A stretch of DNA of 33,419 bases from Schlesneria paludicola DSM 18645 (GTDB taxonomy: Bacteria; Planctomycetota; Planctomycetia; Planctomycetales; Planctomycetaceae). The notes beneath the pieces are model-generated. The model worked only from the letters and a program-made list of their open reading frames with translations, was not told the DNA's origin and searched no databases. The translations under genes and the position numbers were made by a program. Location: positions 1 through 33,419 of the forward strand of contig CAMAYU010000049.1 in the NCBI GenBank assembly GCA_945862235.1, read 5' to 3'. Below are positions 1-33,419 of this stretch, one piece after another (position 1 is the stretch's first letter; each line of letters opens with the position of its first letter).

Positions 1-3000
1 GTCGCCCACTTCTCGGCCTTCGTGTGAACGAACGGATCGTTGAGGAAGAACAGTGCTTGAGTCGGCACGGTCGTCCCCAAACGCTCGGCCGTCGTGGCGT
101 TCGGGTCCGCTCCATCGAACAGCGCGAGGAACGGATGCCGCTTGAGCCGCTGCGTCATGAGATAAACGCTCCGCTGGTTGTGGTCGTAGACCGCGCTGAA
201 TGGTCCGTGCTGCGAGTAGCCCCAATTGATCGGCGTCGGGAAGGGATGCTCCGTCGCCGGTGACAGGTCCAGTTCGCCACTGACGATGAGGATCGCGTCG
301 CGGATTTCTTCGGCACTCAATCGCCGACGTGGGAACGATGAGTACAGGTCGGGATCGTAGGACAGGCGGCTCGCCTGTCCGTCCACAGCCGAGCCGCCCG
401 TGACTACGTGAGACGCCTGCTGGTACGTGGCGCTCAGCATGATCCGCCGGTGCATCGCCTTCACCGACCAGCCCCCCTTGGTGAACTGCGTCGCGAGGTG
501 ATCGAGCAACTCGGGATGCGTCGGCGGGAGGCCGCGGACTCCGAAATCGTTCGGCGTCTTCACCAGGCCGCGTCCGAAGTGGTACTGCCAGATCCGATTG
601 ACCATCACGCGCGCGGTCAGCGGGTTGTCTCGGCGAGTCAACCACTGAGCCAACTCCAACCGACCGCTGCCGGGCGCGTTGTCTGGCAACGGCTCGCCTC
701 CCAGCACTTTGACGAAGCCGCGCGGGACTTCGACGCCGGGTTGATCGGGCTCACCTCGCATCTGCATCCGGACGTTGTGAGGCGTCCCTTCCGCCATGCC
801 GTAGGTCATCGCGAACGGTCCCTCGGCCAGCAGCTTGTTGAGTTCCTGCTTCGACAACTCCGCGTTGGCCTGAAGTGACACGAGTTGTTGGCGAAGTTCT
901 TTGGCTCGGCCGCGGCGCGACTCGGACGCCGTCTTCGCCGCTTCGACCGGTGCCGCATCGAGCGACGGCAGCGCGGTGGCGGAGATCACAAAGTTGTCGG
1001 CATCGAGCGACGGTCTCACGCCGCCGATGTGGCCGTAGCTGTCGATGAACGTGTAGTCGATCGTGCCGTCCCAACCGGAGGCCAACTGGCCGGAGAACTC
1101 TTTTGGATTTGCTTCGCTCTTCGTCGCGAGCAGCCCCGTGTACGTCTTCGCCTTCAGGTCGAGCGTCAGTTGGACCTGATACCACTCGCCCACGACCAGC
1201 GGGCAGACCGATTCCCTCGCGTCCCCGCTGCGACGGAAGAACTCACTGCCGTTGAAGAACAACTCGACCGCCGCCGAGTTGCCCGGTCCGTGCCCGAGGT
1301 AGTACCGCCACGAGCCGTTGCCGCCCGCGTCCTTGCTCGCACACCGGAAATCAAAGCTGGAGTAAAGCCGCCCTTCTTCGTTCGGCTTGACGTTGGCGAC
1401 CGTTCGGCCGAAGCCGTCGTACTCACCGCGGTTCGGCATGTGGATGCCGAGTTCCCCCGGCGCGAAGGCGTTGAGAAACGGGCTTTGTGAGTTGGCGGAC
1501 AGCTTCACCACGCTGTTCGGTCCCGGCCCCCACGGACTGGCGGGGGGAGCGTCCTTCGTCTGTAGCTCGAAGTCACCGTCGAACCCGGTCAGGTCTTCGA
1601 GCTCCTTCGTCAGCGCGACAGGATCGAGTCCGCCCGCCGCGATGGCGGGAGCAGGCAGCTCAGTCGAAACGGGCGCGATCGGCGCGTCCTGCACGCCGAG
1701 GCTGTCGTACTCGATCGCCGGAAGTTTTGTTTCCGTCTGGCCAAGTGAGTCGAGTACGACGAGATCGACCACACCGGACCAACCCGCAGAGAACGGCTTG
1801 CCGGAGAAGTCCGTCGTGCTCCCCGGCATGCCAACTCTGCCCGACAGGGTCCGGCTCTTCAGATCGAGGGTCAGTTGCAGGTTGTGCCATTGGTTCGGCT
1901 TCAACGGGCCGAGGCTTTCGATGGTCTCGCCACTTCGCAGTGAAACGGACTCCGACGAGATGAGCAGTTCGACGGCGGGGGATGCGGGCATGGCACCGAT
2001 CCAGAATCGATGAAGTCCCTTTGCGTTGGCGTCCGGCGCGGCGATGCGGAAGTCGAGGTTCACGTGCAGCGTGTCGCTGTTGTCGGCCGAACGGCGCGGG
2101 TACAGGGCTTGAGCGATCCGGTACTCCCCTGCTCCGCCGGTGATGCTCGCGCCGACTTTGCCTCGCGGATAGAAGTTTTTGAACGGGCTTTGAGCCGCGT
2201 TGGTGATGGCGATCTTTCCCGAATAGAGCCACGGTGGAACGAGCACGCCGTTACTCCCGCCCGCCGCCGGTGCCTGCATTTCGAAGTCACCGTCGAGATC
2301 GTGCAGCGAACGGAGGATGGCGGCGGGGACGGGTTGCTTCTGCTTCTCAAGACTCGCCGCGATGGAAGCGACTCGCCCGTCGAACTCGCGCCATTTTGGA
2401 AGCGATTCGCCCGGCGGCAGCAGCGGCAGCAGCGAGCGGACTTTTTGCTTCTGCTCGGAGCCGGGGAATGAATAGCGGCTGCTGTCGAAGATGCCGTACA
2501 GCGCGTAGTAGTCGTTCATCGAGACCGCGTCGAACTTGTGATCGTGACACCGCGCACAACCGAGACTCAGCCCGAGCACCGTCTGGCCCAGATTGTCGAT
2601 CGTGTCCCCAATAGTCAGGTGGTGATAGTTTTCGGAATCGAAGCCGAACCGGCGTGAGATCGCGAGATAGCCGGTCGCCGTAACTTGCTCGGCGTAGCGG
2701 TCACTTCGAGCCTGCGAAGGATCTGACGAGCGAGATGGCGTCAGCCCTCCGGTACTGACCTTAGTGAGCGGCACGGCGCTAGCCGCCGGTGAGTGATCGC
2801 TCGTGTCACGAGAACCGGCGGCTAGCGCCGTGCCGCTCTGTAATGCGATGACATCCCCCGCGATCTGCTCGCGCAGGAATTCGTCGTAGGGCTTGTCGGC
2901 GTTGAAGGCGGCGATGACGTAGTTGCGGTATCGCCACGCGAGCGGCACCGGGTAGTCAGCCGTCTCACCCGCCGTGTCGGCGTAACGAACCACATCGAGC

Positions 3001-3704
3001 CAGTGCCGTCCCCAACGTTCACCATACGCGGGCGACTTGAGCAGCCGATCAACAACCGTCTCGAATGCGTTGGGAGAAGCATCCTGCTCAAACACCCGAA
3101 CCTCTTCCGGTGTCGGCGGCAGGCCCGCGAGATCGAACGTGGCGCGCCGAATCAGTGTGAGCTTGTCAGCGACCGGCGCGGGACGAACTCCGGTCGCTTC
3201 CTGCTTCGCTCGAATGAAGGAGTCGATGCTGCTCTTGACCCACGTCTTGTCCTGAACAGCCGGCGGTGCGACATCGCGGACCGGCTCAAATGCCCAGTGC
3301 TTCGCGACTTCAAACTTCGCGGTCTGGGTGGGCCAGACGGCTCCCGCTTTGACCCAAGTGACGAACGCCGCGACTTGATCGGCCCGCAGTGCTTTGTCTT
3401 TTTCCGGCGGCATCGCGGAGACATCCGCCTGCCGCCGAATGGCCTTGATGAGCAGACTCTCCTCCGGCTTTCCCGGCACAATCGCGGGACCGGACTCGCC
3501 ACCCTTGAGCAGCATCTCGCGTGAGTCAATGCGCAATGCCCCGCCGGTCTTCGCGTCACCGTGGCAGCGAAAGCAGGTGCGGACCAGGACCGGCCGAATC
3601 TTCGCCTCAAAGAAGTCGTCACGCTCGTCCGCGCGAGCCGAGTGGTGGCTCGTAGAAAGCAGACTCGTTACCAGCATCACGGTCAGGCAGGTCGTTCGTT
3701 TCAT
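1..3704 (-). CDS. PSD1-type planctomycete cytochrome (PSCyt1-DUF1549-DUF1553), C-terminus cut by window edge
   Basis: The frame from ATG 3704 stays open to base 1 (about 1234 codons), so the 3' end is missing. The N-terminus [20 protein letters not shown] looks like a signal peptide. A haem c motif CFRCH follows at residues 44-48 (PSCyt1), then a DUF1549 region with a second motif CARCH at 383-387. Two jelly-roll/LamG-like domains, similar to each other, lie at about 480-670 and 728-900. The DUF1553 part follows and reaches the family's closing block near [15 protein letters not shown]. The family is exported and very abundant in planctomycetes; its chemistry is poorly known, and it is usually paired with a DUF1501 protein. 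Residues about 289-333 are an in-frame insertion encoded by palindromic repeat DNA. The gene lies 68 bp behind the regulator gene on the same strand. The family call is firm; the function is unknown. Confidence 0.9.
2731..2838. repeat. Palindromic repeat inserted in frame in the PSD1 gene
   Basis: A perfect 25 bp inverted repeat has arms at 2766-2790 (GAGCGGCACGGCGCTAGCCG and onward) and 2813-2837, with a 22 bp loop. Next to it, 2737-2752 (GGCGTCAGCCCTCCGG) resembles one arm of the intergenic repeat at 17183-17249. Both parts are read through by the minus-strand gene without a stop codon, and conserved DUF1549 text flanks them on both sides. Confidence 0.85.
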
Positions 3705-3772
3705 GGTAGTCGCTCGGCCTCGTCTCGGAACGCGGTTGATCTGGGTGAGCCAGTCGAGGTGCTGTTTGACTT

Positions 3773-4456
3773 TTAGTGCAACTCCATTCGCTCGCGATGG
3801 CTTTCGATGTGGGTTCGCAATTCCTGATCGGCTTCACGGACGCGGCCCGACTTGAGTTTGTCGAGGATGAACTGATGGCTGTCGATCCCTTGAGACCATT
3901 CGGCTTTCTTGACACTCTCGCGGAAGCGTTGGAAGAAGACGGCCAGCACGTCGGTGAAGGCCATCAACGGCGAGAGTCCGCTGGCGCAGATCAGCTCGCG
4001 GTGAAAGTCGATGTCCAGCTCGACCCAGCGAGCAAGGCTGCGCGCATGCCGCAGGTCGGCGTTGATGGCATTCAGCTTCACATACAGCGTGTCGTCTCGC
4101 TTCATTCGTCTGGCGACGTGCGGTAGGACGCCCGTTTCGATGAGGACTCGCGTGTCGATCAGTTCCTCGGGCGAGACATCGTGCAGCGCGGGATGGAAGC
4201 CGAGATACTCGGTCACTCGCTCCATGTTGACGCTGCCGACGGTCAGCCCGCGCCCCGGCTTGGCTTCGACGATACCGAGGAACTCCAGCGACTTGGTCGC
4301 CTCGCGCAGGCTGAGCCGGCTGACACCAAACTTCGTCGCCAGCTCGGTCTCCGTCGGCAGCCGGTCGCCCGATTTGAGGTTTCCCTCGACGATGAACGCC
4401 TTCAGTCGATCAGCCACGACATCGCGGAGTTTGGAGCGTGGCACGGTTTCGAGCAT
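3773..4456 (-). CDS. FadR-subfamily GntR transcriptional regulator
   Basis: A 227-residue protein. The N-terminal winged helix-turn-helix (about residues 8-75) contains LPTETELATKFGVSRLSLRE and the GRGLTV wing, typical of the GntR family. The C-terminal part (about 85-220) is an all-helical FCD domain with the expected spaced histidines (DIDFHREL, HQFILDKL, HIESHRERM), which in this family bind a metal and often a carboxylate effector. It diverges from the 2-hydroxyacid dehydrogenase gene at 4615 across a 158 bp gap that holds a 19 bp palindrome. The inference is that it controls the catabolic cluster at 4615-15616 in response to a hydroxy- or oxo-acid. The DNA target and effector are not determined. 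The PSD1 gene lies downstream on the same strand and could share its transcript. Confidence 0.93.
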   Translation of the reverse strand: MLETVPRSKLRDVVADRLKAFIVEGNLKSGDRLPTETELATKFGVSRLSLREATKSLEFLGIVEAKPGRGLTVGSVNMERVTEYLGFHPALHDVSPEELIDTRVLIETGVLPHVARRMKRDDTLYVKLNAINADLRHARSLARWVELDIDFHRELICASGLSPLMAFTDVLAVFFQRFRESVKKAEWSQGIDSHQFILDKLKSGRVREADQELRTHIESHRERMELH

Positions 4457-4498
4457 GAGGGATTCTCGCGGACGAAAGAAAATCGGAGGCGGGCAGCG

Positions 4499-4556
4499 TT
4501 GTTGAGGTCGCAGGCGATGCTTAGATTATCAGACAATCTATTTCAGGCAAACCTGA
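4499..4556. promoter_or_regulatory. Candidate operator and promoter in the divergent intergenic region
   Basis: 4522-4540 reads TAGATTATCAGACAATCTA, a near-perfect palindrome whose core resembles the TNGTNNNACNA type of FadR-subfamily sites. A weak promoter overlaps it: TTGTTG at 4499-4504, a 17 bp spacer, then TAGATT at 4522-4527, reading toward the dehydrogenase gene. A second short inverted repeat, TCAGG/CCTGA, lies at 4543-4556. Assignment to the adjacent regulator is inference. Confidence 0.45.
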
Positions 4557-4614
4557 CAGATCCTGTCGCAGCCACTGAATCCCGATGATCCGTCACTGAG
4601 GAGCACGCAGCACG

Positions 4615-5580
4615 ATGAAGATCGCGATCACCGATTACTCGTTTCCGAGCCTCGACATCGAAGAGGGCATTCTCTGTCCGCTGGGTCACGAGATCGCCGC
4701 TTGGAAAGAAAAACGGACAGCGACTGAGTTGCCGCAGTTGGTAGCCGATGCCGACGCGGTCATTACGCAGTTCGCTCCGGTGAATGCCGAAGTCATCGCC
4801 AGCATGAAGCAGGCGAAGGTCATCGTGCGTTATGGCATTGGAGTGGACAACGTCGATCTCGAAGCGGCGAAGGCTCGCGGCATTCCGGTCTGCAACGTAC
4901 CGGACTACTGCATCGACGAAGTGGCCGATCAGACGTTGGCTTTTCTACTCGCAACGACGCGGCAGGTCGTGACCAACTGCGTGCGGAACCGCGAGGGAAA
5001 ATGGGGCCTGGCGACGCCGCTCGATCAGATGCGGGCACTGCGCGATCTGACGGTGGGAGTCGTCGGCTTGGGACGGATCGGGCGCGAAGTGGTGGCTCGG
5101 TTGCGAGCCTTCAAGTGCAAAGTCCTCGTGCATGACCCGGTCGTCGCGACGGGAGAGATCGAGCAAGCTGGCGGCAAACCGGTCGCCCTGCGTGAGCTGC
5201 TCTCGCAGTCGGACGTCATCTCGTTGCATTGCCCCTCGACGGCAAACACACGTGGGATGATCAACCGCGAATCGCTGGCGATCACGAGGCGCGGCGTGAT
5301 CCTCATCAACGTGGCTCGCGGCGATCTCGTTGATTCCGCCGCGCTGACCGAGGCGTTGCAGAACGGTCACGTTTCGGCCGCCGCACTGGACGTATTCGCT
5401 CCCGAACCGATTCCTGCCGATCATCCGATTCTGAAAATGGACAACGTCATCGTCGCCTCGCACATCGCCTCGTGCAGTGTCCCTGCCGTGCGGAAGCTGC
5501 GGGAAACGGCGGCCAATCTCGCCGCGATGGCACTGCGTGGGGACGTGTTGCCGAATGTGGTGAACGGGGTTGGGAAGTAG
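4615..5580 (+). CDS. D-isomer-specific 2-hydroxyacid dehydrogenase
   Basis: A 321-residue protein, the normal length for the family. It catalyses NAD(P)-linked interconversion of a 2-hydroxy acid and a 2-oxo acid. The Rossmann motif GLGRIG lies at 151-156. The catalytic triad is visible as R235 (NVARGDLVD), E264 (FAPEP) and H283 (ASHIAS). The stretch VPDYCIDEVADQTLAFLLAT resembles the CtBP/phosphoglycerate-dehydrogenase-like branch. The start ATG follows GAGGAGC at a suitable distance. It is the first gene of the plus-strand cluster and diverges from the regulator. Together with the Ldh2-type enzyme at 6603 the cluster has two different 2-hydroxyacid dehydrogenases, possibly for opposite stereochemistry or successive steps. 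The exact substrate is unknown. Confidence 0.93.
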   Translation: MKIAITDYSFPSLDIEEGILCPLGHEIAAWKEKRTATELPQLVADADAVITQFAPVNAEVIASMKQAKVIVRYGIGVDNVDLEAAKARGIPVCNVPDYCIDEVADQTLAFLLATTRQVVTNCVRNREGKWGLATPLDQMRALRDLTVGVVGLGRIGREVVARLRAFKCKVLVHDPVVATGEIEQAGGKPVALRELLSQSDVISLHCPSTANTRGMINRESLAITRRGVILINVARGDLVDSAALTEALQNGHVSAAALDVFAPEPIPADHPILKMDNVIVASHIASCSVPAVRKLRETAANLAAMALRGDVLPNVVNGVGK

Positions 5581-5585
5581 TGGAC

Positions 5586-5632
5586 AGATTTCGGCGAAAT
5601 CTGCTTCGCCGACCTCGGCGAGGTCGGCCTAG
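5586..5632. repeat. Twin small palindromes after the dehydrogenase gene
   Basis: Two near-perfect palindromes are adjacent: CAGATTTCGGCGAAATCTG, then GCCGACCTCGGCGAGGTCGGC. Each has only its central base mismatched. They start a few bases after the stop codon of the 2-hydroxyacid dehydrogenase. No T tract follows, so they look more like repeat DNA than an intrinsic terminator. Confidence 0.6.
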
Positions 5633-5664
5633 ATTAGGGCGAGCGACGGGTAGCAGAGGGCAAG

Positions 5665-6606
5665 ATGAGCGATTCGGTTCTGGTCACGGGTGGCGGCGGG
5701 TTCATCGGCACGTGGGTGCTGCGCGAGTTGTTGTCGCGCGGGTTCCGGCCGGTGGCGTTTGACGTCCAGAAGAACGATGAGCGTTGGCAGCGCATTCTTG
5801 GGGGCGACGCGTCGAAGGTCGCGTTCGTCGCGGGAAGCCTGCTGGATCGCGGGCTGTTGCAGCGGACAGCCGACGAGCAGCACGTCTCGCACATCATTCA
5901 TCTCGCCGCGCTGCTGACCCCGAACTGCCAGCAGGATCCGTATGCCGGGTGCGAGGTTAACGTGCTGGGAAGTGTCGCTCTGTTTGAGTTGGCGCGGGCG
6001 TGTGCCGGGCAGATCAAGGGGATTTCGTATGCGAGTTCCTATGCGGTCTACGGTCCCGAAGCGGACGACAACTCGCTGGGACTGACGGCCGCCGACAATC
6101 GGCCGCCGTCGTTTTACGGGGCGTTCAAGATGGCGGTCGATTCGATCGCCGAGCAGTATTGGCGGCACTTCGGCATCGCATCGGTCGGCATTCGGCCGCA
6201 TGTCGCTTACGGGCCGGAGCGGACCGTGGGGCTGACCGCCGGTCCGTCGCAAGCCTGCCGGGCGGCGGCGTTGGGCGAGCCGTATTCGATCAACTACACC
6301 GGCCGCGTCGGGTACGACTACGTTGAGGATGTGGCCCGCGCATTCGTTCAATCGGCGCTCGAGACGCCGCGTGGTTCGACCGTCGTCGATCTGCCAAGCC
6401 AACTCGCGACGACCGAAGAGTTCGTCAACGTCATCGATCGAGTTGTTCCCGGTGCGGGTTCGCGGATCACCGTCGATGGTCCTTCAATTCCCTCCAATAT
6501 CCCGCCGAAGCCGCACTACATTTCGGAACTCTTCCCCGACTGGCGAGCGACAACGTTGGAAGAGGGTGTGCGGCAGACGGTCGAGTTCTATCGGAAGCAG
6601 TCATGA
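5665..6606 (+). CDS. NAD-dependent epimerase/dehydratase (extended SDR)
   Basis: A 313-residue protein. The N-terminal cofactor motif GGGGFIG (residues 9-15) is the extended-SDR form, and the catalytic YGAFK gives Tyr151 and Lys155. SYAVYGPEA shortly before carries the usual catalytic-region layout of nucleotide-sugar epimerases and dehydratases. AGAGGGC upstream of ATG 5665 is a plausible ribosome binding site. The stop overlaps the next start by 4 bp (ATGA, 6603-6606), so the two genes are translationally coupled. Context suggests it acts on a sugar acid or a related hydroxylated acid rather than in cell-wall sugar synthesis, but this is inference. Confidence 0.9.
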   Translation: MSDSVLVTGGGGFIGTWVLRELLSRGFRPVAFDVQKNDERWQRILGGDASKVAFVAGSLLDRGLLQRTADEQHVSHIIHLAALLTPNCQQDPYAGCEVNVLGSVALFELARACAGQIKGISYASSYAVYGPEADDNSLGLTAADNRPPSFYGAFKMAVDSIAEQYWRHFGIASVGIRPHVAYGPERTVGLTAGPSQACRAAALGEPYSINYTGRVGYDYVEDVARAFVQSALETPRGSTVVDLPSQLATTEEFVNVIDRVVPGAGSRITVDGPSIPSNIPPKPHYISELFPDWRATTLEEGVRQTVEFYRKQS

Positions 6607-7649
6607 CGATCTCCATCGAATCCCTCACCACCTTCTGCATCACCGCCCTGACCAAGGTTGGCATGTCTCGCGCGGATGCGGAGACGACTGCGAACGCCCT
6701 CGTCACGACAGACGCGATGGGCGTCTTCACGCACGGGACGAAGTTGTTGGGCGGGTATCTCAACCGTCTCCAGGGGGGCGGTTATCGGGCGACGGCCGCG
6801 CCGCGGATCGAGCGTGAAGGGCCGGGTTGGGCGATCATCGACGGTGAGTCGGCACTCGGTCAGGTCGGCAGCGTGTTTGCCATGCGGACGGCAATAGCGA
6901 AGGCGAAGCAGGTCGGCATCGCGTATGTCGGCCTGACGAACACGGGGCACATCGGAGCGGCCGGTTACTACGCAGTCCTCGCAGCGCGCGAAGGCTTGAT
7001 CGGGATGATCACGGGCAACGACATGCCGAGCGTCGCGGCACCCGGTTCGCGTGGAGCGGTCCTCGGCAGCAATCCGATCGCGTACGGCGTCCCGGTCTTC
7101 GACGGCGATCCGATCATTCTCGACATGGCGACGGCGGCGGTCGCGGGAGGCAAGGTCTACGCGGCGCATCAACGAGGCGAACCGATCCCGCCGACGTGGC
7201 TGATCGGCCCCGACGGCCAGCCGACGACCGACGGCAGTCTCTACCCGTATCAGGCGTCGCTCGCTCCGATGGCCGGGCACAAGGGCTACGGTTTTGGACT
7301 GTGGTGCGAGATCCTGTCGGGCATCCTCCCCGGTGGCCGCATCACCTGGGAGATCGGCAGTTGGATGTTCGACGACACCTCGCAGCCGTCGCGGCACAAT
7401 GCGTCGTTCATCGCGATCGACATCGCGGCGATGATCCCTCGCGAACAATTCCAGCAGCGCCTGCGAAAGCTGATCGACGAAATTCACGGAGCTAAGACAG
7501 CCGACGGCATCGAACGTGTCCTCCTTCCCGGCGAGCGGGAAGGAATCTTGTTGCGACGAGCGCAGACGGAGGGGATCGCGTTGCCTCCCGATGTCATTGC
7601 GAAGTTGGAAGTCGTGGCGAAGGATTTTGATGTGGAGTTGAATCTGTAA
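6603..7649 (+). CDS. Ldh2-family (malate/L-lactate/ureidoglycolate-type) dehydrogenase
   Basis: A 348-residue protein, full length for the malate/L-lactate dehydrogenase (Ldh_2) family, which is unrelated to classic lactate dehydrogenase and oxidises 2-hydroxy acids with NAD(P). Visible family features are TDAMGVFTHGTKLL near residue 37, the TGHIGAAGYY block carrying the likely catalytic histidine (about 118), GSNPIAYGVP, and MAGHKGYGFGLWCEILSG. The start overlaps the epimerase stop by 4 bp. Its likely role is to produce the 2-oxo acid consumed by the E1/E2 complex encoded downstream. The true substrate could be lactate-like, malate-like or a sugar acid. Confidence 0.93.
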   Translation: MTISIESLTTFCITALTKVGMSRADAETTANALVTTDAMGVFTHGTKLLGGYLNRLQGGGYRATAAPRIEREGPGWAIIDGESALGQVGSVFAMRTAIAKAKQVGIAYVGLTNTGHIGAAGYYAVLAAREGLIGMITGNDMPSVAAPGSRGAVLGSNPIAYGVPVFDGDPIILDMATAAVAGGKVYAAHQRGEPIPPTWLIGPDGQPTTDGSLYPYQASLAPMAGHKGYGFGLWCEILSGILPGGRITWEIGSWMFDDTSQPSRHNASFIAIDIAAMIPREQFQQRLRKLIDEIHGAKTADGIERVLLPGEREGILLRRAQTEGIALPPDVIAKLEVVAKDFDVELNL

Positions 7650-7791
7650 TCGTTGGTCCTTGGCCATTAGCCCTCCGGGCTGAAAAAACCGACCGGGCTG
7701 AATAGTCCGACAATCACCATCAATTCCTATGTCTGCTTTGTGAAGTCGTTCCGTGACCAGTGACCAAGAACCAACCGGAGAGTTTCGGATC

Positions 7792-9507
7792 ATGCCCAAT
7801 CAGTTTCCTACCGTTCGTGATTGGCTGGCGTTGCTCAGTATGTTGATGCTCTTCATCGCGGGAGCCCGCGAAGCGATCGCTCAATCGACCGAGGCGACCA
7901 AGTTTGTCGATCACTCGTTGCTCATCGCGCCCGAGTTTCCCTGCACGTGGCCGTCGGCTCCGTTTCCGAGATTTCAGATCACGCACCAGCGGGTCATTGG
8001 GCCGGACTCGGCCTACAACATTGATGTGCTGCTGATCGACGGCAACACCGGAACTCAGTTGGATGTCCCGCCGCACTCGGTCGCGCGGCCGGATCTCAAG
8101 CGGGAGAAGTCGGGGCCGCTCGGCTTGGCCTACACCGACAAAATCGAAGCGTGGCAGTTCGGCGGTGAGGCGTGCGTGGTCGATGTGCGTGACTTGCTCG
8201 ATCAGGCGGCGAAGGGAGTCAGCCCGCTCGTGAAACCCGAGCATGTTGAGCGGTTCGAGAAGCAGCATCGCCGATTGCGATTCGGCGACGTCGTGCTGTT
8301 CCGCAGTGATTACTCCGACAAGTACTACCGGCCGTTTCCCGAGGGAAGCCGCTTCATCGCCGACGCGCTCGATCGCAAGGCTCCCGGCTTCCCCGATCCG
8401 AATCCGGAGTGCATGGAATTTCTGGCGACTCGCGGCGTGATGACTCTCGGGACCGACAGTGCCAGCATGGGACCGTTGCCCGATCTGGCCGAGCCGACTC
8501 ACTTCGCGGGACTCAAGCACGGCATGATTTGGACCGAGAGCGCGACGAATCTGGGGGCCTTGCCGCCGACCGGCGCCTTCTACTGCATGCTCGGTCCAAA
8601 GCATCAGGGTGCTCCGTATGGAGAAGGCCGAGCGTTCTCGATTGTTGGTGGCGATCTTCCCAAGCGGCTGATCGACGCGGCGAAGAACAAGCGGGCGATT
8701 GATCTCTCGCCCACGCTCGCTCCGAACCTGCCCATCACGTCGCCGGGAATCGGCACCGGCAATCATCGGCAGACTTACCTCAAGATCGATTTCCTTTATT
8801 CCGAGTACCTCGATCTCTGGCACCACGCGCACCTGATGGACTCGATGGCCGGCACGCATCTCGTCCCGCCGTCATTCGCACTGCCGCCGGAAGGGGCGAA
8901 GCCTGCGTACTCGCCCGAGGTGCGAGGCTGGCTGATCGACTACGAAAAGAAGTACGGCCCGCGCGGTGCGAGTTCGATGACGACCGAACAGGTGCCGCTT
9001 GACTGGACCAGCGGTCCGGCGCGAGTCATCGACGTGAGACCGCTCGTCGGCAGTACAGATGCCAAGTCGTGGCCCGCGTCTCCCGAGATCACGACGGCTC
9101 ACATTCAGGCATTCGAGAAGCAGAGCGGAGACCTCAAGCCGGGCGATGTGGTGCTGTTCCACACCGGCCATCTCGACAAACACTTCAAACCTCAGCCAAA
9201 CGACACCGGCGTTTGGGCCGATCCACTCAGCGGCAAGAGCGAAGGCTGGCCCGCTCCCGGCCCCGATGCGATTGTCTACCTCAAGAGCAAGGGAATCCGC
9301 TGCGTCGCCACCGATGCCCCGGATCTCGGTGGAGTGAGCCCGAAGCAAGCCCTGATGACCTACTGGGCTCTCGGTAGCCGCGAGATGGTTGGCGTCGAGT
9401 TCCTGCACAACTTCGGAAAACTTTCATCCGGCGGGTACTTCCTGTTCGCTCCACTCAAGATTCGCGACTGCCACGGCGGGCCGGGACGAGCGGTTGTTTT
9501 GGAATGA
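7792..9507 (+). CDS. Exported protein with two cyclase-family (kynurenine formamidase-like) domains
   Basis: ATG 7792 is chosen over an in-frame GTG at 7753: GGAG lies 11 bp upstream, and the protein then begins with a clear signal peptide (LALLSMLMLFIAGAREAIAQ), giving 571 residues. The family (cyclase, PF04199-like) hydrolyses amides or lactones with a metal site HxGTHxDxPxH. Domain 1 (about 36-300) has NTGTQLDVPPH at residues 86-96, with the first two histidines changed to N and Q. Domain 2 (about 330-560) has only AGTH in a degenerate block near 355. Both halves share the FEKQ..LRFGDVVLF and GVMTLGTDS / GIRCVATDA type blocks, so this is a tandem duplication. It probably acts outside the cytoplasm on the cluster's substrate. 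Its activity is uncertain because ligands are missing. Confidence 0.85.
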   Translation: MPNQFPTVRDWLALLSMLMLFIAGAREAIAQSTEATKFVDHSLLIAPEFPCTWPSAPFPRFQITHQRVIGPDSAYNIDVLLIDGNTGTQLDVPPHSVARPDLKREKSGPLGLAYTDKIEAWQFGGEACVVDVRDLLDQAAKGVSPLVKPEHVERFEKQHRRLRFGDVVLFRSDYSDKYYRPFPEGSRFIADALDRKAPGFPDPNPECMEFLATRGVMTLGTDSASMGPLPDLAEPTHFAGLKHGMIWTESATNLGALPPTGAFYCMLGPKHQGAPYGEGRAFSIVGGDLPKRLIDAAKNKRAIDLSPTLAPNLPITSPGIGTGNHRQTYLKIDFLYSEYLDLWHHAHLMDSMAGTHLVPPSFALPPEGAKPAYSPEVRGWLIDYEKKYGPRGASSMTTEQVPLDWTSGPARVIDVRPLVGSTDAKSWPASPEITTAHIQAFEKQSGDLKPGDVVLFHTGHLDKHFKPQPNDTGVWADPLSGKSEGWPAPGPDAIVYLKSKGIRCVATDAPDLGGVSPKQALMTYWALGSREMVGVEFLHNFGKLSSGGYFLFAPLKIRDCHGGPGRAVVLE

Positions 9508-9545
9508 CGGAGCCGAGTTAGTCCATGACGAATCACATTCGCAAA

Positions 9546-9590
9546 TCTTGTCCCCGCTCCCCTCCGAAGTGGGCGGGAGCGGGGACAAGA
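9546..9590. repeat. Perfect inverted repeat between the cyclase and transporter genes
   Basis: 16 bp arms (TCTTGTCCCCGCTCCC at 9546-9561 and its complement at 9575-9590) with a 13 bp loop. Only a weak T-poor tail (ATAAAATCG) follows, so it could be a partial terminator or another dispersed planctomycete palindrome. Confidence 0.7.
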
Positions 9591-9661
9591 ATAAAATCGT
9601 CCGATGTCGTCTTATTCGCCATCGACACTCACACCGAATGACCTCTCATACCGAATGACCA

Positions 9662-11230
9662 ATGACTAGTGACTCCCATCGCCTGCCTCCGTGGACCACC
9701 GCCGAACTCCCCGAGCCGAAGCCGCTCTCGTGGAAGAATTGGTCCAGCTTCATTGGGCCGGGCATCGTGATGATGGGGATTCAGATTGGCGGGGGCGAGT
9801 GGTTGCTCGGGCCAGCCGTCACGGCCAAGTACGGCGGCGGGCTGATGTGGATCGCGACGGCGGCTATCATCTTTCAAGTCTTCTATAACCTCGAATGCGG
9901 GCGCTACGCCCTCTATTGCGGTGAGCCGGTCTTCACCGGTTTCATGCGCTGTTCGCCGGGACCGAGGTTTTGGGTTGGGTTGATGCTGTTCTTGAATGTG
10001 TCGGCACTCGTGCCGGGACTCTCGACGCACGGCGCGGCCATGATTGCGTCGCTCATTCTGGATCGACCGCCGACCGTCGATGACCGCGGGCTCATCACGC
10101 CGCTGGCGTATGCGTGCTTGTTGGGGGTCGCGCTGCCGGTGTTGTTGGGAGGCAAGGTTTACAACGTCTTGCAGGGCGTGATGACGGTGAAGGTTGTCGT
10201 CGTACTCGGCTTCTGCCTGTTTCTGGGTGTGACCTGCGTGAGTGCGTCGAGCTGGTGGAATGTCTTCAGCGGGTTCGTGAAGTTTGGCAACGTGCCGGTC
10301 AGTGATGGTCACGGCGGCGAGGTGTTGACGAACGGCTTCCTGCATTGGTGGGAACACGGCGAGTGGCCGGTGATGTCATCCGCCAGCATCATTGTGATCG
10401 GAGCCTTCGCGGGCTATGCGGGTGGGGGTGGCTTGGCGAACTCAACGTACTCGAACTTCGTCCGCGACAAGGGTTGGGGCATGGGCAGCCAAGTTGGTGC
10501 GATTCCCAGTGCGGTCGGGGGTCGCAGTGTGACACTGAGCCATGTTGGTAAGGTTTTCGAGTTGACCGCCGAGAACATGCGTCGGTGGCGCGGCTGGTGG
10601 CGGTACGTGCTGACCGACCAATTGATCGTCTGGGCACCGGGTTGCTTCATGGGGATGGCGTTACCCGCGTTGTTGTCGATGCAGTTCGCCCAATACTCGA
10701 CGATCACTTACGAGCAGGCGGGGATGGCGCAGGCCCTCATCACGGCTGACGGGTTGCGCAACGCAGGGTTCTCTCCCGTGCTGGGCAAAGTGTTGTGGAT
10801 CACCGCAATCTTCACCGGCCTGACGGTGATGCTCCCCAGCCAGATGTCGATCGTCGATGACTTCAGCCGCCGCTGGACCGACGCCATCTGGTCGGCCAAT
10901 CGGCGCGTGCGCGAGTCCATGCAGGCTCATCAAGTGAAGTACATCTACTACACGATCCTCGGCAGCTACGTCCTATGGTCGTTCGTCTGTGCGTACCTCT
11001 TCAGCAATGCTCCGAGGCTGATGACCGACTTCATCGCCAACTGCAACAACTTGGCGCTCGGCGTCACGTCGTTTCAACTGCTGTGGATCAACCACACGCT
11101 GCTGCCGCGCGAACTGCGGCCGCGCTGGTATCACTCGGCGGGAGTTTTGGGTTGCGGCGTGTTTTACTTAGGACTGACGACGCTTGTGTTCGTATTCAAA
11201 ATCTGGCCACTAATCGTAGGCCCGCGCTGA
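9662..11230 (+). CDS. Nramp-related membrane transporter lacking canonical metal-site motifs
   Basis: A 522-residue protein with about eleven hydrophobic segments. The first helix reads FIGPGIVMMGIQIGGGEW, which aligns to Nramp TM1, but the metal-binding DPGN is GPGI. In the sixth-helix region the usual MPH is replaced by a glycine-rich GYAGGGGLANSTYSNFVRDK. These changes remove the known Mn/Fe ligands, so a different substrate is likely. Lying among hydroxy-acid catabolic genes, it is a candidate importer of the organic substrate or of its metal complex. The start ATG lies in a run of TGACCAATGAC-like repeats without a clear ribosome binding site, so the exact start is uncertain. Membership of the wider superfamily is fairly secure; specificity is not. 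Confidence 0.8.
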   Translation: MTSDSHRLPPWTTAELPEPKPLSWKNWSSFIGPGIVMMGIQIGGGEWLLGPAVTAKYGGGLMWIATAAIIFQVFYNLECGRYALYCGEPVFTGFMRCSPGPRFWVGLMLFLNVSALVPGLSTHGAAMIASLILDRPPTVDDRGLITPLAYACLLGVALPVLLGGKVYNVLQGVMTVKVVVVLGFCLFLGVTCVSASSWWNVFSGFVKFGNVPVSDGHGGEVLTNGFLHWWEHGEWPVMSSASIIVIGAFAGYAGGGGLANSTYSNFVRDKGWGMGSQVGAIPSAVGGRSVTLSHVGKVFELTAENMRRWRGWWRYVLTDQLIVWAPGCFMGMALPALLSMQFAQYSTITYEQAGMAQALITADGLRNAGFSPVLGKVLWITAIFTGLTVMLPSQMSIVDDFSRRWTDAIWSANRRVRESMQAHQVKYIYYTILGSYVLWSFVCAYLFSNAPRLMTDFIANCNNLALGVTSFQLLWINHTLLPRELRPRWYHSAGVLGCGVFYLGLTTLVFVFKIWPLIVGPR

Positions 11231-11259
11231 TTGCCTCGTGCCAAGAAAGTTGAGGGGGT

Positions 11260-12087
11260 ATGAAACTGTTTGATCTCACCAGCCGGGTGGCGGTTGTCTC
11301 TGGTGCCGCTCAAGGACTGGGGCGGGCCACCGCGCTCGCTGTTGCGGAATCTGGCGCTGATGTCATGTTGGTCGACCGCAACTTGGAAGGTGCGGAAGCG
11401 ACCGCCGAGCAGATTCGTTCACTGGGCCGGAAGGCGGTTGCCGCGAACACTAACGTTTCGGACCCGGACGCGATTCGGGAATTGTTCCGACAGGTCGATG
11501 CCGAGTTCGGGCGCGTCGATTTTCTCGGCAACATCGCCGGTGACGGGCATCTCGCCAAGCCGGAAGATCTGACGATCGAGGATCTGCATCGAGTCATGCA
11601 GAATCTCGTCGTCGGTCGGTTTGCGATGTGTCAGGAGGCGGGGCGGCGGATGCTGGCGCAGGGACGAGGTTCGATCATGAACATCGGATCGCTCGCCAGC
11701 ACGACGGCGCTGGGCCGCGGGCACATTGCCTACAGCATGGCGATGGGGGCGGTCGTGCAGATGACTCGCGAACTGAGTACGGAGTGGAGCCATCGCGGCG
11801 TCCGGGTGAATTGCGTCACGCCAGCACAGGTCGTCAACCCGAGCTTGGCCGCGCGCATGGAAGCGGACCCCACTCTCGAAGGCCGGTTTCTCAAAGGGAT
11901 CCCCGCCGGACGACTCGGCCAGCCGCGCGACATCATGGGGCTGGCGGTGTTGCTCGCCTCCGACGCGTCCGAGTGGATCACCGGAGCGATCATCCCAATG
12001 GACGGCGGCAACATGGCGATGAATGCGGGAGGCACACCCGGACACGAACAACGAGACGTTCAAACATTTCGCGCCGAAGCCAAATGA
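11260..12087 (+). CDS. SDR-family oxidoreductase with catalytic lysine replaced by methionine
   Basis: A 275-residue classical short-chain dehydrogenase/reductase. GAAQGLG forms the cofactor site, NIAG is conserved, Ser144 lies in NIGS, and Tyr158 in AYSMAMGAV. The family motif YxxxK appears here as Y-S-M-A-M: the lysine position (162) is ATG, methionine. The C-terminal MDGG is normal. A strong ribosome binding site, GAGGGGG, precedes the start. The tail after DGGNMAMNAGG is extended by about 20 polar residues. The gene lies between the transporter and the E1 gene, so a redox step on the cluster's substrate is expected. Loss of the lysine may reduce or change activity. Sequencing error is possible but would need a single base change. 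Confidence 0.9.
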   Translation: MKLFDLTSRVAVVSGAAQGLGRATALAVAESGADVMLVDRNLEGAEATAEQIRSLGRKAVAANTNVSDPDAIRELFRQVDAEFGRVDFLGNIAGDGHLAKPEDLTIEDLHRVMQNLVVGRFAMCQEAGRRMLAQGRGSIMNIGSLASTTALGRGHIAYSMAMGAVVQMTRELSTEWSHRGVRVNCVTPAQVVNPSLAARMEADPTLEGRFLKGIPAGRLGQPRDIMGLAVLLASDASEWITGAIIPMDGGNMAMNAGGTPGHEQRDVQTFRAEAK

Positions 12088-12090
12088 CCC

Positions 12091-12227
12091 TTTGGAGTGC
12101 GAAGGCTCGACTCCGCTTTGCCGCTGTGCGACATTTTGGATTCGAGCAGTGAGACAGGAAATCGAGATTCAAGGCGACGAAGCGAAAAATAAAGTGCCCA
12201 TGCGGAGTCGAACCTCCGCACTCCAAA
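12091..12227. repeat. Long-loop inverted repeat before the E1 gene
   Basis: Arms of about 26 bp, TTTGGAGTGCGAAGGCTCGA... at 12091-12116 and its near complement at 12202-12227, are separated by about 85 bp. It fills the gap between the SDR stop and the E1 start. No coding sequence was recognised inside it. Confidence 0.75.
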
Positions 12228-12239
12228 TGAAGGTGACGA

Positions 12240-14246
12240 ATGACGAATGACCAATTCCTTTCCCTCTTCCGCACGATGCTCATCATCCGGCATACGGAGG
12301 AGGAACTCGCGCGCTGCCATCAGCGAGGGCTCATCTTCGGGGCGTGTCACACCTATGTCGGGCAGGAGGCGATCTCGACCGGCGTGTGTGCTCATCTGAC
12401 GAACGACGATCCAATTTTCAGCACGCACCGTGGGCATGGGCATGCTCTGGCGAAGGGGATGCCACCGCGAGAACTCATGGCCGAGTTGTTCGGCCGGGCG
12501 ACCGGGTGCTCGCGCGGGCGGGGTGGTTCGATGCACCTCTTCTCGCCCGAGATCGGCATGATGGGGACGAGCGGCATCGTGGGGCCGTGCATCTTGCAGG
12601 CGTGCGGCGGCGGGTACAGCTCGAAGCTGATGAAGACGGGGCGAGTCGCAGCGGCGTTCTTCGGCGACGGGGCCGTCAACAACGGCGCGTTTCATGAGGG
12701 ACTGAATATGGCCGCCATCTGGAAGCTGCCGGTCCTGTTCATCTGCGAGAACAATCAGTTCGCGACCGAGGTGCCGTTCTCGTATTCCAGCGGCAGTCCT
12801 CACGTCGGGCGTCGGGCGGCCAACTATGGCCTGCCCGGTTTTGAGGTCGATGGCAACGACGTGCTGGCCGTCACGGAGGTCGCGCGCGAGGCGGTGGCTC
12901 GGGCGCGGTCCGGTGGCGGCGCGACGCTCATCGAGTGCAAGACGTATCGCACGCGTGCTCACGCCGAAGGGATGGGTGATTTCACCTATCGCACTCGCGA
13001 GCAGGTCGATGAGTGGAAACTTCGCTGCCCGATCGCCTCGCTGCGGCAACGACTGCTGACCGAGTTCGGCATCGCCGAAGCACAGCTTCAGCAGGTCGAG
13101 TCCGAGATCACCGCACTCGTGGCCGAGTCGCGTCAGTTCGCCGAGAGCAGCCCGTTGCCGGACGCGGCGACAGCGGCGGTGAATGTCTATGCGACGCGGA
13201 AGACGGGCATTCCTGCCCGTCCCGCTTCAAACGCGGACGGGCAGAATCGCCCATCCTCAGGCGATCCATCGCGCGTCATCACCTTCACACAGGCGACACA
13301 CGAAGCCCTCTCCGAAGAGATGGCTGTGAACCCGACGATCTTCGTCATGGGCGAGGGGATCGGGATTCGCGGCGGCAACTTCAAGACGACGGCCGGACTG
13401 TACGACCTCTACGGTCCCGAGCGTCTCTGCGACACGCCGATCTCCGAACGAGGCTTCGTGGGACTTGCAGGCGGCGCGGCGATGACGGGGACTCGGCCAG
13501 TGATCGACTTCATGTTCGCCGACTTCATCCTCGACTCGGTCGGCGAAATCGTGAACCAGATCGCCAAGATGCAGTACATGTCGAGCGGTCGTCTGAAGAT
13601 GCCGGTCCTGCTGCGAGGCTGCATCGGCATCGGTCACTCGGCGGCGACGCATCATTCCGGCAGTTACTACGCGATGTACGCTCAAGTCCCCGGCTTGCGT
13701 GTCGTCGTGCCGTCCAACGCCTACGACGCGAAGGGACTGCTGAAGCACGCGCTGCGGTGCGACGACCCGGTGATGTTCCTCGAACATCGCGAGATCCTCA
13801 CAACAAAGTGTCACGTCCCGACGGAAGACTACGAGATCGAGTTCGGCCGCGCGGCGATCGTTCGCGTGGGGCGAGACGTCACGGTCGTCGCGCTCGCTCG
13901 GATGGTCCATCTCACCCTGTCGGTGTGTGAGGAACTGGAACGCGACGGCATCTCGGTCGAACTGGTCGATCCGCGCACGGTCTCACCGCTCGACACCGAC
14001 ACGATCCTGCAATCGGTCGCGAAGACGGGTCGCCTGTTGATCGTCGATGAGCCGCCCGCCCCGTGCGGCTTCGCGGCCGAGATCGCAGCTCAGGTCACTG
14101 ACGCCGGCTTCGATGATCTCGATGCTCCGATCCGTCGTCTGACCGGCGTCTTCACCCCCACCCCGTACAGTCCGCCGCTCGAAGCCGCCGTCGTGCCGAC
14201 AGCCGCAATGATCGCGGACGCGATTCGTTCGCTGGTGAAGGAGTAA
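12240..14246 (+). CDS. Fused E1 alpha-beta subunit of a 2-oxoacid (pyruvate/acetoin-type) dehydrogenase complex
   Basis: A 668-residue protein. Residues 1-310 are an E1 alpha (TPP-dependent dehydrogenase) with the thiamine diphosphate signature GDG at 142-144 and NN at 171-172, and the block STHRGHGHALAKG. Residues 347-668 are an E1 beta/transketolase-like half (MGEGIGIRGGNF, TPISERGFVGLAGG, EHREIL). Alpha and beta are usually separate proteins; here a roughly 35-residue linker joins them. Residues about 320-342 of the linker are encoded by a dispersed palindromic repeat (see 13198-13257). The nearest known types appear to be acetoin or pyruvate dehydrogenase E1, judged by eye. AAGG lies 6 bp before the start. 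The E2 gene begins 2 bp after the stop, so both make one complex. The substrate is probably the 2-oxo acid formed by the upstream dehydrogenases. Confidence 0.92.
   Translation: MTNDQFLSLFRTMLIIRHTEEELARCHQRGLIFGACHTYVGQEAISTGVCAHLTNDDPIFSTHRGHGHALAKGMPPRELMAELFGRATGCSRGRGGSMHLFSPEIGMMGTSGIVGPCILQACGGGYSSKLMKTGRVAAAFFGDGAVNNGAFHEGLNMAAIWKLPVLFICENNQFATEVPFSYSSGSPHVGRRAANYGLPGFEVDGNDVLAVTEVAREAVARARSGGGATLIECKTYRTRAHAEGMGDFTYRTREQVDEWKLRCPIASLRQRLLTEFGIAEAQLQQVESEITALVAESRQFAESSPLPDAATAAVNVYATRKTGIPARPASNADGQNRPSSGDPSRVITFTQATHEALSEEMAVNPTIFVMGEGIGIRGGNFKTTAGLYDLYGPERLCDTPISERGFVGLAGGAAMTGTRPVIDFMFADFILDSVGEIVNQIAKMQYMSSGRLKMPVLLRGCIGIGHSAATHHSGSYYAMYAQVPGLRVVVPSNAYDAKGLLKHALRCDDPVMFLEHREILTTKCHVPTEDYEIEFGRAAIVRVGRDVTVVALARMVHLTLSVCEELERDGISVELVDPRTVSPLDTDTILQSVAKTGRLLIVDEPPAPCGFAAEIAAQVTDAGFDDLDAPIRRLTGVFTPTPYSPPLEAAVVPTAAMIADAIRSLVKE
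13198..13257. repeat. GGGCACTCCTGCCC-family palindrome inside the E1 fusion gene
   Basis: Arms at about 13198-13224 (core GACGGGCATTCCTGCCCGTC) and 13233-13257 (core GGACGGGCAGAATCGCCCAT) are complementary. Each arm is also palindromic in itself. It is read as part of the linker peptide with TGIPARPA at residues 322-329. Other family members lie at 21032-21100, 26659-26722 and 30802-30885. Confidence 0.85.
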
Positions 14247-14248
14247 TC

Positions 14249-15616
14249 ATGTCCCACGAAATCGTGATCCCGCGTCTCGGTTGGTCGATGGAAGAGGGGA
14301 CGTTCGTCGGCTGGTTGAAGAAGGACGGCGACCTCGTGCGACGCGGCGATGCCGTGTTCGAACTGGAGGGCGAAAAGGCCTCGCAGGACATCGAGGCGGT
14401 CGATGAAGGAATCCTGAGAATCCCGCCCACGGGACCAAAGCCCGGCAGTCTGCTCAAGGTCGGAGCCGTCGTCGGGTATCTCGTCGCGGCGGGGGAAGAG
14501 ACTCTGTGGACCGTCCCGAGTCCAATGACAAACAGTCCACCGGCGCTGGAATCCGCTTTGCCGCCGGCGGCGGCTCCATCCGTTCGGCGGCAGGCAAGGG
14601 AGGCGGGCATCGCGATCAACGACGTGGCTGGAACCGGCCCCGGAGGCCGCGTCATGGCAGCGGATGTTCATCGAACGCGGACATCTCCGCAGCAGCAGGA
14701 ACCGGTCACCGCCCTGCCGATTGCGAACCCCCGTCCCACCCACGGCCGGTCAGCAGTTGCATCACCGCGCGCGAGGCGAGTCGCCGCGGAACTCGGCTTG
14801 AATTGGAGCACGCTCACGGGAACTGGTGCCAATGGCCGCATTCGCGAACGTGACGTGCGGGCCGCCGCCGCTTCGGGCCACTCATCGACCTCGGCGGCTC
14901 GCGCCGGACAACGATTGCCGCTGACGAGTCGTCGTCGGGTCATCGCGCAGCGCATGGTCGCCAGCCGTCAACAGACGGTTCCCGTCACGCTAACCACGAA
15001 AGCGGATGCAACAAACCTCGTCAACCTGCGCGAGCAATTCAAGCGGCGCGAGCCGTTGAAATCGGTCGGCGGTTCGACTCCGATTCCCAGCTATCAGGAC
15101 ATCATCACCAAGCTCGTGGCCGAGGTTCTCAAGCGGCATCCGCGGCTTGCCAGTCGTTGGGACGAGGACGCGATCGTTCTGCCTGCCGACGATGAACTGC
15201 ATCTCGGCCTGGCGGTCGATACGGAGGAGGGCTTGCTTGTGCCGGTCATTCGTAACGTGGGCGGACTATCACTCAGCGAATTGGCCGGTCAGTCACGACG
15301 ACTCGCCGATCAGGCTCGCGCTGGGAAGCTCGTCGCCACCGAGATGCAGGGTGGCGTCTTCACGATCACGAATCTGGGCGCGTTCGGCATCGACGCCTTC
15401 ACGCCGGTCATCAACCTTCCCGAGGCGGCCATTCTCGGACTGGGGGCGATTCGCCGCGAACCGGTCGTGCTCGACGATGGCCAGATCGCCGCTCGACATC
15501 AACTGACGTTGAGCCTCACGTTCGATCATCGCATCGTCGATGGAGCTCCCGCCGCCCGCTTCCTGCAAGACGTGGTCAACGCCATCGCCAACCCGTCGGC
15601 GTGGCTGCTGGGCTAA
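14249..15616 (+). CDS. E2 dihydrolipoamide acyltransferase with two E3-binding domains
   Basis: A 455-residue protein. The N-terminal lipoyl domain (1-80) has the lipoylated lysine as K43 in ELEGEKASQ. Two peripheral-subunit-binding domains follow: about 110-142 (RRQAREAG...GTGPGGRVMAADV) and about 170-205 (ASPRARRVAAELG...GTGANGRIRERDV). One is usual. The catalytic domain (about 222-455) ends with DHRIVDG, giving the active-site His427. It transfers the acyl group from lipoamide to CoA. It starts 2 bp after the E1 stop. No E3 (lipoamide dehydrogenase) gene is in the window, so the complex must borrow one. The stop codon TAA overlaps the first arm of the repeat at 15615-15730. Confidence 0.95.
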   Translation: MSHEIVIPRLGWSMEEGTFVGWLKKDGDLVRRGDAVFELEGEKASQDIEAVDEGILRIPPTGPKPGSLLKVGAVVGYLVAAGEETLWTVPSPMTNSPPALESALPPAAAPSVRRQAREAGIAINDVAGTGPGGRVMAADVHRTRTSPQQQEPVTALPIANPRPTHGRSAVASPRARRVAAELGLNWSTLTGTGANGRIRERDVRAAAASGHSSTSAARAGQRLPLTSRRRVIAQRMVASRQQTVPVTLTTKADATNLVNLREQFKRREPLKSVGGSTPIPSYQDIITKLVAEVLKRHPRLASRWDEDAIVLPADDELHLGLAVDTEEGLLVPVIRNVGGLSLSELAGQSRRLADQARAGKLVATEMQGGVFTITNLGAFGIDAFTPVINLPEAAILGLGAIRREPVVLDDGQIAARHQLTLSLTFDHRIVDGAPAARFLQDVVNAIANPSAWLLG

Positions 15617-15730
15617 AGTCGCCTTCATCGCTCCGCGTGAAGTGAGCCGGTGGCGAATGCGGCATCGTTGGTGTGATCGGTGGCCAACTCGCGCACGGCT
15701 TTCTTCACGCGGAGTGATGAAGGCGACTTT
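15615..15730. repeat. GTCGCCTTCATCGCTCCGCGTGAA-type inverted repeat, copy 1
   Basis: 27 bp arms at 15615-15641 and 15704-15730 with one mismatch and about 62 bp between them. It exactly fills the gap between the E2 stop and the stop of the convergent DUF1501 gene. Its inner part AACTCGCGCACGGCTTTCTT is also found in copy 3 at 19713-19732. Copy 2 is at 17381-17490. Confidence 0.85.
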
Positions 15731-15744
15731 GATGAGCCGCGCGA

Positions 15745-17154
15745 TCACCCGCACAACTCGGCCATCGGTTGTCCGGCTTCGATGACGAAGCGCGGGCGGC
15801 CTCGGTTGTCGAGATAGGTCACGTCGCGCGGGACATCCATGTGGCGGAAGATCGTCGCGGCGAGGTCGCCCGGTGTGACGGGTCGCTCCTGGATCTGGCC
15901 GCCGTCTCGTTCGGTTGAGCCGATCACCTGGCCGTGTCGCAGTCCGCCGCCGGCGACCGTCATCGACATCACGATCGGCCAGTGATTGCGGCCGTCAGTG
16001 CTCCCCTGAGTTCCGATCTGCGGCGTGCGGCCGAACTCGCCCATCGCGAGGACCAGCACGTCGTCGAGCAACCCTCGCTCGCCGAGGTCACTCACCAGCG
16101 TCGTGAGCAGGTGATCGAAGACCGGGAGCAGCGGTCGCAGTCCGTTCCAGATGCCGCCGTAGGGCGGGATGTTGTCGCCGTGAGTGTCCCATGTTCCCGA
16201 GGCTCCGTGATGGCTGAGGTCGATCGTGACGAAGCTGACTCCCGCCTCGACCAGCCGCCGCGCGAGCAGCGCCTGCTTCGCCCATTCGTGATCGCCATAG
16301 CGGGCCTTCACCGAGTCCGGCTCTTGCGAAATGTCGAAGGCCCGCCGCGCGTGAGGCCCCGTCACGAGATCAATCGCCTGCCGCGTGAAGCGGTCGGTCG
16401 AGTCCATTGACCCATTCAGATCGAGATCGCGTCGCAGGCGGTCGAGGTCCGTTGTGAGGAGCCGTCGCGATTCGAGCCGTTCGGTCGAAAGGCCGCTCGG
16501 CAACTGAAACAGCTTGCTCACGTCGTTGCCAAGGAACGGATCGTAGCTGTGTCCGAGATAGCCGCCCCACGCGACGTGCGACCGCGACTTCATGTTGAGC
16601 ACGACGTACGGCGGCAGCTCGCGAGATTGCCCAGCCCGTTGCTTCGCGATGATCGACGCGAGGGCCGGAAACTTTTCGGCCTCTTTATTGGTGCGCGGTT
16701 CTGCGGCGAGGTTCGCCGTCTGCATGACCATGTTCGGTTCGTGATTCGAGAACCGGCAATCGACCGATCGGATGACGGTCATCCGGTCCATCATCGCCGC
16801 CTGCTTCGGCAGGAACTCACAGAACTGCACGCCGGGGATCGCCGTCGAAATCACATCGAACGGCCCGCGCACTTCGATCGGCGCGTTCGGCTTCACGTCC
16901 CACGTGTCGATCTGACTCGGCCCCCCCGTCATCCAGATCAGGATCACACTCTTCTGCCGAGGCACCGCCCCCCCTGCCCCGCCGGCCGTCTCTTTCGCGG
17001 CCAGCAATCCCGGCAGAGACAGCCCCGCCATCCCGGCCAATCCCGCCTTGAGCATGCTCCGCCGCCCAACGACCGCCACCCCTTCACGCTCATGCCCGTG
17101 AAAGTTCTCAAACGCATGCCGACCGAGATGCGAATGGCTGTGTGTCGGGAGCAT
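15745..17154 (-). CDS. DUF1501 family protein with Tat-type signal
   Basis: A 469-residue protein. A twin-arginine signal GRRSMLKAGLAGMAGLSLPG is near residues 30-50, so export by the Tat system is expected. Family blocks are VILIWMTGGPSQIDTWDVKP, RRLVEAGVSFVTI, THGDN, and LAMGEFGRTPQIG. DUF1501 belongs to the alkaline-phosphatase/sulfatase-like fold in planctomycetes and is normally paired with a PSD1 protein, but here no PSD1 gene adjoins it. The start has TGAGG upstream. It converges with the E2 gene. The substrate is unknown. Confidence 0.93.
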   Translation of the reverse strand: MLPTHSHSHLGRHAFENFHGHEREGVAVVGRRSMLKAGLAGMAGLSLPGLLAAKETAGGAGGAVPRQKSVILIWMTGGPSQIDTWDVKPNAPIEVRGPFDVISTAIPGVQFCEFLPKQAAMMDRMTVIRSVDCRFSNHEPNMVMQTANLAAEPRTNKEAEKFPALASIIAKQRAGQSRELPPYVVLNMKSRSHVAWGGYLGHSYDPFLGNDVSKLFQLPSGLSTERLESRRLLTTDLDRLRRDLDLNGSMDSTDRFTRQAIDLVTGPHARRAFDISQEPDSVKARYGDHEWAKQALLARRLVEAGVSFVTIDLSHHGASGTWDTHGDNIPPYGGIWNGLRPLLPVFDHLLTTLVSDLGERGLLDDVLVLAMGEFGRTPQIGTQGSTDGRNHWPIVMSMTVAGGGLRHGQVIGSTERDGGQIQERPVTPGDLAATIFRHMDVPRDVTYLDNRGRPRFVIEAGQPMAELCG

Positions 17155-17182
17155 GCAGGAGCCTCATCAGACTGACTTGGTG

Positions 17183-17249
17183 AGCCGGGCGGCGTCAGCC
17201 CCCGGATTCTTGTGCGTCCGAAATGTCCAGAGGCTGACGCCGCCCGGCT
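17183..17249. repeat. AGCCGGGCGGCGTCAGCC inverted repeat
   Basis: Perfect 18 bp arms at 17183-17200 and 17232-17249 lie in the 380 bp gap upstream of the DUF1501 gene. A piece of the same sequence (GGCGTCAGCCCTCCGG) occurs inside the PSD1 gene at 2737-2752. Confidence 0.85.
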
Positions 17250-17380
17250 TGCTGGATTGTTAGCAAGAGTCCCCACACATCAGGCTAGTCTTGTCTGTCG
17301 GGTCGGTAAAGCCGGGATCGTCGGTGGACTTCCGAAACCATCGGGTTTCCGTTCCGGCACGGGCATTGGACTCCGCCCAA

Positions 17381-17490
17381 GTAGCCTTCACCGCTCCGCG
17401 TGAAGAATGCCGGGCACGAGTTCGGCGGCTATTGTTGAAACAGATGTCCATACTCACTCGGCTAACTTCACGCGGAGCGATGAAGGCTAC
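17381..17490. repeat. GTAGCCTTCATCGCTCCGCGTGAAG inverted repeat, copy 2
   Basis: Arms at 17381-17405 and 17466-17490 have one mismatch over 25 bp. Same family as 15615-15730 but with a different loop. With the repeat at 17183-17249 it makes up most of the gap between 17155 and 17534, which holds no recognised gene. Confidence 0.85.
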
Positions 17491-17534
17491 ATGAATCAAA
17501 CCAAGGCACCACAGGGAATAAGACGTTCCCACGT

Positions 17535-17900
17535 TTAGCACTTGTCGTCGTACTCCGCTACAAGGCTCGCGGGGGCACGGGATCGCCACGAGTCTGCGAT
17601 CAGTTCGCGCAGCGCCTGGGGCCGCACGGTCGCGAGCCGCACGAGCATCGCCGGGTAGTTGAGATAATGCTCCGTGATGAAGCAGGTCTCCGGATCGAGC
17701 TCCATGAGAGCTTTTCGCTCGGCCAGGTCGATCATGATGACGATCGACTCACCGCTCTGATGGAGCCTGACGAACAGCTTCTTGCGGACATGAAACGCCG
17801 GAGTGCCATACGACGTTCCTTCCACCGCTCCGGGCAGCGCGCGGGCAATCTCTTGGGTTGTTTCCCAAGTCGCCGAGTTGGCTGGCGGTTTGCGTTTCAT
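17535..17900 (-). CDS. MmcQ/YjbR-like protein
   Basis: A 121-residue protein from ATG 17900 (MKRKPPANSATW). It shows the MmcQ/YjbR pattern: an early ALPGAVEGTSYGTPAFHVRKKLFVRL, then IVIMIDLAERKALMELDPETCFITEHYLNYPAMLVRL, and a C-terminal helix with ADSWRSRAP. These are small double-wing or CyaY-like proteins, sometimes called DNA-binding, of no settled role. A longer reading from further upstream would run into the next gene's coding region, so the short start is preferred. The gap to that gene is 49 bp and both are on the minus strand. Confidence 0.85.
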   Translation of the reverse strand: MKRKPPANSATWETTQEIARALPGAVEGTSYGTPAFHVRKKLFVRLHQSGESIVIMIDLAERKALMELDPETCFITEHYLNYPAMLVRLATVRPQALRELIADSWRSRAPASLVAEYDDKC

Positions 17901-17949
17901 GGCTTCGAAGCTGTCATCTCTGGATGAATCAAACCGTGCCACTCCGCCG

Positions 17950-18786
17950 CTACTCAATCGGTTTGTCTGAGACGCGAACGTCATCGACGTAGACCGTCTG
18001 TTCCTGATGCGTGGTGTTCGCAGTCTGGCCGACTTCAATCCGATCGTAGAAAGTGTTGGACGGCATATTGGCTCCCTGCTTATCTAGCACCAACTTGCCG
18101 TCCTGCCACAATTCGACCTTGCCGTCGCCACTCGCAGACAAATGTAAGTGAAGCTTCACATGCACCCACTGGTTTCGAGGAAAGGCGACCGGGTTTTCTT
18201 TTTGGGCATACTGAGGGCCGGTTGATCGTTTCCCTTCGAGCATCAGGTATTGGCCGTTGCGGCCGGTGAACATGAGGCGACGTCCCAAGCCGTGATTCTG
18301 TGTGGCTTCCAAATCGAAGATGAACAGATTCTCGATGCTCGCCTGACCGGGGATAAAGTACCAAGCCGAGTACCAGCAATCGCTTCCCGGTGGAAAGAAG
18401 AACAGCTCACGTAACAGAGTGGCTTTTTGCAGATCGTTTGGATCCTTGGGTGTATACGTCTTCAGTGAGAACTCTCCCGAATGAACCTGTTCGGTGGTTG
18501 TCTCAACCCGATTGGCGGCGTTTCCCGATTTTGTACCCGACGAAAGTGTGAGCGTTTGGTGCCATCCCTCGATCTTGCGAGCGATCCCCGTTTCAAAGTC
18601 GCTGGCAAAGTCATTCACGCGTTTCAAAACGAGTTCCTTGCCACTCCCGTCAGTGGTACGAACCAAGAATTTGTCTGGGTCGGAGAAATCGAGGGGTTGC
18701 CCACGTCCCCAAGGCCGAGCGATCAGCATCCCCACGCTGGCAATCACTCCAACGCTGATCAAAAGAACGCGAGTACGTCGCGACAT
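17950..18786 (-). CDS. Exported heparin lyase I-like (polysaccharide lyase) protein
   Basis: A 278-residue protein. ATG 18786 is preceded by GAGGAG at 7 bp, which fixes the start; the frame is open further upstream but that part is repeat DNA. An N-terminal hydrophobic segment (VLLISVGVIASVGMLIA) acts as signal or anchor. The remainder looks like a concanavalin-type jelly roll as in the heparin lyase I family: FFPPGSDCWYSAWYFIP, FPRNQWVHVKLHLHLS, KVELWQDGKLVLDKQG, and a closing VYVDDVRVSD. In this family the fold binds and cleaves polysaccharide, but catalytic residues cannot be confirmed by eye, so it may be a binding protein. Confidence 0.75.
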   Translation of the reverse strand: MSRRTRVLLISVGVIASVGMLIARPWGRGQPLDFSDPDKFLVRTTDGSGKELVLKRVNDFASDFETGIARKIEGWHQTLTLSSGTKSGNAANRVETTTEQVHSGEFSLKTYTPKDPNDLQKATLLRELFFFPPGSDCWYSAWYFIPGQASIENLFIFDLEATQNHGLGRRLMFTGRNGQYLMLEGKRSTGPQYAQKENPVAFPRNQWVHVKLHLHLSASGDGKVELWQDGKLVLDKQGANMPSNTFYDRIEVGQTANTTHQEQTVYVDDVRVSDKPIE

Positions 18787-18822
18787 GAATGCTCCTCGAA
18801 ACGTTGCAACCGGGCGAGCTAA

Positions 18823-18926
18823 GTAGGATGTGTGCAGCAACGCGGAACACACCACGCTGCCGAACGAATTTAGCGGATGTTGGTCGGGCGCGAATGGTGT
18901 GTTGCGCGTTGCTGCACACACCCTAC
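18823..18926. repeat. GTAGGATGTGTGCAGCAACGCG inverted repeat
   Basis: 22 bp arms at 18823-18844 and 18905-18926 have one mismatch. Inner complementary parts (GGAACACACCA / TGGTGTGTTGCGC) extend the stem. It lies upstream of the lyase-like gene and directly beside a scrap of a PQQ-type gene at 18933-18979. Confidence 0.8.
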
Positions 18927-18932
18927 CCGGCT

Positions 18933-18979
18933 GTTCGCGATGGCCCTCGAGGTTGAGGCGGGCGGGGATCTGTTCGCCT
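18933..18979 (-). pseudogene. Short remnant of the PQQ-type protein C-terminus (third fragment)
   Basis: About 47 bp match the duplicated block at 19973-20019 with few changes and read ARLNLEGHREQ on the minus strand. It is too short to be a gene and is flanked by a palindrome on one side and the toxin gene on the other. Confidence 0.55.
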
Positions 18980-19022
18980 CGGAACTGCCGCCGAACTTGG
19001 GTCGGAGATTCAGCGGACTCAC

Positions 19023-19376
19023 TCAAGGCAGGTCCAGCGCCACCTTCAGGCACTCGTTGATCTGCTGCAAGCTGGCTGCCGAAATGCGGCCAAGCGTGCG
19101 GAGGATTGTTCGCTGACTCACGGTCACGAGTACATTGCACTTCACGACCGAGGGGCCGCGTAACCCGGAGTGCTGACCGTCGGGATTGGACGGGTCGATC
19201 AGCAGTTGCATTTTCTCGTGGGCATGACTGATGTTCCCTGTAATCATCGCGACGACGGTGTTGTCCAGCCGCTGATTGTCCACGTCGTTCTGAACGACCA
19301 GAGACGGACGAATCTTGGCTCCACTTCCATCTGAGAACGGGAAGCTCACGACGACGATGTCACCACGTGTACTCAT
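19023..19376 (-). CDS. PemK/MazF-type toxin
   Basis: A 117-residue protein starting at ATG 19376 (MSTRGDIVVVSFPFSDGSGA). The opening RGDIVVVSFPF and KIRPSLVVQND blocks are the hallmark of the PemK/MazF endoribonuclease fold; SGLRGPSVVKCN and the C-terminal helix with LGRISAASLQQIN complete it. Members cut mRNA and are neutralised by a small partner. The start overlaps the stop of the upstream gene by 4 bp (ATGA), typical of toxin-antitoxin operons. Length and motifs look intact. It lies in a repeat-rich island. Confidence 0.92.
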   Translation of the reverse strand: MSTRGDIVVVSFPFSDGSGAKIRPSLVVQNDVDNQRLDNTVVAMITGNISHAHEKMQLLIDPSNPDGQHSGLRGPSVVKCNVLVTVSQRTILRTLGRISAASLQQINECLKVALDLP

Positions 19377-19609
19377 GGAGTTTGGTAGCTTTCCAGCCAC
19401 GGGTCGTGAGCATCGTCTTCCCGCATCACGTCATTGACGAGAGGATAGGCTTCGGAAGGATCGGACTCAGAATCGTCGTAGATCAGCCGTTTGACCCGCG
19501 CATACACGTCCGCTCGCAGCACGACACACTCGGTGCCAATCTCATTGGCTTCGACGGTCACAGGTTCGCCGTGCTTGATCGCCTCGATTTGTGTCGCCGT
19601 CAGAATCAT
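19373..19609 (-). CDS. Putative antitoxin of the PemK/MazF pair
   Basis: A 78-residue protein from ATG 19609 (MILTATQIEAIKHGEPVTVE), overlapping the toxin start by 4 bp. The acidic C-terminal half (DDSESDPSEAYPLVNDVMREDDAHDPWLESY) is suited to wrapping a basic toxin. The N-terminal part, with TATQIEAIKHGEPVTVEANEIG, resembles planctomycete partners of PemK-type toxins, but no classic DNA-binding fold was confirmed. ACATGATTC upstream gives only a weak ribosome binding site. The function is inferred from size, position and overlap. Confidence 0.8.
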   Translation of the reverse strand: MILTATQIEAIKHGEPVTVEANEIGTECVVLRADVYARVKRLIYDDSESDPSEAYPLVNDVMREDDAHDPWLESYQTP

Positions 19610-19712
19610 GTGTGTTCTCCGGTCGCGATTGTTGCGGGGACGGTGTTTTCGAGCAAGACGCCTCAATGCGACGTCTGCGAGCGCGGGGGACGGCTGAATC
19701 GACCATTGAGGC

Positions 19713-19756
19713 CGAACTCGCGCACGGCTTTCTTCACGCGGAGCGATGAAGGCTAC
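19713..19756. repeat. Half copy (copy 3) of the CTTCACGCGGAGCGATGAAG repeat
   Basis: 19713-19756 contains the inner segment and right arm seen in copies 1 and 2, but no left arm is present. It directly precedes the duplicated 280 bp block. Confidence 0.75.
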
Positions 19757-19772
19757 TTTGAAGCAGTTCCGT

Positions 19773-20050
19773 AGGGTGAGTCGAGTCTTCGAGACGCACC
19801 AATACCTAAGTTTGGTTCAGGTGGTGCGTCTCGCAAAGCCTCGACACCACCCTACTCAGAAGGCACTTCGAGCGACACGCACACCAGTTCAGTGTCGCTG
19901 CGGGCGAAGACACGGTTTCCGGCGAAGGCGGGATGAGCCCAGGTGGAGCCGAGGATTTTGGTGCGGGCTTGTTCGCAATGGCCCTCGAGGTTGAGGCGGG
20001 CGAGGATCCGTTCGCCGTCCTCGTTGAGGATGATCGCGCGGTCGGTGTCG
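19773..20050. repeat. 280 bp duplicated block, copy A
   Basis: Aligned by hand to 20673-20950 without gaps at an offset of exactly 900 bp, with about 20 differences (roughly 93% identity). It contains a hairpin made of GAGTCTTCGAGACGCACC and its partner (about 19775-19853), then the tail of a PQQ-type coding sequence on the minus strand. Confidence 0.9.
19852..20050 (-). pseudogene. Remnant A: C-terminus of a PQQ-like beta-propeller protein
   Basis: On the minus strand the frame reads DTDRAIILNEDGERILARLN and then a WAHPAFAGNRVFARSDTELV stretch ending VSLEVPSE and stop TAG at 19852-19854. This is the closing section seen in planctomycete PQQ-like repeat proteins (the NE.GELIL...HPAFA..HVFARND.ELVC pattern). 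Upstream the similarity stops at an inserted double hairpin (20059-20126). The rest of the propeller is absent, so this is a fragment. Confidence 0.7.
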
Positions 20051-20058
20051 TCGGGTGC

Positions 20059-20126
20059 CACTGGCGAGCGGTTTCGCTCGCCAGTGTTCTTTGAAGACAC
20101 TGGCGGCTGAAAACCGCCGCCAGTGG
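20059..20126. repeat. Double hairpin of the CCACTGGCG family
   Basis: First hairpin: CACTGGCGAGCG, loop GTTT, CGCTCGCCAGTG at 20059-20086. Second: CACTGGCGGC at 20098-20107 pairing with GCCGCCAGTG at 20116-20125. The two related but different stems sit head to tail, and the outer ends are also complementary. Confidence 0.85.
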
Positions 20127-20286
20127 TACCCGGCGTCCAGTTCTCAATCACCGGGGCTTCCCGTTGGTTCAGCCGCGGCCTCCCGCCGATCAACGACGAT
20201 CCTTTCAATCGAATGGTCGCTTCTGGCCTGCTCCGCTTCGGTGGTTGAGGCGTCAATCTGAGTTGGATTGTGAATTTGTGCTCATT

Positions 20287-20528
20287 GTCGCCAATGGTTT
20301 TGATTTTTTGAGCGGTTGTTTGCAAAACATTCGTCGCGAAAAGCTCACCAATCGATGAACTGTTTCCACCAATCGTCGAAACAACGAAAACAGGAGCCGA
20401 CTTTTTGTCACCAATCGGTGAAACTTTGTCACCAATCGTTAATACCTTCAGACAAATCAGCGACTTGTTATCAACAGACGCTGACTTTTCGTCACCAAAC
20501 ACCAAACTTTGTCACCAAGCATCGAAAT
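20287..20528 (-). repeat. Degenerate 21 bp tandem array (7-residue repeat if translated)
   Basis: GTCACCAATCG-like units start at 20344, 20365, 20407, 20428, 20491 and about 20511, so spacings are 21, 42, 21, 63 and 20, i.e. multiples of 21 plus one slip. A looser unit is at 20287. On the minus strand the array reads as heptapeptides such as LTIGDKV, SPIGDKK, STIGGNS and SSIGELF. The stretch is clearly more AT-rich than its surroundings. Confidence 0.7.
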
Positions 20529-20566
20529 GTTGGCAACAAGTGGATCGTGATCAACGTCAAAGGTTC

Positions 20567-20638
20567 CTACTTCGCTGACAAGCCGGTCGGGAAGATGACC
20601 AAAGCCATTGTTCCTGCCAGTGTTTTACTGCTCTTCAC
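20567..20638 (-). pseudogene. Possible broken gene start (signal-peptide-like)
   Basis: From GTG 20638 the minus strand encodes VKSSKTLAGTMALVIFPTGL, then SAK and stop, which looks like a signal peptide ending at once in TAG 20567-20569. In another frame just after it, GTFDVDHDPLVANISMLGDK leads into the 21 bp array. A frameshifted relic of an exported repeat protein is one reading; chance is another. Confidence 0.3.
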
Positions 20639-20672
20639 GTAGCAGCCGGTTGAAAAGCACTTGTAGTGTCGT

Positions 20673-20950
20673 GGGGTGCGTCGAATCTTCGAGACGCACC
20701 AATACCTAAGTTTGGTTCAGATGGTGCGTCTCGCAAAGCCTCGACATCACCCTACTCAGAAGGCACTTCGAGCGACACGCAAACCAATTCAGTGTCGCTG
20801 CGGGCGAAGACGCGGCTTCCGGCGAAGGCGGGATGTGCCCAGGTGGGGCCGATGATTTTGGTGCGGGACTGTTCGTGATGGCCCTCGGGGTTGAGGCGGG
20901 TGAGGATCAGTTCGCCTTCCTCGTTGAGGATGATCGCGCGGTCGGTGTCG
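20673..20950. repeat. 280 bp duplicated block, copy B
   Basis: Partner of 19773-20050 at an offset of 900 bp. It has the same hairpin (about 20675-20753) and the same coding tail. The sequence to the left of both copies differs, so the duplicated unit starts at about the hairpin. Confidence 0.9.
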
Positions 20951-20990
20951 CCGAGCCAGACGAGGGTGGCTTGCGGGTTGCGAGCGTGAA
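20752..20990 (-). pseudogene. Remnant B: C-terminus of a PQQ-like beta-propeller protein
   Basis: The minus-strand frame reads ATLVWLGDTDRAIILNEEGE, continues through TWAHPAFAGSRVFARSDTEL and ends VSLEVPSE with TAG at 20752-20754. It keeps about 12 more codons upstream than remnant A before similarity to the family fades near the repeat at 21032. No start or propeller body is present. Confidence 0.7.
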
Positions 20991-21031
20991 GGTCAGGCGG
21001 TGCATGCGTTCGGCCCTGAGATCGGTGATTC

Positions 21032-21100
21032 GTAGGATGGGCACTCCTGCCCATCCGGTTTTGGTTTGGAAAGCAGGACGGGCAGAAGTGCCCGTCCTAC
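21032..21100. repeat. GTAGGATGGGCACTCCTGCC palindrome, complete intergenic copy
   Basis: 25 bp arms at 21032-21056 and 21076-21100 with few mismatches and a 19 bp loop. The right arm contains the stop codon of the HD-domain gene (TAG, 21097-21099 on the minus strand). Same family as 13198-13257, 26659-26722 and 30802-30885. Confidence 0.9.
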
Positions 21101-21669
21101 GAGGCGGCCAGCGTCTGCATTGCTTCGACCGTGCGAGCGAGTTCTTCGACGAGCGGTGGGCATCCGGCAAGACGCTGGTACTCGGCAAGGATGGTCGAGT
21201 AGTACCAGAGCGTACCGTCGCGACCACCATTGAACTTGGTCCAGACTTGATCGCCGTGCGTCCGGAGGTCGGCCACGATGCAGCGGGCGTTGTGCAGCTT
21301 GTCACAGCAGGAGACGAGCCGCGCCGACAGCGAAGCATTCGCGAGATGAGCGATGTAGGTTTCCTTTCTCGCTCGCCACGGCGGCTTGGGAGTGACATCG
21401 GTGTCAGTGCAGTCGAGCACGATCTGGGCGACGCGGTCTCCGAATCGTTGTCGCAGGTTGTTGAGCCGAGCCTGACCGCCAGCGTCTTCCACCGCATCAT
21501 GCAGTAGCGCGGCGATCGCTTCGTCCTCGTCACCGCCGTGTTCGAGGACCAATCCCGCCACGGCCAGCAGATGCGAGAGGTAAGGGACATTGGTCCCCTT
21601 CCGGACCTGGTCGGAATGCGCGATGGAGGCGTAGGTCATCGCCTGCGCGAAGAGAGGTGTGAGCGTCAT
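21097..21669 (-). CDS. HD-domain hydrolase (RelA/SpoT-type HD fold)
   Basis: A 190-residue protein from ATG 21669 (AAGGA about 10 bp upstream). The metal-binding set of the RelA/SpoT-like HD family is visible: AHSDQVRKG (H18), PYLSHLLAVAG (H33), and LLHDAVEDAGG (HD at about 57-58), followed by LVSCCDKLHNAR. Such single-domain proteins are Mn-dependent phosphohydrolases, for instance on ppGpp-like nucleotides. No synthetase, TGS or ACT domain is present. The stop codon comes from a palindromic repeat, so the original C-terminus may have been different. No operon partner was seen; the substrate is unknown. Confidence 0.85.
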   Translation of the reverse strand: MTLTPLFAQAMTYASIAHSDQVRKGTNVPYLSHLLAVAGLVLEHGGDEDEAIAALLHDAVEDAGGQARLNNLRQRFGDRVAQIVLDCTDTDVTPKPPWRARKETYIAHLANASLSARLVSCCDKLHNARCIVADLRTHGDQVWTKFNGGRDGTLWYYSTILAEYQRLAGCPPLVEELARTVEAMQTLAAS

Positions 21670-21820
21670 GCAAGCGGTCCTTGATATGAAATGGGAATGA
21701 GGTCTGCCATGGAGCAAAGAATCATCACCAGAACGAATCTCGCCAAGCCTGTCTGCAGAAACCAATCTGAAACTCTCCGAAAATTACATCGGCGCATCTC
21801 GATCGAAGCGAGAACTTTGG

Positions 21821-21900
21821 GGTGCCACGGTCACGGCTCTGCGTGGCCGTATTTTCGCTATGCCCCAAGCACGGCCACGCAGAGCCGTGACCGTGGCACC
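21821..21900. repeat. GGTGCCACGGTCACGG inverted repeat, copy 1
   Basis: Perfect 30 bp arms at 21821-21850 and 21871-21900 with a 20 bp loop, the strongest stem in the window. A related copy is at 27104-27203. It lies in the 812 bp gap between the HD gene and the MFS gene. Confidence 0.9.
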
Positions 21901-22092
21901 CTGAAAACAAGCCGTTTCTTTCCGGAAGTCACTCAGATCGGCCGCCACGAAACCGACAACATCACGGCAAAATCAACCAACCCGACTCATTCCGCCGGAA
22001 TGAAACCATACATGCGATGCGGGACCACGGGCGGCTCAAGAAAACGGACGAGTATTCGAGAGAGAATTCGCAAACGGAAAACTTTTTCAGTC

Positions 22093-22108
22093 AGGCACGC
22101 CGAGTGCT
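22093..22108 (+). promoter_or_regulatory. Candidate sigma54 (-24/-12) promoter
   Basis: AGGCACGCCGAGTGCT matches TGGCACGNNNNTTGCW with exact GG-to-GC spacing (GG 22094-22095, GC 22106-22107) and two mismatches. The expected start is near 22119. GAGTGCTAA at 22102-22110 is also a perfect right half of a CIRCE heat-shock operator; the left half (TTTTCAGTC) matches 6 of 9. The sigma54 reading is preferred because of its downstream transcript and terminator. Confidence 0.45.
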
Positions 22109-22118
22109 AAGGTTGGAT

Positions 22119-22317
22119 CGGCCCGCTGAGCGGAGTCATTCAGACTGAGTCCGCGACAGTGGGGCATGGAGGTTCATTTTTCTTTCCCGAGTTCTCGGGT
22201 GTGTTCGCGTTATCCGTCCCATGTGCTTTAGCGGGGCCTGTTGTTTCCGGCACTGTCATCATTCCATCCCTAGCACATGGTGCTCCCGCAGGATTCCCTC
22301 CTGCGGGAGTTTTTTTT
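22119..22317 (+). ncRNA. Candidate structured small RNA or short-peptide transcript
   Basis: Between the promoter-like site and a strong terminator lies about 200 bp with no convincing gene. It holds complementary segments GACAGTG (22155-22161) with CACTGTC (22251-22257), and CCATGTGCT (22219-22227) with AGCACATGG (22272-22280). Because these pairs interleave they could form a pseudoknot or two alternative folds. A 21-codon ORF starting ATG 22166 (MEVHFSFPSSR...) after GTGGGG is also possible, and a 40-codon minus-strand ORF (MMTVPETTGPAKA...) overlaps the region. No known RNA family was recognised. Confidence 0.35.
22283..22317 (+). terminator. Rho-independent terminator
   Basis: 11 bp perfect stem (CTCCCGCAGGA at 22283-22293, TCCTGCGGGAG at 22299-22309) with a 5-base loop and eight T. 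It can only serve plus-strand transcription, which suggests an unannotated transcript upstream. Confidence 0.9.
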
Positions 22318-22481
22318 GTAGATGGCCGAGCTGAATGAAGCGTGACTCGATGTGTGTTGGAGACTGCGAACGGCGCTCGCTGTGGGCTGCGTGTCGCGAA
22401 GACCCGCCACACCAACCCGCAGCGTGAGCAAGGATGCGGCAAATTGAGAGCATCATTCCTTGCTCTCACTGCGAGTTGGTG

Positions 22482-23984
22482 TCACTCGTCACTCGTTTGG
22501 TCAGGAAGGCCCGGCAGGATCGGGGCGTCGAGGGACTCGCCCGATGATCTCACACTGAGCGGCCGGACGGGGACGGCGGCGGACATCACGTTCGTGACGG
22601 GGATGCGCCGCAAGAGGACCATCGTCAACAGTCGCAACAACGTGGAGCAGCCGAACACCGTGAGGTAGCCCGCGATGCTGATGCCGACCGTTTGCAGCAA
22701 GGCGGCTCCAATCAGTGAACCGACGGCCAATGCCGCCGAGTTGGCGACGTTGTAGAGCGTGAGCAAGCTGGTTCGTTCGGACTCGGGAATCGTCTCGAAG
22801 AAGAGTAGCACCAGCGCGAGTTCATACGCGCCCCATGCGGCTCCTGCCAAAAGTTGCAATGCGAGCAGCCACCAATAATTGGCACTCACGACCCAGCCAC
22901 CCGCCAGCGGAATGATCCCGATGGCACCGATCCAGAGCAGTCGTTGCGCGCCGGTGCGATGGGCCAGTCGGCCCCACCACGGCAGGCAGACGAACTTCGC
23001 GACGAACGAGATGCCGATCAGGATCGCGAAGTCGGTGTAGGCGAAGTGAAGCTCCTTCAGCATGTACGGCACGAAGAATGGCCCGGCGACGTAGACACCA
23101 ACCTGCATCGAGACCGCGAACAGCAACAGCCTGCCGGAGGGGCCTCGCGAGAACTTTTGCCACTGTTCAGGCAGGGTCAGAAACCGCATGGCGGCGGGGA
23201 TGGGAGTCGGTTCGCTTTGGAAGGCCAAGCACGCGGACGACAGAATGCGGCACAGACAGGAGACGCCGAACAAGACCGCGAAGACCGGCACGCGATCACC
23301 GGCGGCCTTGCCTGCTTCGAGCGCGAACCCGGCGGCGAGGAATCCGGCCAGCGTGGTCACCTGACAGAGCCGCGACCGCTTCGCGAAGAACTTGGCTCGT
23401 AGCGAACGAGGAATGATCGTCCCCTGCCACGTATTCCATGCGGGACCGGTCCCGAGACTCGCGCCCCAATAAACCGACGAGATGAGCATCGCCGAGAAGC
23501 CGGATATCTGGCCCACCCACGCGGCCGAAATCAACGGCAAGAAGCACGCCGCCTGCAACAGCGAACAGACCACGACCCAACGCTTGTGAGACCCGAGAAT
23601 TCGGATGGCACGCGGCGAGATCAACTGCAACAGACTCCCGATCAACACGGGGACCGTCGCGACGAGTCCGGCGAACACCTCACCCAATCCCACCGCGAGA
23701 ACAAACGCTTGGAGGTAGGACTCGCCAGCACCGACCATCACGCCGTACAGCGTGCCATCGCCAATGCTCAGACGAAGATCGCGTTTCAGCACGACCTCGG
23801 GGGGAGAGAACTCGGCGGAACGCAAATCGGTGGCATCGGCATCCGAGCCGGCACTCGTCGAGCCGGCCGCTTCCGCAACAAAACCGTGAGACGCTCGTGT
23901 TCCAGCAGCATCTCGATCCTGCGGCGCGTTGCCCCGCGTCACATCGTTTCCTTCCACGATCGCCATGCCTCCCACGTCGCACAT
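22482..23984 (-). CDS. MFS transporter
   Basis: About 500 residues. After a hydrophilic N-terminal tail there are about twelve hydrophobic segments in two halves, for example YLQAFVLAVGLGEVFAGLVA, ASLGTGPAWNTWQGTIIPRS, GRLLLFAVSMQVGVYVAGPF and SLIGAALLQTVGISIAGYLT. RSLRAKFFAKRSRLCQV after the fourth segment fits the cytoplasmic basic loop of MFS carriers. ATG 23984 (MCDVGG) is chosen; ATG 23966 is an alternative, but its GGGAGG lies only one base away. The reading frame stays open to 24125, through repeat DNA that is probably not translated. The substrate cannot be told, and neighbours give no hint. Confidence 0.85.
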   Translation of the reverse strand: MCDVGGMAIVEGNDVTRGNAPQDRDAAGTRASHGFVAEAAGSTSAGSDADATDLRSAEFSPPEVVLKRDLRLSIGDGTLYGVMVGAGESYLQAFVLAVGLGEVFAGLVATVPVLIGSLLQLISPRAIRILGSHKRWVVVCSLLQAACFLPLISAAWVGQISGFSAMLISSVYWGASLGTGPAWNTWQGTIIPRSLRAKFFAKRSRLCQVTTLAGFLAAGFALEAGKAAGDRVPVFAVLFGVSCLCRILSSACLAFQSEPTPIPAAMRFLTLPEQWQKFSRGPSGRLLLFAVSMQVGVYVAGPFFVPYMLKELHFAYTDFAILIGISFVAKFVCLPWWGRLAHRTGAQRLLWIGAIGIIPLAGGWVVSANYWWLLALQLLAGAAWGAYELALVLLFFETIPESERTSLLTLYNVANSAALAVGSLIGAALLQTVGISIAGYLTVFGCSTLLRLLTMVLLRRIPVTNVMSAAVPVRPLSVRSSGESLDAPILPGLPDQTSDE

Positions 23985-24046
23985 CCCGAAGCGGCGACGC
24001 GGCGGAGAGTAGCAGACGCCTCCATGCGGCGGAACGCGACTGACCG

Positions 24047-24093
24047 AAGCCTGAAACGCAAGCGAAGCCCTTCTGCGCTTGCGTTTCAGGCTT
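24047..24093. repeat. AAGCCTGAAACGCAAGCG inverted repeat
   Basis: Perfect 18 bp arms at 24047-24064 and 24076-24093 with an 11 bp loop, between the MFS start and the stop of the next minus-strand gene. No T tract follows on the minus strand. Confidence 0.85.
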
Positions 24094-24133
24094 TGAGGGG
24101 CAAACGCTTGCCGGGTGTTGTCCAAGCCCCCGA

Positions 24134-24667
24134 CTACCGCACCACCAAGAACCGCTCGAACCCGTGTTGATGCAGCCTCGTTTCCACCAGACGTGACCGC
24201 TCCGCCTCACACAGCCCGTTCAAGATGCCGAACAGCACACAGCCCATGACAATGCTCGTCACGCGCACGACGGACATGGGGAGTGAGAACGGCTTGAGGT
24301 CCGCATACAGTTCGTCGAGGCTGCAATACTCGCCAAACGGCTGACCGTCATAGAGCATCACGACACCACAGAAGTCGGAACTCCATTCGTAGTCGAACGG
24401 CCCATATGTCTTCCGGCGGTGCGTCACCCAGAAGCGGCTTCCATCGAGTTGAATTCCATGCGTCGCTAACACGGTGGTTTGTCGCTTGCCAATGTGATCG
24501 AGAAAGAGGGGATGCGAAAGGTGCGTGAAACTCTTCGGCTTGAGACCGCCTCTCGTCAAAAGAGCATCGGCGTGCATCCACAACGGGCTCCCGTATTGGC
24601 CCGACACCGGCGACTTGGAGAAACCCTGCGGATCGCAATCGCTCCGCTGCGGAAGGGGCGGGATCAT
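24134..24667 (-). CDS. Conserved-looking hypothetical protein
   Basis: About 177 residues from ATG 24667; the frame is open further upstream and the start is uncertain. The text GSPLWMHADALLTRGGLKPK, THLSHPLFLDHIGKRQTT, GPFDYEWSSDFCGVVMLYDG and FGEYCSLDELYADLKPFSLP has the composition of a real protein, and I have the impression of a planctomycete family, but cannot name it. A hydrophobic segment (VTSIVMGCVLFGILNGLC) near the C-terminus could be a membrane helix. No catalytic motif was recognised. Confidence 0.65.
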   Translation of the reverse strand: MIPPLPQRSDCDPQGFSKSPVSGQYGSPLWMHADALLTRGGLKPKSFTHLSHPLFLDHIGKRQTTVLATHGIQLDGSRFWVTHRRKTYGPFDYEWSSDFCGVVMLYDGQPFGEYCSLDELYADLKPFSLPMSVVRVTSIVMGCVLFGILNGLCEAERSRLVETRLHQHGFERFLVVR

Positions 24668-25245
24668 AGCCGTCGCGCGCGTTGTCACAAGACGAGATTG
24701 ATCCCGCGCCAACGGCCAGTTCTGTTCCGAGAATGGCCTTCCGAATTTGCGCCCACGGTGAAGCCTTCACAACGTCGGTGCCGCGCATTGTGTGGCGTGA
24801 GGAGACTTGCGAGGGAGTCGTTCTGCAACTGTTTCGCGCACTCCCTGCGGAGTCATTCGCCCCAACGGGCGGGCAGACCACGCGAGCAAATCGCGGCCGC
24901 GCCGTCTCGCTTGTCAAACCGTGCGGACTGTGCGGCGTGTGGACTGTGAGAACGATTTTTTTCTGCCACATTCAAATGATTCCGGCATCTCACGAATGAG
25001 TTCGGCCGATCATCCCCTCGGATTTGAATTTCCGCCGCGAGGTGCCGCTTGACAACGTTTTGCGTCTCGACTATCCAGTTCCCGCACACGACCCGGCCCC
25101 AAGATTACCAGCCGTTCAGCACCGTGTGATGAATCGAGTTCAGCATCCCAACCGAAGGATTTGAGTTCGTCTGCCGAGGATGCTTTCGGCTCCAAACTCA
25201 ATCAGGAATATCCCGTCCACAGTACGAGTTTTTGAGGTTTCACAG
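24668..25245. other. 578 bp region without a recognised gene
   Basis: Codon-like order in all frames is poor. A possible promoter toward the acidic-protein gene is TTGACA at 25049-25054, a 17 bp spacer, then TATCCA at 25072-25077, about 170 bp before that gene. The stretch includes GATTTTTTTCTG near 24954-24965. Nothing else was recognised. Confidence 0.4.
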
Positions 25246-25533
25246 ATGAGCACAGTTCTGTTTGAAGACGAAGTGGCCACGTTGCCAACCTGGTTGCCCG
25301 CGTTCCCTTTGGGTGGACCACAGATGGCCAGTGATGACGATGGCCCACCGGGTGACGAAGAGTTTGAAGACGATGAAGACGAAGAGTTTGAAGACGAAGA
25401 GGCTGATGAACTCGAAGACGAAGAACTCGAAGACGAATTCGACGAATTCGATGACGACGACGACTTCGATGATGACGACGACGATCTGGATGACGACGAC
25501 GATGATGACGACGATGATGACGAGGATTACTGA
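25246..25533 (+). CDS. Small protein with an extreme Asp/Glu-rich C-terminal tail
   Basis: A 95-residue protein. ATG 25246 has GAGG at 9-10 bp. The first 30 residues are ordinary (MSTVLFEDEVATLPTWLPAF, then PLGGPQMAS), followed by about 60 residues that are almost only D and E with a few F, ending DEDY. The tail is built from GAT/GAC and GAA/GAG codons in short imperfect repeats. Such tails occur in histone- or ribosome-like chaperones, calcium-binding proteins and DNA mimics; which applies here is unknown. A clear terminator follows at 25636, so it appears to be a single-gene transcription unit. No known domain was seen. Confidence 0.75.
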   Translation: MSTVLFEDEVATLPTWLPAFPLGGPQMASDDDGPPGDEEFEDDEDEEFEDEEADELEDEELEDEFDEFDDDDDFDDDDDDLDDDDDDDDDDDEDY

Positions 25534-25635
25534 TCCTTCCAGTAACTTCGTGTGATCGTTGAACAACGACTGCTCTCGCGGCCGAATTCAATGCTCACGC
25601 GAGTCACTCCATCGCTCGTTCGTGTTTCGCATACT

Positions 25636-25674
25636 GGCCGACGTTTCCTCAGGGGACCGTCGGCCGTCTTTTTT
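25636..25674 (+). terminator. Rho-independent terminator
   Basis: Stem GGCCGACG (25636-25643) with CGTCGGCC (25658-25665), then GTCTTTTTT to 25674. It lies about 100 bp after the acidic-protein gene and before the nucleoside phosphorylase gene. Confidence 0.85.
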
Positions 25675-25807
25675 GTCCACCTCACCTTTTGTCTCGCAGC
25701 AAGGTACTTCCACCGTTTGTCTTTTAAGCGGTGGGACAGCATCCTCCGGACACGAGTGCCATCGCTCATAAACGTCGTTTCTTCGGTTCAATTCAGGGAG
25801 TCGTGTC

Positions 25808-26632
25808 GTGCAAGGTTTGTCGCAACAGATTCGTGAAGCGGTCGAGTTCATCCGTCGGTCGTGGGCCGGTCAGGCTCGAGTCGGGATGATCTTGGGAACG
25901 GGTCTCGGTGGACTCGCCGAACAGATCGAGCATCAGGCGACGATCCCTTACGGTGACATTCCGCACTTCCCCGTCTCGACCGCGCCGGGTCATGCCGGTC
26001 GCTTGGTCTGTGGTCTGCTGAAGGGAGTTCCGATTGTCGCGATGGAAGGCCGCTTCCATTACTACGAGGGCTACTCGCTGCAACAGGTGACGTTCCCCGT
26101 CCGCGTGATGAAGGCTCTCGGAGCCGACACACTTCTCGTGACGAACGCTGCGGGGGGGATCAATCCGCAGCTCGACTTGGCCGATATCGTCGTGATCGAA
26201 GACCACATCAGCCTGCTCCCTGACAATCCTCTGCGTGGCGTCAACGATGACAGCCTCGGCCCGCGCTGGCCCGACTTGAGTGCCCCGTACACGAGCAGCC
26301 TCATCGCGTTGGCTCGTACGTCGGCGCTGTCGCTGGGAATTCACCTCCACAAAGGAGTCTTCGTCGCGGTCCCCGGCCCGAACCTCGAGACACGGGCCGA
26401 GTACCGCATGCTGAAAGCTCTCGGCGCGGATGTCGTCGGCATGTCCACCGTCCCCGAAGTCATCGTCGCCGTTCACAGCAGTATGCAGGTGCTCGGGTTA
26501 TCGGTCGTCACTGACATGTGCCTCCCCGATCATCTCGAACCGGCGGAAGTCCCCAAGATTCTCGCGAACGCCGCTGCGGGAGGAGCCAAGCTCGCGAAGC
26601 TCATCCCCGCCGTGATCGAACAGTTGAAATGA
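25808..26632 (+). CDS. punA: Purine nucleoside phosphorylase (trimeric type)
   Basis: A 274-residue protein starting at GTG 25808 with AGGGAG at 25795-25800. It cleaves purine nucleosides with phosphate to base and ribose-1-phosphate in purine salvage. Family blocks in order: [15 protein letters not shown] (phosphate loop), [45 protein letters not shown], and [12 protein letters not shown], the last close to the usual MSTVPE signature. Length matches the low-molecular-mass trimeric family (about 270-290) rather than hexameric DeoD. The gene is apparently alone, between a terminator and a repeat. Confidence 0.95.
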
Positions 26633-26658
26633 AAGTGAGCAACCGGCGAGTGTGAGTT

Positions 26659-26722
26659 GTAGGATGGGCACTCCTGCCCGTCCGGCATTGGAACGACGAA
26701 CAAGCGGGAGGACGGGCCACAG
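26659..26722. repeat. GTAGGATGGGCACTCCTGCC palindrome, truncated right arm
   Basis: The left arm is complete at 26659-26683; the right arm (GGGAGGACGGGCCACAG, 26706-26722) is shortened and altered. It lies between the phosphorylase and lipoprotein genes. Confidence 0.75.
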
Positions 26723-26772
26723 TTGAGGCTTCTCATTCTTCTTAGCCTCGTCACTTCACACACGGGTCCACC

Positions 26773-27024
26773 ATGACACTCACACGTCTGTTCTTCGTCG
26801 GCATCCTGTGTCTGGTACTGGCAGGCTGCGCCGACAACGTGACGCTTCAAAACTTCGCGCTCATCAAGCCGGGCATGTCACTGAAAGAGGTCGAAACGAT
26901 CTTCGGCGGCCCCGGTAAGTCGTATCAGTCGATCAAGACCTGGCGCGGCGGCAACAACCGCACGATCACGGTCGAGTTCGATGATCGCGGCCTCGTGGTC
27001 AACACGACCCATGACGGCTTCTGA
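26773..27024 (+). CDS. Small lipoprotein with BamE/SmpA-like domain
   Basis: An 83-residue protein. The signal MTLTRLFFVGILCLVLAGC ends in a lipobox (LAGC), so Cys19 should be lipidated. The remaining part (about 30-80) reads ALIKPGMSLKEVETIFGGPG and ends in beta strands (TITVEFDDRGLVVNTT), the SmpA/OmlA (BamE) pattern of two helices and a small sheet. BamE belongs to the outer-membrane beta-barrel assembly machine in proteobacteria; many stand-alone relatives have unknown roles, so gene name bamE is not assigned. Intact; no operon partner is evident. Confidence 0.85.
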   Translation: MTLTRLFFVGILCLVLAGCADNVTLQNFALIKPGMSLKEVETIFGGPGKSYQSIKTWRGGNNRTITVEFDDRGLVVNTTHDGF

Positions 27025-27051
27025 TTTCGCCACGCCCGGCGAGCGGCCCAA

Positions 27052-27245
27052 AAGTCCGGTTCTTCTGAAGAGCAGGGCCATCGCCTTTTTGAATCTGGGA
27101 GATCGGGTGCCACGGTCACGGAGCTTCAACGTGGCCGTGAGAATGAGAAACAGCCTTCACTTACAAGCACGGCCACGTCGAAGCTCCGTGACCGTGGCAC
27201 CCGAAATTGACAAAGTCGATGGCCCTGTTCTGAACAGCCGGACTT
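27052..27245. repeat. Nested inverted repeats (GGTGCCACGGTCACGG copy 2 inside another palindrome)
   Basis: Inner arms of 36 bp with one mismatch lie at 27104-27139 and 27168-27203 and belong to the same family as 21821-21900. They are enclosed by a different imperfect pair, 27052-27083 (AAGTCCGGTTCTTCTGAAGA...) and 27216-27245 (CGATGGCCCTGTTCTGAACA...). The outer repeat seems to have been the landing site for the inner one. Confidence 0.8.
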
Positions 27246-27276
27246 CCTTGTCGTGACATCCGCCACAATCTCTCCG

Positions 27277-27322
27277 CCGCGTCCTTGATGACATACTTGC
27301 AACTCTGTCATCAAGGACGCGG
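27277..27322. repeat. CCGCGTCCTTGATGACA inverted repeat upstream of the serine hydrolase
   Basis: Perfect 17 bp arms at 27277-27293 and 27306-27322 with a 12 bp loop, about 100 bp before the chosen start of the serine hydrolase. It could be regulatory or another repeat family. Confidence 0.8.
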
Positions 27323-27419
27323 CTTGATATCGCACCAGATGATTCCCGGATCGGCGTTGGCTACCATCCCGCCGCGCTGTTTGGAATTCGTGCTGCTTCT
27401 CAAAACAAGGTTGCTCACC

Positions 27420-28619
27420 GTGCGAAAACCCTGGTTACATCGTCCATTTGTCCTGCGTGCGTTCACGCTGTTGTCACTCGCTCTCGCGGGTTCGATCTCG
27501 ACGCGAGACGCCTGTGCTCAGAAGTCGGTCCATCCGACATCACCGAAGATCGTCGAGGCTCTTCAACCCTACGTCGAAAGCCAGGCACTGGCCGGTGCGG
27601 TAACGTTGGTGGCCGACAAGGACAAGATTTTGAGCGTCGATACCGTCGGGTTCGCCGACATCGCTGCAAAAAGGTCGATGGCGGCGGACTCACTCTTTTG
27701 GATCGCATCGCAATCAAAACCCGTGACCGGCGCGGCGCTGATGATCCTCGTCGATGAGGGCAAGATCGATCTGAACGCGCCCGTGTCGAAGTACCTCCCC
27801 GAATTCAACAACACGTGGGTGGCGGCCTATCGCGACAACGACACCGTTCTGTTGAAGCGTCCTGCTCGGCAGATCACGGTACGCGACTGCATGAACCACA
27901 CGAGCGGGATGCCTTTCAAGTCGGACCTCGAACAACCGACGCTCGATCTTCTCATGCTGCGTGATGGAGTTCGCAGTTACGCCATGACGCCGCTCAACTC
28001 GGAACCGGGGACGAAGTATGCGTACTCGAACGCGGGGATCAACGCGGGCGGTCGGATCATCGAAGTCGTCAGCGGCATGAAGTATGAAGACTTTCTCGAC
28101 AAACGCCTCTTTGCTCCGCTCGGCATGAAGGACACCACCTTCTGGCCCAATGAAGAACAACTGACGCGACTCGCCAAGCCGTACAAGCCGACTGCCGACA
28201 AGATGGGTCTCGAAGAGACGACGATCAGCCAGCTTCGCTATCCGCTCAGCGATCGGACTCGCCAGCCGATGCCGGGCGGCGGACTCTTCTCCACGGCGAA
28301 CGACATGGGCCGCTTCTGTCAGATGGTCTTGAACAAGGGGACGTTCGACGGCAAACGCATCCTGTCCGAAGCGGCTGTCGCGACAATGACGAGCAAACAA
28401 ACGGCCGACTCGCTAAAGGACGGCTACGGCGTCGGCTGGTCCACTCAGGGAGAATCCTTCGGACACGGCGGAGCCTTGGCCACCAATCACAACATCGACA
28501 CGAAGCGAGGCTTGATCACGATCTTCCTCGTCCAGCATGCGGGCTTCCCCAAGAACGGCAACGAAAGCCAAGGAGCCTTCCGCAAGGCGGCCGAGAGCCA
28601 GTTCGGTCCAATGAAATGA
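27420..28619 (+). CDS. Exported class C beta-lactamase-like serine hydrolase
   Basis: GTG 27420 is chosen: AAGG lies 9 bp upstream, and the product then starts VRKPWLHRPFVLRAFTLLSL, a signal peptide. The frame is open back to 27285, but that part crosses a palindrome. The mature protein (about 399 codons in all) shows the class C/PBP-like set: SxxK as SQSK in WIASQSKPVTG, YxN as YSN in YAYSNAG, and HGG in FGHGGALA, the KTG-equivalent. DCMNHTSGMP and PGGGLFSTANDMGRF are typical of esterase/peptidase members of the family. Resistance to beta-lactams should not be assumed; hydrolysis of an ester or peptide is as likely. It converges with the next gene. Confidence 0.92.
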   Translation: MRKPWLHRPFVLRAFTLLSLALAGSISTRDACAQKSVHPTSPKIVEALQPYVESQALAGAVTLVADKDKILSVDTVGFADIAAKRSMAADSLFWIASQSKPVTGAALMILVDEGKIDLNAPVSKYLPEFNNTWVAAYRDNDTVLLKRPARQITVRDCMNHTSGMPFKSDLEQPTLDLLMLRDGVRSYAMTPLNSEPGTKYAYSNAGINAGGRIIEVVSGMKYEDFLDKRLFAPLGMKDTTFWPNEEQLTRLAKPYKPTADKMGLEETTISQLRYPLSDRTRQPMPGGGLFSTANDMGRFCQMVLNKGTFDGKRILSEAAVATMTSKQTADSLKDGYGVGWSTQGESFGHGGALATNHNIDTKRGLITIFLVQHAGFPKNGNESQGAFRKAAESQFGPMK

Positions 28620-28656
28620 AGGGCAACAAGAAGAAGAGAAACACTGATCCTCGCTC

Positions 28657-28694
28657 ATCGCCACTGATTCCTATCAGCGAAGATCAGTGGCGAT
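28657..28694. terminator. Possible bidirectional hairpin between convergent genes
   Basis: ATCGCCACTGAT at 28657-28668 pairs with ATCAGTGGCGAT at 28683-28694, between the stops of the serine hydrolase and the haem protein. There is no T tract, so the terminator role is inferred from position. Confidence 0.4.
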
Positions 28695-28707
28695 CCGTGT
28701 TCCAAAT

Positions 28708-31700
28708 TCACTGCCGCGACTTGAGAAACGCGATCAGGTCGAGAAGCTGCTCGCGCGTGAGCTGCGTATCGAGTCCAGCGGGCATGACGGAGACGGTGCC
28801 GGGAAGAATCTCTTCGATTTCGGCGCGAGCGACTCGCGCTTCGTCTTTGGCTCCCGTCGCGAGGACGATCTCGTCGGGAGTCTCGCGCCGGATGAGGCCG
28901 TTCACCTGCTTGCCCGCTTTGGTGACGATCAGGACCGGCTCGTAACTTCTCACGAAACTGACGCTCGGAAAGAGCAACGCTTCGAGCAGGTCACGCTCGG
29001 ACCTGATCTTGCCGACGCGTGACAGATCGGGGCCGATGTTGCCTCCCTTGTAGCCGATCGCGTGGCAGGCAATGCACGCCGCCTTCGAGTTCGCGAAGAC
29101 AAGCTGCCCGCGCCGGATGTCCCCTTCTCCGACATGAGCGACCATCTCATCCAGCCGCTCCTTCTGCTTGGTCGCCTCAATGTTGATCGCCGCGTAGAGT
29201 GCCTCGGCCTGCTGTTGAACGCTGGCCGGAAACTTGGCGAGCCTCAGCTTCACCGCGTCCACGCGCAGGCTGGTCAACACGGGCGATTGCTTCAGCGCCG
29301 CGACGAGCTTCATACCGACAGCTTCATCCGTGGCCGACTCAAAGACCGCGAGCAATCGATTCAGTTCCAGCGGCCCGACGCGCGGGATGGCCTCTGCCAA
29401 CGCCGACTGCTGTTCGGAGTTGAGCCTTGTCTTGAGCAGCGCTTCGACCGCAGAGGAACGCGCCGCAACAGAAGCCTCTTCACCGAGATTGCCGGTGAGC
29501 AGCGCGAAGTGTTGCGGTTCGAGTGGCCCTGCTCCGGCAGGGATTGCGGCCAGTGCGGCGATTCGCGTTTGGCTTGCGATCTTGTCCGACGAAGCGAACT
29601 TTCGCAGCCCCTTCACCAGCGATTCCATCTCCGTTTTCGGCAGCGGAACGGCGTGAATGACCATGACCGCGTTGCCCTTCCACGAGTCGTCGTCTGCCAT
29701 GAGCATTTCAGTCAGCGCGGTGAGCCATGAGAGCGGCATCTCCTTCAATCCCGAAGCTTCCATCGCCTCGAGCGACAGCAGTCGAGTCGAGCCATCCCGA
29801 TCAGTAGCGGCGTTGATATGGCTCGCCAGAAGTTCCTGCACGCTCGGCGTCGCTGCGAATTTGGCCAATAATTCGCGAAATTCGAGATATTCCTTTCGAA
29901 GCCAATTCGTCTTCACAAGCTGCCCGCGCAGATGGTCGGCCACGGCGTTGCCCCACTCGGCGTGGCGCGAGGTCAGCCACAACGCGGTCTCGCGAAGCGT
30001 GATGTCCTCCGACGACAGTAACGGCACGACCTGTTCGGGCGTCAATCCGCCGCCCGGCATCTGGTCGAGAGCGATCATCGCGACTCGCCGCACCTGCGGA
30101 TCGGGGCTGCTGAGTCCGACGGCCGTCCCCTGCGGATCGGCGATCTCGATGAGAGCGAACGTGACCGCATGTTCCATCACGCGGTCGGCCTGCGAGACAT
30201 CGACGAAGGTGGCGGGCTTCGCGCCGTCGTTTGTGGCTTCCCCCTCACGTACCAAAGTGACTGCCGTTCCGAGGCTCAAGCATTTTTCCGTTGCGGCCTC
30301 CAGTAGGTGCGGTACCGCCGACTTGTCTCCCAGCCGACCGAGAGTCTCGGCACTCAGTCGCATGTTCTGTCGCGTGCAGAGTCGCAGCAGTTTGAGCAAC
30401 TGCGGCATTGCCGCGTGGTCTCGCCACAGACTGACCGATTGAAGTGCAACCTGCCGGATATCACGATGGCCATCAAACAGAGCTTCGCGCACGAGTTGCC
30501 GCGCCTCGGGAGCGTCGATTCGGGTGAGCGTCCAGACGGCGTTCCGACGCGCCGTTTCGGAGGCGCGTCGTGAGCGAAACGGTCCGTTCAAGTCGATGGC
30601 GTTGTCGTCGCTCAATGTGCCGCCCGCTTCCAACTCGCGCAGCAGCGGCTTGAGTGCGGCGATCACGTTCGTGACATCGTGCTTTGCCAGATCACGGATC
30701 GCGCGCCGCTGAACGGCTGGACGCGGATCGTCGAGCAACCGAGCCAACTCGTTCGGCGTGAGCTTCGCCCAATCGAGCTTCAACCCGCGCGGGTCGCCCC
30801 CCGTAGGCGAGTCATTCCCATGACTCGCATTCTGCTTCGCATCCGCTTTCGGCAAAGCGGGACGGGCAGGAGTGCCCATCCTACGGACGCGATAGATCGC
30901 GCCGAGGACATCCGGCTTGTCGAGCTGCGAAGTCGGGCAACAGAGTTTGTACCAGCCGCCCGTGTCGAGGATGACGAGGCTGCCGTCTGCGTCTTCCAAC
31001 ACGTCGGTCGGATGGAAGTCGAGATTGTTCGAGACCACGAAGTCTGAGTCGGTCGAAGTGAACGTCGCACCGCTCGGCTTCAGCTCATGACGCGAGACCT
31101 TGTACATATTGAACTGACACGCGAAGAGGTTGTCGCGGAACTTGGTGCCGAAGACCTCGGACTCGTACCGCGTCAGCCCGCACGGCGCGGCGGCTCCCAT
31201 GTGAGCGAGCGGCGGGAGCAAATCACCCGTGCGCGGATGAAAGTCGGTCACGTTGTGGACCTTGCCGTAGACGCCGCCATAAACGGCGTGAATCAGCCCG
31301 TCGCGCAACCCGCCGCCGGGGTTCTGCAAAAAAGTCGTCGTGAAGATTCGCTCGCCGCCGGGAGTGAAGACGACATCAACCGGGTTGTCCATCCCGCCCG
31401 TCATCACGTTCTCAACGGGACCGGCCCCTTCCGCGCGACGCCGGAAAATGTGAGACGCCTTCGTGACGAGCGGCTTCTTCCCGTGAGGCTGCTCATACGT
31501 CTGCTCGGCAAACGCCCCCTTGCACCAGTAAATGAAACCGTCCGGCCCGAGATACGGCCCGTGCAGATCGTTCGCACAACCGGTCAGCGTCTTCCCCTCG
31601 AACCACTCGACCCGCTGATCGGCCACGCCGTCGCCATCAGTGTCCGTCAGCTTCCAGATGCTCGGCGGAGCGGCCACATACAGCGAACCGTCGTGCCACA

Positions 31701-32040
31701 ACGTCCCCTCGGGAAACATCATCTTGTCGGCAAAGACGACACTCTTGTCGAATCGCCCGTCGCCATCCGTGTCCTCCAGCCGCACGATGCGATGCGTCGG
31801 GTTTGCCAACTGTTCCTTCACCGGCGCATTCGACCCCGATGAATCCGTGACATAGAGCCGCCCGAGTTCATCAAAGTCCGCCGTGATCGGCCGCTCAACC
31901 AGAGGCGACTTCGCCGCCACCTCGATCTCAAACCCTTCCGGCAGAGTGAACGTATGACCGTTCAGAAGCTGTTCGTTGGCGAGAGACTGATTTGCGGCGA
32001 ACAGTCCTAACAGTGACAAAGTGGCCAACATACGGGTCAT
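28708..32040 (-). CDS. PVC-type CxxCH haem-binding protein with beta-propeller and HEAT-like repeats
   Basis: A 1110-residue protein. Signal peptide 1-21 (MTRMLATLSLLGLFAANQSL). Residues about 25-380 form a glucose/sorbosone dehydrogenase-like propeller with DTDGDGRFDKSVVFADKMMF and DTDGDGVADQ loops that probably bind calcium. About 430-900 is helical, with HEAT-like repeats (RPAVQRRAIRDLAKHDVTNV, EARQLVREALFDGHRDIRQV). A C-terminal cytochrome c domain has CIACH at 989-993. This architecture is the planctomycete membrane-bound dehydrogenase/CxxCH family, thought to be periplasmic; the electron donor is unknown. Residues about 386-413 are encoded by a palindromic repeat (MGTPARPALPK...), a departure from the family sequence. 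The gene ends convergently with the serine hydrolase, and a DUF1501 gene lies upstream on the same strand. Confidence 0.93.
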   Translation of the reverse strand: MTRMLATLSLLGLFAANQSLANEQLLNGHTFTLPEGFEIEVAAKSPLVERPITADFDELGRLYVTDSSGSNAPVKEQLANPTHRIVRLEDTDGDGRFDKSVVFADKMMFPEGTLWHDGSLYVAAPPSIWKLTDTDGDGVADQRVEWFEGKTLTGCANDLHGPYLGPDGFIYWCKGAFAEQTYEQPHGKKPLVTKASHIFRRRAEGAGPVENVMTGGMDNPVDVVFTPGGERIFTTTFLQNPGGGLRDGLIHAVYGGVYGKVHNVTDFHPRTGDLLPPLAHMGAAAPCGLTRYESEVFGTKFRDNLFACQFNMYKVSRHELKPSGATFTSTDSDFVVSNNLDFHPTDVLEDADGSLVILDTGGWYKLCCPTSQLDKPDVLGAIYRVRRMGTPARPALPKADAKQNASHGNDSPTGGDPRGLKLDWAKLTPNELARLLDDPRPAVQRRAIRDLAKHDVTNVIAALKPLLRELEAGGTLSDDNAIDLNGPFRSRRASETARRNAVWTLTRIDAPEARQLVREALFDGHRDIRQVALQSVSLWRDHAAMPQLLKLLRLCTRQNMRLSAETLGRLGDKSAVPHLLEAATEKCLSLGTAVTLVREGEATNDGAKPATFVDVSQADRVMEHAVTFALIEIADPQGTAVGLSSPDPQVRRVAMIALDQMPGGGLTPEQVVPLLSSEDITLRETALWLTSRHAEWGNAVADHLRGQLVKTNWLRKEYLEFRELLAKFAATPSVQELLASHINAATDRDGSTRLLSLEAMEASGLKEMPLSWLTALTEMLMADDDSWKGNAVMVIHAVPLPKTEMESLVKGLRKFASSDKIASQTRIAALAAIPAGAGPLEPQHFALLTGNLGEEASVAARSSAVEALLKTRLNSEQQSALAEAIPRVGPLELNRLLAVFESATDEAVGMKLVAALKQSPVLTSLRVDAVKLRLAKFPASVQQQAEALYAAINIEATKQKERLDEMVAHVGEGDIRRGQLVFANSKAACIACHAIGYKGGNIGPDLSRVGKIRSERDLLEALLFPSVSFVRSYEPVLIVTKAGKQVNGLIRRETPDEIVLATGAKDEARVARAEIEEILPGTVSVMPAGLDTQLTREQLLDLIAFLKSRQ
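30802..30885. repeat. GGGCACTCCTGCCC-family element inside the CxxCH gene
   Basis: 30857-30885 is the standard arm (GGGACGGGCAGGAGTGCCCA and onward). The other side, 30802-30828 (CGTAGGCGAGTCATTCCCAT and onward), is a variant arm that is palindromic by itself. Read on the minus strand it gives MGTPARPA at residues 388-395, the same frame and nearly the same peptide as in the E1 gene. Confidence 0.8.
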
Positions 32041-32156
32041 CGCGATGTCTCTTGGGTCGGAATGGGCCGGGACATTGCGATTATGAACAGGCTCACCCCG
32101 TAATCAAAGCAAGCCAGATCGACATCGCGCGAGAGGAACTGCTACTCGCCGCAATG

Positions 32157-33419
32157 TCACGTCGCCGCGCCGGTGTAGAGCGGTGTGATCACGTTGCCGT
32201 TGAGCAGGCGGTTGGGACGGCCAAGAGGGTCGAGGAGTTCGACATGCTCGGGGACGCCAAGGGCTTCAAAAATTGTGGTGCAAACATCGGCGGGGTCCCA
32301 CGAGCGGGAAAGTGGATAAGCGGCGATTGAGTCCGACTCACCGATGACCTGCCCGCCCCGAATGCCAGCTCCCGCAAACAGCGCTGAGTAAACATTCGGC
32401 CAGTGGTCGCGGCCGGGAATCTTTTCACCCGGCAACGTCGAAATCTTCGGCGTGCGCCCGAACTCACCCATGACGATCACCATCGTGTCACGAATGCGGC
32501 CCGATTCGGTCAGGTCGTCCATCAGCGCGAGCAGCCCTTGATCGAGTTGAGGCAACAATGTGTTCTTGAGCCTTCCCCAGTTGTCGACGTGAGTGTCCCA
32601 CGTCTGCACAATTCCCATCGCGGCTTGAACGATGGGGACACCAGCTTCAACGAGTCGCCTTGTCAGCAGCAGCGATTGGCCGAACTTGTTGCGACCGTAG
32701 CGATCACGGACCTCGGTCGGTTCGGCCTTGATGTCGAATGCCTTCGTCACGCGAGCGGATGTCAGCAGTGAGAACGCCAACTCTTGTTGCTCGCCATAAG
32801 ATGCCGCTCGACCCGCGAGAGCTTCCGCTCGATCTGCCCCCAATCCGGTCAGTAACCGATGCCGCGATGAGAGGCGTTCATTCGTCATCCCGACCGGCAA
32901 CGAAAGTTCATCGACTTTGAAGTTGTCACTGTTCGGGTCTTGGTTGATTTGCCACGGGTCATGCCGCACGCCCAGGAATCCCGCGTATTGGCCCGGCCAT
33001 GTGAGCGGCCCTTCAATGAAGTAGTTTGGCAGCGACACGCCAGACGGCACGCCATCCGTTCTCGGCCGGACATAATCAAGCGCGGCGGCGAAATTGGGGA
33101 AATCGCTCCGCGACTGCACGCGATCGAGATCGCTGCCACCGCGCGGCACCGGCGTTGGCCGTCCCGTCAATGCGACGTGAGTCGCCAGCAGATGGTTGTA
33201 TTCCTTATGAGCCAACGAGCGAACGATCGACCAGCGATCGAGCGTCTTCGCCAGTCGCGGCAGATGCTCACCGACAAACACTCCGGGAACCGCAGTGCCG
33301 ATGCACGAGAACTCGCCCCGAATTTCAGCCGGAGCGTGCGGCTTGGGGTCCACTGTCTCAAGCTGACTCGGCCCGCCACTGCACCAGACGATCACGACGG
33401 ACTTCGCGCGAGGTGACGA
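32157..33419 (-). CDS. DUF1501 family protein, N-terminus cut by window edge
   Basis: The frame is open to the right edge; the visible part is about 420 residues and ends at TGA 32157-32159. SPRAKSVVIVWCSGGPSQLE at the edge is the start of the conserved domain, so only a signal region is probably missing. Further blocks: SIVRSLAHKEYNHLLATHVA, RRLVEAGVPIVQAAMG, QTWDTHVDNW, IVMGEFGRTPKIS, PGRDHWPNVYSALFAGAGIR. It is related to, but distinct from, the protein at 15745. It lies 116 bp upstream of the CxxCH gene on the same strand, a common planctomycete pairing, so joint action in the periplasm is likely. The substrate is unknown. Confidence 0.92.
   Translation of the reverse strand, partial: SSPRAKSVVIVWCSGGPSQLETVDPKPHAPAEIRGEFSCIGTAVPGVFVGEHLPRLAKTLDRWSIVRSLAHKEYNHLLATHVALTGRPTPVPRGGSDLDRVQSRSDFPNFAAALDYVRPRTDGVPSGVSLPNYFIEGPLTWPGQYAGFLGVRHDPWQINQDPNSDNFKVDELSLPVGMTNERLSSRHRLLTGLGADRAEALAGRAASYGEQQELAFSLLTSARVTKAFDIKAEPTEVRDRYGRNKFGQSLLLTRRLVEAGVPIVQAAMGIVQTWDTHVDNWGRLKNTLLPQLDQGLLALMDDLTESGRIRDTMVIVMGEFGRTPKISTLPGEKIPGRDHWPNVYSALFAGAGIRGGQVIGESDSIAAYPLSRSWDPADVCTTIFEALGVPEHVELLDPLGRPNRLLNGNVITPLYTGAAT

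Follow-up and report, generated by a model that had tools for sequence, protein, structure and literature searches.

An Nramp-related transporter without the canonical metal motifs, encoded among acid-catabolism genes: a candidate importer of organic acids

Introduction

The window (the whole stretch of DNA analysed here, 33,419 nucleotides) carries a gene for an Nramp-related transporter that is best read as a LeuT-fold secondary carrier, belonging to an uncharacterised clade and importing an organic acid degraded by the neighbouring operon; the probability attached to this reading is about 0.6. A 2-hydroxy, 2-keto or sugar acid with three to six carbons is the probable cargo. Acid import is preferred because an Nramp fold is combined with the loss of the metal motifs, with a strong and conserved linkage to acid catabolism in planctomycetes, and with acid-related neighbours of relatives in an actinobacterium and some haloarchaea. 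Gene context is the best evidence on the cargo. The new element is the uncharacterised GGGE variant; Nramp-related proteins without DPGN and MPH have already been described (PMC12873925). Should hydroxy or sugar acids indeed be the cargo of this clade, the label is wrong in many genomes, and the dispute over YcsG-like proteins (Mn versus organic acid) becomes testable in a second, independent clade.

The gene and its family assignment

The open reading frame that the first-pass annotation had placed at 9662–11230 on the forward strand is real; it starts with ATG, encodes 522 residues and has exactly these coordinates (Table 1). Chance or artefact is ruled out by the recurrence of gene and motif in 80 loci. 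Full-length orthologues (68 to 82% identity) occur in 13 of 14 genomes of the same genus, and the remaining one holds a fragment. At two other loci, the transporter match contains one in-frame stop (L075:309-1880 and L122:10001-11530), reflecting either a broken gene or a sequencing error. A long antisense ORF lies over the transporter gene (9629–10357, reverse strand) and has homologous antisense ORFs at 57 of 81 loci; it is taken as a codon-usage shadow and not as a gene.

The protein scores 157.7 bits against the NCBIfam model NF037982, ‘Nramp family divalent metal transporter’ (cut-off 50), and this is its only NCBIfam match at E up to 0.001; none of the MntH models is matched, whereas a canonical DPGN protein used for comparison receives 604.1 bits from an MntH model, a difference that speaks for acid import. 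A Pfam search at E up to 10 returned no family, PF01566 included, a null that is to be read with the HMMER filters in mind, which drop most matches above E ~0.1. The cut-off of NF037982 is passed alike by DPGN, DAGG, GPGS, GAGD, GSGE and GGGE proteins, and the highest of the eight scores belongs to a GSGE protein from Rubrobacter (486.9 bits). Since the model passes every motif type scored, from DPGN to GGGE, its product name is no test of cargo. The public product name for such proteins is based on homology: ‘divalent metal transporter’ is the name given by NF037982 and by eight of the nine plasmid records discussed below, the Nonomuraea record being unannotated.

Four genes in the genome that carries the window (6.83 Mb, 97.3% complete) match NF037982. 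Only one of them, a GSGE gene on contig C123, is also matched by Pfam Nramp, and no DPGN Nramp was seen in this genome. As regards classification, the features of canonical Nramp/SLC11 proteins, namely DPGN in TM1, MPH in TM6 and matches to PF01566 and the MntH models, were not found in the window protein. It falls into the broad Nramp-related group, with a predicted Nramp/LeuT fold whose TM1 and TM6 helices are unwound and with the canonical metal motifs missing.

Predicted fold

An AlphaFold2 model built from 73 sequences has a mean pLDDT of 84.2 and a pTM of 0.88. Its helices are interrupted at residues 42–43 and 259–260, in keeping with a LeuT fold, in which TM1 and TM6 are unwound. In VIA-align comparisons, the top chains are DraNramp (Z 30.3), human NRAMP1 (29.7) and BfraNramp (29.1), followed by YcsG (9a52; 27.9), EleNRMT (27.1) and NRAT (25.7). 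The Nramp fold signature noticed in the first-pass annotation is thus retained, with solved Nramps closest to the predicted fold and with a match to NF037982. The 19 best-ranked entries by Z all belong to the Nramp family, the last being level with AdiC (25.2); ScaDMT (25.0) and EcoDMT (24.2) are Nramp entries that rank below AdiC, and the amino-acid carrier SLC7A10 reaches 24.5. A Foldseek list is headed by EcoDMT and EleNRMT, with NKCC1 and ApcT mixed in. Because AdiC ties with or outranks some Nramps and the Foldseek list is mixed, the lead over other carriers is clear for the top entries only.

That the amino-acid carriers AdiC and SLC7A10 are level with some Nramp entries speaks for a cargo of another kind, either a small neutral or amino-acid-like solute whose carrier merely shares the operon's regulation, or a by-product that is exported. 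This is improbable, as the identified recurring partners of the gene (see below) belong to kinds of enzyme that act on acids and sugars, namely oxidoreductases, hydrolases, a kinase and enzymes of acyl transfer.

The site in TM1 and TM6

Placement of the site rests on alignment and secondary structure. The first-pass annotation had taken GPGI as the equivalent of DPGN. This TM1 register is wrong, and was rejected on the basis of a profile alignment to human DMT1 and BfraNramp and of a 35-sequence alignment; GPGI pairs with GPGF, GPGL or GPAF at the start of TM1, a stretch kept by canonical Nramps. In searches against solved structures, phmmer with the single window protein found none, and a profile of 23 homologues was needed. 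This profile aligns GPG with the TM1-opening GPG of human DMT1 (E 1.5e-5) and BfraNramp (E 1.2e-4) and pairs DPGN with GgGE, in agreement with the 35-sequence alignment. The Asp of DPGN is Gly43 in the window protein and the Asn is Glu46. In TM6, MPH is absent, as had been claimed, with GGL at the aligned positions 256–258, and the reported glycine-rich stretch is present (residues 251–264). The statement that both metal motifs are missing therefore stands for the known DPGN and MPH, but the acid of the site is not lost; because the Asn of DPGN became Glu46, a carboxylate still lies near the site.

Table 1. Coordinates of the transporter gene, its site residues and the neighbouring genes in the window. 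Recurrence is given as the number of loci with a partner; ‘with room’ marks loci with enough flanking DNA.
Feature	Position	Strand	Basis and recurrence
GntR/FCD regulator, divergent from the cluster	3773..4456	-	PF00392, PF07729; 15/81 loci, window included
D-2-hydroxyacid dehydrogenase (HADH)	4615..5580	+	PF02826; 21/46 loci with room
NAD-dependent epimerase/dehydratase	5665..6606	+	PF01370; 6/80 loci
Ldh_2 enzyme, malate/L-lactate dehydrogenase type (LDH2)	6603..7649	+	PF02615; 17/53 loci with room
Cyclase-family protein (CYC), 584 aa	7753..9507	+	PF04199; 33/69 loci with room
Nramp-related transporter gene	9662..11230	+	ATG start, 522 aa, ~11 membrane helices (read from the predicted model)
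GPGI, residues 32-35, start of TM1; not the metal motif	9755..9766	+	profile and 35-sequence alignments
GGGE, residues 43-46, at the position of DPGN; Glu46 invariant	9788..9799	+	alignments; helix break 42-43 in the model
Lys177, in helix 166-192, taken as TM5	10190..10192	+	73/73 in alignment A3
GYAGGGGLANSTYS, residues 251-264, around the TM6 break, at the position of GATVMPH; Asn260 invariant	10412..10453	+	alignments, model
SDR oxidoreductase, directly downstream of the transporter	11260..12087	+	PF13561; 53/74 loci with room
Fused alpha-beta E1, 2-oxoacid dehydrogenase-type complex	12240..14246	+	PF00676, PF02779, PF02780; 40/62 loci with room
E2 acyltransferase of the complex	14249..15616	+	PF00198; 36/55 loci with room

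Glu46 is kept in all 73 rows of alignment A3, in which Asn260 and Lys177 are likewise invariant. The 80 loci give 81 translated matches, every one of which has GGEW (79 GGGEW and 2 AGGEW). This conservation of Glu46 and GGEW is far beyond chance. In the 35-sequence set, Asn260 is common to clades A to D, and Lys177 is found in A and B only. The 35 proteins, all from Planctomycetota, form a ladder of TM1 sites (DPGN, DAGG, GPGT, GPGS, GAGD, GSGE and GGGE), along which the TM6 site passes from GATVMPH through GTTVAPW, GTTVVPY and GGVGGTVT to GYAGGGGLANS. The NRMT signature (DxxG in TM1 and TxxA/T in TM6) was not found, there being a Gly at the Asp position and a Glu at the Gly position.

In the proposed mechanism of acid import, the operon's acid would be the cargo and would be moved inwards; proton coupling may run through Glu46, and Lys177 and Asn260 may bind the carboxylate or take part in coupling. 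The residues Glu46 and Asn260, which the predicted model puts at or beside the helix breaks of TM1 and TM6, could also bind metal. Import of Mn2+ or Mg2+ through a site rebuilt from Glu46, Asn260 and backbone carbonyls, feeding metal-dependent enzymes of the operon, is the chief competitor, and an unlikely one. The operon's enzymes are of types that often need metal. Divalent-cation import is favoured by the invariance of Glu46 and by the lack of a visible DPGN Nramp in the genome, so that Mn might come in through one of its four paralogues; the loss of both canonical motifs argues against it. Very improbable is a combined arrangement in which metal and acid move together as a complex, the acid supplying the ligands that the protein has lost. 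Such a complex would reconcile the effects on Mn with those on substrate growth that have been reported for catabolic-operon members of the Nramp family, and it would suit the invariance of both the acidic Glu46 and the basic Lys177. Clades C, D and E, however, lack Lys177, which is thus no general feature.

Gene neighbourhood

The location of the gene among acid-catabolism genes, noted in the first-pass annotation, is borne out by Pfam and NCBIfam scans of the neighbours. HADH, the epimerase, Ldh_2 and the cyclase precede the transporter in this order, and SDR, E1 and E2 follow it. A keto-deoxy or hydroxy acid suits the combination of HADH, LDH2, cyclase, FAA hydrolase (found at related loci, see below), SDR and E1/E2. 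Among the matches listed (for SDR, the best 25 of 219), no cluster enzyme passes a substrate-specific NCBIfam cut-off; apart from that of the transporter, the only model passed among these matches is a pyruvate dehydrogenase E1-beta subfamily, by E1. At 584 residues, the cyclase-family protein has about twice the usual length, and its C-terminal part weakly resembles arylformamidase (37.4 bits).

Two features of the regulation stand against divalent-cation import. The weak NCBIfam matches of the GntR regulator, all below cut-off, include NanR, LldR, GlcC and ExuR, which are regulators of acid or sugar use. Moreover, a search of the window and of six other loci gave no Rfam family at the gathering threshold, and therefore no manganese riboswitch. 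A promoter scan gave 0 promoter-like sites against 2.4 expected, and a terminator scan 6 terminator-like sites against 8.7 expected. Further downstream in the window, the reverse strand encodes a protein of 1110 residues (28708–32040) that contains DUF7133 and HEAT repeats and matches cytochrome c weakly.

Linkage across related loci

A scan of named genomes gave at least 530 relatives, of which the best 80 loci (56 to 83% identical) were kept. A partner was defined as a same-strand homologue of a window gene with at least 40% identity, and denominators count the loci with enough flanking DNA. At least one of six partners (SDR, E1, E2, CYC, LDH2 and HADH) is present in 66 of the 80 loci. Transporter and SDR are separated by a median of 72 bases, and in 48 of 53 cases by no more than 300. 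An FAA hydrolase recurs in 19 loci, with 2,4-didehydro-3-deoxy-L-rhamnonate hydrolase as its best NCBIfam match (222.5 bits, below the cut-off of 500), and an FGGY kinase in 16.

The remaining 14 of the 80 loci have none of the six partners, and this counts against acid import. Those with long flanks on at least one side are L096, L116, L124, L134, L137, L138, L143, L151 and L152. The neighbours of five partnerless loci were scanned: an SMP-30/gluconolactonase gene lies near the transporter in L096 and L116, L137 has an oxidoreductase, a hydrolase and other genes, and nothing telling was seen among the scanned neighbours in L124 and L134. With at least 530 relatives in all, these 80 loci represent the nearest ones, and the linkage may not extend to members further away.

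Paralogous clades

In a maximum-likelihood tree of 46 rows, clades A (with the window protein), B, C and D are joined with two haloarchaeal proteins, one from Rubrobacter and one from Aureimonas (support 100/100, 26 rows). The motif is mostly GGGE in A, B and C, with GAGE in L064 and AGGE in L053 as exceptions. DPGN, DAGG and GPGT/GPGS proteins form a separate group (9 rows, 100/99). The deep joins of the tree are tentative, because the program flagged long branches that meet.

Clade C is paralogous and is also present in the window's genome (contig C159). A UxuA-like D-mannonate dehydratase adjoins the clade C gene in 7 of the 22 loci fetched, which speaks for acid import; it was not found in the other 15 (one of which, L232, has almost no upstream sequence), and ten clade C genes or loci without UxuA have mixed neighbours, one of them an Ldh_2 enzyme. 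The clade C loci without UxuA count against acid import, as do the two other paralogues. No clear acid theme emerges around clade B, where the neighbours are a GTPase, an acetyltransferase, an ABC protein, an esterase-like protein and a VTT-domain protein; the GSGE paralogue is flanked by genes for an ABC protein, an SMP-30 lactonase and a tRNA-modifying enzyme.

The VTT-domain membrane protein of the clade B neighbourhood (L055:8020-8736, in the window's genome) comes after the clade B gene and has homologous ORFs at two other loci. SMP-30/gluconolactonase-like genes (L057:7751-8923, L096:12006-12896 and L116:12385-13374) lie beside further Nramp-related genes, one of which is the GSGE paralogue in the window's genome.

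Known Nramp-related systems and the cargo

A 2026 preprint (PMC12873925) describes the Nramp-related proteins as paraphyletic, as lacking the canonical motifs of TM1 and TM6, and as uncharacterised except for the NRMT and MntG groups. An outgroup beside NRMT is mentioned in PMC9606685 and PMC10606218, and is termed ‘orphan’ in the latter. With its Nramp fold and without DPGN and MPH, the window protein resembles the Nramp-related proteins of PMC12873925; its clade is marked by the GGGE motif, the glycine-rich TM6 and the acid-catabolism operon.

The first-pass annotation had also reasoned from the loss of the motifs to a different cargo. On its own, this argument is weak, because NRMTs with DxxG carry Mg2+ (PMC8806188) and B. 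subtilis YcsG/MntG, placed among the motif-lacking Nramp-related groups (PMC12873925), is a reported Mn2+ importer, whose overexpression raises cell Mn and whose gene lies in a 5-oxoprolinase operon (PMC10448178). MumT of a urea operon likewise raises cell Mn and is a reported manganese importer (PMC5050338). All three systems favour divalent-cation import. Against it stands PxpT of C. glutamicum, an Nramp-family protein 50% identical to YcsG that is needed for growth on 5-oxoproline, although its authors leave metal transport possible; pxpT adjoins a divergent GntR gene and pxpABC (PMC13274462, 2026). With PxpT on one side and YcsG and MumT on the other, both readings, metal and organic acid, are in print. 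Among the open-licence papers listed, judged by title and opening of the abstract, PxpT is the only Nramp-related protein found to be tied to a sugar acid, lactate or another non-metal cargo.

The window protein shares with PxpT and YcsG/MntG the position of an Nramp-family protein inside a catabolic operon, and with PxpT the divergent GntR regulator. PxpT and YcsG sit with the 5-oxoprolinase genes pxpABC, whereas the window gene does not; PxpA (PF03746) has no match in the window's genome or among the cluster genes scanned, and the likeness is drawn from the published descriptions and from the YcsG structure. Nramp fold and an altered TM1/TM6 site are also shared with EleNRMT, but NRMTs keep the Asp (DxxG), where the window protein has Gly, with Glu at the fourth position.

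A different cargo, and specifically an organic acid, thus remains the best reading through the evidence of context. The earlier guess of an organic anion gains support from the linkage to SDR, E1/E2, cyclase and hydroxyacid dehydrogenase, from relatives that in some cases lie near lactate, tetronate or keto-deoxy-acid genes, and from PxpT. It is possible, if doubtful, that organic acids are the cargo of an entire branch of the Nramp superfamily, one that spans bacteria and haloarchaea and has the acidic residue of TM1 moved from position 1 to position 4. Given the paraphyly of Nramp-related proteins with respect to the metal carriers (PMC12873925), transport of organic solutes may be the older function and metal transport a later invention.

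Relatives on plasmids of other phyla

Nine of 13 plasmid records with relatives were examined, the other four being further Haloarcula plasmids. An L-lactate permease and an FAD/Fe-S protein lie near the Nramp relative in Halobellus limi, Haloarcula hispanica and Haloarcula marismortui; as a permease is already present, lactate is possibly carried by it in these three haloarchaea, which counts against acid import. Haloarcula pelagica has the FAD/Fe-S protein and rhcF (2,4-diketo-3-deoxy-L-rhamnonate hydrolase), but also branched-chain amino acid ABC genes. The acid theme is absent or loose in the Halomicrococcus, Aureimonas and Deinococcus records, again counting against acid import; isocitrate lyase lies two genes from the relative in Aureimonas, as does D-arabinono-1,4-lactone oxidase in Deinococcus. 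With the Nonomuraea record, which is without annotation, four of the nine are thus loose, lacking in an acid theme or unannotated.

The acid theme is seen in the actinobacterium Rubrobacter indicoceani, where a plasmid carries two Nramp genes together with a cyclase, UxaA, a GntR regulator and Lut-type lactate genes, and the same cluster holds a four-carbon acid sugar kinase, PdxA and a lactate racemase-domain gene. The two Nramp-related genes of this lactate/tetronate-type cluster (L223:485-7308) differ from each other and fall into separate branches of the tree.
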